From contig JAGFIV010000026.1 in assembly GCA_024103275.1 (NCBI GenBank), positions 1 through 64,000 on the forward strand: a DNA stretch of 64,000 bases. Reading direction: 5' to 3'. The stretch's first letter is position 1. Each line of letters opens with the position of its first letter. The position numbers and the translations under genes were made by a program. Below the pieces are notes generated by a model. It ran no database searches. It was not told the DNA's origin and was given only the letters and a program-made list of their open reading frames with translations. This document shows positions 1-64,000 of the stretch, in pieces. Source of the DNA: Flavobacteriales bacterium. GTDB lineage: Bacteria; Bacteroidota; Bacteroidia; Flavobacteriales_F; PHOS-HE28.

Positions 1-697
1 CACTATTCGTGTATGAAATGCTCTTGAAGGCATAGCCGTTCTGGATGTCGACCAAGTCTCCCAATCGTACTTCCACCCACCCCTCCTTCCCCTCAAACAC
101 CCCGTTCAAGTAGCTCTCGAACAGCTCGCGGGCATTGGCGCGGTTGCGCTCCAGGTGCCCCTCGGCTTCGCGCAGCGCGGCGAACGCCGCATCCAGCTTC
201 GTGACGATCCGTCGCTGTTCGGGGAGGGGGGGATTGGGAAGCAGGATACGCTTGTATTCAGGCACTCTCAAGTTTGGGTATGTCGAACCAGAAACCATTG
301 AGAGTACATAGTCGCGAACCTGCTGAGACTGGAGCATGTATATCAGAAAGTGGGAGCTGTATCGACTGTCGTCCACACGCAGGCGCAGAAGGAAGTTTGC
401 AAATCCATAGCAGCCGTCCTCAATCCCAGTAACCAACGACGCTCGACCCGATACAACATTGGTGGCCGACCCACTCGATTTGACAACAATTATGTCACCA
501 TTCCTAAGAGTCTTTGTTGCTCGCTTCGATGCTGTGAGTGCTCGGATAGGTGCTGTCGAGAAAGAGATTTGATTGTCGGCTTTGACATCAGCAACCCTCA
601 ATACAGGTGTGCCTTCACCATTGACAGGATCATCGCCCCACTCACCAGAATCACAGAGTGTGAGGATGTCTTCCAGATGTACTGCTTGTCCCCTCAT
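1..697 (-). CDS. hsdS: Type I restriction enzyme specificity subunit HsdS (partial, 3' end beyond window)
   Basis: This frame is open from an ATG at 697 to the left edge, giving about 232 residues. HsdS selects the DNA target of a type I restriction-modification complex. The first target recognition domain (residues about 1-150) is followed by the usual junction PPLPEQRRIVTKLD, a helical spacer, and the start of the second domain (VRLGDLVDIQNGYAFKS). The start overlaps the hsdM stop as ATGA, so the two are translationally coupled. The first recognition domain is visibly less GC-rich than hsdM and the spacer, as expected for a recombining domain. The family assignment is firm; the recognised sequence cannot be read from the gene. 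HsdR is not in the window. Confidence 0.93.
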   Translation of the reverse strand, partial: MRGQAVHLEDILTLCDSGEWGDDPVNGEGTPVLRVADVKADNQISFSTAPIRALTASKRATKTLRNGDIIVVKSSGSATNVVSGRASLVTGIEDGCYGFANFLLRLRVDDSRYSSHFLIYMLQSQQVRDYVLSMVSGSTYPNLRVPEYKRILLPNPPLPEQRRIVTKLDAAFAALREAEGHLERNRANARELFESYLNGVFEGKEGWVEVRLGDLVDIQNGYAFKSISYTNS

Positions 698-2496
698 TTG
701 AGCAGCACTGTGATACTGTCCAACAACTCCTTCGTCTTCTCATCCAACTCCTGCATCTCCTGCAGGATGGCCTTCGGGGCCCGCAGCGGCGCCTCCTCCG
801 CGCGGTTGGGGTTCTTTACGCTGAGGTCGTAGGTGTCGGTGGCTTCGAGGACCTCAGCCACCGATCGGCTCCAGCTGTTCACGCTATCCACCTTGGTCCG
901 GGCCAGCTGCACGAAGTCGGCAAGGTCGGCCTCGTTCAGCGGGTTGGTCTTGCCCAAGCTGCGGCCGGGGTCCAGCTGGTAGTACCAGATCTTGCGCGTG
1001 GGGCGGCCTTTTTCGAAGAAGAGCACCACGGTCTTCACGCCCGCGCCCTGGAAGGTGCCCTGCGGCATGTCCAGGACGGTGTGCAGGTCGCATTCCTCCA
1101 ACAGTTTGCGCCGCAGGCTGATGCTGGCGTTGTCGGTATTGCTGAGGAAGGTGTTCTTGATGACGATGCCCGCGCGGCCGCCGGCCTTGAGGCTCTTGAT
1201 GAAGTGCTGCAGGAAGAGGAAGGCCGTTTCGCCGGTCTTGATGGGGAAATTCTGCTGCACCTCCTTGCGCTCCTTGCCGCCGAAGGGCGGGTTGGCCAGC
1301 ACCACGTCGTACTGGTCCTTGGGCTGGATGTCCTGCAGGTTCTCGGCCAGGGTGTTGGTGTGGATGATGTTGGGCGCCTCGATGCCGTGCAGGATCATGT
1401 TCATGATGCCGATGATGTAGGCCAGGCCCTTCTTCTCCTTGCCGAAGAAGGTGCGCTGCTGCAGGGTCTGGTGGTCGGCGGTGCTGCGGGCCTTCTCCTG
1501 CATGTAGGCGAAGGCCTCACAGAGGAAGCCGGCGCTGCCGGCGGCGCCGTCGTACACGGTTTCGCCGATGCGCGGGTCCACCACCCGCACGATGGCGCGG
1601 ATCAGCGGGCGCGGGGTGTAGTACTCGCCGCCGTTGCGGCCGGCGTTGCCCATGCGCTGGACCTTTTCCTCGTACAACGCGCTGAGCTCGTGCTTCTCGG
1701 CGCTGGTCTGGAAGTGCAGGGCGTCCACGGCCTCCAGGATCTCGCGCAGGTTGTAGCCGCTCTTCACCTTGTTGGTGAGCTCGCCGAAGATCTCGCCGAT
1801 CTTGTATTCGATGGTGTCGGGCCCGCTGGCGCGCTGTTTGAAGCCTTTCAGGTAGGGGAAGAGCTTCCGGTCCACGAAATCCACCAGGTCGGGACCGGTG
1901 AGGGCCTTGTGATGATCCGGTTCGACAAGCTCACCGGCCGCATTCTTCTTCTTCGGGCAGGCCCACACCGGCCAGCGGTATTCGGGGCCGAGGATGGGCG
2001 TGTAGGGGCGGCCCTCCAGTTCGGCGGCCATGCGCTTGGTGGCCTCCAGGTCGTCCAGGTACTTGAGGAAGAGGATCCAGCTGGTCTGCTCGGTGTAGTC
2101 GAGTTCGTTGCTGCAGCCGGCTTCCTTCCAGAGGATGTCATCGATGTTGCGGAAGGCCTGCTCGAACCCACTGGGGGCGCCACCTGGGCCGCCGCGCCCC
2201 AGCGTGGCAGGCCCAGTACGGGCGTTTCCGCCACGCACGGATGCGGCGCGCTTTGCCGCCGGGCGTATCGCCGGGCTGGAGCCCGGCGGAACGCCCGGCG
2301 GAACATTCAGTTGGATGCTGCCGCCCCGCCCGCGGCCGGCCTTGATCTTGCCTTGTGCGAGCAGTTCGGCCTTCACCCGTTCATAGCTGGCTTCGTCCAG
2401 GTCCAGTAGCTGTCGTGCCTTTTGATTGCCCAGGCTGGGCGTTTCGGCCAATAAGGCCAGCAGGGCCTTTGTGGGGTCGTTGTTTTCCGCAGTCAT
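694..2496 (-). CDS. hsdM: Type I restriction-modification system DNA methyltransferase subunit HsdM
   Basis: N6-adenine methyltransferase subunit of a type I R-M complex, 600 residues. Residues about 1-62 look like a winged helix, 63-112 are a Pro/Gly/Ala/Arg-rich linker, about 113-280 match the HsdM N-terminal helical domain, and about 285-560 are the catalytic domain. SAM motif I is seen as DGAAGSAGF (316-324) and the catalytic motif as NPPF (402-405); GGEYYTPRPL (289-298) is typical of the family. The extra N-terminal winged helix and linker are unusual additions, and the linker is encoded by a long hairpin (2258-2299). It is followed by hsdS with a 4-bp overlap. Confidence 0.95.
   Translation of the reverse strand: MTAENNDPTKALLALLAETPSLGNQKARQLLDLDEASYERVKAELLAQGKIKAGRGRGGSIQLNVPPGVPPGSSPAIRPAAKRAASVRGGNARTGPATLGRGGPGGAPSGFEQAFRNIDDILWKEAGCSNELDYTEQTSWILFLKYLDDLEATKRMAAELEGRPYTPILGPEYRWPVWACPKKKNAAGELVEPDHHKALTGPDLVDFVDRKLFPYLKGFKQRASGPDTIEYKIGEIFGELTNKVKSGYNLREILEAVDALHFQTSAEKHELSALYEEKVQRMGNAGRNGGEYYTPRPLIRAIVRVVDPRIGETVYDGAAGSAGFLCEAFAYMQEKARSTADHQTLQQRTFFGKEKKGLAYIIGIMNMILHGIEAPNIIHTNTLAENLQDIQPKDQYDVVLANPPFGGKERKEVQQNFPIKTGETAFLFLQHFIKSLKAGGRAGIVIKNTFLSNTDNASISLRRKLLEECDLHTVLDMPQGTFQGAGVKTVVLFFEKGRPTRKIWYYQLDPGRSLGKTNPLNEADLADFVQLARTKVDSVNSWSRSVAEVLEATDTYDLSVKNPNRAEEAPLRAPKAILQEMQELDEKTKELLDSITVLLK
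2258..2299. repeat. Long inverted repeat inside the hsdM linker
   Basis: Two 20-bp arms (2258-2277 and 2280-2299) are inverted copies with two mismatches around a 2-nt loop. They encode residues about 66-80 of HsdM in a low-complexity linker. It resembles a REP-type palindrome that entered the reading frame without breaking it. Confidence 0.75.
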
Positions 2497-2523
2497 TCAG
2501 CCGCTGAAAATACCGTTTTGCCG

Positions 2524-2531
2524 CAAAGGTT
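2524..2531 (-). promoter_or_regulatory. Putative promoter -7 element for hsdM
   Basis: On the minus strand the octamer reads AACCTTTG followed by CG, one mismatch from the Bacteroidetes -7 consensus TAnnTTTG. It lies about 28 bp before the hsdM start. No clear -33 TTG was found. Confidence 0.4.
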
Positions 2532-2597
2532 GCCGGTAGCGTGAGCTTCGTGGATCTCGCGCATGTGGGCTTCGCGAGCCTCAGCCCCTGGAGGCCC

Positions 2598-2632
2598 GAT
2601 CATCTGATCGTCTGATCGTCTGATCGTCTGAC
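2598..2632. repeat. Tandem octamer array GATCAGA(C/T)
   Basis: Read on the minus strand, about four tandem copies of the 8-mer GATCAGAC end in a GATCAGAT variant. The array lies between rluD and hsdM. A closely related array occurs at 41152-41182, so this is a dispersed intergenic repeat rather than chance. Confidence 0.85.
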
Positions 2633-2638
2633 CCTCCC

Positions 2639-3694
2639 CTACTCCTCCATCGGCCTTGCGGCCGTGTAGGTGCGCCAGCGCTCCAGCACCGCTTCCATGT
2701 CCGCGGGCAGCGGGCTTTCGAACTTCATGCGCTTGCCGGTGGCAGGGTGGTCGATCTCCAGCAGATAGGCATGCAGCGCTTGGCGCGGCAACAGTGCGAA
2801 GCAATTCTCCACGAACTGCTTGTACCGCGTGAACACCGTGCCCTTCAACACCCGGTTGCCGCCGTATTGCGCGTCGTTGAAAAGCGGGTGGCCGATGGAC
2901 CTCATGTGTGCACGGATCTGGTGCGTGCGGCCCGTCTCCAGCTTGCATTCCACCAAGGTGACGTAGGTGAAGCGCTCGATCACCTTCCAATGCGTGACGG
3001 CCGTCTTGCCCTGCTCGGGGTCCGGCGGCACGGACATCACCGTGCGGTCCTTGGGCGAGCGGGCCAGCGGTGCGTCGATGGTGCCTTCATCCTCATCGAA
3101 GTCGCCCCAGACCAGGGCGCGGTAGCGGCGGTCGTTGCTGCGCACGTAGAATTGATGGGCCAGGTGGGCCAATGCGTCATCGGTCTTGCCGACCACCATC
3201 ACGCCGCTGGTGTCCTTGTCCAGCCGGTGCACCAGGCCGGGACGCGGCACGGGCTGGTTGGGCGCGGAGGGCAGTTTTCCGAAATGGAACAGCAGGGCGT
3301 TCACCAACGTGCCCGTCCAGTTGCCGTGGCCGGGGTGCACCACCAGGCCGGGCTGCTTGTTGAGGACAAGGATCTGATCATCCTCGTACATCACTTCCAG
3401 CGGAATGTCCTCGGGGATCAGTTCCACCTCGCGCACCGGCTCGGGCAGCACCACGGTGACCACGTCGCGCGGTTTCACCTTGTAGCTGGGCTTTTCAGCC
3501 TTGTCGTTCACCAGCACGTTGGCGTTGCGGATGGCCGCGGCGACCCGTGTCCGCGAGGCGCCGGCCAGGCGCTCGGCCAGGAACTTGTCCAGACGCACAA
3601 GCCCTTGGCCGGGATCGGCCGTGATGCGATGGTGCTCGTAAAGGTCCTCGCCAGCCTCGGGGGCCTGGTCCACCGGTCCGTCGGGCACCACCAT
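2639..3694 (-). CDS. rluD: RluD-family 23S rRNA pseudouridine synthase
   Basis: Isomerises uridines to pseudouridine in large-subunit rRNA. The 351-residue protein has an N-terminal S4 RNA-binding domain (about 30-95) and a catalytic domain with the hallmark HRLDKDTSG at 156-164, whose Asp159 is the catalytic residue in this family. The ATG overlaps the stop of the upstream T9SS cargo gene by one base (TGATG), so it is probably co-transcribed with that gene and the PASTA gene. The RluC/RluD/TruC superfamily is hard to split by sequence alone, so the exact target position is inferred. Confidence 0.92.
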   Translation of the reverse strand: MVVPDGPVDQAPEAGEDLYEHHRITADPGQGLVRLDKFLAERLAGASRTRVAAAIRNANVLVNDKAEKPSYKVKPRDVVTVVLPEPVREVELIPEDIPLEVMYEDDQILVLNKQPGLVVHPGHGNWTGTLVNALLFHFGKLPSAPNQPVPRPGLVHRLDKDTSGVMVVGKTDDALAHLAHQFYVRSNDRRYRALVWGDFDEDEGTIDAPLARSPKDRTVMSVPPDPEQGKTAVTHWKVIERFTYVTLVECKLETGRTHQIRAHMRSIGHPLFNDAQYGGNRVLKGTVFTRYKQFVENCFALLPRQALHAYLLEIDHPATGKRMKFESPLPADMEAVLERWRTYTAARPMEE

Positions 3695-5958
3695 CAGCGC
3701 TGGATCATCAACCGGGAGCGGCCCAGCATTTCACCCTTGCGGCCCAACATCCGCACCAGGTACAGGCCCGGTGCCACGTCGGCCACCTGCCAAGGCCCTT
3801 GGGGGGTCTTCCATTGCCGCACCACGCGTCCCATGGCATCCACCAGCTCCACCTGCGCGGCCCCCGGCATGGCAGCGGATGCACTGAAGGTGTCACCCGC
3901 CGGGTTCGGGTACACGGTGAACGCCCCGTCGTATGCTTCCTCCTCTCCCACGCCGGCGAAGGGATCCACGGCAGCCACCATTACGGGGCGGATCATCCAC
4001 GATGCGTGTTGGCCCGAAACGGACCAGTTCAGCCCCGTCCTGTAGTACATCTTGTCCTGGTTGTTGCGGTTCTTGTCCATGCCCAGGTTCATCTGCACGG
4101 CGTTGGTCTGCACCCAGCCCACGTAGAAGGTGCCGTCCACGGGTACCACGCTGTCCAGCTCGTATTCCACGAAATGATCGGGGCCCCACAGCCTGTATTC
4201 CGGCTTGCTGAAGGACACGTTCTGGTGGATGATCACCTCGGGGTTGAGGCTCTTCCAGATGGTGATGATGAAGGAGCCGTTGGGCGGATAGTTCACCGGC
4301 GGCGGGTTGTAGGTGAAGATGGGCGCGAAATAGGCCCGCACCGCCCGCAGCGAGTCGCTGCCCTGGGTGTCGAAACGGTACGCCTGCGCCGCCCCGGGGG
4401 CGTTCAGGCTGTAGCCGGCCTCGGCGCTGCCATCGTCGTAGCTGTAGTAATTGCTGATCTCCTGCACATAACGCACCGTGTCGTTGTATGCACATACGTC
4501 GGGCGTGGCGTTCGTCCAGAATTTCACGTCCAGGAAGGCCGCGTCGCTGCAACCGCCGACATCATACACCAGCGGGTCCGCGCCGCTGTTCACCGGATGC
4601 ACGCTGTTGAAGTTGCTGTAGGCGTTGTTGCTGATGTTGTTGCCGTAGCTGCCCCTGGTGGCGGACCATCCGCAATCGGAACCCACCTGGTAGCCCCAGG
4701 TGATGAACTTGTCCACCACGTCGTTGTTGCGCTGCCCCAGGTCCACTTGCGCGGCCATGTACGCCGCCGGCGATTGGATGAACTTGGCATGCGGCACCGA
4801 AGTGTAGCTCTGCAGCAGGCCCACCTGCTGGTCGACGAAGGCGACATCCTGCAGCACCGTATCGGTGTAGGTACGGTTGCGGTCGAGCCGCACGTAGTCC
4901 ACGTGCCACTGGTCCACCATGCCGCCCAAGGTGGCCTCGTTGCGGAAACGCATCCGGAAGTTGTTCTTCAGGAATTTCTCTTCGGTGATGGGCACCATCA
5001 CTTGGCGGAACACGTCCGGTGCGGCCGTCCCCGGGCTGGACCACGCGCGGTACCATCGCTGCTCCAACGGCGCATACAATTCCAGCACCAGGCTGTCCTC
5101 GGCATGGGCGAGGTCATCGCCGCTGCGGCCGATGGGCTGGCAGAAGAAACTCAGGTAAATGCTGTCACCGGCCGAATAGGCCAGGTCGATCGGCACCGAG
5201 GTGAGCTTGTCCGCGCTGCCGTTGACGTTGGGGTTCAGCGGGTCGTACGGGTATCCGGTGCGGTCCATGCCGTCCAGCGTGGCCACGCCGATGGTGGGCG
5301 GGTTGATCGGGAAGCTGTTGTTCACGTACGCATCATCATCCTCCCACAGGATCCACGGCCGTGTGGAGTTGTCCGGGTTGATGTACGTGCGCGGGTCGGC
5401 GTCAACGGTATACACGAGCAGCGAATCCTGAAGCAAGTCGGGGTCCAGGGCCAAGGTGTCCGCGTAACTGGTGCCGGCCGTATCGATGACCGTGTAGGGC
5501 GGCCACACGAACATGCTCTGCTCCTGCACCGGATAGGTGCCCAGGTCGCGCACGATGGCCACCTGGGCCGGGTTCGGTTGCACCACGATGATCAGGGTGT
5601 CTTCCTCCACCTGGAAAGTGTAATGGTAACTGGTGTCGGTCATGAAGGCCATGTCCGCCCGGCTCTCGCCGTCCACGACGATCCTGTAAACCACCTCGTT
5701 CAGATGCACGTTCGCGTCCCCGTGGGCCGCATTGCGGTGCCGCGTGCGATCCACCGAGAAATCATCGACCACCGGCAGGGTCTGCGGCGCATTGTCGTAA
5801 AGGAACACCTCGTTCAGCCCTCCTGCCTTCCATGCGGGGGCCTCATTGCCCGGGCGCGGCACCACGCCCAGTGGCGTGATGATCTCCTGGCCCGTTGCCA
5901 CGATGGCCGAAAAGGACCAGGCAAGCACGGCAAGCTGTATCCCGGAAAGTGCTTTCAT
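3694..5958 (-). CDS. T9SS type A sorting domain-containing secreted protein
   Basis: A large secreted or surface protein of 754 residues, using the ATG at 5958 because it opens a clear signal peptide (MKALSGIQLAVLAWSF..ATGQ). An upstream in-frame start at 6006 would add a poor leader overlapping the PASTA gene. The body is Trp/Tyr/Asp-rich with no recognised catalytic motif. The last ~75 residues (from VYPNPAGDTF) form a type IX secretion C-terminal signal that ends in basic residues. It lies 11 bp after the PASTA gene and overlaps rluD by one base, an unusual cargo gene inside a housekeeping operon. Function unknown. Confidence 0.85.
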   Translation of the reverse strand: MKALSGIQLAVLAWSFSAIVATGQEIITPLGVVPRPGNEAPAWKAGGLNEVFLYDNAPQTLPVVDDFSVDRTRHRNAAHGDANVHLNEVVYRIVVDGESRADMAFMTDTSYHYTFQVEEDTLIIVVQPNPAQVAIVRDLGTYPVQEQSMFVWPPYTVIDTAGTSYADTLALDPDLLQDSLLVYTVDADPRTYINPDNSTRPWILWEDDDAYVNNSFPINPPTIGVATLDGMDRTGYPYDPLNPNVNGSADKLTSVPIDLAYSAGDSIYLSFFCQPIGRSGDDLAHAEDSLVLELYAPLEQRWYRAWSSPGTAAPDVFRQVMVPITEEKFLKNNFRMRFRNEATLGGMVDQWHVDYVRLDRNRTYTDTVLQDVAFVDQQVGLLQSYTSVPHAKFIQSPAAYMAAQVDLGQRNNDVVDKFITWGYQVGSDCGWSATRGSYGNNISNNAYSNFNSVHPVNSGADPLVYDVGGCSDAAFLDVKFWTNATPDVCAYNDTVRYVQEISNYYSYDDGSAEAGYSLNAPGAAQAYRFDTQGSDSLRAVRAYFAPIFTYNPPPVNYPPNGSFIITIWKSLNPEVIIHQNVSFSKPEYRLWGPDHFVEYELDSVVPVDGTFYVGWVQTNAVQMNLGMDKNRNNQDKMYYRTGLNWSVSGQHASWMIRPVMVAAVDPFAGVGEEEAYDGAFTVYPNPAGDTFSASAAMPGAAQVELVDAMGRVVRQWKTPQGPWQVADVAPGLYLVRMLGRKGEMLGRSRLMIQR

Positions 5959-5969
5959 GTTCACGAAGT

Positions 5970-6743
5970 TTAGGGCAGGGCCGGAATGCTGTCCAGGGTA
6001 AGCCACACGTCCACCATGCCCCCGGGGCTGATCCCTTCACCGGGGCTGGGGGCGGGAAACTGGCGGAACACCTTGGCCAACGCCGTATCGCACCCGGTAT
6101 TGCCGCATCCTTCCAGCTTCACCACCAGCCCGAGGTTCAGCCCGGCCAGCCCCAACACGGCCTTCATCTCCTCGAAGCCGAGGCCCCGCAGGTCGGGCAC
6201 GGGGATCTGCTCACCTTTCTGCCCCTGGCCCAGCACCAAGGTGATCCCTTCCCCCTTGCGGATCCGGGTATCCGGCGCGATGGGCGCGTCGTTGTAAAGC
6301 TGGGCCACCACGCAGTCCAGGCAGGGGTCGGGCTTGTATTGGATGCCGGCCACCTTCAGCCCGAGGATCTCCAGCATGCTCACCGCCTGCCGCTTGCTCA
6401 GGCTCACCAGGTCCGGCATGTTCAGCATCTTGGGCTGCATGGCGTTCATCACCAGGTACACGGTGCGGTCGGGCTTCACGAAATGGCTGGCCTTGGGGTC
6501 CTGGTCCACCACCGTTCCCTTGGGCACATCGTCGTTGTACACGGAATCGATCACCTCCGCCCGCAGCCCGAGCTTCCCGAGGGTTCCGGCCGCCTCGTCG
6601 TACGGCAGCGTCCTGAGGTCGGGCACCTCCACCTGCGCATCGTGCCGGGTATAGATGCCGAGCCAGATCCAGGCGGCCAACACCAACAGGGCGGCAACCG
6701 CCAAGGGGGCGAGGATCAATAGGAATCGTTTGCCGGCTGTCAT
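5970..6743 (-). CDS. PASTA domain-containing membrane protein
   Basis: 257 residues: one N-terminal transmembrane helix (about 7-29) followed by three PASTA repeats (about 38-105, 108-175, 178-257) facing the periplasm. PASTA domains bind peptidoglycan fragments or division proteins; in Gram-positive bacteria they sit on Ser/Thr kinases or PBPs, but no kinase or transpeptidase domain is present here. Stand-alone PASTA proteins next to rluD and ddl are, from memory, typical of Flavobacteriia. It heads the PASTA-T9SS-rluD transcript and has a -7-like element at 6786-6793. Role in cell-wall synthesis is inferred. Confidence 0.88.
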   Translation of the reverse strand: MTAGKRFLLILAPLAVAALLVLAAWIWLGIYTRHDAQVEVPDLRTLPYDEAAGTLGKLGLRAEVIDSVYNDDVPKGTVVDQDPKASHFVKPDRTVYLVMNAMQPKMLNMPDLVSLSKRQAVSMLEILGLKVAGIQYKPDPCLDCVVAQLYNDAPIAPDTRIRKGEGITLVLGQGQKGEQIPVPDLRGLGFEEMKAVLGLAGLNLGLVVKLEGCGNTGCDTALAKVFRQFPAPSPGEGISPGGMVDVWLTLDSIPALP

Positions 6744-6785
6744 CCGCGGTGCTGAAGGCCGTGCGGCGCAGGTTTCAGCGAGGCG

Positions 6786-6793
6786 CGAATATA
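6786..6793 (-). promoter_or_regulatory. Promoter -7 element TATATTCG for the PASTA-T9SS-rluD operon
   Basis: Minus-strand TATATTCG followed by CG, 43 bp before the PASTA start. The same octamer occurs before the genes at 29968 and 10246 and resembles the Bacteroidetes TAnnTTTG -7 box with T to C at position 7. Confidence 0.6.
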
Positions 6794-6976
6794 CTTCGGC
6801 CTTGCGGGCATCGGCAGGACGCGATCAAGTTGTGCGAACCCCTGTCCATGAACTGGCGGTTTGGACCTGTAGCGTGACCCAACACTCAAGTATCATACTG
6901 GGGTTCAATCCATTCCAATCCCATCCACCGCCTACGCACCATCGACCCTGCTGCATGAAGGGTCTACGCGGCGCAG

Positions 6977-8380
6977 CTACCCCCCTTCCACACTTCTTTT
7001 CCGGCATGACATCACCAGCCTTTCCATGGAAAGCGCAATAAGGGCAAGCATGAGCAGCCGGACCGGAACCGTATACCTTGCTTGGATCACAAATGGGATG
7101 TTCACCATCCCGAAATAAATGACCCATAGAAGCAATGGCAAATATCTTCGGGGCAATTCCCGGTATGTCCACATGGCCCATGGGACCAATGTGATGAACA
7201 ACAAAAAGATCACCAGGGAGGACAGGAAGGGATAGAGCATCGTCAATCGCCCCGTGAGGCCGGCCCTCCGATACGCTTCCGTATCGATCCCTGTCACCCA
7301 TAGCCTGATGGCGCTGTACGCCTTCCATTTTATCGTGTACCAAGGTTCATCCACAACATGCCGCAAGGTTGCCGCAACCAGCGCCTTTTCCCGGGCCGAC
7401 GTGTAGGCCGTGTTGTAGGTCCGGAACATGGCCGGTCCTTGCGCACGCAACATGGCACTGTCCGTGGCCGTCAACAAGGGCCTCAAGGAGGAATCGATGG
7501 CGGCCCATTCCGCCTCATAGGCCGCAATATTTCCGGCTATGGAATCCCGGGGCGTGGCCTGGTACAATTCATGGATCGCAAAATTGCCCCAATACCAATG
7601 CTCGGTATGGCCCGGAATCTTGCCGGCCCACCAACCCATGTGCAACACCCCCCCGCCACCTTCGATCGGGACAGGCTTCAATACCCCATGGTGCTTTAAA
7701 TTCCATAATGAGTAGGGCATGATCGTGGCCACGAACAACAGGATGAACACGCCTGCCTCCCCCCAGCCCGGTTTCCTCCTTGCCCACAATCGTGAACCGA
7801 TCAGCCAAGCCAACGGGAACAACATGACCGTGGAACGGCATTGGCTTATCAAGCCCACCAACAAGCCCAAGGCGATCGCGCGCTTCCATCCGGTCGACCA
7901 GTTCCAGTCAACCCATATAAAGGCTGAAATCAGGAACATGGTCAGGATTTCCGGAAATATGGTTGTGACCATATAGGGAAGTTGCAGGCTGGGCAGCACC
8001 AACAACAAAAAAAGGTTGGATGCCAAGGTCGATCCGCCGAGCTTCGCAATAAGCCGGTGGATGATCACCAGTGAAAGGAAATAGAGAAGGAATTGGGCAA
8101 CCTGGACTGGCAGCAAGGATGTGGTGAATACCCTGAAAACGGCAAGGAAAAGTGGATAGCCGGGATTCCGGAAGGTGTCGGGTATGTCCTCCCCCAACCA
8201 CCACCACATGGAATAATCCCCATGCAGTATTCCATCGGCCAATGCCGTGTATGACCATAGATCGCCCCCGTACTGATGCCGGAACGCCATGAAGGATGCC
8301 ACGGCCATCCCGATGTTCAGCAACCATAGGTACTTGGTGGCGTCCGCAGATCCCAAGAGCCGCCCGATCCGTCGCATCAT
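6977..8380 (-). CDS. GT-C fold membrane glycosyltransferase (GT39/ArnT-like)
   Basis: 467-residue polytopic membrane protein with about 11-12 hydrophobic segments. An early acidic loop (YGGDLWSY, about 37-44) and the RNPGYPLFLA motif (71-80) are typical of GT39/PMT-like enzymes that use polyprenyl-phosphate sugars. The start at 8380 is chosen because it overlaps the stop of the upstream GT2 gene as ATGA. The GT2 neighbour looks like a polyprenyl-phosphate sugar synthase, so the pair plausibly makes and then uses a lipid-linked sugar. The acceptor (lipid A, protein or glycan) cannot be told. AT content is higher than in flanking core genes. Confidence 0.8.
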   Translation of the reverse strand: MMRRIGRLLGSADATKYLWLLNIGMAVASFMAFRHQYGGDLWSYTALADGILHGDYSMWWWLGEDIPDTFRNPGYPLFLAVFRVFTTSLLPVQVAQFLLYFLSLVIIHRLIAKLGGSTLASNLFLLLVLPSLQLPYMVTTIFPEILTMFLISAFIWVDWNWSTGWKRAIALGLLVGLISQCRSTVMLFPLAWLIGSRLWARRKPGWGEAGVFILLFVATIMPYSLWNLKHHGVLKPVPIEGGGGVLHMGWWAGKIPGHTEHWYWGNFAIHELYQATPRDSIAGNIAAYEAEWAAIDSSLRPLLTATDSAMLRAQGPAMFRTYNTAYTSAREKALVAATLRHVVDEPWYTIKWKAYSAIRLWVTGIDTEAYRRAGLTGRLTMLYPFLSSLVIFLLFITLVPWAMWTYRELPRRYLPLLLWVIYFGMVNIPFVIQARYTVPVRLLMLALIALSMERLVMSCRKRSVEGG

Positions 8381-9117
8381 CGATCCGGGGATTTCCGGAA
8401 ATCCCCCCTGGAAAAGTACTTCTCGATCAAGCAATAGAGCAGGATGAAGAAGTAACGCGATCCCATTTCCTTGATCTTCAGCTTCGATTCGCCGGCTTTG
8501 CGGTTTTGCCAGGAATTGGGCACCACCGCGAAGGAATAGCCCCGCACGATGGCCTTGAGCGGCAGCTCCAGCGTCAGGTTGAAGTGCGGCGACAGGAAGG
8601 GATGCAGGCCCAAGATGGTCTCCCGGCTGAAGAGCTTGAACGCGTTCGTGCAATCGTCGTAACGCAGGCGGAACACCAGGCGAACCAGGTTATTGGCCAT
8701 CCGGTTCACCACCCGCTTCGTCCACGGGTAGTCGATCACCTTGCCTCCCTTGGACCAGCGCGTGCCGAACACACAGTCGTAACCCTCGTCCATCTTGCGG
8801 TTGAAGCGCACCAGGTCCTCGGGATCATCGCTCAGGTCCGCCATCATGATGGCCACGCGGTCGCCGGTGAAATGCTCCAGCCCCCTCCGCACGGCATGGC
8901 CATATCCGCTGGGGCCTTCATTCTCCACGACCACCAGTTCCGGCAGTTCCGCACGGAGGCGACCGAGCAGTTCCCCGGTACCGTCCTTGCTGTGGTCGTC
9001 CACCACCACCACCTCGAACGCCAGGCTTTCCCGTTGGAGCGTGGCATGCAACGAGCGCAACGTGGCCTCGATGCTGCCCACCTCGTTGTGGGCCGGTATG
9101 ACCACGCTGAGCTTCAC
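8377..9117 (-). CDS. GT2 family glycosyltransferase, polyprenyl-phosphate sugar synthase-like
   Basis: GT-A fold enzyme of 246 residues with the nucleotide-sugar site VVVDDHSKDGT (about 37-47) and the DLSDDP motif (94-99) found in dolichyl-phosphate mannose synthase-like proteins. It has no C-terminal membrane pair, like the short DPM1 type. A GTG at 9117 overlaps the stop of the upstream methyltransferase as GTGA and starts directly before LSVVIPAHNE, so it is preferred over an upstream in-frame ATG. Likely transfers a sugar from a nucleotide donor to undecaprenyl phosphate for the GT-C enzyme next door; the sugar is unknown. Confidence 0.87.
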   Translation of the reverse strand: MKLSVVIPAHNEVGSIEATLRSLHATLQRESLAFEVVVVDDHSKDGTGELLGRLRAELPELVVVENEGPSGYGHAVRRGLEHFTGDRVAIMMADLSDDPEDLVRFNRKMDEGYDCVFGTRWSKGGKVIDYPWTKRVVNRMANNLVRLVFRLRYDDCTNAFKLFSRETILGLHPFLSPHFNLTLELPLKAIVRGYSFAVVPNSWQNRKAGESKLKIKEMGSRYFFILLYCLIEKYFSRGDFRKSPDR

Positions 9118-9761
9118 TTGCGGCCGATCAACAGAAACTGCTTGCCGAAGAAACGCCACGCCCACGGCCTGGCCAGGTAGGAGCGTACCAGGAAGCGGTT
9201 CACGGGCAACCGGCCCCGGAAGGAAAGCGGAAGGAAGCGCGGTTCGACCGACTCCACTTCGAAGCCCGCGCCGTACAAGTGTTCCGCAGCGCCCAGTTCC
9301 GACAGGACCACCGTGTGGTCCGCAAAATCAAAATACTCCTTGTACGTGTACTTGAAATTGGGGCCCATGACCGCAATGCGGCCACCCGGCTTGATGTGGG
9401 TGTGCAGCTTGGTGAGGAAGTCGGCCACTTCCTCCTGCGACCCCAGATGCTCCAGGAAGTTGCTTACGAACACAGCATCAAAGTGGTCCTTGGGCAGGTC
9501 AATGGTGCGCGTGTCCCCGATGGCCACCCGCACCTCCTTCGCCGCATGCGCACGGACGAAGGGCTCATTGACGTCCACGGCCCATTTCTCCCCGGCCGGC
9601 ACGTGGTTGATGAACTCGCACATCCCCGCAGCCGGGTCCAGCACCGCCTGAGGCTGCCCCAAGCGCCGGAAGAGATAGGCGGAAAGCTCCTTCCAGACCA
9701 TGGCACGTTTGGCCTGGTCCACATCCCGGAAGCGGTAGGAATAGATGCGGTCCAGGTTCAT
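9114..9761 (-). CDS. Class I SAM-dependent methyltransferase
   Basis: 215 residues with a Rossmann SAM-binding motif VLDPAAGMCEF (about 40-50), a second acidic turn (VDVNEPF) and the DAVFVSNFLEHL segment typical of small-molecule or sugar methyltransferases. It overlaps the following GT2 gene by 4 bp (GTGA), and its ATG overlaps the stop of a preceding short ORF (ATGA). Association with a lipid-linked sugar module suggests sugar or glycan methylation; the substrate is inferred only. Confidence 0.82.
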   Translation of the reverse strand: MNLDRIYSYRFRDVDQAKRAMVWKELSAYLFRRLGQPQAVLDPAAGMCEFINHVPAGEKWAVDVNEPFVRAHAAKEVRVAIGDTRTIDLPKDHFDAVFVSNFLEHLGSQEEVADFLTKLHTHIKPGGRIAVMGPNFKYTYKEYFDFADHTVVLSELGAAEHLYGAGFEVESVEPRFLPLSFRGRLPVNRFLVRSYLARPWAWRFFGKQFLLIGRK

Positions 9762-10246
9762 CCCTTGGGACTTCTATGGGACGCACCATCGGGCTCCTCA
9801 TCCGTCATCCCTCTTCCGAAGGTGTCCGGCACTTCACCGCGCTGGATGTTGGACAGAGCGACGGAACCGTAGGGGTCCATGAGGCACATGTTTTCACGAA
9901 TGGACACCTCCATGCGATCCTTCACGCCCTTTCCGGTGGAATCGACCAAGAACCGGGATCCGGCACCATGATCTACCACGGTCCAAGGTGCTTCAGCATA
10001 TTCCACGAACGGAGCCCCTGCTGGTGCCACTCCCTGGCCTCCAATGTTCCGCCAAGCATATGGCCAGGGTTCCTTCCTTCCCGGCAGTAGCCGCTCCCAT
10101 GCCGGTCCACCGCCAAGTTGCGGATCGGGCAGGGCAGGGAGCCGGGGGCAGGGAGACCTCCGCATCCCATGCCAGGCCATGTGGCGGTCCATGCACCTGG
10201 GGTCGCCTGTGGTTGACGGCAGACGTCCTTTAATTCCATGCGGCAT
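9758..10246 (-). CDS. Uncharacterised ORF coupled to the methyltransferase gene (doubtful)
   Basis: An open frame of 162 codons from ATG 10246 whose stop overlaps the next gene's ATG as ATGA. A TATATTCG promoter-like box sits 19 bp before its start. The first half is Pro/Arg-rich and unlike a folded protein; the second half (from FVEYAEAPWTVVDHGAGSRF) looks more protein-like. No family is recognised. A different minus-strand frame is also open over 9973-10281, so a frameshifted remnant is possible. If it is not a gene, 9762-10370 is a 600-bp intergenic leader with nothing else recognisable. Confidence 0.3.
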   Translation of the reverse strand: MPHGIKGRLPSTTGDPRCMDRHMAWHGMRRSPCPRLPALPDPQLGGGPAWERLLPGRKEPWPYAWRNIGGQGVAPAGAPFVEYAEAPWTVVDHGAGSRFLVDSTGKGVKDRMEVSIRENMCLMDPYGSVALSNIQRGEVPDTFGRGMTDEEPDGASHRSPKG

Positions 10247-10264
10247 CCTGCGGGGCAATGGGCG

Positions 10265-10272
10265 CGAATATA
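10265..10272 (-). promoter_or_regulatory. Promoter -7 element TATATTCG with upstream TTG
   Basis: Minus-strand TATATTCG followed by CG. A TTG lies 17 bp upstream, a spacing within the flavobacterial TTG-N17-23-TAnnTTTG pattern. It would drive the 9758-10246 ORF and the methyltransferase-GT2-GT-C genes. Confidence 0.5.
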
Positions 10273-10370
10273 GTCCGTCATGCAAGCTTCAACAGGGACC
10301 CGTTGGCACTTCCGGACGGTTCATGTTTCACCGCCATCCATCCAGCCCACCTTTGACCGTCATCCACATC

Positions 10371-11366
10371 ATGCCACTCCCCTTCATCGCCATCCTGCGC
10401 GGCGGATTCACCGGCGAATCCGTGATCAGCATGCAAAGCGCCGACAACATGATGGCCGCCCTCGACGCCGCACGCTATGACGCGGTGTTCATCACGGTGG
10501 AACGCGATGCCTGGACCTGCTCCCGCACCGATGGCACCCCGCTGCCGTTCGACCGGGGCCATTTCACCGCCGACCGCGGGAAGGGGCATGAACGGTTTGC
10601 GGCCGCCCTGATCGCCGTGCACGGCACCCCTGGCGAGGACGGCAAGCTGCAGGGCTATCTGGACCTGCTGGGCGTGCCCTACCAGACCGGCGGCGTGCTC
10701 AACATGGCGCTCACCATGAGCAAGTTCAGTACCGTGAGCCTGCTCCGGCAGATGGGCTTCCCGGTGGCGCCCTCGCTGCTGCTGCACCAAGGCACACCTG
10801 ATGCCACCGGCCGCGTGGCCCGCGAGGTGGGCTTCCCCTGCTTCGTGAAACCCGACACCAGCGGCAGCAGCCTCGGCATCAGCAAGGTGAAGACGGCTGA
10901 CGAGCTGCCCGCCGCCCTGGACCTGGCCTTTGCCGAGGACCCCTTGGTGATGTGCGAGAAGGCCGTGACCGGCCGCGAGCTCACCTGCGGCGTGCTGCGC
11001 ATGGACGGAAAAGTGCAGGCCCTGCCCGTGTGCGAGATCCGCACCACGCACGAGTTCTTTGACTACCAGGCCAAGTACCACGCGGCCGACACCCAAGAGC
11101 TGGTGCCCGCCCCCATTCCGGACGAGATCGCCCAACTCATCCAACGCCGATGCGAGGCCATCTACGCCGCCATGAACTGCAACGGCATGGTGCGCATCGA
11201 CAACTTCTGGCTGGAAGGACAGGGCGACGGCAAGCAAGTGGTCACCATCGAGATCAACACCGTGCCCGGCTTCACCGCCGCCAGCATCTATCCGCGCATG
11301 CTCAAGGCGGCCGGCATCAGCCCCGGCCAAGTGGTGAACGGCATGGTAGCGGAAATGATACGGTGA
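10371..11366 (+). CDS. ddl: D-alanine--D-alanine ligase
   Basis: ATP-grasp ligase joining two D-Ala for peptidoglycan precursors in the cytoplasm. 331 residues from the ATG at 10371, which opens directly on the N-terminal substrate loop (GGFTGESVISMQSA). The ATP-grasp core (VKPDTSGSSLGISKV) and the metal-binding end (IEINTVPGFT) are intact. The frame is open further upstream, but those residues do not resemble Ddl. From memory, ddl lies beside the PASTA and rluD genes in many Flavobacteriia; here a glycan module separates them. It converges with rdgB across an AT-rich repeat. Confidence 0.95.
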   Translation: MPLPFIAILRGGFTGESVISMQSADNMMAALDAARYDAVFITVERDAWTCSRTDGTPLPFDRGHFTADRGKGHERFAAALIAVHGTPGEDGKLQGYLDLLGVPYQTGGVLNMALTMSKFSTVSLLRQMGFPVAPSLLLHQGTPDATGRVAREVGFPCFVKPDTSGSSLGISKVKTADELPAALDLAFAEDPLVMCEKAVTGRELTCGVLRMDGKVQALPVCEIRTTHEFFDYQAKYHAADTQELVPAPIPDEIAQLIQRRCEAIYAAMNCNGMVRIDNFWLEGQGDGKQVVTIEINTVPGFTAASIYPRMLKAAGISPGQVVNGMVAEMIR

Positions 11367-11368
11367 GG

Positions 11369-11428
11369 GGAATTCGCCAACTGGGCATTTGGCGAATTGG
11401 CAATTTGGTGATTTGGCAAATTGGCGTA
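11369..11428. repeat. AT-rich degenerate tandem repeat with hairpin between ddl and rdgB
   Basis: Short units of the type ATTTGGC/AATTGGC repeat across this 60-bp gap. Perfect 10-bp inverted arms at 11371-11380 and 11389-11398 flank an 8-nt loop. It sits between convergent genes and may serve as a bidirectional terminator. Its base composition is very different from its surroundings. Confidence 0.7.
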
Positions 11429-11433
11429 TTCCA

Positions 11434-12012
11434 TCACCCATGTTCCGCCAGGTGCCTCGCCAGCTTCCACACCGCGTGGCTGCGGTGGCTAATGGCATTC
11501 TTCGTTTCCGGGGGCAGCTCTGCGAAGGTTTGTTCGGCGGCGTCGGGCACGAAGACCGGATCATAACCGAAGCCATTGCTGCCGCGGGCCTCCAGCGCGA
11601 TCCGGCCCTGTACCTCACCCTCAAAGAGGTGCTCCCCTTCCCCATCCACCAAGGCGATCACCGTGCGGAAGCGCGCCCGCCTGTCCGTTGCGCCTTCCAA
11701 CACCCTGAGCAGCTTGGCCACGTTGGCCCTGTCGTCCTTCTGCGGACCTGCATAAAACGCGGAGTCCACACCGGGTGCGCCGCCCAGGGCCTCCACCTCC
11801 AGGCCGGAATCATCCGCAATGGCCGGCAAACCGCTCCGCTCATGGCCCAACCGGGCCTTCTGAAGGGCGTTCTCCGCGAACGTGCGGCCCGTCTCCGGCA
11901 GGTCCTTCGGCAGGTCGAAGTCGTTCAGGGTGGCCAGCTCGATGCCCGGCGGAAGCATCTCGCGGAGTTCCTTGGCCTTGCCAGGGTTGCCGGTGCAGAG
12001 CAGGTAGCGCAT
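11434..12012 (-). CDS. rdgB: Non-canonical purine NTP pyrophosphatase (RdgB/HAM1 family)
   Basis: Hydrolyses dITP, XTP and related nucleotides to monophosphates, cleaning the nucleotide pool. 192 residues from ATG 12012, matching family length. The N-terminal CTGNPGKAKEL, the central ADDSGLEVEALGG and the C-terminal SNGFGYDPVF and ISHRS motifs are all present. It is oriented tail to tail with ddl. Confidence 0.96.
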   Translation of the reverse strand: MRYLLCTGNPGKAKELREMLPPGIELATLNDFDLPKDLPETGRTFAENALQKARLGHERSGLPAIADDSGLEVEALGGAPGVDSAFYAGPQKDDRANVAKLLRVLEGATDRRARFRTVIALVDGEGEHLFEGEVQGRIALEARGSNGFGYDPVFVPDAAEQTFAELPPETKNAISHRSHAVWKLARHLAEHG

Positions 12013-12197
12013 GGCGCGTATTTGGACCGGAAAGTTCCGCATTCCCCTGTTAACCCGGCTAAGGTCAGCATGCCACCAACGTACTGTGCAGTCTCCAACA
12101 CCGGTTGCAGGTGCATGCCCAAATTGGTGCGACCTTGCGCCAGCCAATCACCGTTATGCGGCTCTTTGGATGTCCATGTATCCCCCCCCTTAGCACA

Positions 12198-13133
12198 ATG
12201 AACACACCAGTCTATTATACCCAACGATCGGTCAAGACGCGCTTCCTGAACATGCTCAGGTCAGCATTCAAGATCCCTGTCTTTGAACGATTACTGGCCA
12301 AGGCGGTCTCAGGCCATGAGCCCAACTCTTTCCGAGGCCGGCTGGTACCACTTGAGTATCAATATGCGAAGGGAGCTTGGCGCACGATCACGAGATCAGG
12401 GCTGAAATACCGTTTGGATATTTCCAACACGGTGGACTATTGGGCCTATTTCAACTTTATCAACCACGGGGACATTGAACTGGACAGGTTGATCAAACCG
12501 GACGACACTGTTGTGGATATCGGTGCCAACATCGGGACCCGTGCAATGGACTTTGCCCGCCTTGCCCCGCAAGGCACCGTCATCGGGTTTGAGCCCGACC
12601 CCGACACCCATCTCCGGCTTTTGGAGCACATACGCATGAACGGGCTCACGCGGCTTAAGCCGATCAACAAGGGCATTGGGCCCGTTGAAAGGAACGAATT
12701 GCTTCACCGGGTAGTTGACAATAACCCAGGCATGAACCGGATCATCACGAATCACACCGTCGATGATGACCACGGCTCCGTCCAGATATCGCTGACTCCT
12801 TTGTCCCCCGTGTTAAGTGGCCTTGGGATCAACCGGGTCAATGTGATCAAGATCGATGTCGAGGGGTTCGAATTTGAAGTATTGAAGGGATGCGAGGACG
12901 TGATCGACGCATATCATCCGATTCTCTTTATTGAGCTTGACAACGACAATTTGACCAACAACGGAAGTACCGCCCGGGAACTGGTGGATTGGGTCAGGGC
13001 GAAAGGCTATCATATCAAGATAGCAGGCAGCGATGCCCCACTGCCCACCAATTTCGATAATTGCCATTTCGACATCTTATGCATCCATGCTCCAACGCAA
13101 CCGGCGGAGCCCCAGGTGCACCATCAACCATAG
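12198..13133 (+). CDS. FkbM family methyltransferase
   Basis: 311 residues with SAM motif VDIGANIGT (106-114), the acidic turn GFEPDPDTH and the family signature KIDVEGFEFEVLKG. FkbM enzymes commonly O-methylate sugars or polyketides. The ATG at 12198 precedes a region without alternatives; the frame is open further upstream but lacks family similarity. It is noticeably poorer in GC than rdgB and ddl and is followed by 470 bp without a clear gene, suggesting a separately acquired cassette at the left end of the polysaccharide locus. Confidence 0.88.
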   Translation: MNTPVYYTQRSVKTRFLNMLRSAFKIPVFERLLAKAVSGHEPNSFRGRLVPLEYQYAKGAWRTITRSGLKYRLDISNTVDYWAYFNFINHGDIELDRLIKPDDTVVDIGANIGTRAMDFARLAPQGTVIGFEPDPDTHLRLLEHIRMNGLTRLKPINKGIGPVERNELLHRVVDNNPGMNRIITNHTVDDDHGSVQISLTPLSPVLSGLGINRVNVIKIDVEGFEFEVLKGCEDVIDAYHPILFIELDNDNLTNNGSTARELVDWVRAKGYHIKIAGSDAPLPTNFDNCHFDILCIHAPTQPAEPQVHHQP

Positions 13134-13603
13134 CGACGGATGGACAGCACTACACCGACCGCTTTACGCCAATGAGGGTGCAGATGCTCGCCGAGTAGCT
13201 CGCCGCACGTGGATCTGTCATGCCCGTATAAAAACATCCCCGCAACAACCCGTTCAAGGTTCATGCCGTTGGATCATGCAGCAGGCTTCATGGCAAGTGT
13301 CAATGGCACAGTGGCGGCGAGGGTTTCGTCGGGGGGATGTACCGGGTATGCCGAGGCGAGGAATAGCCGTACCATGCCGGCGAAAGGAGAGCCGGTACCT
13401 GCACGGAACTTGTCGAAGTGCAACGCGCTGCCCCTGCGATTCCGGCCTTAGCAGATATCCCATTGCGGGTTCCGGGTCACAGATCCGCCCAATGAAGGCC
13501 GGAACATCACGCACCTATCCGGCTTGATCCGCTCCCATTATTGCAGATGGCAAAGGCCGGTCCCGATATTTGGGCATCTTTGCGCTCCTGCCCAGCCCTT
13601 TCC
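13134..13603. other. Gap of about 470 bp without a supported gene
   Basis: Open frames here are short, Arg/Cys/Trp-rich and unlike proteins. No RNA gene or transposon end was recognised. The last 40 bp carry a likely promoter for the following SDR genes. Confidence 0.6.
13541..13582 (+). promoter_or_regulatory. Putative promoter(s) for the paired SDR genes
   Basis: TTG at 13541-13543 is followed after 21 bp by GATATTTG (13565-13572), and ten bases further by CATCTTTG (13575-13582) with GCG. Both octamers differ from TAnnTTTG only at the first base. The SDR start is 21 bp downstream. Confidence 0.45.
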
Positions 13604-14668
13604 ATGGGAAAGACCATTTTGATCACCGGAGGTGCCGGTTTTGTCGGTTCCAGCCTCGCCTTTCACCTGAAACAAGCAGACCCTGGGAACCGGGTGGTCG
13701 CCCTGGACAACCTGAAGCGGCGCGGAAGCGAGCTGAACCTGGCCCGTTTGAAGGCGGCCGGGGTGGAGTTCATGCACGGGGACGTGCGCCAGCCGAGGGA
13801 CTTGGAAGCAATCCAGGGATTTGATATCCTGCTGGAATGCTCCGCGGAGCCGTCCGTGTTGGCTGGTTACGGCGGCGACTCGCGCTATGTGGTGGACACC
13901 AACCTGGTGGGCACCGTGAACTGCCTGGAAGCGGCCGCCCGCCATGGAGCATCGATCATCTTCCTGAGCACCAGCCGGGTTTATCCGATCGAAACGATCA
14001 ATGCGGCATGCATTGAAGGCGAAAACGGGTTCTTCATCGATCCCGGGAAGCGAGTGCCCGGCATTTCTGGAAACGGCTTCGGGGAAGACCTGCCCCTGAA
14101 GGGCACACGCTCGTTATACGGGGCCACCAAACTGGCCAGTGAACTGCTGATCACTGAATATGCCGCCATGCACGGCCTTCGCTCCGTGATCAACCGCTGC
14201 GGCGTGATTGCCGGACCTTGGCAGATGGGCAAGACCGACCAAGGTTTTGCGGTGCTTTGGATCGCGCGCCATCACTGGGGGCTTCCGTTGAGCTACACGG
14301 GCTTCGGGGGCCGCGGATCGCAGGTGCGCGACATGCTGCACATAGACGACCTATGCGAGCTGATATCCCTTCAGCTGCGCAACCTGGACCGGTTGGGCGG
14401 CATGACGTTCAATGTCGGCGGCGGGCCGGCAAACAGCTTGTCCCTGCGTGGATATTCCAAGCTCGCCGCCGATACCACGGGCCGGACTATCACGGTGGGT
14501 AGCGCCCCGGATGACCGGCCAGGCGACTTGAAACTTTACATTACTGACAACTCCTTGATCACGGCCACCACGGGCTGGGCCCCCAAAAGGGACCTCCGTA
14601 CACTCTTCGCCGACACCCATCGTTGGCTTGCCGACCACGAGGAGGAACTTCGACCCATATTGACTTGA
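13604..14668 (+). CDS. NAD-dependent epimerase/dehydratase, extended SDR
   Basis: Nucleotide-sugar modifying enzyme of 354 residues. The NAD-binding Rossmann motif [10 protein letters not shown] (about 8-17) opens the protein, which supports the ATG at 13604, and the catalytic SLYGATK (YxxxK) is intact. Overall form resembles CDP-paratose/tyvelose 2-epimerase-like SDRs, but other NDP-sugar epimerases or dehydratases are possible. Its stop overlaps the next SDR start by one base (TGATG), so the two are a translationally coupled pair supplying an unusual activated sugar. Confidence 0.85.
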
Positions 14669-15732
14669 TGCATACTGTGATCATCACCGGCGCCGGCGGG
14701 CTCATCGGCGGCACCGCTGCGCGCTTTTACTGCGGACTGGCCGACCGCGTCGTCGGCATAGACAATGACATGCGCAGCGTTTTCTTCGGCACGGAAGCCA
14801 GTACGCGCTGGAATGTGGACCAAGTGCGGAATGCCTGCCCGAACTACATCCACCATGATGTGGACATCCGCGACCGGACAGCCTTGGAGCGCATATTCGG
14901 GGAATACGGCGCAGACGTTGACCTGATCATCCACACCGCAGCCCAGCCGAGCCACGACAAGGCGGCACAAATCCCGTTCCTGGATTTTGAGGTGAACGCC
15001 ATGGGCACCTTGAACCTGCTGGAAATGGCCCGCCAACATGCACCGGAGGCCGTCTTCATCTTCACCAGCACGAACAAGGTGTACGGCGACATGCCCAACA
15101 CCCTGCCTTTGGTGGAACTGGACACCCGGTGGGAAGTGGCGGAGAGCCACCCCTACTTCGCCCATGGCATCGATGAGCAAATGAGCATCGACCAATCCAA
15201 GCACAGCCTCTTCGGCGCATCCAAGGTCGCGGCGGACATCATGGTGCAGGAATACGGACGCTATTTCGGCATGAAGACCGGCATCTTCCGTGGCGGCTGC
15301 CTCACCGGGCCCAAGCACAGCGGAACCCAGCTGCACGGCTTCCTTTCCTACCTGATGAAATGCGCGGTGGACAAGCGCCCGTACACCATCTTCGGCTACA
15401 AGGGCAAGCAAGTGCGCGACAACATCCACAGCGACGACCTGGTGGCCATGTTCGAGGCCTTCCGGAAAAACCCCAAGATGGCCGCCGTGTACAACGCAGG
15501 AGGCGGGCGCTTCGCCAATTGCTCCATGCTGGAGGCCATCACGCTCTGCGAGAAGATATCAGGCAACAAGATGGAGATCGCGTACAGCGAACAAAACCGC
15601 ATCGGTGATCATATCTGGTACGTGAGCGACCTCTCCAAATTCAAGGCCGACTTCCCCGAGTGGCAGCCACGGTACGGGATTGAGGAGACCTTGGTGCAGA
15701 TCCACGAGGAATTCACCAAACGACCGCATTGA
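14668..15732 (+). CDS. NAD-dependent epimerase-like SDR with Phe in the catalytic YxxxK position
   Basis: 354 residues, extended SDR with TGAGGLIGG (about 7-15) for NAD. It carries the conserved [19 protein letters not shown] and [13 protein letters not shown] segments of CDP-tyvelose epimerase-like proteins. The catalytic tetrad position reads SLFGASK (180-186), so Phe182 replaces the usual Tyr while Lys186 remains. I recall the same change in close homologues, so it is probably a subfamily trait. It may bind NAD and sugar without classical Tyr-based acid/base chemistry. It partners the preceding SDR. Confidence 0.85.
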
Positions 15733-15836
15733 CCCGGACCGGCCATGGCAGCCGCTTGCTTTCATGGATTGCACGAAGGTTCCTTGGTTACACCGCAAAG
15801 ACCTGCCGTCGTACGCATCTCCAGTCGGCCCCACCC

Positions 15837-16970
15837 ATGAAGGTTGCCATCCTTGAAACCGTGCATTTCCAGTACGGGCTTACACAGGCGGAGGTGTTCC
15901 AAGATGCGGAAAAGGTCTTCTTCGTCACGGAGGAGCTGCATCGGCGGATGCATGACTACGACGCATCCCTGTGCGAGGGCGAGTTCATCATCATCCGCGA
16001 CTTGGCGCAGGACGCACAGGCCATCATCAACAAGTGCAATGGCAGCAACGTCAATCTCCTGCTCATCAACCCTATCTTCAAGGAGTTCGAAGACCTGTAC
16101 CGTATCGTAAGGCAAACCGCCTGCCCCAAGGTCATCACCATCCACAACCTGAATTTCTGGCTCAAGTCCTTCTTCCGGACCCCCAAGTATTACCGCGAAC
16201 GCAAGCTGAAGCAAGCCATCGTGCAAGCCTGCGAATACATTGCCGTGGAAGACTTTCTGTACCATTATATCCGCACCCGGGACCCGAAGCTCTTCAACCG
16301 CTACAAATTCATCTACATCCCCTTCACGTTGTTCCATCCGCGCACAACCAGCCGCTATGTGAAGGACGACCCCACGCGGTTCAAGGTGGTCATCCCCGGC
16401 CAGATCAATCCGGCACGCAGGCGCTACGAGGAGGTGATCGAGGTGATCCATCACTTCGCCCGGTCCAAGGCGCCCATCACCTTCTCGCTGCCTGGCAAGC
16501 CTATGGGCGACTACGGCAAGTGGGTAGCGGCCGAATTGGACAAGGCCAACCGGGAACATCCCGGCATCACCTACGTCTTTCCCGCGGAAGGCACGGTGAC
16601 CACCGAGATGTTCCTGCGCGAAATGGAAACGTCGGACCTGGTGTTGTCCTCCAGCAGCGTGATCTTCCGCGATCTGGGCACCAAGGAAATCTATGGTAAG
16701 ACCAAGGCACCCGGCGCGATCTACGACATGATGTCCTTTCAGCTCCCCGGCCTGTTACCCGCCCATTTGGGCATCCCGGAAAATCTGGCCGGATCGGCGT
16801 TTACCTACGCCACGGCCGACGAGCTTCGGCAGTTGCTGCAAACGGCCATGGACAGGCCGGAGATCTATGCCGGCTGGAAAAAACGGGCCGAGGAGAACGC
16901 GTTCAACTATACTGCGGAGGCGGTGCGCAAGCACCTTCCCTTTTTCAACCCGGGGCTGGAGACGACATGA
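15837..16970 (+). CDS. Putative glycosyltransferase (GT4/GT-B-like)
   Basis: 377 residues starting at MKVAILETVHFQYG. The two-lobed layout, the late VIPGQINPARRRYEEVI segment that resembles the start of a GT-B C-terminal domain, and a position between sugar-modifying genes point to a glycosyltransferase. The usual EX7E motif of GT4 is not clear, so the assignment is by fold-like layout and context. A small ORF overlaps its stop as ATGA. Confidence 0.55.
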   Translation: MKVAILETVHFQYGLTQAEVFQDAEKVFFVTEELHRRMHDYDASLCEGEFIIIRDLAQDAQAIINKCNGSNVNLLLINPIFKEFEDLYRIVRQTACPKVITIHNLNFWLKSFFRTPKYYRERKLKQAIVQACEYIAVEDFLYHYIRTRDPKLFNRYKFIYIPFTLFHPRTTSRYVKDDPTRFKVVIPGQINPARRRYEEVIEVIHHFARSKAPITFSLPGKPMGDYGKWVAAELDKANREHPGITYVFPAEGTVTTEMFLREMETSDLVLSSSSVIFRDLGTKEIYGKTKAPGAIYDMMSFQLPGLLPAHLGIPENLAGSAFTYATADELRQLLQTAMDRPEIYAGWKKRAEENAFNYTAEAVRKHLPFFNPGLETT

Positions 16971-17065
16971 ATGACAACCTGATAGCGATGGCGCGCAGGG
17001 CAGCCCGAAAGGTCTTACTTGGTTGTCGGCTTTCTACTTTCGTCGCGTACCATGAAGAGCCATGA
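16967..17065 (+). pseudogene. Small ORF (32 codons) overlapping the upstream stop, possible gene remnant
   Basis: The ATG at 16967 overlaps the glycosyltransferase stop as ATGA and opens 32 codons beginning MNDNLIAMARRAARKV. That looks like the amphipathic start of a longer enzyme cut off by a stop, followed by 168 bp of non-coding sequence before the sulfotransferase. It could be the stub of a deleted gene or a chance ORF. Confidence 0.3.
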
Positions 17066-17232
17066 TGCGCCCTCAATAACGGTTCTACCCGATACCTGGG
17101 TGGCGCACCAAAAAGAGCGGACGGCCTACCTTCCGGCCAAGACTGGCGGCCACCAACGGTCCGAGGCATCCGGAAGAACATGCGAGACCCCGGCCCGCAT
17201 GACTAACACCTGACCTTGCATCACTTGCCTTC

Positions 17233-18075
17233 ATGTTGAGAGTGTTCTTCGGGCAACATAAATGCGCATCCAAGTGGGTAACGCTCCTGATCGAGCGCAT
17301 CTGCAATGAAATGGGATGGAAAAGCTGCATCGCCTACCGGGCAAGGATCAACGGGCATGGAAGCTTGGAACGGCTGCTCCAACACGAGCAGCCCGACTTC
17401 CTGATCATTCCGGAGTCGGACCATGGCATGTTGCAGGAAATCCAAGGTCCCTTCAAGGGTTTTCATGTCATTCGCGACCCCCGGGACCTCGTTGTATCCG
17501 GTTATTTCTCCCATCTGAAGGTCCATGAGTTGACCTCCGACATCTCCCAAGGGGTTACCGCAGGCCATCGCGAACAACTCCAAGCCTTGCCCAAGGACCA
17601 GGGGTTGGACCTGGAGATCGCCACGATTGCGCGGGTCCCATTGCAGCACCTCTACGAATGGGATTACCGGGACCCCCGGATATGGGAGGTCAAGTTTGAA
17701 CAACTGACCACCGATCCGCATAAGGAGTTCTCCTCCATTCTGTCATTCCTGGCCATGGAAGAGCCTAAAAACGATCTGCTCTTCGCCATGCAGTGCTACA
17801 CCAACCGCCTCCTGAAAAGGGCGGGGCTCCCCCGGTTCAGGGCCCACCATTATTCCCGCATGCAAATGCGCAAGACCCTGCGCGATCTTTCTTTTGAGAA
17901 CCTGAGGAGCGGGCGGCCGTGGTGGCTTAACCAGAAAGGTGCCCATTACCGGGAAGGCAAGGCCGGCAATTGGAGGGAACATCTCGACGCAAGGCATGAA
18001 CAGGCCATCGTCGATGCTTTTCCAGGAATCCTGGAAAAGTTGGGCTACGAACCCGCTTCCAGTTTCCACACTTGA
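17233..18075 (+). CDS. Sulfotransferase family protein
   Basis: Transfers sulfate from PAPS to a hydroxyl or amine acceptor. 280 residues. The 5'-phosphosulfate loop is modified (QHKCASKWVTLLI, 8-20), the 3'-phosphate site is clear (HVIRDPRDLVVSGYFS, 78-93), and the C-terminal REGKAGNWREHL matches the family RxGxxGxWK motif. Its position among glycosyltransferases suggests sulfation of the surface glycan or its lipid. Whether it acts on sugar or lipid is unknown. Confidence 0.88.
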   Translation: MLRVFFGQHKCASKWVTLLIERICNEMGWKSCIAYRARINGHGSLERLLQHEQPDFLIIPESDHGMLQEIQGPFKGFHVIRDPRDLVVSGYFSHLKVHELTSDISQGVTAGHREQLQALPKDQGLDLEIATIARVPLQHLYEWDYRDPRIWEVKFEQLTTDPHKEFSSILSFLAMEEPKNDLLFAMQCYTNRLLKRAGLPRFRAHHYSRMQMRKTLRDLSFENLRSGRPWWLNQKGAHYREGKAGNWREHLDARHEQAIVDAFPGILEKLGYEPASSFHT

Positions 18076-18162
18076 CCAAGAACAGAGACCCTGACCAATG
18101 GGATGCCAGGATGGCGGAACGGAGCCGGCGGGCAGCATGTTGAACGTGAAAGGCCGGCACAC

Positions 18163-19257
18163 ATGGAATTGAAAGGCCTCAATATCCTGCTGGTTTCAAA
18201 CGAACCGTGGGGTGACGTGTGGTATTCCAAGCACAACTACGCGTACGAACTGTCCAAGCACAACCATGTCACCTTTGTCGGGCCTGCCGACCGCTGGATG
18301 CCCCGGTACCTGCTCGGATGCCACGTGGTGTGCGAGCCTGTCTCCGACCGACTCACAGTACTCCACTACAACAACGTACTCCCGGCAAAGCCGCGGGTTT
18401 GTTACCACGCGAACAATGCAATGGTCTCCCGGGCGATCCGCGAGCACCTGCAAGCACAAGGGCGGCCAACGGACTTGTTCATCAGTTTCGATCCGGCCCG
18501 GCTTTATGACCCCCGGCTGCTGGGGGCCAAGACTTCTCTCTTCATTGCGGTGGACAAGTACTTTTTCTCCCTGCCCGGCGAACGCTATTTGTACGCCAAG
18601 GTGGATGGCATCGTAACCATCAGCCGATCGTTCAACAGTCTGTACGCCCCCTTCCACAAACCGGTGCTCACCATCGGGCACGGCATCTCCTCCGAGGAGT
18701 TCGAAGCCTCGCCAGTTGAAACCGATCTAAGGAGTTTCGGTTTGTACATCGGCGGGATCGACAAACGCATGGACCTGTCGATGGTGGAACAATTGGTGCA
18801 GGCGTTCCCCGAGGTGCCTTTTGTGTTCATCGGACGCTTCGCGCTGCCCGGCCAGCCCTTGGCCGAAGACTTGTTCCTTCATGGCCGATATCCCAACGTC
18901 CGGTTCCTCGGGGTAAAACCGTTCAAGGAATTGAAGCGATGGATCGCGGCTTCGCACTTCTGCCTGGCACCGATGGACGTGAGCCTATCGGGCAATGACA
19001 TTTCGCACCATAAGGTTTTCCAATACCTTGCATTGGGCAAGCCCGTCTTTTCACCGGTCTTCAGCGAATACGGCAATATCGCGGAACTTCTGTACATGGA
19101 CAACGACCCACAGGCGCTGGTGAGGAAACTCGCCCATTTCCTGGAAGAGGCGGAAGCACCCGAACTGAGCGCTGCACGCGTGACCCGCATGAAAGGCCAG
19201 ACTTATGAGGAGATCCTCAAACGGCTGGAAGTGTTCCTGGACGAGATCGAGGGATAA
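18163..19257 (+). CDS. Glycosyltransferase, GT-B fold
   Basis: 364 residues from ATG 18163 (LNILLVSNEPWGDVWYSKH). The C-terminal half has GLYIGGIDKRMDL, NVRFLGVKPFKELKRWIAASHFCLAPM and YLALGKPVF, a pattern typical of GT4 and the TuaH-like branch. A longer in-frame start at 18103 gives a poor leader. It belongs to the run of plus-strand glycosyltransferases. Donor and acceptor are unknown. Confidence 0.82.
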   Translation: MELKGLNILLVSNEPWGDVWYSKHNYAYELSKHNHVTFVGPADRWMPRYLLGCHVVCEPVSDRLTVLHYNNVLPAKPRVCYHANNAMVSRAIREHLQAQGRPTDLFISFDPARLYDPRLLGAKTSLFIAVDKYFFSLPGERYLYAKVDGIVTISRSFNSLYAPFHKPVLTIGHGISSEEFEASPVETDLRSFGLYIGGIDKRMDLSMVEQLVQAFPEVPFVFIGRFALPGQPLAEDLFLHGRYPNVRFLGVKPFKELKRWIAASHFCLAPMDVSLSGNDISHHKVFQYLALGKPVFSPVFSEYGNIAELLYMDNDPQALVRKLAHFLEEAEAPELSAARVTRMKGQTYEEILKRLEVFLDEIEG

Positions 19258-19367
19258 CGGGAAATTTGCCGGGGGCCCCGTTCGAGGGCTGCACGGTCCG
19301 GGATATCTTGGCCGCGTCGCATTCACCCAATGCTTCCCGGCCGGCCCGTTCGAGCCGCTCGTTTGAC

Positions 19368-20492
19368 ATGCACATTGTACACACATTCTCCAATTGTTCC
19401 AGCGTCCCCTACATGAGCTGGTTTGCCGCCAGGGCCAGCCGTGAGGGCTCGCCCCGCTATTCGTTCATCCTCATGCATCCGGAACGGCCACGCATGATCG
19501 ATGAGATGGAGGCCTATGGCTTCAAGTGCATATGGATCAAATACAGCGACCGGCACCGCAAGCGGGGCATCCTGAAGACCTTGCCGCTGATGTGGTGGCA
19601 TATCCTGCGCCTGCGGCCCGATGTGGTGCACAGCCATCTGTTCGATGATTCGCTGCCCGCCATGATTGCCGCCTGGGCCGCCCGGGTGAAAGTGCGCGCC
19701 GTGACCAAACAATGGACGGGTGTGCACTGGTTGCAGGCACCCCGGTGGGTATGGACGGACAGGCTGATCAACCGGCTCGCCACACACTTGATCGCGGTGA
19801 CCGGAGAGTGCAAGCAATTCATGATCGACATGGAGCATGCCGATCCAGCAAAGATCCACCTCGTGCACCACGGCATCGACCCTGGTGCCGAGACCCGCGT
19901 GGATGCCGGGACCGTGGACCAACTGCGCCAACGCTTCCGGACGGAGGGGCGCTTCCCCGTGATCGGCACCGTGGCCCGCATGATCGAATGGAAGGGGCAC
20001 CGCCCCATCGTGGATGCCGCACAGGTCGTGGTGGAGCGCCATCCGCGGGCCCTGTTCCTTTTCTGCGGCATGGGCGAGCTGGAGAAGAACGTGCGAAAGT
20101 ACGTGGAGGAGAAAGGGCTCGCCGACCACATCCTGTTCACCGGCCGGATACCGAGGCCGGACATGCCTTCCTTTTACAGCCTGCTGGACATCTACCTGCA
20201 TGCCGCGCAACTGGAACCCTTCGGGTTCGTTTATCCCGAAGCCATGATGAACGCCGTGCCTGTGGTAAGCACACCCACCGGTGCCGCTCGTGATGCCTTG
20301 GAGGACGGCAAGAGCGGCATCCTGGTTGAGCGTAACGGCGCGGCCATCGCGAAAGGGATTGAACGCCTGCTGCAACTGGACCGGCACGCCATTGGCCAGG
20401 CCGGGCGCGAAGCCGCGTTACGCCTGTTTACATTCGACCGCATGTGGGCTGGCACCCTGAAGGTCTATCACCAAGCCCTTGGAAAGGAATGA
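19368..20492 (+). CDS. Glycosyltransferase family 4
   Basis: 374 residues starting MHIVHTFSNCSSVPYMSWFA. Standard GT4 features: RMIEWKGH after the interdomain linker, a LLDIYLHAAQLEPFGFVYPEA segment with the EX7E pair, and a basic phosphate-binding region. The next gene's ATG overlaps its stop (ATGA), so the two glycosyltransferases are translationally coupled. Confidence 0.92.
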   Translation: MHIVHTFSNCSSVPYMSWFAARASREGSPRYSFILMHPERPRMIDEMEAYGFKCIWIKYSDRHRKRGILKTLPLMWWHILRLRPDVVHSHLFDDSLPAMIAAWAARVKVRAVTKQWTGVHWLQAPRWVWTDRLINRLATHLIAVTGECKQFMIDMEHADPAKIHLVHHGIDPGAETRVDAGTVDQLRQRFRTEGRFPVIGTVARMIEWKGHRPIVDAAQVVVERHPRALFLFCGMGELEKNVRKYVEEKGLADHILFTGRIPRPDMPSFYSLLDIYLHAAQLEPFGFVYPEAMMNAVPVVSTPTGAARDALEDGKSGILVERNGAAIAKGIERLLQLDRHAIGQAGREAALRLFTFDRMWAGTLKVYHQALGKE

Positions 20493-21376
20493 TGAGCCCA
20501 GCTCCGGCGGTCTCCATCATCATCCCGGCCTTCAACGCCGCCCCATGGCTGAAGGATGCCGTCCACAGTGTGCTGGCCCAAAGCTATAGGGACTGGGAGT
20601 TGATCGTGGTGAACGACGGCTCCACCGATGGCACCTCGGCCTTGGCCAAAAGCTTCAACGACCCCCGGATCAGGGTGATCGACCAGACCAATGCCGGGGT
20701 GAGTGCAGCACGAAACGCGGGGATGGCCGCAGCCCAAGGAAATCTGTTTGCCTTCTTGGATGCCGATGATGCCATGCTGCCCGAAACGCTCAACCGCAAA
20801 GTGGGCACCCTCCGCAACAGCGGTGTGGATTGGGTGTTTGGCGACATGGCGCTGTGCAACCCGCTTTTGGAGCCGACCGGAGAAGCACTCATCGGTACCC
20901 GTGGTGATGTGCTCCGAACCGTGCTGCTGAACATCAGCACGGCCGTACCTGGAGCCAGCAGCAATCTTGTCATCCGCCGCCGGTGCTTTGAACAAGGTGT
21001 TGCGTTTGATACGAGCCTCTCCAATTCAGCCGACCAGGATTTCACGGTCCAGTTGGCCGCAAGATTCAGCTACCAGTATGTGCCCGATGCCGCCAACCTC
21101 TACCGCATCATGCCGGGAACCATGAGCAAGAACGTGTCCCGGTACCAAGAGGACCACCTGCGCTTTTTCCGGAAGGTCACGGCCCAAGGCTTCCTCCATG
21201 ATCGGCGGTTCCGGAATGAGTGTATGGCCAACGTATACTGGGCCATAGGTGGCAGCTGGTGGATCATGGCGCACAAACCTGCCAAGGCGATTCCCTTCTT
21301 CTTCAAGGCGGTGCTGCTGAACCCCCGCGTGCTCGTCAGGCCCATCCGCAAACGGGTGAAGCCTTGGCTCGGATGA
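20489..21376 (+). CDS. Glycosyltransferase family 2
   Basis: 295 residues, GT-A fold: SIIIPAFNAA, VVNDGSTDGT, GVSAARNAG and the metal-binding LDADD are all typical of GT2. There are no membrane helices. It starts at ATG 20489 overlapping the upstream stop; a second ATG follows directly. It probably adds one sugar of the repeat unit. Confidence 0.94.
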   Translation: MMSPAPAVSIIIPAFNAAPWLKDAVHSVLAQSYRDWELIVVNDGSTDGTSALAKSFNDPRIRVIDQTNAGVSAARNAGMAAAQGNLFAFLDADDAMLPETLNRKVGTLRNSGVDWVFGDMALCNPLLEPTGEALIGTRGDVLRTVLLNISTAVPGASSNLVIRRRCFEQGVAFDTSLSNSADQDFTVQLAARFSYQYVPDAANLYRIMPGTMSKNVSRYQEDHLRFFRKVTAQGFLHDRRFRNECMANVYWAIGGSWWIMAHKPAKAIPFFFKAVLLNPRVLVRPIRKRVKPWLG

Positions 21377-21442
21377 CCGGGCCGCCTTCCGGAAATTCAC
21401 CACGCCCAGCATGATAGCCCCCTACCAACCTCCCTTGCGAAC

Positions 21443-22792
21443 GTGAGCCTGAAACGAGGCATATTCTACACCTTCCTCACCCAGGTGCCTACCCTGCTGC
21501 TCTATTTCGTGGGCAGTACGCTAATGACCCGCATTTTGGGTGATGAGGGGCGTGGTGCCTTCGCACTGCTGCAAAACCAGGTGACTTTGATGACCATGGT
21601 GCTCGGCTTTGGCATGGGCATGGGATCCACCTACTTCACGGCGAAGGACAACGGCGACCCCACACGCATGGTCAGGGTCTGCTCCAGCCTGCTCATGATC
21701 AACCTGTTGGTCATACCCGCTTATTTCCTGGTCATTTTCTCCTCGCCGGCCATGCGCAAGGTCTTCCTGCCCGTTCAAGCCCTGCATTGGGGTTACTGGG
21801 CATATCTGGTATTGGCCGTGTTCTTGAGCCAAGTAAATTCCTTTATCAGCAGCATTTCGCTCGGTTTGAAGAAGTTCCGGACGCTAAACCGCATGAGCAT
21901 CTTCACGGCCGGGTGCGGTGCCTTGGGATTCTCGATGCTGTACATATTCAAGGACCGCATCGAAAACGAATCCACGTTGCCAGCGGTCCTTGGGGTAACC
22001 CTGTCCTATGTGATCCTCACCTCGCTGGTTTGGGTGACCATCTATGCCCGCACGGTGCAGGTACCTCCACGTCCCACCTGGTCGTGGACCGCGCTGAGGC
22101 CGGTGCTCGCCTTTGTCATGGTGGGCTACCTCGGCAATCTCATCAATCTGATCAACTACCGTTTCGATGTATGGGTGGTAGGCAGCTATGCCGGCACAGC
22201 CCAATTGGGGCTCTACGCCGTGGCCGTGGGGTTGGCCCAGCTTTTCTTTTACATACCGGAACCCTTTTCCAATGTTATCCAGCCCTACTTGTACGGTGAA
22301 ATGAGCCCGCAATTGTTGGCCAAGTTCAAGTTCATCATGCGACTGAACTTCACCACCGTGGCTTCCTTGTCCTTGCTGCTGGGCCTGGTGGCACCATGGA
22401 TCGTGCCCTTGCTCTTTGGCGAGGTATTCCGTGGCTCGGTAACCGCGCTTCGGTGGCTGTTGCCCGGGATCATCCTGGTCAGCTGTTCCAAATTGCTGGG
22501 GCCGTTGGTGGTGCAAGGCGGGTTCATCCGCTTCAACCTATACGCCGTGGCCCTTTCCGCCCTGGTCACCATTGTGTTGGATTTCCTGCTGGTCCCTTCT
22601 TGGGGGATCAAAGGTGCCGCCGTCGCCAGTTCCGTGGCCTACCTCACCAACATGGCCGTACAATGCTATGTGGTCCGTTTCCGGATGGGGATTCCCATCG
22701 GCGACATGTTCATTTTCCGAATTTCCGATGTGGTTCGGCTGCGCCAAGTATTGGCCAGCCGCATGCGGCCTGGCACGGCTGCACAAGCCTAA
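21443..22792 (+). CDS. Polysaccharide flippase (Wzx/MATE-like)
   Basis: 449-residue polytopic membrane protein with about 12-14 hydrophobic segments and the typical start MSLKRGIFYTFLTQVPTLLLY followed by RILGDEGRGAFALL. It is likely to flip the undecaprenyl-linked repeat unit across the inner membrane. The start is GTG at 21443; no better ATG is in frame. Its end overlaps the end of the minus-strand glycosyltransferase by 4 bp. Confidence 0.9.
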   Translation: MSLKRGIFYTFLTQVPTLLLYFVGSTLMTRILGDEGRGAFALLQNQVTLMTMVLGFGMGMGSTYFTAKDNGDPTRMVRVCSSLLMINLLVIPAYFLVIFSSPAMRKVFLPVQALHWGYWAYLVLAVFLSQVNSFISSISLGLKKFRTLNRMSIFTAGCGALGFSMLYIFKDRIENESTLPAVLGVTLSYVILTSLVWVTIYARTVQVPPRPTWSWTALRPVLAFVMVGYLGNLINLINYRFDVWVVGSYAGTAQLGLYAVAVGLAQLFFYIPEPFSNVIQPYLYGEMSPQLLAKFKFIMRLNFTTVASLSLLLGLVAPWIVPLLFGEVFRGSVTALRWLLPGIILVSCSKLLGPLVVQGGFIRFNLYAVALSALVTIVLDFLLVPSWGIKGAAVASSVAYLTNMAVQCYVVRFRMGIPIGDMFIFRISDVVRLRQVLASRMRPGTAAQA

Positions 22793-24006
22793 GCCCCTGC
22801 CAGCGCGCTGCGCAAGGCATCCACCATCAGACCGGTATCACGGCATGCCATCGCCGTATCCACGCAACGTTGTTGCAGGCAAGGCCCCTCCGGGCCAGCA
22901 ACCTCAGCCACCAAGGCTTTGAACGGGCCGTAGGGCACCTGCAGAAGGTCCGGCACTACCAACCCCACCCCGCGATCCCGCGTGAGCCGCCAATCGTCGG
23001 AAATTCCTTCCGGGACGATGATAGGCAGACCTGCTGCCCAGTACAGCGCACTCTTTACCGGTGTGCGAAACACTTGCGACGGGGTGGGCGGCACGGCGAT
23101 CACCCCGATATCTGCCACCGAAAGATGATCGGTCAGAAGATCGGAGTCCATAGGGCCCAGCACGGTGCAACGGCCTTCCAACCCCTTGTTGGCCATCCCC
23201 TCCTTGATAAGGCCGCCATGCTCCGGGAAGGTGATGACCAAATGATGTACCCTTACGTCCATGCCGCAGGTGGCTTCCATGAAACGCACGTATTCCGCTT
23301 CGCTGTAATACAACCCATTAAACTTGCCGGCATAGACCAGCACAACGCGGTCCCCAAGGTGTAGCGTGTTGCGCAAGGCGTGCCGCTTGTCGGCACGACG
23401 TGCATTCGCCCGCACATCCACCGTAACGCCCTGGTGCACCACCCGTGCCCGCGACCCGCTGTGTGCAATCAAGTCCACGGCAGCTTCCGTAGGGGCCACG
23501 ATCACATCTGCGTTCTGCAATTGTCTCCGTTCAAACCACGCCGCCACCCGGTATTTCAAGGATGCCTCGTGCCATACGCCAAGTTCAACCATATACCGGC
23601 TGTGCGGCTCGAAGCTCACCAGCACAAACCGGTGAAAGCCCAGGGAGCGCAATACGCTGGCATAAGACCCTGACATGGAAAGAAATGCCACAACCGTTTT
23701 CTTCCTGCTGCGCCGCGCGAACCATAGGCTTTTAACGCAGAAGAGCACCATGTTGCGCATGCGCTGCATGAATTGGCGGCCCTGGACATGGTACTTCAAT
23801 GGCTGCCAACGGATGCCCCGTGCGACCATGTCGTCCAATACGGATTGAGGCGGAGATGCCGTTCCTTCAGGTTCTTCCGTGAAAAACAGCATGGGCGTGC
23901 CTGGGTCTTCCTCCTGGAGGCGCATCGCATAGCGGAGCATGAGCAACGATACCAATGGATCGTTGATCCCATGGCTGCATACCACCACGACACACTCCCG
24001 TCCCAT
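22789..24006 (-). CDS. Glycosyltransferase, GT-B fold
   Basis: 405 residues. N-terminal VVVCSHGINDPLVSLLMLRYA, then a C-terminal lobe with VVLVYAGKFNGLY, a VADIGVIAVPP turn and the acidic region of GT4-like enzymes. ATG 24006 overlaps the stop of the upstream polymerase-like gene by one base (TGATG). Together the two form a minus-strand island inside the plus-strand locus, overlapping the flippase tail to tail. Confidence 0.8.
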   Translation of the reverse strand: MGRECVVVVCSHGINDPLVSLLMLRYAMRLQEEDPGTPMLFFTEEPEGTASPPQSVLDDMVARGIRWQPLKYHVQGRQFMQRMRNMVLFCVKSLWFARRSRKKTVVAFLSMSGSYASVLRSLGFHRFVLVSFEPHSRYMVELGVWHEASLKYRVAAWFERRQLQNADVIVAPTEAAVDLIAHSGSRARVVHQGVTVDVRANARRADKRHALRNTLHLGDRVVLVYAGKFNGLYYSEAEYVRFMEATCGMDVRVHHLVITFPEHGGLIKEGMANKGLEGRCTVLGPMDSDLLTDHLSVADIGVIAVPPTPSQVFRTPVKSALYWAAGLPIIVPEGISDDWRLTRDRGVGLVVPDLLQVPYGPFKALVAEVAGPEGPCLQQRCVDTAMACRDTGLMVDALRSALAGA

Positions 24007-25499
24007 CAAACAGCCACCGGCGTTGCGCTCCCTTCAACAAGGCCCACCGGGCCCGTCTTCTTCGCCGGCTTCCGTACCGGTTCCCCACGGAGGTAATTTC
24101 TCAATTCAAAACGCTTTCCACGTGCCTCGCACCAAAGCCGCTCCCTGTTCAAGAAGTCCACAATGAAACAGGCGCTGACCAGAAAGGGGATCAGTGGAAT
24201 CTTGAACCGCACCAAGGCACCGAAATTCGGCGTGGTGAGCCCAATGATGAAACCAAACACCAGTGCAAAGGACATGCACATCATGACAATGGGGCTGCCC
24301 CTAATGCAACGCAAAAAGAACCATACCCGCGTACGCCACAAAACCACCATTCCCATGATGAGGAGCCATGTGTTCTCCAAGGCGCTCAGCACCATGACAA
24401 CGCTTCGCGATTCCCAAAGGAAAGGCCTGAACAATGCAGCCATGATGGCGGTCGGGGCCCTTTTCAACATCCCGGTGGCCGTTCCATCGAGCTTCCCCAC
24501 ATCGAAGTAGTTCGAACCATACTCTTCGGCCCGCTGCATGTCGCGCTGAATGTTGATCGTGGTGGTCATGGCCTCATCCAAGCTGAACTTGCCCAACTGA
24601 TCCCCCAGGGCAACCAATAACGTGTACGCCCCAGCAACCAACATCATCAACAACATCGGCAGGGCCATAACCCGGATGATGGCATTCCGAAACTTGGCTA
24701 CCCGATAATAGGCAAGCCACAGCAGCGTCACTGGCATGAGGACCATGAAGATATAGGGCTTCAACATGAGTAACAGGCTTGCAGAGAGCATCAGGCCAGC
24801 GATATTGAAAAACAAATGGTCCCTTTTGAAAAACACCTTATCAAAACAATGGACCCACCAACATGTGGCACTGAATGTCAGCGTATCCTTCATTATGCCT
24901 GAGCCCCAAAAGGCGACGGAAGGCAAATAGAGGAACCCGATGGCAAGCCTATTCATCAAGGAAGGGAAATAGCCGACGAACGTCTGATAGCATCGCCAAA
25001 CCCCGATGTAGCAAATACTGGCGAGCAGCAGGGCGGTGAGGACATAGCTCCGGAACGTGATCAACACAAGCGGGGAAATGACCCGAACTACCATAAATGT
25101 GCGCGAATCGTTGAAGACATATCCGAAAGGTTGGGTACCGATTGCCGTGAACAAGTTCAGGTGGGCTGCATCATTTGGGCCAAAGAGCACTTGAAGGAAT
25201 GCGATAAAATCCGCGGCCGCCAGTTGGGTCATCGCCACCGCTGAATAGAAATAGGCAATTGTATCACCGCCATTGTAATAATAAAAGTAGATCAGGCTGA
25301 AGGCCAGCCCGCCCCCGACCTTAGCATAGAACCCCCATAGGAAGTGCTTGTACTCGGGTTCCTTGCGCAAGCGCATATTTTTTTGGCGGCTGAAATAGAG
25401 GAACGCGACCATGACGTACACGATGCTCATCAGCCACTCCCAAGGCTCTATGCCCACCTCTCCGAAATAATACACCAGGATCAACAGCATCGTGCCCAA
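24006..25499 (-). CDS. Polytopic membrane protein, putative O-antigen polymerase (Wzy-like)
   Basis: 497 residues with about 11-13 hydrophobic segments, a large periplasmic loop in the C-terminal half (about 290-350), and the late TTPNFGALVRFKIPLIPFL motif shared by many uncharacterised Bacteroidetes polysaccharide-locus proteins. Wzy proteins diverge so strongly that the call rests on topology and on having a flippase and glycosyltransferases alongside. GC content is lower than in neighbouring core genes, as is usual for Wzy. It could instead be a GT-C enzyme. Confidence 0.55.
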   Translation of the reverse strand: MGTMLLILVYYFGEVGIEPWEWLMSIVYVMVAFLYFSRQKNMRLRKEPEYKHFLWGFYAKVGGGLAFSLIYFYYYNGGDTIAYFYSAVAMTQLAAADFIAFLQVLFGPNDAAHLNLFTAIGTQPFGYVFNDSRTFMVVRVISPLVLITFRSYVLTALLLASICYIGVWRCYQTFVGYFPSLMNRLAIGFLYLPSVAFWGSGIMKDTLTFSATCWWVHCFDKVFFKRDHLFFNIAGLMLSASLLLMLKPYIFMVLMPVTLLWLAYYRVAKFRNAIIRVMALPMLLMMLVAGAYTLLVALGDQLGKFSLDEAMTTTINIQRDMQRAEEYGSNYFDVGKLDGTATGMLKRAPTAIMAALFRPFLWESRSVVMVLSALENTWLLIMGMVVLWRTRVWFFLRCIRGSPIVMMCMSFALVFGFIIGLTTPNFGALVRFKIPLIPFLVSACFIVDFLNRERLWCEARGKRFELRNYLRGEPVRKPAKKTGPVGLVEGSATPVAV

Positions 25500-25594
25500 A
25501 TGTCGGGGTTAACCGGGAACCATCAATGCCATAGGACACCACCTTCCAGCGGACCAAGCGGGCGCCCCGGCGGGTTTGTGGCTTTCTTTGCGCC

Positions 25595-26344
25595 ATGGTC
25601 GTCGGATCGGGGATGGTGGCACGTGCCTTCGCGGCATTCCAGGTTGATCCCGCTATCCTGATCTTCGCTTCCGGGGTTTCCAATTCATCCACCGCCACCG
25701 AGGCCGACCACCGGCGCGAACATGACCTGCTGGACAGTCAACCATTGCTTGGGCGACGATTGGTCTACTTCAGCACCTGCAGCATTTACGACCCATCCCT
25801 GACCAATTCCCCGTACATCCGCCATAAAAGGGCCATGGAGGACCATGTGAAAGCATGCACACCCGACCATACCATCTTCCGCCTGCCCAACCTGGTCGGC
25901 CATACGCCCAATCCCCACACCCTGTGCAACTTCCTGCGGGACCGCATCCAGGCCAATGAGCCGGTACACCTCCAAACCCGGGCCTGCCGCTATCTGATGG
26001 ACATCGACGCAGTAGCCTTGGCCTGTGGGCACATGATACGCAATGGGGCCTTTTGGGGGCAGACCGTCAATGTCTGCATCGATCCGTCGGCACCTCTGCC
26101 GCAACTGCTCCAGGAGATGGAACGGATCCTGGGCCGTACGGCCCACCGCCTGGAAGAAGAACGAGGGGCGTGCTACGAGGTGGAAAACGCTTCATTCAAA
26201 CAGTTCTGGACCATGGAGATGGGATTGCCGTGGCCGACCGGGCAACATTGGCAACGGGTATTGGCCAAATACTACGCCCCCCGTCCAGCGGCCGGCGGAC
26301 CATGGCCGGGCGCCACCGCCGACCGGCCTGAAGGGAACCTTTAA
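25595..26344 (+). CDS. NAD-dependent epimerase/dehydratase family protein (short SDR)
   Basis: 249 residues, short for a sugar-nucleotide SDR. An N-terminal VVGSGMVARAF nucleotide-binding loop, VYFSTCSIYDP and YIRHKRAMED (YxxxK) give the SDR pattern, followed by a reduced substrate domain. It is divergent from the Wzy-like gene across 95 bp. It starts a second plus-strand run with a methyltransferase, deacetylase and formyltransferase. Likely a sugar reductase or epimerase; substrate unknown. Confidence 0.75.
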   Translation: MVVGSGMVARAFAAFQVDPAILIFASGVSNSSTATEADHRREHDLLDSQPLLGRRLVYFSTCSIYDPSLTNSPYIRHKRAMEDHVKACTPDHTIFRLPNLVGHTPNPHTLCNFLRDRIQANEPVHLQTRACRYLMDIDAVALACGHMIRNGAFWGQTVNVCIDPSAPLPQLLQEMERILGRTAHRLEEERGACYEVENASFKQFWTMEMGLPWPTGQHWQRVLAKYYAPRPAAGGPWPGATADRPEGNL

Positions 26345-26392
26345 TTTCGACCAGGACCACGGCAACGCGCGTCCGCGCAGCCTCACCAGCCC

Positions 26393-27274
26393 ATGACTGA
26401 TTCCTTGTCCCGCCCTTGCCCCTTATGTGGATCATTGGACCGTTCCTCCATTCCGGTACCCAAGGGCCAGTATCTCGTCCGGTGCAAAGCCTGTGGCATG
26501 GCCTTCGTTGGCCGGGAACCCTCCATGCGCGAACTGCAAGCATATTACGGTGCCTATCCGGTCGTGGAAAACATCTCCCCGGTGACCCTGCAACGATATG
26601 ATGAACTGTTGGAGCGGTTCAGCTCCCATCGGATGACCGGCAGAATCCTCGATGTGGGCTGCGGCGGTGGCTCTTTCTTGGAACGGGCCATGGCCAAGGG
26701 CTGGGAAACCTGTGGAACGGAGTTCGGTGCGGGACCGATTGCTGCCTGCCGGGCAAAAGGCATCCGGGTCTTTGAAGGCCCCTTGCGCCCCGACGACCAC
26801 CCTGCCGAAGGATATGATGTGGTGTGTGCGTTCGAGGTAGTGGAACACTTGGTCCGCCCGGGCCCGGAAATCGACAACATGCTCAAGCTCCTCAGGCCAG
26901 GCGGGCTTCTCTATGTGACCGTGCCGAACTTCAACTGTCTGGCACGGCGCATGGATCAGGCCCACTGGAACGTCATCAATTATCCGGAGCACCTCAACCA
27001 TTTCACCCGCAGGACCTTGCACCGGATGCTGGAGGGCAAGGAGCTGAGGAAGGCTTGGCTCACCACCACCGGGTTCAGCATGGAACGCTGGATGACCAAA
27101 AAGAGACGGGACAAGGTGACGAAAACCGAAGCCCACCATGCACAGGACCAATTCAGGGAACGGATTGAAGCACGGTGGCACCTCCGCCTCGCCAAGGCCG
27201 CCATCAATTACCTCCTGGACCTGTCCGGCCTGGGCGATTTCATGAAAGCCGGATACATGAAGCCCGCACGTTGA
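26393..27274 (+). CDS. Class I SAM-dependent methyltransferase with N-terminal zinc ribbon
   Basis: 293 residues. Two CxxC pairs (CPLCG about 9-13 and CKACG about 33-37) form a zinc ribbon; the SAM motif is ILDVGCGGGSF, followed by CAFEVVEHL and LRPGGLLYVTVPN. This architecture is common for methyltransferases in O-antigen and capsule loci. Start at ATG 26393, 48 bp after the SDR. Confidence 0.88.
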   Translation: MTDSLSRPCPLCGSLDRSSIPVPKGQYLVRCKACGMAFVGREPSMRELQAYYGAYPVVENISPVTLQRYDELLERFSSHRMTGRILDVGCGGGSFLERAMAKGWETCGTEFGAGPIAACRAKGIRVFEGPLRPDDHPAEGYDVVCAFEVVEHLVRPGPEIDNMLKLLRPGGLLYVTVPNFNCLARRMDQAHWNVINYPEHLNHFTRRTLHRMLEGKELRKAWLTTTGFSMERWMTKKRRDKVTKTEAHHAQDQFRERIEARWHLRLAKAAINYLLDLSGLGDFMKAGYMKPAR

Positions 27275-27298
27275 TCGGCGGAAACACGGCATTCCAGG

Positions 27299-28315
27299 AT
27301 GGGAACCAAACGCTCACCCACCCGAAAGGGCTTACCGGGCACATTCGTTGTTTCCCTCGACTTCGAGTTGATGTGGGGCATGCGGGACAAGGATGGCTTG
27401 GAAGGATACATGAACAACTTCCTTGGGGTGCGCCATGCGTTGCCGCAAATGCTCGATGCCTTCGAGGAACATGGCGTGAAGGCCACGTTTGCCACTGTCG
27501 GCCTGCTCTTCTTCGACAACAAGGCGCAGATGGTGGCTAGCCTGCCCGGCATACGGCCCTCTTATGCCAACCAGTACCTTTCCCCGTACGAAAGCCATTT
27601 GGGACAGGTGGGTGAGGATGAGGCCACGGACCCACTCCATTTCGGTGCCTCGTTGATCCGGCTGATCCAGCAAAGGCCCCAACACGAGATTGCCTCCCAC
27701 ACCTTTTCGCACTACTACTGCCTGGAGCGCGGCCAGAACGAGGAACAGTTCGAGGCCGACCTGAAAGCAGCGGTCGAGGCCGCCAAGGCCATGGGCGTGA
27801 CATTGCGAAGCCTTGTCTTCCCGCGCAACCAGTTTAATCCGTCCTATCTGGCCGTTTGCCAAAACCATGGCATACAGGCATTCCGGGGGAACGAAAACAA
27901 CTGGTTGCACCAGGCGCGCAGCAACGACCAGGAAAGCCTGCTGCGAAGGGGAATGCGCTTCCTGGACACTTGGCTGGACCTGACCGGCCCAAATTGCCAT
28001 CCTTGGCCCCTGAAGCAGGCAGGATCACCCGTGAACATCCCATCGAGCCGCTTCCTTCGTCCGTGGGACCAGAGGTTGCGTATGCTGGAAAATCTCCGGT
28101 TGAAACGGATCACCCGGGCCATGGAACATGCCGCACACACCGGCACCATCTTCCATCTGTGGTGGCATCCGCATAACTTCGGGGTCCATACGGCCCGGAA
28201 CATCGCGGTGCTGCGCGCGGTGCTTGGTCATTTCAATCGGATGAAGGAGGAATACGGCATGCAAAGCCTTACCATGGCCGAAGTGGCCGACAAGGTCCTG
28301 GCCGATGCCTCTTGA
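27299..28315 (+). CDS. Polysaccharide deacetylase (CE4/NodB-like) family protein
   Basis: 338 residues. The NodB-type motif 1 appears as VVSLDFELMWG (Asp21 area) and motif 2 as HEIASHTFSHYY; a HLWWHPHNF segment supplies a late His. It may remove N-acetyl groups from a surface sugar. No signal peptide is visible, so the protein would act in the cytoplasm on a lipid-linked intermediate. It overlaps the formyltransferase gene by 11 bp. An amino group freed here could be the formylation substrate next door (inference). Confidence 0.82.
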   Translation: MGTKRSPTRKGLPGTFVVSLDFELMWGMRDKDGLEGYMNNFLGVRHALPQMLDAFEEHGVKATFATVGLLFFDNKAQMVASLPGIRPSYANQYLSPYESHLGQVGEDEATDPLHFGASLIRLIQQRPQHEIASHTFSHYYCLERGQNEEQFEADLKAAVEAAKAMGVTLRSLVFPRNQFNPSYLAVCQNHGIQAFRGNENNWLHQARSNDQESLLRRGMRFLDTWLDLTGPNCHPWPLKQAGSPVNIPSSRFLRPWDQRLRMLENLRLKRITRAMEHAAHTGTIFHLWWHPHNFGVHTARNIAVLRAVLGHFNRMKEEYGMQSLTMAEVADKVLADAS

Positions 28316-29072
28316 ACAGGTCGTCCTGGTGGCCCGCGAAAGCGACCATACGAACATCCTGTACAACGCCTTGGCGGCGAAGTTTCCGACCCATGTCATT
28401 TTTGAAGAACCACCGGCCAGGTGGAAATTGATCCGTTGGCGGGTACGACGCTCAGGTTGGTTGCGGGTTGTCGGGCAGCTAATGTTCCACGCCCTGGTGG
28501 CAGTGCCGCTTCAATGCAGCTCCTCAAAACGGCGTGCGGCGATCGTGGCCAGCGCTGGCTGCTCAACCGCCCCTCCTCCACCTTCACGGGCTTCGCGCAC
28601 CCCGTCCGTGAACAGCCGTGATTGCCGCGCACAAATCGAGGCCCTGCGACCGCTGGTGGTCGTGATCAACGGCACACGGATCCTCACCCGGGAAACGCTG
28701 ACAGCATTCCGGATACCCGTACTGAACGTCCATGCAGGCATCACCCCCAAATACCGGGGCGTGCATGGCGCCTATTGGGCATTGGCGAACAAGGACCGGG
28801 AACACTGCGGCGTGACCGTACACCTGGTGGATGAAGGTGTGGATACCGGCGGCATCCTCCACCAGGCCTTGATACAACCTGGCCCGCAGGATCATTTTGC
28901 CACCTACCCCACCCTCCAAATGGTGACCGGCAGCCGTCTGCTTTGCAGGGCCGTGGGCGAGGTGATCTCCGGAACGGCATCGGTGATCCAAGCATCCGCC
29001 GAAAGCAGGCGTTGGTACCACCCCACCTTGTGGGGATATTATTGGAACCGCCTCACCACGGGCGTGCGCTGA
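28305..29072 (+). CDS. Formyltransferase family protein
   Basis: 255 residues related to methionyl-tRNA and sugar N-formyltransferases. The catalytic triad positions are visible: Asn in VVVINGTRIL, His in NVHAGITPKYRGVHGAYWAL, and Asp in VDEGVDTGGILH. The N-terminal part (residues about 1-95) is divergent and includes a Ser/Pro-rich stretch. In surface-glycan loci such enzymes use formyl-tetrahydrofolate to formylate amino sugars; they also occur without a known substrate. Last gene of the plus-strand locus. Confidence 0.83.
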   Translation: MPLEQVVLVARESDHTNILYNALAAKFPTHVIFEEPPARWKLIRWRVRRSGWLRVVGQLMFHALVAVPLQCSSSKRRAAIVASAGCSTAPPPPSRASRTPSVNSRDCRAQIEALRPLVVVINGTRILTRETLTAFRIPVLNVHAGITPKYRGVHGAYWALANKDREHCGVTVHLVDEGVDTGGILHQALIQPGPQDHFATYPTLQMVTGSRLLCRAVGEVISGTASVIQASAESRRWYHPTLWGYYWNRLTTGVR

Positions 29073-29080
29073 TCCCCCGT

Positions 29081-29968
29081 TTACCGGTACAGGTCGATCC
29101 GCTTGTAGCTGTTGCCGTCCACGCCACGGAGGCCTTCCACATCCAGTTTCGGCTCAAACAAGCGCTTGACCCGCCGGAGCAGGGTCTTTATCGGCAACGG
29201 CACATACTTGCGCACCAGGTGCCTCACGCGCCCTTCACCTTCGCGGACCGTATCGGATTTTATTGAATCTACCACCGACCAGGCGTCCAAATAATCACTT
29301 TGCTGCGGCGTGTGGAAGCCCTCCACCTGGCGCACCTTGCGGGCAACGAGGCAAAGTATCACCGGCGTGGAGCTGACCAAGGCACCCCGGTGGCCTACAA
29401 CCTGCGGGTCGGTGACCTCCAGCCAGTCTGTCGCCGTCTGTAGCAGTGCCGTGCGGACCTCGAAGCCGTTTGCCGCTGAAAAGATGCGGAAGTACAGCTC
29501 CGGACTAAACTGATAAAAACCATGGCCCATCTGGTTATCCGCCGGCGTTATCGCCACATAATGCCCACCGACCGCCAGCATGTCCATGCAACTGCGGATG
29601 GCATTGGGGAAGTGGAAAACATGCTCGATGGTGCCGCCATCCAAAATGCAATCGTAGCGGCCATGCAACTCCTGCGGAACCGGTTGGTTAAGGTCATGCC
29701 TGATGGTGGCCCCCTCATAATCCGACGCATCCATGCTGTCCACCTCCTTGGCACCGAACCCATGGAGGAACGATTCGCAATAGCCCGTCCCGGCCTTCCA
29801 GGCACCGCTCGCTTGAAAGGACACCCCGAATCGATCCGCTACCGCGCCAACCTCCTTAGGGGAGACGAACATCTGCTGCCGGCCCAGGGTCAATGTACGG
29901 GACCAATCCACCCCATACCGCTTCCGGACGTGGAAAAGGAACTCGCAGGATTTTAACGCCAAGCCCAT
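29081..29968 (-). CDS. Class I SAM-dependent methyltransferase-like protein
   Basis: 295 residues from ATG 29968. YDCILDGGTIEHVFHFPNAIRSCMDML and LAVGGHYVAITPADN resemble the acidic turn and post-motif region of methyltransferases; motif I is degenerate. The C-terminal ~60 residues are basic. It converges with the formyltransferase (8-bp gap). A TATATTCG promoter-like box lies 23 bp upstream. It may be part of the glycan locus under its own promoter. Confidence 0.7.
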   Translation of the reverse strand: MGLALKSCEFLFHVRKRYGVDWSRTLTLGRQQMFVSPKEVGAVADRFGVSFQASGAWKAGTGYCESFLHGFGAKEVDSMDASDYEGATIRHDLNQPVPQELHGRYDCILDGGTIEHVFHFPNAIRSCMDMLAVGGHYVAITPADNQMGHGFYQFSPELYFRIFSAANGFEVRTALLQTATDWLEVTDPQVVGHRGALVSSTPVILCLVARKVRQVEGFHTPQQSDYLDAWSVVDSIKSDTVREGEGRVRHLVRKYVPLPIKTLLRRVKRLFEPKLDVEGLRGVDGNSYKRIDLYR

Positions 29969-29990
29969 CCAGCTCTTCGTTTCTGGGCGG

Positions 29991-29998
29991 CGAATATA
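29991..29998 (-). promoter_or_regulatory. Promoter -7 element TATATTCG for the 29968 gene
   Basis: Minus-strand TATATTCG followed by CC, 23 bp before the start codon, giving a very short leader. It is the same octamer as at 6786-6793 and 10265-10272. Confidence 0.6.
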
Positions 29999-30233
29999 GA
30001 TGCCTTGCCCGGCCCGAGTCCCAGCGGCTATGCCCTCAAGGGCTGCTCTCATACCTTGTGGTGCCCACCGCGACCGAGCAAGCCATGGGGTCACGGGGGC
30101 GGGCTGCGGGGCTCAATCGGCCGGGGCCGACCAATCCGTTCTTGCCCGACGTTCGGTGTGGGCATTCGTCCGCTCGGCCTCCACGTTTTCCGCATAAGGG
30201 TCACGGCCTCTCGCACGGGCCGCGCCCCATCCC

Positions 30234-30698
30234 TCACCCATGGTGGTACCCGCTCCCCTTCAGGATGCTTAGCGCGCGGTACAGCTGCTCGGCGAACAAG
30301 ACCCGCACCAACTGGTGCGGGAAGACCATTTGCGACAGGGAAAGCACCAGGTCCGCACGTTGGCGCACCTCGTCCGTGAAGCCGTAGGCCCCACCGATCA
30401 GGAAGGCCGTATCACGGACGCCTTGGTCGCGCCACGTGCCCAGCTGTTGCGCAAATGCCGGGCTGGTGAGCGGTTTGCCGCGCTCGTCCAGCACCACCAC
30501 TTTCCCGCCGGGCCGCAGCGCGGCCAGTGCCCGTTCACTCTCGGTGCGCTGCTGCCAGGGCGGTTCGCCGCGGCCCGCATCGGCAACCACCGAAAGTTCC
30601 ACCTGCCCCAGGCGCCCGATGCGTGACAGGTAGTACTCCAGCCCGTCCGCCACGTGGCCACGTTCGGTGCGCCCCACGAGTATCAGCCGCAGGCGCAT
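30234..30698 (-). CDS. rlmH: 23S rRNA (pseudouridine1915-N3)-methyltransferase RlmH
   Basis: SPOUT-fold methyltransferase acting on pseudouridine in helix 69 of 23S rRNA. 154 residues, family length. LIGGAYGF and the C-terminal LSLSQMVFPHQLVRVLFAEQLYRA are diagnostic. It is divergent from the DUF4783 gene. The 265 bp between it and the 29968 gene hold no supported gene. Confidence 0.97.
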   Translation of the reverse strand: MRLRLILVGRTERGHVADGLEYYLSRIGRLGQVELSVVADAGRGEPPWQQRTESERALAALRPGGKVVVLDERGKPLTSPAFAQQLGTWRDQGVRDTAFLIGGAYGFTDEVRQRADLVLSLSQMVFPHQLVRVLFAEQLYRALSILKGSGYHHG

Positions 30699-30775
30699 TC
30701 ACCCTTCCCCCTTGTTGACAACTCCGCCATTCCCAAGGGCCAAATGTGGCCCGGTCTTTGCAAAATTGCGGCATC

Positions 30776-31186
30776 ATGCGTTATTCCATCCTCATCCGCG
30801 CGGCCCTGGCCGCCATCTTGATGGTGGCCTTTACCGGACTGCGGGCCCAGAAGGAGGTCAAGGACCAGGTGGTCCAGGCCATCAATCGGGGCAATGCGCC
30901 GGCACTGGCCAAATACATGGTGGCCAATGTGGACATGACCTTGCCCGGGTCCAGCGACTATTACAGCAAGGCCCAGGCCGAACAGATGCTGCGCAAGTTC
31001 TTCGATGAGCACCAGCCCAAGGCACTGACCATCGCGCATGAAGGCACCAACCGCTCAGGCGACTGTTATTACATTGGCGACCTGGCCACCGGCAAAGGCG
31101 ACTTCCGGGTGACCTTTTTCCTGAAAAAGGGGGAGGAAGGCTTCGTGGTGAAGCAGTTGCGGATAGAAACGGGCCGGGAACGATGA
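30776..31186 (+). CDS. DUF4783 domain-containing secreted protein
   Basis: 136 residues with a signal peptide (MRYSILIRAALAAILMVAF..RAQ) and a small NTF2-like body. DUF4783 proteins are Bacteroidetes-specific and uncharacterised. It is followed after 1 bp by nadC, and the order rlmH / DUF4783 / nadC / yihY is, from memory, conserved in the phylum. It probably acts in the periplasm. Confidence 0.87.
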   Translation: MRYSILIRAALAAILMVAFTGLRAQKEVKDQVVQAINRGNAPALAKYMVANVDMTLPGSSDYYSKAQAEQMLRKFFDEHQPKALTIAHEGTNRSGDCYYIGDLATGKGDFRVTFFLKKGEEGFVVKQLRIETGRER

Positions 31187-31187
31187 C

Positions 31188-32033
31188 ATGATTCCGCTTG
31201 GGGTGGGTGAATTGATAGACCAGGCCATCGCCGAGGACGTGGGCGAAGGCGACCATACCTCGCTGGCCATCCTGCCCATGGCGGCCCATGGCGCCGCCCA
31301 TCTGTTGGTCAAGGCCGACGGGGTGCTGGCGGGCGTGGAAATGGCGCAGGCCATCTGCAACCGTGTGGACAAGCAACTGAACCTGAGGCCGCTGCTGATG
31401 GATGGTGCCAAGGTGTCACCGGGGGACGTGGCCTTCACCCTCAACGGATCCTCGCGCAGCATCCTGCTGGCCGAGCGGGTGCTGCTCAATTTCATGCAGC
31501 GCATGAGCGGCATCGCCACCTTGACCAGGGCCTTCGTGGATGCCGTGGAGGGCACCGGCTGCCGGGTGCTGGACACGCGAAAGACCACGCCCTGCCTGCG
31601 CCAGGTGGAGAAGTGGGCCGTGCGCATCGGGGGCGGCACCAACCACCGCATGGGCCTGTATGACATGATGATGATCAAGGACAACCACGCCGATTTCGCC
31701 GGCGGGATCGACCACGCCATCAAGCGGGCCATCTCCTACCAGGCGGAGAAGGGCCTGAACATCCCCATCGAGGTGGAGGTGCGCAGCCTGAAGGAACTGG
31801 CGAAAGTGCTGGACACCGGCGGCATCCAGCGCATCATGCTGGACAACTTCCCCCTCGACGACCTGCGTGCCGCCGTGAAGCGGATCGGCGGCCGTTTCCC
31901 CACCGAGGCCAGCGGCGGCATCACCTTGAAGACGGCCCGTTCCTATGCCGCCACCGGCGTGGATTTCATTTCCGTGGGTGCCCTCACCCACTCGGCCGTG
32001 TGCCTGGACCTGAGCCTGAAAGCCATGGGATAA
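31188..32033 (+). CDS. nadC: Nicotinate-nucleotide pyrophosphorylase (carboxylating)
   Basis: Converts quinolinate and PRPP to nicotinate mononucleotide in de novo NAD synthesis. 281 residues with EDVGEGDHTS, DTRKTTPCLRQVEKWAV, IKDNH and EVEVRSLKEL, and a barrel end with SGGITLKTARSYAATGVDFIS. The start lies 1 bp after the DUF4783 stop, and its TAA overlaps the yihY ATG by one base. Confidence 0.97.
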   Translation: MIPLGVGELIDQAIAEDVGEGDHTSLAILPMAAHGAAHLLVKADGVLAGVEMAQAICNRVDKQLNLRPLLMDGAKVSPGDVAFTLNGSSRSILLAERVLLNFMQRMSGIATLTRAFVDAVEGTGCRVLDTRKTTPCLRQVEKWAVRIGGGTNHRMGLYDMMMIKDNHADFAGGIDHAIKRAISYQAEKGLNIPIEVEVRSLKELAKVLDTGGIQRIMLDNFPLDDLRAAVKRIGGRFPTEASGGITLKTARSYAATGVDFISVGALTHSAVCLDLSLKAMG

Positions 32034-32983
32034 TGGCGGGCCGGTTGGTACGGAAGATCCTCTTCTCCAGGTCCGTGCGAAGGGCCATCCGCATCCTGCA
32101 AGGGATCGTCCCGCCCGGCTTCGGGGGGTTCAGCGTGTACCAGGTGGGCCGGTTCTTCTTCCAGGCCCTGTTCCAGGGAAACCTTTCCAACCGGGCCGCC
32201 GCCATCGCGTACCGCCTGTTCATGGCGCTCTTTCCCGCCCTGATCGTCCTGCTCACCTTGATCCCCTTCATCCCCATCGCCGATTTCCAGGTCAAGCTCC
32301 TGGGCGCCTTCCAGACCATGCTGCCGGCCGAGGTGTTCCATTTCGTGGAAGACCTGCTGCACGACCTGTTGCTGCGCAAGCACAGCACCTTGCTGAGCGT
32401 GAGCTTCCTCTTCGGCCTGTACCTCGCCAGCAACAGCGTGAACGCCATCCTGCAGGGATTCCGCCACAGCACGCTGGTCACCGTGTGGTACCGCCCCTGG
32501 AAGGAACGCCTGATCAGCCTGCTGCTCATGGGCCTGCTCACCTTGCTTTGCGTGGTGGCCGTGGCCCTGCTCACCGCCGGCTCGTGGGGCCGTTCCCTGT
32601 TGCACGAGGGGACCGACCGCTTCCATTTCCTGGAGGGCATCGGTTTCACCTTGTTCCGGTGGGCCACTTCCGTGATGCTCGTGTGGGTGGCCATCGCCCT
32701 GTTGTACCACGCCGGCCAACCCGGCAAGAAGCGCTTCCAGTTGGCCACCCCCGGGGCCATCCTCACGCTGCTGCTCATCTTCCTGCTCAGCCGCGCCTTG
32801 GCCTACGTGTTCACCAACATCACCGACTACAACGCCCTCTACGGGTCCATCGGCGTGATCATCGCCGTCCAACTCTGGATCTACCTCAACATGCTGGTGC
32901 TGCTCATCGGCTACGAACTCAACACCAGCATCGCCAAGGCGCGCGAGGTGCACAGCCAGGAGCTGAAACCCGTGCATGGCTGA
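32033..32983 (+). CDS. YihY/virulence factor BrkB family membrane protein
   Basis: 316 residues with about six transmembrane helices. NLSNRAAAIAYRLFMALFPALIVLL and the late NITDYNALYGSIGVIIAVQLWIYLNMLVLLIG are typical of the YihY family, once mis-called RNase BN. The molecular role is unknown. Start at ATG 32033 overlapping the nadC stop (TAATG), which argues against the longer frame. Confidence 0.92.
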   Translation: MAGRLVRKILFSRSVRRAIRILQGIVPPGFGGFSVYQVGRFFFQALFQGNLSNRAAAIAYRLFMALFPALIVLLTLIPFIPIADFQVKLLGAFQTMLPAEVFHFVEDLLHDLLLRKHSTLLSVSFLFGLYLASNSVNAILQGFRHSTLVTVWYRPWKERLISLLLMGLLTLLCVVAVALLTAGSWGRSLLHEGTDRFHFLEGIGFTLFRWATSVMLVWVAIALLYHAGQPGKKRFQLATPGAILTLLLIFLLSRALAYVFTNITDYNALYGSIGVIIAVQLWIYLNMLVLLIGYELNTSIAKAREVHSQELKPVHG

Positions 32984-33094
32984 TCGGGGCACGGCAGCCG
33001 ACGGGCGGTCCCCGGTGGTCCCTGTTCCACCCCCGGTGAAAGGCCATGAAAGCCGGCCCGTCACACTTTTTCCCGGGGGCCCTGCTCCACGGGG

Positions 33095-33102
33095 TATATT
33101 TC
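33095..33102 (+). promoter_or_regulatory. Putative promoter -7 element for the M1 peptidase
   Basis: TATATTTC followed by GC, 53 bp before the start codon. It matches TAnnTTTG except at the last base. No clear -33 element. Confidence 0.4.
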
Positions 33103-33155
33103 GCAACCCCAACGAATCATCAGGGCCATGCGGCCCGACAGGTCTATCATTTGCG

Positions 33156-36100
33156 ATGAGGCAAGCGCTACTTCCGGTCATCATTCTCGCAGCCTGCACC
33201 GGGCTCCGGGCCCAGGCCTATGACCCCCTCCACCCGCCCAATACCTTCCGGCATGCGGACAACCCATACTACTGGAAGAACGACCTGCCGAAGCCCGGCT
33301 ATTGGCAGCAGGACGTGCACTACCGGATACAGGCCCGGCTGGACGAGGTGAAGGACCTGGTGGAAGGCAACGCCGAGCTCACCTATTGGAACAATTCACC
33401 CGACACCCTCAAGGAGGCGTTCTTTCACCTGTACATCAATGCCGCGCGCCCCGGCAGCTACCTGGACCAGATATCGCCCCGGCCCAAGGATGGCCGCCAG
33501 CGCGGCACCGACGTGCATTCCATGACCGTGGACGGGCAGGAACCGGAGCGCGAGATCGACAACACGGTGATGCGCGTGGTGCTTCCCGATCCGCTGCCGC
33601 CCGGCGGGAAAGTGGTGTTCAACTACCGCTTCACCACGCACTGGGGCGGCATCTACCGCATGAAGACGTACAAGCACTGGGGCGTGAAGCACTTCGACGG
33701 CACCCAGTGGTACCCGCGCATCAGCGTGTACGACCGCAAGTTCGGATGGGACACCCAGCAGTACCTGGGCCACGAGTTCTACGGTGATTTCGGCACCTTC
33801 GATGTGGACCTGGACATGCCCAACGACATGGTGGTGGAGGCCACCGGATGGCTGCAGAACCCCGCCGAGGTGATGCCGCCGGACCTGCGGAAGAAGCTGG
33901 ACATCGCCAACTTCAAGGACAAACCTTGGAACGAGGCCCCCTCGGTGATCACCCCTTATGAGCCCGGCGTGCGCAAGGTGTGGCGGTACCACGCGGAGAA
34001 CGTGCATGACTTCGCCTTCACCGCCGACCCTACCTACCGCATCGGCGAAGCGGAATGGAACGGCATCAAATGCATCGCCGTGGCCGCCGAGCCCCACGTC
34101 GCGAAATGGCAAAATGCGGCGGATTATGCCGCCAAGTGCATCGAGGCGCTCAGCACCATCGTGGGGCCGTACGGCTATCCCAAGATGGTGGTGGCCGATG
34201 CCCGGGACGGCATGGAATACCCCATGCTCACCCTGGACAGCGGCAACGAACCCAACTACCGGTCGCTTTTCATGCACGAGATCGGCCACAACTGGTTCTT
34301 CGGCATGGTGGGCAACAACGAGACCTACCGCGCCATGCTCGACGAGGGCTTCACGCAGTTCATCGAGGTGCTGGGCCTGGAGCGCGTGGACGGCGACACC
34401 TTGGTGGCCGAACCGCCCGCCAACGCCTACCAGCGGCGGTGGACGCAGCCCGAGCTGGCCCGCGACCGGCTGGCCTACAACAGCTACATGCATGCCGCCG
34501 TGCGCGACGAACTGCCGCCGGTGGACGTGCACAGCGACGAATTCAGCCGCCTGCCCACCGGCTACCGGATGGTGTACTACAAGACCGCCACCATGATGTT
34601 CAACCTGCAATACGTGCTGGGCGACTCCCTGATGGCCGGCGCGCTGCGCCACTATTTCAGGCAGTGGCGGTTCAAACATCCCTACATCGAGGATTTCCGC
34701 CAAAGCTTCACGGACTACACCAAGGTGGACCTCAACTGGTTCTTCGACCAGTGGATCGGCACCGGCAAACGGCTGGACTATGCCGTGAAGGGCGTGAAGC
34801 ACCGCGGTGCCGATGGCGGGCAGAAGATCCACTTCCGGCGCGTGGGCGAAATGCAGATGCCGCTGGACTTCACCGTGGTGGCCAACAACGGGCAGCGGCA
34901 CCAGTTCCACATCCCCAACAACTGGTTCGTGAAACGCACCGATGCGACGGTGCTCCCCCGCTGGATCGGCTTCGACAACCTGAAGCGCGACTACTGGGCG
35001 GCCGTGGACATCCCTTCGGGCATCGCCGATGTGCGCATCGACACCACCGCCCGCCTGGGCGACGCCTACCCGCTGAACAACAGCCTGCGCTTCCCGCTTA
35101 CCAGCACCTTCGACAGCCACATCCACAACCAGCCCGACCGGCGCAACTACGAGACCTTCGTGCGGCCCGACATCTGGTACAACGGCTTCGACGGCATCAA
35201 GGTGGGCGTGCATGCCAACGGCTCCTTCTTCCGGTACAAGCACAAGGTGTGGTTCACCGCGTGGCTCAACTCCGGCCTGGGCCAGGACCTGCCGGGCGGC
35301 CAGGTGCTGACCGACTATCAGGCCATCAATTTCAACTTCCGGTACGAGACCGGGACGGAGAGGCTGGTGCATGGTTCCAGCGTGTTCGCCGGGGCCCGCC
35401 TGCTGGACGGGCTGGAACGATACGAGGCCGGGTTCAACTGGAACATCCCGTTCACGCGCACCACGCTATACACCCATGCCAAATTCATGCTGCGGCGCGA
35501 CAGCGTGCAGCTCACCTACCTGATCTATCCCGGGCAGTGGCAGGTGAATGAACTGAACAGCACCTGGAACACCGGGGTGCTGCACCAATACGACCACCGC
35601 GCGGGCAACGGGAGCATCGCGCTGGACGTGCGCACGGCCGGCGTGGGCGCCGCCAACCCGTTCGGGCAAGTGGCCGCCACCGCGCTGAACAACACCCGCC
35701 TGGGCAGGCTAAGGCTGCGCACGCGCCTGATGGCGCAGTACGGAAGCGGACAAACGCCGAGGGAAAGCCAGCTGTACCTGGCCGGTGCCTCGCCCGAGGA
35801 CATGATGGACAGCAAGTATGTGCGCAGCATCGGCTTCGTGCCCTTCGACTGGATGGGCTACGGCCCCGGCATCAACCACTTGCAGCAGGGCGGCGGCCTG
35901 GGACTGCGCGGCTATGCCGGCTATTGGGCACCCGACCGCATTCCCGGCGGCGACATCATCACCACCTACGCGGGCAACACCGGGGCCGCCATCAACGGCG
36001 AGCTCGACCTGGACGGCCTGGTGCGCCTCAAGCCCGGCAAGCTGGCCGATTACCTGAAGCTGAACGTCTATCTCTTCGGCGACGTGGGCACCATGGGCTA

Positions 36101-36323
36101 CCGCACCGTCACCGAGCTGGGCTCAACGCAGATCAAACTGGCCCTGCCCCGCGCCGATGCCGGGCTGGGCGCCGCCCTCACCATCCGCAAGTTCGGCCCC
36201 CTGTCGGGCATCAAACCGCTCACCCTCCGCTTCGACATGCCCCTGGTGCTTTCCGCGCTGCCCGCGGGTGAAACCGACCATGTGGCGTTCCGCTACGTGG
36301 TGGGCGTGGGAAGAAGTTTTTGA
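33156..36323 (+). CDS. M1 family aminopeptidase fused to a C-terminal outer-membrane beta-barrel domain
   Basis: 1055 residues. After a signal peptide (MRQALLPVIILAACTGLRAQ), an M1 peptidase domain spans about 40-500, with the substrate loop GMEYP (352-356), the zinc site HEIGH (374-378) and the third ligand Glu at 397 (HExxH-X18-E). The C-terminal ~450 residues do not look like an M1 domain. They show alternating beta strands, a GLGLRGY segment (about 914-920) like the LRGY motif of Omp85-type barrels, and a terminal Phe. I infer a surface or periplasmic peptidase tethered by an outer-membrane barrel. Confidence 0.88.
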   Translation: MRQALLPVIILAACTGLRAQAYDPLHPPNTFRHADNPYYWKNDLPKPGYWQQDVHYRIQARLDEVKDLVEGNAELTYWNNSPDTLKEAFFHLYINAARPGSYLDQISPRPKDGRQRGTDVHSMTVDGQEPEREIDNTVMRVVLPDPLPPGGKVVFNYRFTTHWGGIYRMKTYKHWGVKHFDGTQWYPRISVYDRKFGWDTQQYLGHEFYGDFGTFDVDLDMPNDMVVEATGWLQNPAEVMPPDLRKKLDIANFKDKPWNEAPSVITPYEPGVRKVWRYHAENVHDFAFTADPTYRIGEAEWNGIKCIAVAAEPHVAKWQNAADYAAKCIEALSTIVGPYGYPKMVVADARDGMEYPMLTLDSGNEPNYRSLFMHEIGHNWFFGMVGNNETYRAMLDEGFTQFIEVLGLERVDGDTLVAEPPANAYQRRWTQPELARDRLAYNSYMHAAVRDELPPVDVHSDEFSRLPTGYRMVYYKTATMMFNLQYVLGDSLMAGALRHYFRQWRFKHPYIEDFRQSFTDYTKVDLNWFFDQWIGTGKRLDYAVKGVKHRGADGGQKIHFRRVGEMQMPLDFTVVANNGQRHQFHIPNNWFVKRTDATVLPRWIGFDNLKRDYWAAVDIPSGIADVRIDTTARLGDAYPLNNSLRFPLTSTFDSHIHNQPDRRNYETFVRPDIWYNGFDGIKVGVHANGSFFRYKHKVWFTAWLNSGLGQDLPGGQVLTDYQAINFNFRYETGTERLVHGSSVFAGARLLDGLERYEAGFNWNIPFTRTTLYTHAKFMLRRDSVQLTYLIYPGQWQVNELNSTWNTGVLHQYDHRAGNGSIALDVRTAGVGAANPFGQVAATALNNTRLGRLRLRTRLMAQYGSGQTPRESQLYLAGASPEDMMDSKYVRSIGFVPFDWMGYGPGINHLQQGGGLGLRGYAGYWAPDRIPGGDIITTYAGNTGAAINGELDLDGLVRLKPGKLADYLKLNVYLFGDVGTMGYRTVTELGSTQIKLALPRADAGLGAALTIRKFGPLSGIKPLTLRFDMPLVLSALPAGETDHVAFRYVVGVGRSF

Positions 36324-36345
36324 ACAACAGCACCGCCTCCGGCAT

Positions 36346-36762
36346 ATGCGAGCTACCACCTTCCTCCTGGCCTTCACGCTCTCCACCACCACCCTCGCAC
36401 AGGACATCGCAGGGCGGTGGATCACCGTGGACGACAACACCGGCAAACAGCGCTCAGTGGTGGAGATCACGGTTACCGACGGCATTGCCCACGGGCGCAT
36501 CGTGCAGATCTTCGACAAGGACAAGGTGGGCAAGACCTGCGAGGCGTGCACGGACGACCGAAAGGGGCGGAAAGTGCTCGGCATGGAGATCATCCGCAAC
36601 ATGGTGCGCAAGGGAAGCGAATGGACAGGCGGCACCATCCTTGACCCCGACAACGGCAAGGTATACACCTGCAAGATGTGGGTGGAAAACGGCAAGCTGA
36701 AGGTGCGCGGCTACATCGCTTTCTTCTTCCGGACACAGACGTGGTTGCCTGATGGCCGGTGA
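36346..36762 (+). CDS. DUF2147 domain-containing secreted protein
   Basis: 138 residues. A signal peptide (MRATTFLLAFTLSTTTLAQ) precedes GRWITVDDNTGKQRSVVEI, GRIVQIFDK, CEACTDDRKGRKVLGMEIIRNM and a C-terminal FFRTQTWLPDG, all typical of DUF2147. Homologues are small periplasmic beta-barrel proteins of unknown role. It starts 22 bp after the peptidase and is probably co-transcribed. Confidence 0.88.
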   Translation: MRATTFLLAFTLSTTTLAQDIAGRWITVDDNTGKQRSVVEITVTDGIAHGRIVQIFDKDKVGKTCEACTDDRKGRKVLGMEIIRNMVRKGSEWTGGTILDPDNGKVYTCKMWVENGKLKVRGYIAFFFRTQTWLPDGR

Positions 36763-37056
36763 GGCCTCGGCGGCAACATGGAAGGATGATCCTCCGCAGC
36801 TGTCCACCACATGTCCGGCACCTTGAGCCAATTTTGTGCTTCAAGCCGAACGCTGCATCCATGCGCAATGCGGTGAGCGATCCGCACGATCACCTCCCGG
36901 ACCACCGGGCATGTGCGAAAAGCGGTAACCACCACCGCAGCCGCATCAAGCTCCCGATGGCATCTTTCCCAAGACAAGCAGGAGCATGGGAACCGCCGGT
37001 GATTCACCACCGGGAAAGGTGAAAAGTGTTCCTGAACCCGGCGAGCCCACCGAACG

Positions 37057-38166
37057 ATGACCAAAAACCTGAAGCCGCGGATCCTGTATGTGTATCCCCG
37101 GTCGTCCACATTCATCCGCAGGGACTTGGAGGCCCTTTCCAAGGATTTCAGGATCCACCATCAGCAATTCGACCGCGGCGGAAAGTGGATGCTGCCCTTT
37201 TCCCTTGTGCTCCAACTGCTCTGGCTGGTGCGCCATCGCATGGCCGGGGCAAGGGACGTGGTGGGCCATTTTGCCGGGTATCACACCGTGCTGCCCGTCC
37301 TGCTCGGGTTCCGCACGCACATCATCATCGCGGGAAATGACTCCTGTTCCTTCCCTGGCATCGGCCACGGCAGCTTCCGAAAGCCGCTGCTGGGCAAGGC
37401 CATCGGCTTTTCCCTGCGCAGGGCCGCCACGATCCTGCCCGTGCATGCGAGCTTGGCGCGGTTCACGAACGACTACAGCGACCTCGGGCCAAGGGAACAG
37501 GGCTTTCTGCATTTCGTGGACGGGATCAGGGCGGCCGTGATACCCATTCCCTACGGCTTCGATGCCCAGACCTGGTCCTGCGGCGTGGAGGGCGGGTCCC
37601 GGCAAGGTGTTCTTTGCGTTGCGGCCGGGGCCGGTTTCGGCGGCCGTGCCTTCCTGGTGAAAGGCTTGGACATCCTGTCGGCGGCGGCGGCGGGGATGCC
37701 GGATGTGCCGTTCACCTTGGTCGGCGTGGACACGCCCGGGGATTATCCCGTCCGTGCCAACGTGAAGGTGATCGGCCGCGTCACCCCCCAGCAACTGCGG
37801 GAACTGATGGCCTCCTCCAGTATTTACTGTCAAGCGTCCGTGGCGGAGGGGTTCCCGAACGGGCTTTGTGAGGCGATGCTGATGGGATGCCTGCCGGTGG
37901 TGAGCAACGTCACTTCCATGCCTGAGATCGTCGGGGCGAACGGCCGGGTGATCGCCAGGCGCGACCCAGCGTTGCTGCGCCAGGCCATAGCGGGATTGTT
38001 GGCGTTGCCTGCGGAAGAACAGGAACCGATGCGTCAACGCGCCCGTGAAAGCATTGCGTCACGCTTCCCCGCGGCATTGCGAACGGACCGCCTGGTGGCG
38101 GTGATCAAGGCGTCCATGGGCATGGGAAAAGCGGAAGCCCACAAGACTCATCCCCCGGCTGCCTGA
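37057..38166 (+). CDS. Glycosyltransferase family 4
   Basis: 369 residues, GT-B fold. The N-terminal YVYPRSSTFIRRDLEAL is typical of some Bacteroidetes glycosyltransferases. The C-terminal lobe has LVKGLDIL and the donor-site ASVAEGFPNGLCEAMLMGCLPVVS (EX7E-type). It stands alone, separated by about 295 bp from DUF2147, and converges on the second flippase. Probably part of surface-glycan synthesis. Confidence 0.88.
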   Translation: MTKNLKPRILYVYPRSSTFIRRDLEALSKDFRIHHQQFDRGGKWMLPFSLVLQLLWLVRHRMAGARDVVGHFAGYHTVLPVLLGFRTHIIIAGNDSCSFPGIGHGSFRKPLLGKAIGFSLRRAATILPVHASLARFTNDYSDLGPREQGFLHFVDGIRAAVIPIPYGFDAQTWSCGVEGGSRQGVLCVAAGAGFGGRAFLVKGLDILSAAAAGMPDVPFTLVGVDTPGDYPVRANVKVIGRVTPQQLRELMASSSIYCQASVAEGFPNGLCEAMLMGCLPVVSNVTSMPEIVGANGRVIARRDPALLRQAIAGLLALPAEEQEPMRQRARESIASRFPAALRTDRLVAVIKASMGMGKAEAHKTHPPAA

Positions 38167-38381
38167 AGCGGATCCGCCCGTTCCCATTGGGCCGGATCAG
38201 CGAATCGGCATCATTCCAGCCCGCACTTCGCACCTGGATCGGGCCGGGCAGGAGATGCGCATGGCCAATTCCTCCGGACGGCATGAATGGTCATCACAAC
38301 CTCGAAACCGTCGTTCATTCGGCAACGTGTGCCCTGCATTGAAAGCTTTTATCCTGTTCTCAGGAAAGCCGCCAAGAGTTC

Positions 38382-39881
38382 CTATCCCTTGGATCGGTAC
38401 GGCAAGAGTCCACGCGCCAGCTTCGCCGCCTGGTGCCCCAGGTCCGGGGCCAGGCCGAGCAGGTGCACCGACGTTCCATAGACCAGGGCCAGGAGCGCGG
38501 AGCGCCATGCGATGTCCACCACCGGTGGCCCGGCGTGCGGGAGGAACCCAAAGACCGCGGCCACGGCCAAGACCATGATGGCGGCGCGGAGGGTGATCAC
38601 ATTGAAAGGCCATAGGCCGAAGCGTCTTTGCAGGAAGATCACGCGCCAGCCTACCACCACCACCACGGAAACGAACGAGCTCCAGGCCGCACCGATCAGG
38701 CCCCACCACAGGATGAAGAAATAATCGAGCACCACGTTGAGCACCAGGAGCAAGGCACCGCTGACCGCATCGAACCAATAGCCGCGCGAGGTGATCACCA
38801 GGCCCGCACTGAGCCCCGTGGCCAGGTTGAGCACATTGGTGACGCCCAGCACCAGCATCACCGGGATGCCCACGGCGTAGGCGGGGTCCAGGAAGCTGAA
38901 CAGGCTGTCGGCGTTGACCCACAGCCCCAGCAGGATGAAGGCCGCCGCGACCAGTTGGATGATCGCCGTACGCTGGTACAGCATCTGCAACTTGGCATGG
39001 TCGCGCTCCTTCCAGGCCTGGGCCATCACGGGGATCACCGGCTGCAGCAGGGCCCGGGCCGGCACCATGACCACGCTGGCCATGAACAGGGCCACCGCAT
39101 AGTAGGCCACATGCGACAACCCTTCGGGTAGCATGGCGCCCACCATCACCTGGTCGATGTTGCCCACGGCAATGGCGGCCACGCTGCTGGCCAGGGTGAA
39201 CAGGCTATAGCGCAACATGCCAAGCCGTGTCCGGCGGCCGATCCGCATGCGGCCCAGCCCCAACCGGAGTTCGCCGGACCGCCACAGGTCCCACAGCACC
39301 ACGCCCGTGGTGAGCAGGAAGGTGGCGATGTAGAGCTGCAGGAACAACAGGAAACCCAGGCCCAGCACGGCGTACGCCAGGATCAATGCGGTCTGCAACA
39401 CCCGCAGCAGGAACTCGCGCGCCAGCACCGGGCCGATGCTGCGCCCCACCGAACGGCTGAACCCGCGTAGGACCAGCAGCCACACCTCGGCCATCACCAG
39501 CGGCAACACCCACAGGCCGTAGCGCGCATATAGCCCGCTGCCGTCGTTGATCCAAGCCACGAAACGATCATGCAGCAGGACGAGCACCGCCAAGGATGCC
39601 AGCCCGCCCACCGTGGCCACCGACAGGATGAGCCCGAACAGCCCCCGATGGTCATGCCCCCTTCCACGGAAGTAAGGGAAATACCGGATCGCCGTGTTCT
39701 CGCCGCCCAAGTGCGCCACCTGGGCCGCCACCACCGCGATGCTGACCAGCAACCGCGTGAGGCCGAATTCATCGGCGGTCAGGAACTTCGGGTAGAGCCA
39801 GGCCATGTTGACGAAGCCCAGGCCCATGCCCGCCACCGTGAGCACCGTGATCCAACTGGCTTGGCGCGCCACCGTGCCCAT
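38382..39881 (-). CDS. Polysaccharide biosynthesis flippase (Wzx/MurJ-like, second copy)
   Basis: 499 residues with about 14 hydrophobic segments, starting MGTVARQASWITVLTVAGMGLGFVN. It belongs to the same broad transporter family as the 21443 gene but is not a close copy. It starts one base after the stop of the upstream GT4 gene (39883-41151) and is probably translated with it. A second flippase suggests a second glycan or teichoic-type polymer. Confidence 0.9.
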   Translation of the reverse strand: MGTVARQASWITVLTVAGMGLGFVNMAWLYPKFLTADEFGLTRLLVSIAVVAAQVAHLGGENTAIRYFPYFRGRGHDHRGLFGLILSVATVGGLASLAVLVLLHDRFVAWINDGSGLYARYGLWVLPLVMAEVWLLVLRGFSRSVGRSIGPVLAREFLLRVLQTALILAYAVLGLGFLLFLQLYIATFLLTTGVVLWDLWRSGELRLGLGRMRIGRRTRLGMLRYSLFTLASSVAAIAVGNIDQVMVGAMLPEGLSHVAYYAVALFMASVVMVPARALLQPVIPVMAQAWKERDHAKLQMLYQRTAIIQLVAAAFILLGLWVNADSLFSFLDPAYAVGIPVMLVLGVTNVLNLATGLSAGLVITSRGYWFDAVSGALLLVLNVVLDYFFILWWGLIGAAWSSFVSVVVVVGWRVIFLQRRFGLWPFNVITLRAAIMVLAVAAVFGFLPHAGPPVVDIAWRSALLALVYGTSVHLLGLAPDLGHQAAKLARGLLPYRSKG

Positions 39882-39882
39882 G

Positions 39883-41151
39883 CTACAGCATATTCAGCAC
39901 ATTGGCCATTTGGGCACAGGTGGCCTCCCGCGACCAGCGATGGTCCGGCGCCGCCCCGCCCGCCTGGAACAAGGCCTTGATCCGATCGCCTTGGCCCATC
40001 AGATCAGGCCTGTCGATCACCGCATGGGGCGGGCGGTCCAGCACGCGCGCCACATCGCCCCCCACGGGCGCCACGGCCAGGACCGGCCTTCCCGTGCTGA
40101 TGTATTCGAACAGCTTGCCCGTAAGGATGCCCAGCACGTTCGGCGTATCGTTGGCCAGCAGGAGCAGCACCCGCGCACGCTGCATCAATGCCATGGCCTC
40201 CCCGTGCGGGACGCGGCCCACGCGTTCCACGTGCCCGCCCAGCCCCGCGGCTTCGATGCCCGCGAGCACCGCATGGTCCACGGGCCCCACCAGGCGCAAC
40301 CTGAACTTGGACGAAAACGCCGGGTCGCGGTCACACAACGCCCGCAGGGATCGCCATAGCTGCGGCGCATTGCGCGTGGGCGGCAGCGACCCCACATGTA
40401 CCAGGCTCCATGCTTCATCAACGGGGCCTGAAACGGCGGGAAGGTCCGCCACATCGTAACCGTTGGTGATCACCTCCACCCGGTTTGCGCCCAGCTTTTC
40501 GAGGTCCGCCGCCATGTGCCAGCCCACGGCGATCACGCGGTCCGCACCCCGGAGCACCTCCCCTTCCAAACGCTTGTGCTTGGCATCGGCCCAGCGGGTG
40601 AGCTTCAGCTGCGCGTAGAAGTCAATGTCGGTCCAAGGGTCGCGGAAGTCGGCGACCCACTTCACCCCCAAGGCGCGTTTCAACGCCAGGGCGATCAGGT
40701 GCATGCTGTGCGGCGGCCCCGTGCTGACGATCGCATCCACCGGGTTCTTCCGCAGCCAATGCTTCAGGAACTTCACCGAAGGGCGCACCCACCACACCCG
40801 CGCATCCGGGATGAAGAAATTGCTGCGCACCCACAAGGCCACATCCTCCTTCCAGCCGCCCTGCTTCTTCTCGTTCAGGAAGCCCACCTGCACCTTCTCC
40901 TTGGCACTGCGGCCGGTGAAGCGCTTGTACAGGTTGAACGGTTCGGTGATCGGCCGCTTGATCACCTCGATGTCCGGCCGCACATCCTTCAACAACCCGG
41001 GATCATCCGCCACCACCTCGGGGTTCTCCGGCGTGTAGATCACCGGCTGCCACCCGTGTTCCGGCAGCAGCTTGCTGAGCTTCAGCCAACGGTACACCCC
41101 CGCCCCGCCATTGGGCGGCCAGTAGTAGGTGATGATGAGGACGCGTTTCAC
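39883..41151 (-). CDS. Glycosyltransferase family 4
   Basis: 422 residues from a GTG at 41151, which opens on KRVLIITYYWPPNGGAGVYRW, the usual first strand of GT4 enzymes; no ATG is available in frame. WVADFRDPWTDI, VEVITNGYD and LTGKLFEYISTGRPVLAV are typical. An octamer tandem repeat directly abuts the start codon on the upstream side, which may affect initiation. Confidence 0.92.
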   Translation of the reverse strand: MKRVLIITYYWPPNGGAGVYRWLKLSKLLPEHGWQPVIYTPENPEVVADDPGLLKDVRPDIEVIKRPITEPFNLYKRFTGRSAKEKVQVGFLNEKKQGGWKEDVALWVRSNFFIPDARVWWVRPSVKFLKHWLRKNPVDAIVSTGPPHSMHLIALALKRALGVKWVADFRDPWTDIDFYAQLKLTRWADAKHKRLEGEVLRGADRVIAVGWHMAADLEKLGANRVEVITNGYDVADLPAVSGPVDEAWSLVHVGSLPPTRNAPQLWRSLRALCDRDPAFSSKFRLRLVGPVDHAVLAGIEAAGLGGHVERVGRVPHGEAMALMQRARVLLLLANDTPNVLGILTGKLFEYISTGRPVLAVAPVGGDVARVLDRPPHAVIDRPDLMGQGDRIKALFQAGGAAPDHRWSREATCAQMANVLNML

Positions 41152-41182
41152 GATCAGATGATCAGACGATCAGACGATCAGA
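41152..41182. repeat. Second tandem octamer array GATCAGA(C/T)
   Basis: About four copies of GATCAGAC/T fill part of the gap between yfhO and the GT4 gene, ending at the GTG start. It is the same family as the array at 2598-2632, in the opposite orientation relative to the nearest gene. Confidence 0.85.
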
Positions 41183-41231
41183 AAACCAATTGATCGGAAG
41201 ATGTGGTTTCGATCATCGGGATCACCTCGGT

Positions 41232-44069
41232 TCAGCTTTCCTTGCCTTGCCCACCGGTCATCGTTTCCCGGCTTCCTTTCAACCCCATGCCCAAGGCGAG
41301 CAGCACCAGCGCCAACAGCACGAAGGAGCTGATCGAGGCGATGCGGCCGCCGACGTTGTACGGCTTGCTCACAATGCGGAAACGGACCGTATGCTCCCCG
41401 GCGGGCACCTTCATGGCACGCAGCACGTAGTCCGCCCGCACATAGGGCGCAGGCTTTCCGTCGATCTCCGCCACCCAATCCGGGCCATACCAGATCTCGC
41501 TGAACACCACCACGCCGCCGTTGGCGCTGTTCACGGTGTAGGTCAGCTCGTTGGTGCGGTAGCTGGTGAGCACCACCTTGGCGGTGGGGTCCGGAGCGGC
41601 GGCACCGGCCACTTCGTTGTACCAGCGTGCATCCACCAGCGCGGTACGGCGGGGATCAATGGTCCCCAGCGCCGTCACTTCCTCGTCGGCATCCTTCACC
41701 TGGCGCACCTCATCGACGAACCAGGCGGAGCCCAGCGCGTACTTGTTCCTTACCGGTGCCTGGTCATCGGCGTAGATGAGGTAGCGCGCATTCAGCATGT
41801 TCAGCACGGGTTGTTGCGCCAACACGCTGTCGATGCGTTGCTGCGTGGCCCCCTGGCCGAAGGCGCCGATCACCCGGCCCAGCTCCGGCGCCAACTGGAA
41901 ATCGATCAGTTCCTGGTAGCGCTTCAGCTTGGCCCCGTGGTAGCCGCCGATGCTGCGGTGGAAGTAGCTCACCCGGGCATCGTTGAACGGATTGCGCAAG
42001 GCAAGCACCCTGAAGTCGGTGGTGCGGCGCAGGCTGGCGAAGCGCGTGTACACTTCGTCCTCCTTGCTCACCAGCCGCTGGCTTCCCCGCATCTTCGCCT
42101 TGGCCTGTTTCAAGCGCGCCAGGGCCTGCCCATAGTCGGCTTCCGTGGCCGCGTTGCTTTCAGCCTGCAGGATGGCCAGATCGGCCGGCTGCGGCTTGTA
42201 GGGATGTGCACTGGCATTTTTATCCTCCCAACCAACGTACTGGCCCTTGGCATTTTTGTCGTTGTTCACCCAACGGCGATCCACGCCCCAGAGGTCGATG
42301 AGCACCAGCACACCGATGCCCGCCACCATCACCGGCGTGCCAATGCGCTTGCGGCCATAGGCGAACAACAGCCCCGCACCCAGCAGCACCAGCACCAGGC
42401 TGCGCCATGCATCCGCACTGGCCACGCCCGTGCGCAGCTCCTTCAGGTTGTCGATGTACCGCTGGGTGGCAGCACCGTCCGTAGCCATCCGGGCATTGAG
42501 CTCCGCCATTTCGCGGTCGCTGAAGAAGCTGAGGATGCCCGAAGGCATCACCGCGACCACCAGCAAGGCCACCGCCAAAATGCCCGCGGTGGCCAGGAAC
42601 CGCTTTTCCGTCAGCTTATCCCAGGCCCCACCTTCGGCCAGCTGCTGCAGGTAAAGCACGCCCAGCACGGGTATCGCCAGCTCCACGATGACGAGGATGA
42701 TGGTGACCGCGCGGAACTTGTTGTAGCCGGGCACATGGTCGAGGAAGAAATCGGTGAGCGGCATGAAGTTGTGGCCCCAGCTCAGCAGCAGCGTCAGGAC
42801 AAGTGCGGCGAACAAGGCATAGGCCAAGGTGTCCTTCCACAGGAACAGGCCGGCCAGCAGGTAGGCGAGCAGCAACACGCCCACCCCCACCGGGCTGGCG
42901 ATCTGGCCCATGAGGATCACCACGGGAATGGCGGCCAGCATCCACCACCGCGCCCGTGTCTCAGCCCCGGCCAGCAAAAGCAGCATCAGCAGCACCACGA
43001 TGGCCCCCACATACACCGGCCCGCTGGTGAAATCCTGGTCGCCCCAATAGTTGTTCACGTAGCCGCCGCCTTGGTAGATGTCCAGCACCGCTTTGCGGAA
43101 GCCCGGGTCGGGGATCGCGTTCAGGTCTTCCTGGGATTGGACCAAGGAGCCGGAAGCCCCGCCCTTGATGTTGGGCACCAGCAGCGAAAGGCTCTCCTCC
43201 TTGCCATAGCTCCAATGCGTCACGTAGTCGCGGTCAAGCCCGCCGGTCTTGTTGGCCACATCGGGCTGGCCCTGCGGGTTGATGGTGAGCTCGCTCTTTC
43301 CCCGCGTGGTGTATTTGCCGTATTCCCAGGTGCTCCACAGCAAGCCCAGGTTGCACAACACCGCGAAGGCGATGCCTGCCACGCCCAACATGGCCCTGGC
43401 CCCGAAGTCGCCCAATTTCCTTTCGCGCACGGCACGCCACAGCTCGGCCAGGCCGAAGAACACCAGCACCATGGCCAGGTAGTAGGTGATCTGCAAATGG
43501 TTGGCATGTACCTGCAGCGCCAGGAAGAGCGCGAACAGGGCCGCCCCCAGGAACTTGCGCCCCCGCAGCAGCACATACAGCCCCCCGAGCACCATGGGCA
43601 TGTAGCCCACGGCGGTGGCCTTGCTGTTGTGCCCCGCCTCGATGATGATCAGGAAATACGAGGAGAAGGCGTAGGCCACCGCCCCCACCAGGGAAAGCCA
43701 GGGATCCACGCGCAGGCACAGCAGCAGGATGAACATGCCGACGAGGTAGAGGAAGACGAATGAGGCCGGACGCGGCAGGAAGCCGTGCAGCGCGGCTTCC
43801 ACCCAATCCAAGGCATTGGCCGGCCACTTCACCCCGATCTGGTAGGCCGGCATGCCGCTGAACATGCTGCCCGTCCATAACGGCTCCTCGCCGTTGTATG
43901 CCTCGCGGTGCTCCTGCATCTCCTGGGCCATGCCCTTGAACTGCAGGATGTCGTGCTGCTTCAACCGCATCCCCTCCAGCACGGGGCTGAAGTACACCAG
44001 CGACAAGACGAAAAAGGTGGCCACCGCCGCCAGCACCGGCAGCACTTTTTTCCAGTTCACGGGCTTCAT
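41232..44069 (-). CDS. YfhO family membrane protein
   Basis: 945 residues with about 12-14 transmembrane helices and a large C-terminal soluble region. Early motifs (YFSPVLEGMRLKQHDILQFKGMA, WTGSMFSGMPAYQIG and YAFSSYFLIIIEAGHNSKA) are typical of the Bacteroidetes YfhO-like GT-C proteins. In Firmicutes YfhO glycosylates lipoteichoic acid; the role here is unknown. Start at ATG 44069, overlapping the DUF4834 stop by one base. With the GT4 and flippase genes it forms a minus-strand run of about 6 kb. Confidence 0.9.
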   Translation of the reverse strand: MKPVNWKKVLPVLAAVATFFVLSLVYFSPVLEGMRLKQHDILQFKGMAQEMQEHREAYNGEEPLWTGSMFSGMPAYQIGVKWPANALDWVEAALHGFLPRPASFVFLYLVGMFILLLCLRVDPWLSLVGAVAYAFSSYFLIIIEAGHNSKATAVGYMPMVLGGLYVLLRGRKFLGAALFALFLALQVHANHLQITYYLAMVLVFFGLAELWRAVRERKLGDFGARAMLGVAGIAFAVLCNLGLLWSTWEYGKYTTRGKSELTINPQGQPDVANKTGGLDRDYVTHWSYGKEESLSLLVPNIKGGASGSLVQSQEDLNAIPDPGFRKAVLDIYQGGGYVNNYWGDQDFTSGPVYVGAIVVLLMLLLLAGAETRARWWMLAAIPVVILMGQIASPVGVGVLLLAYLLAGLFLWKDTLAYALFAALVLTLLLSWGHNFMPLTDFFLDHVPGYNKFRAVTIILVIVELAIPVLGVLYLQQLAEGGAWDKLTEKRFLATAGILAVALLVVAVMPSGILSFFSDREMAELNARMATDGAATQRYIDNLKELRTGVASADAWRSLVLVLLGAGLLFAYGRKRIGTPVMVAGIGVLVLIDLWGVDRRWVNNDKNAKGQYVGWEDKNASAHPYKPQPADLAILQAESNAATEADYGQALARLKQAKAKMRGSQRLVSKEDEVYTRFASLRRTTDFRVLALRNPFNDARVSYFHRSIGGYHGAKLKRYQELIDFQLAPELGRVIGAFGQGATQQRIDSVLAQQPVLNMLNARYLIYADDQAPVRNKYALGSAWFVDEVRQVKDADEEVTALGTIDPRRTALVDARWYNEVAGAAAPDPTAKVVLTSYRTNELTYTVNSANGGVVVFSEIWYGPDWVAEIDGKPAPYVRADYVLRAMKVPAGEHTVRFRIVSKPYNVGGRIASISSFVLLALVLLALGMGLKGSRETMTGGQGKES

Positions 44070-44320
44070 CAAGGCTCGGTTTTGTCTTTGATCTCCTCAA
44101 AATCGGCATCCTCCGCCATCAGGTCGGGCCTGCCGTTGCGCGGTTCGTCCACCCGTTCGATGCGGACATCACCCTTGGGGCGCTGCGGACCCGTCGTCCA
44201 GCGCAGGCGGTTTGGTCCGTCGTGGCGCTGGCGCACCCGCATCCACAGGCGCAGCACCTGCCAGACGATCAGCAGGATGAGGATGGTGCGCAGGGTGCCG
44301 TTGGCCGACAACAAATACAT
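44069..44320 (-). CDS. DUF4834 family small membrane protein
   Basis: 83 residues. One transmembrane helix (about 10-25, LRTILILLIVWQVLRLW) is followed by a charged tail ending AEDADFEEIKDKTEP. It matches the layout of DUF4834 proteins next to yfhO. The start at 44320 is just 6 bp after a TACATTCG box, implying a nearly leaderless message. Confidence 0.75.
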   Translation of the reverse strand: MYLLSANGTLRTILILLIVWQVLRLWMRVRQRHDGPNRLRWTTGPQRPKGDVRIERVDEPRNGRPDLMAEDADFEEIKDKTEP

Positions 44321-44325
44321 CGGTG

Positions 44326-44333
44326 CGAATGTA
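44326..44333 (-). promoter_or_regulatory. Promoter -7 element TACATTCG for DUF4834-yfhO
   Basis: Minus-strand TACATTCG followed by CA, ending 6 bp before the start codon. It fits the TAnnTTCG variant seen elsewhere in the window. Confidence 0.5.
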
Positions 44334-44480
44334 GAGGCCCCGCCAGAATGGGCACGCAGCGCCTGGCCACGGCCTGCGGGACACGGAAGGCCGATGACCA
44401 AGCATGATCCAGCCGTGCCCGGAGATCACGCCCCCCCTGTCGTTTCGGGGGATCGGGTTAACGTGGGGCGTAACGGGCCT

Positions 44481-44508
44481 GGATCTATTCATGGCCATGA
44501 ATAAGTCC
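44481..44508. repeat. Partial copy of the 38-bp palindrome
   Basis: It shares the core ATTCATGGCCATGAAT and the flanking GGATC with the full palindrome. The two cores are exactly 100 bp apart. The right arm is degenerate. Confidence 0.75.
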
Positions 44509-44575
44509 GTGCATGTTGAGCTTGGAAAATCTCATTCATCAGGCTATTTCCCTTCCGAAGCTCCTGAACATCACC

Positions 44576-44613
44576 GCACTGGATCCATTCATGGCCATGA
44601 ATGGATCCAGTGC
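44576..44613. repeat. Perfect 38-bp palindrome
   Basis: The sequence equals its own reverse complement over 38 bp with no loop, centred on GGCC between 44594 and 44595. It contains two BamHI-type GGATCC sites and two overlapping ATG words. It could be a binding site for a dimeric protein, a REP-like unit, or a recombination site. Confidence 0.85.
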
Positions 44614-44873
44614 TATCCCCGACCCCAAGCACCACCCCCCAGCGGAATCCGGCTCGGCCATCCGGTCATCCGGATGTCGGCAACGGGTCCATTGAGGCTC
44701 CGGGTCCAAAGTCTACTTCCGCGTAAATGGCGAAATGCCGTTTTGCTCTTCCCACTTACCGCACAGGGCTATCGCGTCTTCATTCATCAACGGTCATGAC
44801 TTCGGCAAAGGGGTAGGAACAGCAGGCCCAGCGTGCGTTCCTTGCTCCCCGGACCGTCGCTCGCTTTGGTCCG

Positions 44874-44914
44874 CCCCCTCGCCCTGAGCCCGCCGTTCGG
44901 CGGGCACGAGGGGG
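44874..44914. repeat. Branched GC-rich hairpin upstream of the DEAD-box helicase
   Basis: An outer 8-bp stem (44874-44881 with 44907-44914) encloses an inner 7-bp stem (44888-44894 with 44899-44905) with loop GTTC. It is not followed by a T run. It lies upstream of the inferred helicase promoter, so it is more likely a REP-like element than a leader structure. Confidence 0.6.
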
Positions 44915-45023
44915 ACGGGATTGCCGCACGCCGGGCCTGCTGTTCCGGCACATTCCCAGTACTGGCGGGAGAAATTGGACGCGATAGCCCTGACTTACCA
45001 CATCATATTCATAACCAAAAGAT

Positions 45024-45031
45024 TACCTTCG
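45024..45031 (+). promoter_or_regulatory. Promoter -7 element TACCTTCG for the DEAD-box helicase
   Basis: TACCTTCG followed by CG, 35 bp before the chosen start. The identical octamer with the same CG lies before carB on the other strand (54895-54902). Confidence 0.55.
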
Positions 45032-45066
45032 CGCCCCTTTTCGGCAAACCCGTTCAGGGTTTCCTC

Positions 45067-46770
45067 ATGTCCTCCTTCGAATCACTCGGCGTCCGCGCCG
45101 AGATCCTCCGCGCACTGGCGGACCTGGGCTTCCAAAAGCCCACACCGGTGCAGGAACGCACCATCCCCTACCTCTTGTCCACAGGGGGCGACCTGGTGGC
45201 ACTGGCCCAGACCGGCACCGGCAAGACCGCCGCCTTCGGCATTCCCCTGCTGGAACACATCGAGGGCGATCAGCCGGAAGTGCAGGCCCTGGTCCTTGCC
45301 CCCACCCGCGAGCTCTGCATGCAGATCACCCGGGACTTCCGCCATTATGCGGCCCACCTGCCGGGCATCCGCATCGTGCCGGTTTACGGCGGGGCCAGCA
45401 TCCGCGAGCAGATCCGCGGGATCCGGCAAGGCGCGCAAGTGGTGGTGGCCACCCCCGGCCGCTTGATCGACCTGCTGGAGCGCGAGGCGTTGCAGCTCGC
45501 CCAGGTGCAGACCGTGGTGCTGGACGAGGCCGATGAGATGCTCAACATGGGCTTCCAGGAGGACATCGACCACATCCTGGCCCAGGTCCCCGCGGATAGG
45601 CGTACATGGCTGTTCAGCGCCACCATGGGCAAGGACGTGCGCCGCATCGCCCAGCAATACATGCGCGAGGCCGCGGAAATGAACGTGGGCGGGGGCAACA
45701 AGGCCGGCGAAGGCATCAGCCACCAATACACCGTGGTGATGGCCCGCGACCGCTACCCCGCCTTGAAACGCTTCATCGATGCGGACCCTGCCCTGTTCGG
45801 CATCGTCTTCTGCCGCACCAAACAGGACACCCAGGACCTGGCCGAGCACCTGACGCGCGATGGCTACCAGGCCGATGCCATCCACGGCGACCTCAGCCAG
45901 CAGCAGCGCGACCGTGTAATGGCGCGCTACCGCGCCCGCAACCTGCAGGTCCTGGTGGCCACCGACGTGGCCGCCCGGGGCATCGATGTAAGCAACGTCA
46001 GCCATGTGATCCACTACGACCTGCCGGGCGAGGTGGAGAGCTACACCCACCGCAGCGGGCGCACCGGCCGCGCCGGGAAAACGGGCATTTCGCTCAGCAT
46101 CATCGGCGTGCGCGACGTGTACAAGGTGCGGAACCTCGAAAACCGCCTGCACCTCCATTTCAGCTACGTGAAGGTGCCCGAGGCCACCGAGATCATCGAG
46201 CGGCAATTGCTGGGGTTCGTGGAGAAACTGAAGGACGCACCGGTGGACCCCGCGGCCATCGGGCCCCTCGTCGATGCCGTATCGCTCGACCTGCAAGACC
46301 TCGGCCGTGAGGACCTGATACAACGCATCATCGCCCTGGAGTTCGGCCAGGCTTTGAAGCGCTACAAGGATGCGCGCGACCTGAACGTGGACCTGGCGAG
46401 CAAGGACCGGAAGGCAAAGCCCAAGGTGCCCGGGGCGGAAAGAAATGAAAGGGCCGGGCACCTCGCATCGGGACAGATGCGTTCCATGTTCATCAACCTG
46501 GGCACCAAGGACGGGTTCGACAAGGGGCGCATGTTGGGATACCTCTGCGGCATCACCGGGCTGGAAGGGCGGCATTTCGGCCGCATCCTGCTGAAGGATA
46601 CGTACAGCTTCATCGATATCGATGCCGCCCTCTTCGATGAGGTCGTCGGCCATTTCGGGCGGGCCAACTACAAAGGGCGCCGCCTCCGCGTGGACGAGGG
46701 CGGCACGGCCGTGGGCGACCGCCCTTCCAGGCCCGCGAAGAAGCCGTTCAACAAGGAGCGCCGGCGTTGA
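45067..46770 (+). CDS. DEAD/DEAH-box RNA helicase with DbpA-type RNA-binding tail
   Basis: 567 residues. All core motifs are present: Q motif FQKPTPVQ, AQTGTGKT (47-54), PTRELCMQ, TPGRLIDL, VLDEADEML, LFSATM, RGIDVSNVSHVIHYD and HRSGRTGRAGKTG. The C-terminal ~70 residues (MRSMFINLGTKDGFDKGRML..) form the DbpA RNA-binding domain, which in E. coli targets 23S rRNA helix 92. A role in large-subunit assembly or cold response is inferred. ATG 45067 is preferred to upstream in-frame codons because similarity and the promoter fit it. Confidence 0.95.
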   Translation: MSSFESLGVRAEILRALADLGFQKPTPVQERTIPYLLSTGGDLVALAQTGTGKTAAFGIPLLEHIEGDQPEVQALVLAPTRELCMQITRDFRHYAAHLPGIRIVPVYGGASIREQIRGIRQGAQVVVATPGRLIDLLEREALQLAQVQTVVLDEADEMLNMGFQEDIDHILAQVPADRRTWLFSATMGKDVRRIAQQYMREAAEMNVGGGNKAGEGISHQYTVVMARDRYPALKRFIDADPALFGIVFCRTKQDTQDLAEHLTRDGYQADAIHGDLSQQQRDRVMARYRARNLQVLVATDVAARGIDVSNVSHVIHYDLPGEVESYTHRSGRTGRAGKTGISLSIIGVRDVYKVRNLENRLHLHFSYVKVPEATEIIERQLLGFVEKLKDAPVDPAAIGPLVDAVSLDLQDLGREDLIQRIIALEFGQALKRYKDARDLNVDLASKDRKAKPKVPGAERNERAGHLASGQMRSMFINLGTKDGFDKGRMLGYLCGITGLEGRHFGRILLKDTYSFIDIDAALFDEVVGHFGRANYKGRRLRVDEGGTAVGDRPSRPAKKPFNKERRR

Positions 46771-46790
46771 CCCCGCCAAGGGCCGGGCGG

Positions 46791-46798
46791 TAACTTTG
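46791..46798 (+). promoter_or_regulatory. Promoter -7 element TAACTTTG for msrA
   Basis: A perfect TAnnTTTG match. Transcription would begin near 46804, which supports translation from the ATG at 46818 rather than that at 46803. Confidence 0.65.
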
Positions 46799-46817
46799 CC
46801 CCATGCCCGGCCCATCG

Positions 46818-47465
46818 ATGAAGAACCGTCCGGTCTTGCTCCTGGCCGCTTTCGTGTTGGCGGCCTGCGGAAGGGCACCGGGGCAACGAACACCCGAACA
46901 GGTTGACCATACCATGGATACCATAGACTTGAAGGGCTTGCAGGTGGCCCATTTCGCCGAGGGATGCTTCTGGTGCTCCGAGGAGATCTTCGAGCATGTA
47001 CGGGGGGTACACGCGGTGATCAACGGATACAGCGGGGGGACCGAACCCAACCCCACGTACGAGCAGGTCAGCAGCGGTACCACCGGGCACGCCGAGGCCG
47101 TGGAGGTGTACTACGATACCAACGAGGTGGACTTTGCGACGCTGGTGAAGGTCTTCTTCGCGAGCCAGGACCCCACCACGCCCAGCCGCCAAGGGCCCGA
47201 CGTGGGCCCTCAATACCGCTCCATCGCCTTCTATGACACGCCGGAGCAGAAAGCCATCATCGACGGCCATATCCGTGAACTGGAAGCCTCGGGCCAGTAC
47301 GACCGCCCGATCGTGGTGGAGGTTGAACCGTTCACCAAATTCTGGCCCGCCGAGGAATACCACCAGGATTTTGCGGAGCGCAATCCCGGCCATTCATACA
47401 TCCGCATGGTGTCGAAACCCCGGTTCCTGCGCTTCCGGGACAAAATGCCCGGGGTGTTGAAATGA
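46818..47465 (+). CDS. msrA: Peptide-methionine (S)-S-oxide reductase, predicted lipoprotein
   Basis: Reduces methionine-S-sulfoxide in damaged proteins. 215 residues. The signal peptide has lipobox LAAC (14-17), predicting a lipid-anchored envelope protein. The MsrA core begins with GCFWC (49-53), whose Cys50 is the catalytic residue. GYSGG, GTTGHAEAVEV, SQDPTTPSRQGPDVGPQYRS and FWPAEEYHQDF are typical. No MsrB domain is fused. The start at 46818 fits both the promoter and the signal peptide. Confidence 0.95.
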   Translation: MKNRPVLLLAAFVLAACGRAPGQRTPEQVDHTMDTIDLKGLQVAHFAEGCFWCSEEIFEHVRGVHAVINGYSGGTEPNPTYEQVSSGTTGHAEAVEVYYDTNEVDFATLVKVFFASQDPTTPSRQGPDVGPQYRSIAFYDTPEQKAIIDGHIRELEASGQYDRPIVVEVEPFTKFWPAEEYHQDFAERNPGHSYIRMVSKPRFLRFRDKMPGVLK

Positions 47466-47502
47466 TCTTCACCCCGGCAGGCATCAACCCACAGGCACGT
47501 TC

Positions 47503-47510
47503 CATATTTG
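47503..47510 (+). promoter_or_regulatory. Possible promoter -7 element CATATTTG
   Basis: One mismatch from TAnnTTTG. It lies 36 bp after the msrA stop and 36 bp before the preferred start of the type B cargo gene. Confidence 0.4.
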
Positions 47511-47545
47511 TGCGTTGCATGCCTTGTACAAGTCATTTTAGGTGC

Positions 47546-49036
47546 ATGCCGGTCCTGCTTGGGACCTTGCTATCGCTCACGCTTGCGCGGGCCGTACATG
47601 GGCAAGTCCCATGTGATGTCTCGGTACAGGTGGTCCCGCCCACCTGCCCGGACGGTTCGGACGGCTCCATCACCGTGGTGCCCAACACACCCGGGCAGTA
47701 TACCTATGTATGGGCGCATGATCCCGGGTTGAACGGTCCCGCGGCGACCGGGCTTTCCGTAGGACCTTATTCGGTGACCGTTTTCGATACCACCGGCTGC
47801 TTTTCCCAGATCGATACCGTGGTCGCCCCCCCGAACCTGCCGCCCATGGGCACGCTCACTACCACGAACATCAGTTGCGCGGGGGCCAATGATGGATCGG
47901 TCACATTGACCCTCAATGGCCCTTACACCTTCGAGTGGCTGGACGCCCCGAACCTCACCGACCTGACGCGCACCGGCCTCGGGCCGGGGGTGTACGAGGT
48001 GAACATCTACGGCGGGCCCTGCCCCTCCTGGATCTATGCCAACCTGGGTGACCCGACCATACAGATCTCCGTGGGCGGCAACCTGGCCTATTGCCCCTCC
48101 GACCCACCGGTGCTCACGGCCGAAGGGCAATGGGGCTTCAGCCCGGATGTGTACGCCTGGAGCACGGGCGATTCCACGGCCTCATTCCAAGTACCGGTGG
48201 GCACCGCAGGACCGATCGACCTGGTGGCCATCGACACCACCATCGGGTGTACCAACACCGCCTCGGTGACCCTCAGCCTGCTCACCCCGCCGACCTCCAC
48301 GTTCCATGTGCCGGACACGCTTTGCCTGCGCACGTGGGACACGGCCATCCTGCTCAGCTCCAATGCCGATTCGCTGGCGTGGCATTGGGGGGCGGACGGG
48401 TTCAGCAACGATCCGTTCCCCACCATCCTGTTTGACGAGCCCTTCTGGCAGCCCATCAGCCTGCAAAGCTTCGATGCGGACGGATGCGGGGACGAGGGCG
48501 TGCGGGACAGCGTGTATGTGCGCCCGCGCCTGCCGGCCACTTTCACCGTTGACCAGGTGCCATGCACCCCGGGGGTCGCGCTGCATTTTGAAAGCACCTC
48601 GGATTCCTGTGCCTTCTTCGTCGGCGACCGGTTGGTGCTGAACCAGTGCAGCGGGTTCAATGAAGTGGACCTGGAACGGTACGGGGAGTACGATTTCACC
48701 TTTTACAGCACCCAGCCCGACCAGTGCGACGACACCGCCACCGTACGCATCGACGTACGCACCGCGCCCACCGCATTCCTGCCCAATGCCTTCACGCCCA
48801 ACGGCGACGACATCAACGACCGGTGGCCCGGCCCGCTGGACATCCCCGACCTGAAATACCAGGTGGAGATCTTCGACCGCTGGGGCCACTTCGTATGGAG
48901 CACCACCGATACGGCCGAAACATGGGATGGCGGCGGCCTGCCCATGGGCGTTTACATCTACCGGATGACCATGCTGGACCCGTGCAACGAGACTGACGAG
49001 CTGAAGCGGGACGGGTTCATCACCCTGTTCCGATAG
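47546..49036 (+). CDS. Secreted protein with SprB-type repeats and T9SS type B (gliding-motility) C-terminal domain
   Basis: About 496 residues from ATG 47546, which opens a signal peptide (MPVLLGTLLSLTLARAVHGQ). ATG 47519 and 47462 are in-frame alternatives. Two SprB-like repeats follow (PTCPDGSDGSITV.. and ISCAGANDGSVTL..), then beta-rich domains with Cys pairs, and a C-terminal CHU_C module (FLPNAFTPNGDDINDRW .. FDRWGHFVW .. GVYIYRM). Such proteins are exported by T9SS to the cell surface and often act as adhesins. No enzyme motif is seen. Confidence 0.88.
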   Translation: MPVLLGTLLSLTLARAVHGQVPCDVSVQVVPPTCPDGSDGSITVVPNTPGQYTYVWAHDPGLNGPAATGLSVGPYSVTVFDTTGCFSQIDTVVAPPNLPPMGTLTTTNISCAGANDGSVTLTLNGPYTFEWLDAPNLTDLTRTGLGPGVYEVNIYGGPCPSWIYANLGDPTIQISVGGNLAYCPSDPPVLTAEGQWGFSPDVYAWSTGDSTASFQVPVGTAGPIDLVAIDTTIGCTNTASVTLSLLTPPTSTFHVPDTLCLRTWDTAILLSSNADSLAWHWGADGFSNDPFPTILFDEPFWQPISLQSFDADGCGDEGVRDSVYVRPRLPATFTVDQVPCTPGVALHFESTSDSCAFFVGDRLVLNQCSGFNEVDLERYGEYDFTFYSTQPDQCDDTATVRIDVRTAPTAFLPNAFTPNGDDINDRWPGPLDIPDLKYQVEIFDRWGHFVWSTTDTAETWDGGGLPMGVYIYRMTMLDPCNETDELKRDGFITLFR

Positions 49037-49213
49037 GGCCTTCGGGCTGTGCCCTTTGCATCACCCGCTGCCCAAGCACAAGGCCACGACATTGCCGTTC
49101 CCGGTCGTGGAGATCCTTGGCTATGGAAGCCGGCACCAAGACCTGTTTCCCGCGCGTGGCATACCGATCAAGAAATGTGCGGTCATATGGGGACGATCCG
49201 CCCCGGACCAGTA

Positions 49214-49221
49214 TACTTTTA
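49214..49221 (+). promoter_or_regulatory. Possible promoter -7 element TACTTTTA
   Basis: One mismatch at the last position from TAnnTTTG, in an AT-rich patch 20 bp before ATG 49241. Confidence 0.35.
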
Positions 49222-49240
49222 CTTTTAAATCAGCCTGAAA

Positions 49241-50479
49241 ATGAACACCGGAAAAAGATTCCCGCACATGACCGGTTTTCAAAATGAAAACCGTGCGCCT
49301 GGATGGCCCGCAATTGCGATGTCCGGCATCCGGCCCAGGGCTCCTTGGGCCTGTCTGGTCTTCATGCTTTCGGCAGGTTCCGTGCTGCCCGGCAACGTCA
49401 TCGGCCAAACCTTGGGACCTTCGTTCGTCACGGCCGGATACTCGCTCACGGACCTGGGCGGCATCACGGATCTGCCCGCATCCCACGGCGGGCTCGCACT
49501 ACGCAAGAACCAGCCCAACACGCTATACATCGGCGCGAATGCCGAATTCTCATACGCCGCCGTTTTCACGGTCGGCCTCGTCCGGGACCCCAACACGAAC
49601 AGCATCACCGGCTTCACAGGCCCTGCCACGCATTTCGTCAATGCCCCGAATCTGGATGGCGGGCTCACCTTCACCCCCGAAGGCCCCATGCTGTATTCCC
49701 AATATCCCAACGATGCCATCGGGGAAACCTGGCCCGACACCTCCGCGGTGAGCACCGTGATCACACCCTTCGGGACGAGCCCGTCCACCGGCGGTCTGGC
49801 GTTCATTCCCGCAGGATATCCCGGCAGCGGGGCGCTGGCGGTGACCTCCTATAACGCTTCACAGGTCTATCGACTTCCCTATAGTGTGGATGCCACAGGC
49901 CTCTATACGTTCAGCGATACCACCGCGGCGGAAGACTTGTCGGGAAGCGCCTTGGGGGCCGAGGGATTGACGTACATCCCACTGGGGTCCGCGCTTTTTC
50001 CCGTGCCTTCCATGGCGATCTGTTCCTATGCGAGCGACGCGGTGTGGGTATACGCAGTGGCACCCGATGGCCTGCCCGATACCAGCAGCGCACGGATCCT
50101 GATCTCCGGCCTGAATGAAGCCGAGGGGGTCGTGGTCGATTCCCTCACCGGCGACATGCTTTTCTCCACCTTCCTCGGCAGCCCGCATATTTTCCGCCTT
50201 TCCGGATTCCAGAACCCCACCACCTCCATCACGGCCACTCCGTCCGGGACCACCCCCACATTCTTTCCGGTCCCATCATCCGACCGGGTCCACTTCAATG
50301 CTTCTTTCCCGGTCTCTTCAGTACGGGTGTTCGATCTGGCCGGCCGTGAAATGCTCCACACGGTGGGGCCGATGTCCACCTCAGGTTCCATCGCGATCTC
50401 AAGCTTGGCACCAGGCGATTACATCGCCCGCCTCGAAGGCATGGGCAGGCAGGGCCGGGCCATGATCGTGAAATATTGA
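49241..50479 (+). CDS. T9SS type A sorting domain-containing protein, possible beta-propeller
   Basis: 412 residues. An in-frame ATG at 49319 would give a tighter signal peptide (SGIRPRAPWACLVFMLSAG..), while 49241 fits the promoter-like box. The central part has repeated units such as GGLALRKNQPNTLYIGA and GGLAFIPAGYPGSGALAV, and EGLTYIPLGSAL, suggesting a beta-propeller. The last ~70 residues (FFPVPSSDRVHFNASF.. to MIVKY) are a weak type A T9SS signal. Function unknown. Confidence 0.78.
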   Translation: MNTGKRFPHMTGFQNENRAPGWPAIAMSGIRPRAPWACLVFMLSAGSVLPGNVIGQTLGPSFVTAGYSLTDLGGITDLPASHGGLALRKNQPNTLYIGANAEFSYAAVFTVGLVRDPNTNSITGFTGPATHFVNAPNLDGGLTFTPEGPMLYSQYPNDAIGETWPDTSAVSTVITPFGTSPSTGGLAFIPAGYPGSGALAVTSYNASQVYRLPYSVDATGLYTFSDTTAAEDLSGSALGAEGLTYIPLGSALFPVPSMAICSYASDAVWVYAVAPDGLPDTSSARILISGLNEAEGVVVDSLTGDMLFSTFLGSPHIFRLSGFQNPTTSITATPSGTTPTFFPVPSSDRVHFNASFPVSSVRVFDLAGREMLHTVGPMSTSGSIAISSLAPGDYIARLEGMGRQGRAMIVKY

Positions 50480-50590
50480 TCCGTATCCCCGGCATTGCAC
50501 CTTGATCGCTCAAATGCCCCCATTCTCGCACGTGTTCCCGCCCTGCCGTTGATCCCTCTGAACAGGCGGGACCGCTTGTGACCATGTGGG

Positions 50591-50598
50591 TATATTTG
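50591..50598 (+). promoter_or_regulatory. Promoter -7 element TATATTTG for the toxin-antitoxin operon
   Basis: A perfect TAnnTTTG match, 18 bp before the antitoxin ATG. An imperfect inverted repeat around 50531-50572 just upstream may terminate the preceding gene or act as an operator. Confidence 0.65.
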
Positions 50599-50615
50599 AG
50601 CATCAATTCTTCGTT

Positions 50616-50843
50616 ATGAACGCGCTCGCACTCCGCACCGAACTCTCCGAGCTTATCTCGAAAGAGAAGAACGTGTCCTTGCTTGAAGTGTTGAAGGATA
50701 TTCTTAGCGGCGGCTCGAAGAATGCATTGCTCAAGGCCAAATTCACCGCGCGGGCATTGAAGGCGGAAGATGACCTGGCCGCCGGTCAAGTGATGAGCAC
50801 CACCCAGGTTCGCGCTCGTCTCGCATCTCGTAAGAAGAAGTGA
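50616..50843 (+). CDS. Putative antitoxin of a ParE/RelE-type module
   Basis: 75 residues, highly charged, with a helical N-terminal half (MNALALRTELSELISKEKN) and a basic tail ending RKKK. It has no clear family match by eye, but it directly precedes and overlaps (GTGA, 4 bp) a ParE/RelE-fold toxin gene, which is the usual antitoxin position. Such antitoxins neutralise the toxin and repress their own promoter, here the TATATTTG box at 50591. Confidence 0.78.
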   Translation: MNALALRTELSELISKEKNVSLLEVLKDILSGGSKNALLKAKFTARALKAEDDLAAGQVMSTTQVRARLASRKKK

Positions 50844-51139
50844 AGCTCCTGGTTTCCGAGTACGCCGCCGCGCGACTCGATGACATCTGGAACTATTACG
50901 CCACCGAAGCCAGCGAGCGTGTGGCCGATCGGATCACCAAGAAGATCGTGGATGACATCGATTGGCTGGTGGACCACCCGCGTGGTGGACAGTATGAGCC
51001 GCTGCTCGACCACCTGAAGATGGGACACCGATGCAAGGTGAGCGGGAACTACAAGATCATCTACCGCATCATCAACGACCTGATCTTCGTGTCGGACATC
51101 TTTGATGCTCGGCAAGACCCGGAGAAGATGGTGTGGTGA
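50840..51139 (+). CDS. ParE/RelE-superfamily toxin
   Basis: 99 residues from a GTG at 50840 overlapping the antitoxin stop. VSEYAAARLDDIWNYYATEASERVADRI, then DHPRGGQYEPLL and CKVSGNYKIIYRIINDLIFVSDIFDARQDP, match the ParE/RelE fold. Whether it poisons gyrase (ParE) or cleaves ribosome-bound mRNA (RelE) cannot be told by sequence alone; the YKIIYR and FDARQDP segments are shared by both, and the overall form is closer to ParE. Confidence 0.88.
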   Translation: MKLLVSEYAAARLDDIWNYYATEASERVADRITKKIVDDIDWLVDHPRGGQYEPLLDHLKMGHRCKVSGNYKIIYRIINDLIFVSDIFDARQDPEKMVW

Positions 51140-51223
51140 AGAAGGTCCCATGTGGCCCGCCCGCCCAAACTCATGCCCATCCTTGGCGGAACACTTGCGA
51201 CAATGAGGGGGATGGGGGCGGAT

Positions 51224-51262
51224 AAAGCAACGGCACTCGCGGCACGCGAGCGCCGGGTGGGG
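51224..51262. repeat. 39-bp direct repeat, copy 1
   Basis: Matches 51305-51343 with three substitutions, period 81 bp. Each copy contains an inverted CTCGC/GCGAG core able to form a small hairpin. Confidence 0.8.
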
Positions 51263-51267
51263 GGTGC

Positions 51268-51287
51268 CCCATGGAGACGTCCATGGG
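51268..51287. repeat. Inverted repeat between the two direct repeats
   Basis: Perfect 8-bp arms CCCATGGA and TCCATGGG around loop GACG. It makes the interval between toxin and four-helix gene a chain of hairpins. Confidence 0.75.
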
Positions 51288-51304
51288 AACCGCCGGAGGC
51301 GGGC

Positions 51305-51343
51305 AAAGCAACGGCACTCGCAACACGCGAGCGCAGGGTGGGG
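51305..51343. repeat. 39-bp direct repeat, copy 2
   Basis: Second copy of the 51224-51262 repeat, ending 25 bp before the four-helix-bundle gene. Confidence 0.8.
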
Positions 51344-51368
51344 AGCCGCGCAAGCCTATCTTCGGTCC

Positions 51369-51989
51369 ATGGCCGACAAGACCGGCGATACCAATGTCTA
51401 TGGCAAGCATGGCGGCTTCGAGAAGCTGCTGAGCTACAAAGTGGCGGAATTGCTGCATGACATCACGGTGCGCTTCACCAAACGGTACATCGAGGTGGGA
51501 AGCCGCACAAGGGACCAGATGGATCAGGCCGCCCGTAGCGGCTCCCGCAACATTGCCGAAGGCAGCATGTTCAGTGCCACCTCGAAGAAGTTGGAGATGA
51601 ACCTGACGAACGTGGCACGGGCGAGCTTGGTGGAGCTGAAAAAGGACTACGCAGCATTCCTTCGCCAGAACCGGTTGACCCAGTGGCCCATTCAAGATCC
51701 CGTTCGTCAAGAGCTGATCGACAAGCGGATCAAGACGGCGGATGAGGTAGCGCGCTGGGGTGCCGATGTGCACGGACGTGCCCCGGAACGCAGCCACGCC
51801 GAGATCGCAGGCAACATCGGACATGTGTATTGCATGGTGGCAGTCGGTCTATTGGACCGGCAACTGGTGACATTGGCCCGCCAGTTCGAGGAGAACGGGG
51901 GCTTCTCGGAGCGGCTTTACAAAGCACGCACCCAAAGCCGCGACCAGAAGCCGACCAAGCCTGAGCCTCCTGAGGAACCTACCGCGTAG
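51369..51989 (+). CDS. Four helix bundle protein with suffix domain (23S rRNA intervening-sequence protein family)
   Basis: 206 residues from ATG 51369. The core (GGFEKLLSYKVAELLHDITVRFTKRYI .. SRTRDQMDQAARSGSRNIAEGS) is the four-helix-bundle fold of IVS proteins, including the conserved SRNIAEG. A C-terminal extension to about residue 190 matches the four helix bundle suffix type. Relatives are often accessory genes of unknown role; one branch (Avd) assists diversity-generating retroelements, but no reverse transcriptase is present. It follows the direct repeats and precedes a large inverted repeat. Confidence 0.85.
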   Translation: MADKTGDTNVYGKHGGFEKLLSYKVAELLHDITVRFTKRYIEVGSRTRDQMDQAARSGSRNIAEGSMFSATSKKLEMNLTNVARASLVELKKDYAAFLRQNRLTQWPIQDPVRQELIDKRIKTADEVARWGADVHGRAPERSHAEIAGNIGHVYCMVAVGLLDRQLVTLARQFEENGGFSERLYKARTQSRDQKPTKPEPPEEPTA

Positions 51990-51998
51990 TGCCTTCGA

Positions 51999-52047
51999 GG
52001 GTGGACACGGCGGACACGATGCTACACCGTGTCCGCCGTGTCCACCC
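51999..52047. terminator. Perfect 20-bp inverted repeat between convergent genes
   Basis: Arms 51999-52018 and 52028-52047 are exact inverted copies around a 9-nt loop. It lies 9 bp after the four-helix gene and 15 bp after the carB stop on the other strand. It probably works as a bidirectional terminator, although no T run follows. The arm itself has an internal direct repeat (GGACAC twice). Confidence 0.65.
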
Positions 52048-52062
52048 GAACACCCAAAGAAC

Positions 52063-54873
52063 CTACCTGCTCAAGTACATACTCCGCTCCCCGTACACCT
52101 GCCTAAAGAACGGATCCTTCAGATCCTTGATGAAGTAGATCGCTTCACCCGTGCTCTTCATCTCAGGTCCGAGGCTCTTGTCCACGTTGGGGAATTTCTC
52201 GAAGCTGAAGACGGGCACCTTGATGGCGTAGCCATCAAGCCGGGGCTTGAACTGGAACTCCTTCAGCTTGTGGCCGAGCATCACCTTGGTGGCCCAATTC
52301 ACATAAGGCTCACCGTAGGCCTTGGCGATGAAGGGCACCGTGCGGCTGGCGCGCGGGTTGGCCTCGATGACGTACACCACCTCGTCCTTGATGGCGAACT
52401 GGATGTTCACCAGGCCCACGGTCTTCAGGGCCAGCGCGATCTTGTGCGTGTGCTCGCGCATCTGCTGGATCACCTTGTCCGGCAGGTCGAAGGGCGGGAG
52501 CACGGCGTTGCTGTCGCCGCTGTGGATGCCGGCGGGTTCGATGTGTTCCATCATGCCGATGATGCGCACCATCTCGCCGTCGCAGATGGAATCGCTCTCG
52601 GCCTCGATGGCGCCGTCGAGGAAATGGTCGATGAGGATCTTGTTGTCGGGCATCAGGCGCAGGATGTCGAGTACCTGGTCCACGAGTTCCTCCTCGTTGA
52701 TGACGATCTTCATCTTCTGGCCGCCGAGCACGTAGCTGGGCCGCACCAGCAGCGGGAAGCCGAGCTCCTTGGAAAGGGCCACGGCCTCCTCCGCGTTGTT
52801 CACCGCACCGAACTTCGGGTACGGAATGCCCAGGTCGCGGAGCAGGCTGCTGAAGCGTTCGCGGTCCTCGGCCATGTCCAGCGCCTCATAGCTGGTGCCG
52901 ATGATGGGGATGCCGTAGCGGTTCAGCTTCTCGGCCAGCTTCAGCGCGGTCTGCCCGCCCAGCTGCACGATGACGCCCTCGGGCTTTTCATGCAGGATGA
53001 TGTCGTAGATGTGCTCCCAGAACACGGGCTCGAAGTAGAGCTTGTCCGCCGTGTCGAAGTCGGTGCTCACGGTCTCCGGGTTGCAGTTGATCATGATGGT
53101 CTCGTAGCCCAGCTCCTTGGCCGCGAGCACGCCGTGTACGCAGCAGTAGTCGAACTCGATGCCCTGCCCGATGCGGTTGGGGCCGCTGCCCAGCACGATG
53201 ATCTTCTTCTTGTCCGACCTCACACTTTCATTCTCCTCCTCGAAGGTGCTGTAGTAGTACGGCGTTCTCGCGGGGAATTCACCGGCGCAGGTGTCCACCA
53301 GCTTGTACACGCGCTTGATGCCGAGCTCCTGCCGCTTCTTGTACACCTGGCTCTCCAGGCAGCGCAGCAGGTGCGCCACCTGCCGGTCGGCGTAGCCCTT
53401 CTGCTTGGCCTCCAGCAGCAGGTCGTGCGGGATGGTGTCCAGCGTGTATTTCTCCACTTCCTTTTCGGTGAGGATCATGTCCTCGATCTGCTTCAGGAAC
53501 CAGATGTCCACCTTGGTGATCTCGTGGATCTTGGCGAAGGGGATGCCGGCCTTGATGCTATCGTAGATGTGGAAGAGGCGGCTCCAGCTGGGGTTGGCCA
53601 GGCTTTCCAGCAGCACCACGGGGTCCTTGGTCTCCTTGCCGTCGGCGCCCAGACCGTTGCGCTTGATCTCCAGGCTCTGGCAAGCCTTCTGCAGCGCTTC
53701 CTGGAAGCTGCGGCCGATGCCCATGGTCTCGCCCACGCTTTTCATCTGCACCCCCAGGCGGCGGTCGCTGCCCTCGAACTTGTCGAAGTTCCAGCGCGGC
53801 ACCTTCACGATCACGTAATCGAGCGTGGGCTCGAAGAAGGCGCTGGTGCCGGTGATGGGGTTCTCCAATTCATCCAGCCGGTAGCCGATGGCGAGCTTGC
53901 TGGCGATCTTGGCGATGGGGTAGCCCGTGGCCTTGCTGGCCAGCGCGCTGCTGCGGCTCACGCGCGGGTTGATCTCGATGGCGTAGATCTCCTCCTTCTC
54001 GTCCGGGCTCACGGCGAACTGCACGTTGCACCCTCCGGCGAAGTCGCCAATGGCGCGCATCATCTTGATGGCCAGCGTGCGCATCTTCTGGTAGGTGCGG
54101 TCGCTGAGGGTCATCGCGGGCGCCACGGTGATGCTGTCGCCGGTGTGGATGCCCATGGGATCGAAGTTTTCGATGCTGCAGATGATGGCCACGTTGTCGT
54201 CCTTGTCGCGCAGCAGCTCCAGCTCGAATTCCTTCCAGCCCAGCAGGGCCTTGTCGATCATCACCTCGTGGATGGGGCTTACCTCCAGCCCGTGCTTGAG
54301 CAGCTTGTCGAACTCGGCGGGGTCCTTCACGAAGGCCGCACCCGCACCGCCCAGCGTGTAGCTGGCGCGGATCACCAGCGGGAAGCCGAACTCCTGCGCC
54401 ACCTTCTTGCCTTCGAGGAAGCTGGTGACGGTCTTGCTGGGCGCCATGGGCACGCCGATGCTTTCCATCAGCTTGCGGAAGCGCTCGCGGTCCTCGGTGA
54501 TGTCGATGGCCTCGGTGTCCACACCGATCATGCGCACGCCGTGGGCCTGCCAAATGCCAAGCTTCTCGCACTCGATGGCGAGGTTCAGCGCCGTTTGCCC
54601 GCCCATGGTGGGCAGCACCGCGTCGATCTTGTGCTTGCTGAGGATCTCCTCGATGCTCTCCGGCTTGAGCGGCTTGAGGTACACGTTGTCCGCCGTCACC
54701 GGGTCGGTCATGATGGTGGCCGGGTTGCTGTTGATCAGCGTGACCTCGATGCCCTCGTTGCGCAGGGAGCGGGAAGCTTGGCTGCCGGAGTAATCGAACT
54801 CGCAGGCCTGGCCGATCACGATGGGCCCGCTGCCGATCAGCAGCACGGACTTGATCGAATTGTCTTTTGGCAT
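52063..54873 (-). CDS. carB: Carbamoyl-phosphate synthase large subunit
   Basis: Makes carbamoyl phosphate for pyrimidine and arginine synthesis. 936 residues with two ATP-grasp halves: the first opens LLIGSGPIVIGQACEFDYSG, the second VLGSGPNRIGQGIEFDYCC, separated by the oligomerisation region. It ends at ..QVYGERSMYLSR, soon after the second ATP-grasp, so the C-terminal MGS-like allosteric domain of the ~1070-residue E. coli enzyme is missing. This shorter form is, to my knowledge, usual in Flavobacteriia. carA is not adjacent. Confidence 0.96.
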   Translation of the reverse strand: MPKDNSIKSVLLIGSGPIVIGQACEFDYSGSQASRSLRNEGIEVTLINSNPATIMTDPVTADNVYLKPLKPESIEEILSKHKIDAVLPTMGGQTALNLAIECEKLGIWQAHGVRMIGVDTEAIDITEDRERFRKLMESIGVPMAPSKTVTSFLEGKKVAQEFGFPLVIRASYTLGGAGAAFVKDPAEFDKLLKHGLEVSPIHEVMIDKALLGWKEFELELLRDKDDNVAIICSIENFDPMGIHTGDSITVAPAMTLSDRTYQKMRTLAIKMMRAIGDFAGGCNVQFAVSPDEKEEIYAIEINPRVSRSSALASKATGYPIAKIASKLAIGYRLDELENPITGTSAFFEPTLDYVIVKVPRWNFDKFEGSDRRLGVQMKSVGETMGIGRSFQEALQKACQSLEIKRNGLGADGKETKDPVVLLESLANPSWSRLFHIYDSIKAGIPFAKIHEITKVDIWFLKQIEDMILTEKEVEKYTLDTIPHDLLLEAKQKGYADRQVAHLLRCLESQVYKKRQELGIKRVYKLVDTCAGEFPARTPYYYSTFEEENESVRSDKKKIIVLGSGPNRIGQGIEFDYCCVHGVLAAKELGYETIMINCNPETVSTDFDTADKLYFEPVFWEHIYDIILHEKPEGVIVQLGGQTALKLAEKLNRYGIPIIGTSYEALDMAEDRERFSSLLRDLGIPYPKFGAVNNAEEAVALSKELGFPLLVRPSYVLGGQKMKIVINEEELVDQVLDILRLMPDNKILIDHFLDGAIEAESDSICDGEMVRIIGMMEHIEPAGIHSGDSNAVLPPFDLPDKVIQQMREHTHKIALALKTVGLVNIQFAIKDEVVYVIEANPRASRTVPFIAKAYGEPYVNWATKVMLGHKLKEFQFKPRLDGYAIKVPVFSFEKFPNVDKSLGPEMKSTGEAIYFIKDLKDPFFRQVYGERSMYLSR

Positions 54874-54894
54874 GTCCGGAAGGGTTCCGGGCCG

Positions 54895-54902
54895 CGAAGG
54901 TA
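54895..54902 (-). promoter_or_regulatory. Promoter -7 element TACCTTCG for carB
   Basis: Minus-strand TACCTTCG followed by CG, 22 bp before the start. Identical to the helicase element at 45024-45031. Confidence 0.55.
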
Positions 54903-55057
54903 CCTCCGATCCATACAGCCCATTCCGCGATGTGGAAAAGCCTGTGTGATCGTGGAGAACCCCGAGCGCCTGCGGCCAGGGCCAGGGCCGTCAACCGGCA
55001 TGGATGCGGCCCGGCACGGCCTTCCCTGGGCGCGTGTTTACCGTGCGTGAAAAGGCC

Positions 55058-55065
55058 GAACTTTG
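55058..55065 (+). promoter_or_regulatory. Possible promoter -7 element GAACTTTG
   Basis: One mismatch from TAnnTTTG and very like the msrA box. It lies 17 bp before the aminotransferase ATG. Confidence 0.45.
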
Positions 55066-55082
55066 CCGGACGAACCACTGCC

Positions 55083-56306
55083 ATGCCAAGCATTTCCCAG
55101 AAAGGGCAGATGATGCCCGCATCCCCCATCCGCAAACTGGTCCCTTATGCCGAGGCCGCCCGCAAGCGCGGCGTGGAAGTGCTCCACCTGAACATCGGGC
55201 AACCCGATATCCACAGCCCGGAAGTGGCGCTGGAGGCCGTGCGCAACAACGACCTCCGCGTGGTGGAATACAGCCACAGCGCGGGCAATGAAAGCTACCG
55301 CAAAGGCCTTGCCGCATACTATCAACAGCACAAGATCCCGGTCACCCACGAGGATATCATCATCACCACCGGCGGTTCCGAGGCGCTGCTCTTCGGCCTG
55401 ATGGCGTGCTTCAACCCGGGGGATGAGATCATCATCCCGGAGCCGTTCTACACCAACTACAACGCCTTCGCCATCCAGGCCGGCATCACCGTGGTGCCCC
55501 TGTCCACATCCATCGCGCAAGGCTTCGCCCTGCCGCCGGCCGAGGCCTTCGAGAAGCTCATCACCCCACGCACCAAGGGCATCCTGATCTGCAATCCGGG
55601 CAACCCCACCGGCGTACTCTACGGCCGCGAGGAGCTGGAAACGCTGCGCGACATCGTGAAGAAGCACGACCTCTTCCTCTTCGCCGACGAGGTGTACCGC
55701 GAGTTCTGCTACGACGGCGCCCGCCACATCAGTGCCATGGAACTGGACGGCATTGAGCAGAACGTGGTGCTGGTGGACAGCGTGAGCAAGCGCTACAGCA
55801 TGTGCGGCGCGCGCATCGGTGCGTTCGTCACCCGCAACAAGGAGCTGCTGGCCACCGCGTTGAAGTTCGCCCAGGCCCGCCTCAGCCCGCCCACCTTCGG
55901 GCAGATCGCCTCCGAGGCCGCGCTGCAGGCGCCGCGGTCCTATTTCGAGGAGGTGAACAGTGAATACCGCGAGCGCCGCAACATCCTGGTGGAGGGCCTC
56001 AACAGCATTCCCGGAGTCCTTTGCCCCATGCCCAAGGGCGCCTTCTACTGCGTGGCCGAACTGCCCATCGATGATGCCGAGAAATTCTGCGTTTGGCTCC
56101 TGGAGGAATTCCAGCACAAGGGCCACACGGTGATGATGGCCCCGGCAGCGGGCTTCTACGCCCACCCGGCGCCTGGCAAGAAGCAGGTGCGCCTGGCCTA
56201 CGTGCTGGAGCAGGACAAGCTCCGCATGGCGGTGGAGTGCCTGCGCGAGGCCTTGGTGCACTATGCCCGCACCACGGCCAAGGCCCAAGGGGCCGAGGCC
56301 AACTGA
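55083..56306 (+). CDS. Pyridoxal-phosphate-dependent aminotransferase (aspartate aminotransferase family, class I/II)
   Basis: 407 residues from ATG 55083. LHLNIGQPDI, TTGGSEALLFGLMACFNPGDEI, CNPGNPTGVLYGREEL, FADEVYREF and the PLP-lysine motif DSVSKRYSMCGARIG are all present, with a C-terminal RLAYV segment for substrate carboxylate binding. Likely aspartate or a broad amino-acid specificity. Longer in-frame starts run into low-complexity sequence and the carB promoter. It diverges from carB. Confidence 0.92.
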   Translation: MPSISQKGQMMPASPIRKLVPYAEAARKRGVEVLHLNIGQPDIHSPEVALEAVRNNDLRVVEYSHSAGNESYRKGLAAYYQQHKIPVTHEDIIITTGGSEALLFGLMACFNPGDEIIIPEPFYTNYNAFAIQAGITVVPLSTSIAQGFALPPAEAFEKLITPRTKGILICNPGNPTGVLYGREELETLRDIVKKHDLFLFADEVYREFCYDGARHISAMELDGIEQNVVLVDSVSKRYSMCGARIGAFVTRNKELLATALKFAQARLSPPTFGQIASEAALQAPRSYFEEVNSEYRERRNILVEGLNSIPGVLCPMPKGAFYCVAELPIDDAEKFCVWLLEEFQHKGHTVMMAPAAGFYAHPAPGKKQVRLAYVLEQDKLRMAVECLREALVHYARTTAKAQGAEAN

Positions 56307-56465
56307 CGGCCGCACACGGTACATGGCCTACCGGCCTTAGGCCCATCGCCCATCTGCACGGACCGGAAACGGTGGAGGCCCTTCCTGCCTGTGCACGGTG
56401 ATCGTGAAGGCCTGTTTTTTCATCAACAGGCTCCTTCCCATCGTTTCACGGTTCGGGAATCTTCT

Positions 56466-56473
56466 TATCTTTC
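56466..56473 (+). promoter_or_regulatory. Possible promoter -7 element TATCTTTC
   Basis: One mismatch at the last base from TAnnTTTG, 37 bp before ATG 56511. Just upstream, at about 56410-56431, a small hairpin with a T-rich loop may end the aminotransferase transcript. Confidence 0.4.
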
Positions 56474-56510
56474 CCCTACCCAAGTCGGTTTCCTCATTTA
56501 TCGACCCCTC

Positions 56511-59042
56511 ATGACCCCAAGTCCCCTCCTTGGTGGCATTTCATCCCGGGTCTTCGCCGGGGGCATGGTGGCCCTGTTAATCGCCTTGCCGAGAATTGCC
56601 GGTGCCACCACTTGTGCCGGTGCCATCACCCTCAACCCGGCCAGCTTGCCCATTACCAACCAGGCGCTGGTCTGCGGCGGTACCAACGACCTGAACGACA
56701 TGAACGTGCCCGGGTTGTGCGGCGGCATGGCCAGCACATATTACAAGAACGGCAATGAGGCCCTGTACACCATAACGCCCACCTCCACAGGGTCTTATCC
56801 GATCTCCTATAGCGGGCAAACCTGGTGCAGCGTCCAGGTATACATCGGTTGCCCCACCAATAACAACTGCGTGGACGGTGCCAACAGTACGGGAAACTCG
56901 GTCAGCTTGAACGTCACGCTGAACGCCGGTACCCAGTACTTCATCTGGTTTGATACCTGGCCCTCACCCAACAGTCCTTGCCCGGGCACGTTCAGCATAG
57001 GGGCGCCGCAGGCGCTGCCATCCTGTGGCGATCCCTTTTATGACCCGGGAGGCCCCGGCGGCAATTATCCGAACAACAGCAACGTCACACAAACCATTTG
57101 CCCGGACACCCCCGGCGATGCCGTGACGTTGACCTTCACCCAATTCAACACCGAGGCCAACTTTGATCTGATGACCATCTATGACGGGCCCAATACGACC
57201 TACTCGTCCCTGGGCACCTTCAGCGGCACCACGATACCTGGCCCCTTTACCGCCACCGACCCTTCGGGTTGCCTCACCGTCGTCTTCACCTCTGACGCAA
57301 GCTTCACTTACTCCGGATGGGTAGCCAACATCACCTGTAGCCCGTGGGTGCCACCACCTTCCGCCTGTGGTACACTGGTGTACGACCCCGGTGGCGCCGC
57401 CGGGAATTACCCCAACAACAGCAACTTCATCCGGACATACTGCCCGGACAACCCAGGCGACGCGGTAACGCTGATCTTCAACACCTTCTTAACAGAAGCC
57501 ACCTACGACGTGTTGACCATCTATAATGGTCCCACCACGGGTGCACCGGTGCTTGGCACTTACAGCGGAAGCACGCTTCCTCCCACATTCACTTCCTCAC
57601 ATCCCAGTGGCTGCCTCACCATCCAGTTCACCTCCGACGGGTCGGTGAGCAATGCGGGGTGGAGCGCTCTGGTGGTGTGCCAGGCCATCCCATCCGGGGA
57701 TTGCGTGTATGCACTGATCATGGAGGACAGCGGCAACAACGGATGGGGCTCATCCAAGGTGGGGGTACGTATAAACGGCGGGGCTTGGACCTATTACACG
57801 GTCACCGGAAGCATGAATGTGGTCCTGCTTGGGGTGGTGATTGGCGATCTGGTCGAGGTCTCCTATGACGACAGCGGCCCCAACCAAAACCAGAACCGCT
57901 ACAGCATCAGCAAGCTCGGCCAAGGACCTTATTTCACCTCCTCCCAGCCGCCGGTGGCCGGCATCACCTATAGCCAGATCGTGACATGTGGCCCGCCACC
58001 CGCTCCGCCACAGGATTGCGCCGGGGGCATCACCGTGTGCAGCGCACTGGCGATCAACAACAACGCCACCAATTGGGGCGAAACACAGGACCTGAATGCC
58101 TCGAACCAAGGTTGTCTTTCCACGGAACACATGGGTACCTGGTATTTCTTCTCGCCCCAGACCGCAGGCAACATCGGCTTCTCCATCTCGCCCACCAACG
58201 GAACAGATGACTACGATTTCGCTGTTTGGGGGCCCTATACCGAGGCCCAATGCCCCGCCGGACCGCCACTTCGATGCAGCTGGAACGCCCCCCCTGATTA
58301 TGTGGTGGGCCTGGGCAACGGAGCCACCGACTTTACGGAAGATGCCAGCGGAGACGGCTGGGTAAAGACCATCGATGTGGTGGCCGGACAGGTCTATGTC
58401 ATGTATATCGACAACTGGTCCGCCTCCGGCCAGGCGTTTACCTTGAATTGGCAGCTCTCCGGCGGTGCCTCCTTGGATTGTACAACCCTGCCCATTGAAC
58501 TCCTCGACCTCGATGCCAAGCCCAACCAACGGGTGATCGATGTATCCTGGGCCACCGCCTCCGAGCTGAATGCCTTGCACTACGAGGTGCAGCGCAGCGG
58601 CGACAATCAGGACTGGAAACACCTTGGCACCGTACCTGCGGCAGGCAACTCCTTGTTCCGCCAAGACTATCTTTTCGTAGACCAGGCCCCGCTGCCGGGC
58701 ATCAACTACTACCGCCTGAAACAGGTGGATGTCGACGGGGCCTCCAGCCTTACCCATGCCGTGATCGCATACATGATGGGCGATCCCGCACGGCCCGTGA
58801 TCTTTCCCAACCCGGCCATGGACCACTTGCGTATTGCCTTCAGTTCATCCTCCACCGGCGACGCACGGTTGTACATCACCGATGCCACGGGCCGTGCAGT
58901 GGCAGGCACCGCCCTGCCCGTGGCTCGTGGCGAACAGAACACCGAATTGCCCATCGCGCATTTGGCCAAGGGCTGGTACAGCCTGCGCGTCATCCTGCCT
59001 GACGGCACACCCTTGCAGGCCACCGGGTTCCTGAAGCAGTAA
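56511..59042 (+). CDS. Secreted CUB-domain protein with T9SS type A sorting domain
   Basis: 843 residues. A signal peptide ([19 protein letters not shown]) precedes a beta-rich domain. Two tandem CUB-type domains follow, each starting [15 protein letters not shown], with DLMTIYDGP / DVLTIYNGP and paired Cys. Next come a PPC-like domain with [13 protein letters not shown], a fibronectin-like segment ([21 protein letters not shown]), and a C-terminal T9SS signal ([17 protein letters not shown]). It is probably an adhesive surface protein; no catalytic residues are recognised. Confidence 0.9.
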
Positions 59043-59072
59043 AACAGCCGGGGCGGCACCGGTCCCGATTTC

Positions 59073-59102
59073 TTGCACGTATCGGGCATTCCACTATCTT
59101 TG
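59073..59102 (+). promoter_or_regulatory. Complete Bacteroidetes-type promoter for rpmH
   Basis: TTG (59073-59075), a 19-bp spacer, and TATCTTTG (59095-59102) match the -33/-7 consensus exactly. The rpmH ATG is 29 bp further on. It is the best promoter in the window and anchors the weaker calls. Confidence 0.8.
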
Positions 59103-59131
59103 CGCTCCCTTTTCCAGAAAAACGAACGGCA

Positions 59132-59290
59132 ATGAAGCGGACATTCCAGCCCAGCAAGCGCAAGCGGGTCAACAAGCATGGATTTCGTGAGCGCATGAGC
59201 ACGCCGGCCGGAAGGGCCGTACTGGCCAATCGGCGCGCCGAAGGCCGCCACAAGCTCACCGTCAGCGACGAGCGGATCGGCAAGAAGTGA
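59132..59290 (+). CDS. rpmH: 50S ribosomal protein L34
   Basis: 52 residues, [20 protein letters not shown] followed by [22 protein letters not shown]. This is the invariant L34 sequence; the length is only slightly above the usual 44-52. It binds 23S rRNA in the large subunit. It has its own strong promoter and a hairpin terminator, so it is monocistronic here. rnpA and dnaA, its frequent neighbours in other phyla, are absent. Confidence 0.98.
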
Positions 59291-59313
59291 TCCGTAGAGG
59301 TTTTAGCGATCAA

Positions 59314-59345
59314 AAGGGCCGTCCGACCGGGGCGGCCCTTTCTCG
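59314..59345 (+). terminator. Rho-independent-like terminator after rpmH
   Basis: Perfect 8-bp arms (59314-59321 and 59333-59340) around an 11-nt loop, followed by TCTC. It starts 24 bp after the rpmH stop. Confidence 0.75.
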
Positions 59346-59390
59346 TAAAGGCCGGGGCCACAAACGCTGCCACGGCATCACTGTGCGGGA

Positions 59391-60182
59391 TCAGCTCCCG
59401 CCCTGGCCAACATCCCACAGATTGGCCAGTTTCCGGCCCATCCCCGCGTCCAACATGCGATGGCCGACCGGAAGGACATGGAGCCGGATGTCCTTCGGGG
59501 CATGTTTCACCAGCCTTTTTCCGTAACGGGCCTTGATCACCCGGTCGTGCTCGCCCAGTAACAGGTGTACCGGAATGTGGCGGGCCGCCGCATGCCGTGC
59601 CGCGCGGCCCAGGTCAGGCTCCAACAGGCGGGTGGCCGCCCACACGTCATAGACCAGCTGCCGTATCCGCGGTGTGGCGGTCTGGTCCATCAGGAAGCGG
59701 TACAGGCGATCGTGGAGCAGGCCGATACCGTGCAACAGGTTCATCAGCCCGTGCACGGGTCCCGGATGCCTGATGAAGGTCCGGCCCAGGGCCCTCCCCC
59801 ATGGGTACCGCACCATGCGCCGGAACCAGGGACTCACCACCAGCCCGTCCGGGGCGAGCAGGAAAACTTGCCGCAGCCACACGGCCCCCTGCTCCAGCAG
59901 AAGCAGGGCCATGCGGCCGCCCAGGCTGTAGCCCAGCACGGCGGCCTCCTTTGCGGGGATCTGGTCCACGTACGCCTGGATGCAGGCCACCCACTCTTGC
60001 GGGGTGATGGGCATGCCTCCGTCCGGTGCCGGGCTTTGCCCATGGAAGGGCAGGTCGAAGGCATGGATGACGCATCGGTCGGCCAGGGCCGGCGCCACCG
60101 CCGCAAAGTCCGTTCCCGTGCGGCCGAAACCATGGAAGGCCAGCAGATGTCCGGGGCCGCGCCCATACCGGTGCACGTGCAT
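59391..60182 (-). CDS. Alpha/beta-hydrolase fold protein
   Basis: 263 residues from ATG 60182. LLAFHGFGRTG is the oxyanion loop, FDLPFHGQSP the second turn, and AVLGYSLGGRMAL contains the nucleophile elbow GYSLGG with Ser. An Asp in LLLGEHDRVI and a late His in VLPVGHRML complete the triad. No signal peptide. Substrate unknown; MenH-like or esterase functions are possible. It converges with rpmH. Confidence 0.9.
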   Translation of the reverse strand: MHVHRYGRGPGHLLAFHGFGRTGTDFAAVAPALADRCVIHAFDLPFHGQSPAPDGGMPITPQEWVACIQAYVDQIPAKEAAVLGYSLGGRMALLLLEQGAVWLRQVFLLAPDGLVVSPWFRRMVRYPWGRALGRTFIRHPGPVHGLMNLLHGIGLLHDRLYRFLMDQTATPRIRQLVYDVWAATRLLEPDLGRAARHAAARHIPVHLLLGEHDRVIKARYGKRLVKHAPKDIRLHVLPVGHRMLDAGMGRKLANLWDVGQGGS

Positions 60183-60512
60183 GGTGATCCGGCCATGCCG
60201 GAAATCGGCGGTATGATGCTCGACGGACAAGATTGGCTTTGGACGGGCAGGGCAAAGGTCGGAAATCGCCTGGGCCTGGGGAGTGTGGCCGTCGCGCCGA
60301 TGGCTACCACCCTCATCAGCTTCCCATGCCACCGTACGCAAGGTCGTTGGGCGGAAGGAATCCGCGTGGTCCGACGGAATTCCCGGGCATCCGGAGGGAT
60401 CCGCAACGCAACAATTCCATGGACCTGCGCCCATACCCTACGTGTGCGGGCGGCACGATCGGGCCGTGTGACCCTTGTCCGGGCGAATAACCTGCGCTCT
60501 TTCGCTCCTTCC

Positions 60513-62705
60513 CTATTTCCCCTCCATTTCCCGCAGCTTCTTCTCCACCAGGTAGGCGCGCAAGGCATCCATGCGCTGGTTGAGTTCCTGGATATACAGG
60601 GCTTGATCTTCCACGGCTACCCAAAGCTGGTTGGTGATCTGATCCAGACTGAAGGAACCCTTCGTGTTCCAAGCGGTCCGGCCTTCCACGTTGGGGAGCC
60701 TGCGATTGCGCTCCACGTAGTTGGGGAGGTCGCACAAGGGCACGCGGCTGTATGTACCGGCCCCCTTGGCATCCTCGGGTTTCGCCACGCCGTCGTAGTA
60801 CAGATCGAACACGTAGTCGGTGAGCAAGGTGCCTCCGCTCCACACGCTTTTCTGGGCGCTTAGGGTACCTGGCCCGCGGTGCCGCAACGTGGAAGGCGGC
60901 GGAGCAAAGGCACCGGACGCGGCCCAGGCCGCATCGCCCACCATCAAGGCCTCATTGGCGTACATGTAGCTGCCCACGTTGACGGCGGCCCCCCCGCCTG
61001 TGTACTTGGCCAGGAAGGCCACACGCGGCAACTGGTTACTGGTGGCCGGACCGAAACCGCCCCAGGTGGTGGTCTGGCCGTCACAAGCCACGGTGTTGGT
61101 ACCGTTGGTCAGGTCCCAGCCGCCCCTATAGCCCCATCCATCGGAGTTCGCTGTTCCAGGCCCAGCCCCGGGCTCACCATTGTACGGGGCGGTCGGGGGC
61201 CAATAGAACCCGACCGTGGGGGCGGTTCGCCATAAGCATGTTCCGGCACCGGGTGAACCTCCGCTGCCACCGCATGCATCACAGTACATGTAGATCAGGC
61301 TTTGATAGCCGCTGTTGTATGACTGCACGACCGACTCCTTCACCGGCCAGGTCTGGTTGTCCACGGCCACATCGATCAGCAGGTTGCTTCCGGTCCACAC
61401 GAACCCCGGTCCGCCTTGGTCGAACGGGTGGATGTTCCAGCCCACGGCAAAATCGAATCCCGCGGTCTCCCCCCCGGGCGGATTGGCCGGAACTGCCGGC
61501 GGGTAGGGGTTGTAATAGCGCACCGGCGGTCCCGTGATCTGCCCGGTCGTCGGTTGGGCAAAGACCGCCAGGCCGCTGTTGTCAAAGGTCGCCGTGGTGT
61601 TCGCCCCCGTGTTTTTCATCCGGATGCGCACGTAATGCTGCCTTGTGGAAGCCCCTGTCAAACCGGTGACATTGAAGGCCATGGCCCGGATCGGGTTGTC
61701 GCTCCCCATGCAGATCCCCGCCGCCGAGATGTCGTCAGCCCTGTATAGGTATTGCTTCCGCGAATCCTCCCACAGCCCATAGTAGGGCGTGGCACCACCG
61801 CCCAGCGTGCCCAACCCCACGGATGGCCCCGTCATGGGCCATGGGCGTGCACCTCCCGCCACCGTGGTGTTGGCCGTAGGGGGCATGGTTTGGGCCAAGG
61901 AGGTGTTGGAAGGGTCCTGGCATCCACCGCTCGATAGAGGTGTTTGTTGCAGCCGCCGTTCGTGGAAGTTGTTGTCAATCTGCTTCCAACCGTTGGCTGC
62001 CGGTGCCGTCACCCCCAACCCGCTATTTTGTACATATCCCTCGAACCGGCCTGGTGTCCCGCCACTGGGCGGCGCGAAGCGGATGGTCCCCGGCAGGCTC
62101 CCGGTGCTTCCCCCGTTGAGCTTCACCCCTCCCTGCACATGCACCATTTCGGTAACCAATGAGGGATACACGGCGAAGATGTTCGGGTACTGGGTGTACA
62201 ACTGGAACTGGCCGTTCTCCGTCAGGCGGCCGCGCTCCTGGTTGCCGGTGCGCAGCACCAGCGGATAATTGTTGAGGGTACCCACGAAATGGGCATTGGT
62301 CGTTCCGGCATTGCCGCCCAATTGCCATACGGGGCCGCCCTGCCCCAAATGCCTCCAGCCCACCACGCCGGTGCCCACCACCGCCGCATCGTAATAGTAG
62401 AACCCCATGACCTCCGATCCGGCATCATTGGTCTGGTATACCAACAGTCCGTTGGGCGGCGTGGCAATGGCCACCCGTTGGTTGCGGGTCATCCGCGGGA
62501 TCAGCAAGCCCCTGTCCGTGCTGGCGATCTCCAGCATGGCGTTGGTGGAAACCGGTGCCGCCCCGGTGCTATTGATCGCTACTTGGGCCTGTGCACCATG
62601 GTGGCCCATCAAGGCGGACAAGACCAGGGCCGGGAGAAGGGCCTGGGCGTACCCGGCGCTGCGGCCGCGCCATGAACGGGATGGATGGGAAGCGTGGGAA
62701 CACAT
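60513..62705 (-). CDS. Large secreted protein with tail-fibre-like head and C-terminal coiled chaperone-like module
   Basis: 730 residues. The signal peptide is near residues 15-40 (ALLPALVLSALMGHHGAQAQ). The N-terminal NAMLEIASTDRGLLIPRMT and GLLVYQTND segments are the head repeats seen in Bacteroidetes tail-fibre-domain proteins. A middle domain has RKQYLYRADDISAAGI, also found in the neighbouring gene. The C-terminus (ERNRRLPNVEGR .. TNQLWVAVEDQALYIQEL) resembles an intramolecular-chaperone/coiled-coil end. It starts 6 bp after the paralogue stop. Likely a trimeric surface fibre; inference. Confidence 0.75.
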   Translation of the reverse strand: MCSHASHPSRSWRGRSAGYAQALLPALVLSALMGHHGAQAQVAINSTGAAPVSTNAMLEIASTDRGLLIPRMTRNQRVAIATPPNGLLVYQTNDAGSEVMGFYYYDAAVVGTGVVGWRHLGQGGPVWQLGGNAGTTNAHFVGTLNNYPLVLRTGNQERGRLTENGQFQLYTQYPNIFAVYPSLVTEMVHVQGGVKLNGGSTGSLPGTIRFAPPSGGTPGRFEGYVQNSGLGVTAPAANGWKQIDNNFHERRLQQTPLSSGGCQDPSNTSLAQTMPPTANTTVAGGARPWPMTGPSVGLGTLGGGATPYYGLWEDSRKQYLYRADDISAAGICMGSDNPIRAMAFNVTGLTGASTRQHYVRIRMKNTGANTTATFDNSGLAVFAQPTTGQITGPPVRYYNPYPPAVPANPPGGETAGFDFAVGWNIHPFDQGGPGFVWTGSNLLIDVAVDNQTWPVKESVVQSYNSGYQSLIYMYCDACGGSGGSPGAGTCLWRTAPTVGFYWPPTAPYNGEPGAGPGTANSDGWGYRGGWDLTNGTNTVACDGQTTTWGGFGPATSNQLPRVAFLAKYTGGGAAVNVGSYMYANEALMVGDAAWAASGAFAPPPSTLRHRGPGTLSAQKSVWSGGTLLTDYVFDLYYDGVAKPEDAKGAGTYSRVPLCDLPNYVERNRRLPNVEGRTAWNTKGSFSLDQITNQLWVAVEDQALYIQELNQRMDALRAYLVEKKLREMEGK

Positions 62706-62711
62706 GAGGGG

Positions 62712-64000
62712 TCAGCGGGGCGTGGGGATGACGGGGGTTCGGCGGCGTATGTCCGCCATCAGGCGTGCCTTATCGGCATCGGTATACTGGGGCATGGGGG
62801 CCAATTGCCGGCAGGCGGCCTGGAATTCCTTGGCGTTGAGCGGACGGTCCGTGGAGAGCATTTCCAACAGATCCAGCTTTTCATGCAACTCCGTGAGGTA
62901 CAAGGCCTGGGTTTCGGCCGTGGTCCAGAGCTGATTGGTCAGGTCGCCCAGGGAGAACCCGTCCTCGCGCTTCCAGTCCTCCCTGCCTTTCATGGTGGGC
63001 AGGTGCCGGTTTTTTTGCGTGAAGGCCGCCATCTCCTCCATGGACAAGTTGCGCTTGCCGCCGAATTCCACGGCATCCTGCGGGGCCACCCGCCCGTCGA
63101 AGGCGCGGTCGAACACATGGTCGTTCAACCGTGTCCGGTCGTCGTATACGCCCTGCTGGGCGCTGATGGTGCCATTGCCCTTGTAATTGAACGTGGTGTA
63201 TCCCGCTGGGAAGCCCAGCCGCCAGCGGCCCCAGGGCAACCCCGGGCTCAGGCTGTTGAGCATGCCTGCGGCCGCGGGATCTTCCAGCACCAAGGCTCCC
63301 TTGTAATGGATGAACCGGTCCGTGCCTGTGATCGGGACCGCGGCCTGTTTTGCCACCTCGCCCCCGAAGCGGACATAAGGCCGCCAGGTGCTGGCACCGT
63401 AGGAATAGTTGAGTGTACCTGCATCCGGCAGCAGCAGGCCCGTATTGGCCGTTGGCGTGAACAGCGCGGGACATGCCCAGCCCGGCCCCGGCGGGTAAGG
63501 ATTGGCCAAAAGCGTGAACGTCATCGGCCCAGGCCCCGCGGAAGCCGTTCCTGCGTAGGTCACGTTCACCGGCAGTTGGTGTACGAATGCCGGTGCCGGT
63601 GTCCCAGGGGCCCCGCCTCCCATGGAACCCGCCACCTCCACCAGCACATTGCTGCGGCCGTCCCAAATAAAGGGCGTGGTCAGGTTAACGACCTGCCAAT
63701 GGATGCCCGTGGCATCCGGCCACGTGGCCGGGGAGATCTGCCCGCAGCCCATGGTGCCGCTGTTGTCCGGCGTGTTGTCAAACCCGTTCAGCTGGTCCAG
63801 GCCCACCGGCGCATTGCGCACGATCACATGGCCTTGGGTAGCGGCCGATAAACCGCGTACATAAGTGCCATTCACATAGAAGGCGATCTGGTTGACCTGT
63901 GCGCCCGGACACAGTCCTTCCGTAGCCGTATGGCCCGCCACTTGGGCCAACTCCAGGTTCAGCTCCTCCGCAAAGTACAGGTACTGCCTGCGGAAAGAGA
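62712..64000 (-). CDS. Paralogue of the preceding surface protein (partial, 5' end beyond window)
   Basis: The frame is open from the right edge through residues SFRRQYLYFAEEL.. down to the stop at 62712, at least 429 residues. RRQYLYFAEELNL and the C-terminal KNRHLPTMKGREDW .. TNQLWTTAETQALYLTEL match the neighbouring gene, so the two arose by duplication. A further C-terminal tail with AEFQ/ACRQLAPMPQY is unique. No T9SS signal is visible. It precedes and is probably co-transcribed with the 62705 gene. Confidence 0.72.
   Translation of the reverse strand, partial: SFRRQYLYFAEELNLELAQVAGHTATEGLCPGAQVNQIAFYVNGTYVRGLSAATQGHVIVRNAPVGLDQLNGFDNTPDNSGTMGCGQISPATWPDATGIHWQVVNLTTPFIWDGRSNVLVEVAGSMGGGAPGTPAPAFVHQLPVNVTYAGTASAGPGPMTFTLLANPYPPGPGWACPALFTPTANTGLLLPDAGTLNYSYGASTWRPYVRFGGEVAKQAAVPITGTDRFIHYKGALVLEDPAAAGMLNSLSPGLPWGRWRLGFPAGYTTFNYKGNGTISAQQGVYDDRTRLNDHVFDRAFDGRVAPQDAVEFGGKRNLSMEEMAAFTQKNRHLPTMKGREDWKREDGFSLGDLTNQLWTTAETQALYLTELHEKLDLLEMLSTDRPLNAKEFQAACRQLAPMPQYTDADKARLMADIRRRTPVIPTPR

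Follow-up and report, generated by a model that had tools for sequence, protein, structure and literature searches.

The perfect 38-bp palindrome studied here is best explained, with a probability of roughly 0.7, as the operator of a self-repressing MarR-family protein whose gene lies within or beside an array of such palindromes. The palindrome and a partial copy beside it would then form one dispersed two-site array of the operator family, which is our best reading of the pair. The window – the whole stretch of 64,000 nucleotides analyzed – is contig C58 of genome G000, a Flavobacteriales bin (assembly of 3.58 Mb, 137 contigs). The relevant features, in window coordinates unless a contig is named, are as follows.

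44321..45066, no strand: 746-bp intergenic region (~100–220 bp in syntenic relatives)
44482..44507, no strand: first putative 26-bp operator dyad, core TTCATGGCCATGAA at 44488-44501
44502..44587, no strand: 86-bp variable interior that separates the cores and gives no RNA-fold signal
44576..44613, no strand: perfect 38-bp palindrome GCACTGGATCCATTCATGGCCATGAATGGATCCAGTGC, which includes the second site
44582..44607, no strand: second putative 26-bp operator dyad, same core at 44588-44601
G000:C79:175-606, minus strand: MarR-family gene of G000, in or beside a palindrome array, on a contig other than the window

As an earlier note on this DNA had described, the palindrome is uninterrupted and centered on GGCC: its arms (44576-44595 and 44594-44613) overlap and are 100% complementary. 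The partial copy that shares its core (44479-44502) was also confirmed, as a 24-nt direct repeat (44479-44502 and 44579-44602, 96% identical) with a start-to-start spacing of exactly 100, the two cores likewise being exactly 100 bp apart. About 6e-7 palindromes of 38 bp are expected in 64 kb of the window's composition, and three sites within two mismatches of the core are present in the window where 0.30 are expected. The gene-free interval has the 746 bp claimed for it, but on the left it is bordered not by yfhO itself but by a short minus-strand ORF that starts at 44320 and lies immediately upstream of that gene; on the right is a DEAD-box helicase (start 45067) whose best named match, 72% identical, comes from Flavobacteriales bacterium ACE_BAC32. 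The proposed ten helical turns between the cores are closer to 9.5 at 10.5 bp per turn, and spacings elsewhere (71, 94–103, 109, 140 and 166 bp) have no common phase. Nor does the mere retention of a supposedly unstable palindrome say much about function: palindromes known to be lethal or strongly unstable in bacteria are far longer than 38 bp. The same gap also holds a 229-bp MITE-like element (44764-44992) bounded by terminal inverted repeats of 15 bp (CAGGGCTATCGCGTC); the 10-bp sequences on its two sides are nearly identical (ACTTACCGCA and ACTTACCACA). G000 has another complete copy of the element at L279:6829-7057, with 95.6% identity.

The 14-bp core is present in 21 exact copies in G000, in both orientations, against 0.006 expected; its reversed control gave no match. 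Nearly all cores occur in pairs or arrays with a spacing of 100–101 or 109 bp. A spacing of 101 bp is found on C16 (two pairs), C39 (where the partner carries two mismatches) and C104, and C26 carries an array whose units, some in one orientation and some in the other, follow at steps of 101 bp. A 109-bp tandem array is split over the ends of two contigs, C137 and C79; these have 25 bp in common and probably join. The DNA between the cores falls into several families. In one of these, represented at C16a, C16b, C104 and C39, the inner 71 bp are 62–70% identical between loci (except C16b and C39, 94%) and the cores are unchanged despite the diverged interiors, although core conservation is partly ascertained since sites were located via their core. 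The interior of the window pair is possibly a remote relative of this family, with p = 0.002 in a single comparison out of many. No RNA-fold signal was consistent across array interiors and none of them matched an Rfam family, on which grounds a structured RNA was rejected.

Two further observations concern these contigs. A tandem unit of ~286 bp, with two palindromes per unit, lies at the ends of C16 and C39 (L024:5715-6130 and L025:1500-2004) and runs off both; the two contigs may join via a longer array lost in assembly. On C104, an intergenic segment of ~95 bp (L027:1254-1348) has many matches in several relatives at ~69–86% identity and resembles another dispersed repeat of the genus.

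The genomes compared are draft assemblies, and the array search covered 45 of them, within the genus. Conservation of the pair in relatives, a check proposed earlier, was not found: in ~25 syntenic congeners the yfhO–helicase gap is ~100–220 bp long and contains no palindromes. Other loci behave alike in G033, the closest relative at several flanking genes (88–92% DNA identity): the gap is 187 bp at the C104 locus, versus 609 bp in G000, and 201 bp at the C16a locus, versus 1130 bp, while one palindrome, solo and degenerate, lies at the C137/C79 locus. Judged by these short orthologous gaps, the window array is lineage-specific, and most of the 746-bp gap is apparently lineage-specific inserted DNA. 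The earlier note had held that many randomly oriented copies, typical of inert repeats, or absence from all relatives would count against function. The pair is indeed missing from the orthologous gap and copies do lie in both orientations; the copies are nonetheless few, grouped, regularly spaced and linked to one gene family, which is not what inert scattered repeats would look like.

Scanning the relatives for repeated palindromes uncovered a symmetric variant core, TGCATGGCCATGCA, forming equivalent arrays in six other members of the genus: G034 (17 copies), G025 (14), G031 (10), G023 (8), G033 (4) and G042 (a single exact copy, besides near-variants). The reversed control of this core gave zero matches in each of the six. 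In G034 eight copies follow one another at steps of 99–100 bp, and a second set of eight (one with a mismatch) is spaced at 94–103 bp, its interiors following the higher-order sequence a-b-c-a′-b′-c′-d. From 81 sites we derived a 26-bp consensus dyad, GACNNW-T(G/T)CATGGCCATG(C/A)A-WNNGTC. Covariation of the arms beyond this consensus is weak (z ~2 at one position), as is easier to reconcile with a protein site in duplex DNA than with a hairpin. Clustering by similarity placed the interiors in 33 families, 14 of them at a spacing of 94–103 bp; the uniform-null tail for this peak, 6e-11, is optimistic, as families may share deep ancestry. Exact paired-core scans of genomic and viral contig collections, which may omit G000 and its near relatives, returned no match. 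In G025 and G023 (L269, L271, L272, L273 and L278) TTGTTAAAACGAC stands before, or its complement GTCGTTTTAACAA after, many of the palindromes; where both are present the dyad is extended to ~46 bp.

In all seven array-bearing genomes a gene for a MarR-family protein of 143–146 aa lies inside or abuts one array; tblastn against all the sequences collected placed a homologue beside palindromes in 7/7, one per genome, whereas nine loci that carry a lone chance core gave no homologue. In G034, G031, G025 and G000 the protein is encoded by a longer inter-palindrome segment. The Pfam MarR family (PF01047) scored above cut-off in all four proteins scanned, and an AlphaFold2 model (mean pLDDT 82, pTM 0.68) has a winged helix, with MarR proteins – several in complex with operator DNA – as its best PDB matches. 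A plasmid origin of the gene, for which there was a single weak Priestia match, was set aside.

In five of the seven genomes, G023 and G033 being the exceptions, a core lies at the marR promoter and ends 12–20 bp 5′ of the start codon; every one of the seven has a core or near-core beginning 21–114 bp past the stop codon. Directly after the upstream core, G034, G042 and G025 have TTACCTTG, TTACCTTT or TATCTTG, sequences resembling the Bacteroidota −7 element TAnnTTTG (PMC7366714). With the palindrome at the marR promoter, autorepression would be expected. In G023 a different inverted repeat, CTGGATCGCTCGACGAGCGATCCAG, sits at the operator position just upstream of marR (L272; start 8608, minus strand).

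The protein and its site may also have changed together. Residue 65 (G000 numbering), which precedes the predicted recognition helix, is Gly in G000 only and Asp in the six relatives; the TT..AA core is likewise confined to G000, the relatives having TG..CA. The two changes coincide in just one instance, which is no more than a lead. The system offers an immediate test of co-change between protein and site.

Some array loci are common between species; most positions are not. The marR locus is common to G025, G023 and G033, the array site adjoining gcvP to G034 and G031, and loci L269/L271 and L268/L278 to G025 and G023. Three of these loci (gcvP, L268/L278 and marR) keep their palindromes while the interiors are unrelated, which argues for selection acting on the palindrome; L269/L271, with 94% identity over its whole length, is uninformative on this point. 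The MarR protein of G033 shares 40% identity with its G000 counterpart, and G033 has three solo sites of the G000 type, two of them degenerate, as would be expected of site decay following loss of the cognate protein.

Together these data suggest the following mechanism. A MarR dimer would bind the 26-bp dyad, and where the palindrome stands just upstream of the marR start codon, as in most species, the gene would repress itself. Further short arrays of the putative operator, most often in steps of ~100 bp, occupy other intergenic regions and would serve as additional binding platforms, either titrating the protein or seeding a local nucleoprotein complex. Of the cooperative protein binding suggested earlier, the binding part has good indirect support from the MarR gene at the arrays in seven genomes, the promoter palindrome in five and the persistence of palindromes at shared loci whose interiors have been replaced; helical phasing as a basis for cooperativity is unsupported.

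Most arrays are not at promoters, and those at the C26, C16a and gcvP loci lie between convergent genes. Because several arrays are so placed, a plain regulon is an unlikely role for them. Titration is our first choice for the dispersed arrays, though weakly held. A broader proposal, plausible if still short of even odds, is a satellite-like chromosomal system: marR inside an array of its own operators (most often ~100 bp apart), more arrays in intergenic regions, palindrome and recognition helix co-changing between species, and arrays acting as protein-coated platforms for titration, insulation or nucleoid anchoring.

With autoregulated MarR-family repressors the system has in common a winged-helix protein whose own promoter carries a palindromic site. 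An ordinary MarR system has a single operator or a handful, close to the gene; here, in contrast, the putative operators are dispersed in regularly spaced arrays. Within a limited open-access library we found no precedent for MarR operator arrays or for such use of a MarR protein. Closest in design are the REP/BIME–RAYT systems, with a DNA-binding regulator here replacing the transposase. In both, palindromes flank and embed the cognate gene and the segments between palindromes are unrelated (PMC2817692); in both, repeats are species-specific, change symmetrically between species and form several arrays per genome. The cognate RAYT gene, however, encodes a Y1 transposase rather than a one-domain MarR-family regulator, and REPs are imperfect palindromes with a GTAG-type head, usually in more than 100 copies (PMC2817692), whereas the present palindromes are perfect, have no such head and number ~4–21 (21 in G000). 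Membership of that family was rejected: the Y1 loci of G000 have no exact core, and the site is rare and without the GTAG head.

Neisserial NIMEs (dRS3 plus RS units) are likewise units of 30–160 bp bounded by short palindromes, in several families and intergenic arrays (PMC3898611). Their dRS3 element, ATTCCC(N8)GGGAAT, a filamentous-phage target with ~700 copies, is nevertheless a different motif, which the core T(G/T)CATGGCCATG(C/A)A does not match, so that membership was rejected here too; the present repeats have no phage link, and PMC3898611 describes no embedded regulator gene. The L5-type mycobacteriophage repressor (PMC9283540) offers the parallel of a single repressor with a promoter operator and many other intergenic sites; its stoperators, though, are asymmetric, oriented with transcription and phage-borne, whereas the sites described here are symmetric, arrayed and apparently chromosomal.

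The parallel with RAYT/REP architecture (PMC2817692) lends some weight to a rival account in which a transposase or recombinase copies REP/BIME-like or MITE-like palindrome units between loci and MarR is passive cargo. Lineage-specific insertions at several loci, and mosaic and higher-order arrays in both orientations, are also what such mobility would produce. We nevertheless consider this account unlikely: the four Y1 transposase loci of G000 contain no exact core (a single match has three mismatches), no recombinase was seen among ten neighboring genes scanned, neither insertion edges nor target duplications were established, and cargo status does not predict a palindrome at the marR promoter in 5/7 genomes. 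A recombinase or segregation gene was equally absent from the neighboring genes sampled at some loci (ten scanned), as was an integrase gene among the same ten; integron-like cassettes with MarR cargo were dropped because palindromes lie at marR promoters.

Palindromes promote replication slippage, and tandem and higher-order copies are present, as they would be if the arrays were remnants of slippage and gene conversion without protein function. This is improbable given that unrelated interiors separate identical palindromes at shared loci, that 14/33 families fall in the 94–103 bp spacing peak, and that the tie to one gene family is invariable. More doubtful still is a role as chromosome-organization or segregation sites akin to matS or parS, in which the MarR-like protein would act as organizer: multi-site arrays at several intergenic positions off promoters would suit it, but genomes have only one to ~six arrays, at positions mostly not common to species. 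A CRISPR-like array with acquired spacers, for which identical repeats and interiors of like length but unrelated sequence might speak, is very improbable, since interiors recur as tandem and higher-order copies and have no phage match, and no cas gene is among the ten neighboring genes scanned.

Returning to the operator reading, its interest is that dispersed bacterial palindromes are usually credited to transposases (REP/RAYT) or to phage targets (dRS3). Here the cognate gene is apparently a one-domain transcription regulator, raising the possibility that a repeat family is kept by a DNA-binding protein and not by a mobile enzyme, and the question of what use operator arrays at ~100-bp steps have away from promoters. 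A search for small genes of DNA-binding proteins with a repeated palindrome on either side may uncover more such systems. As a side observation, in an unrelated Bacteroidetes bin, Umea1_bin-1585, two 20-bp palindromes with the core GAGTAATTACTC lie 42 bp apart (L083:43-105).
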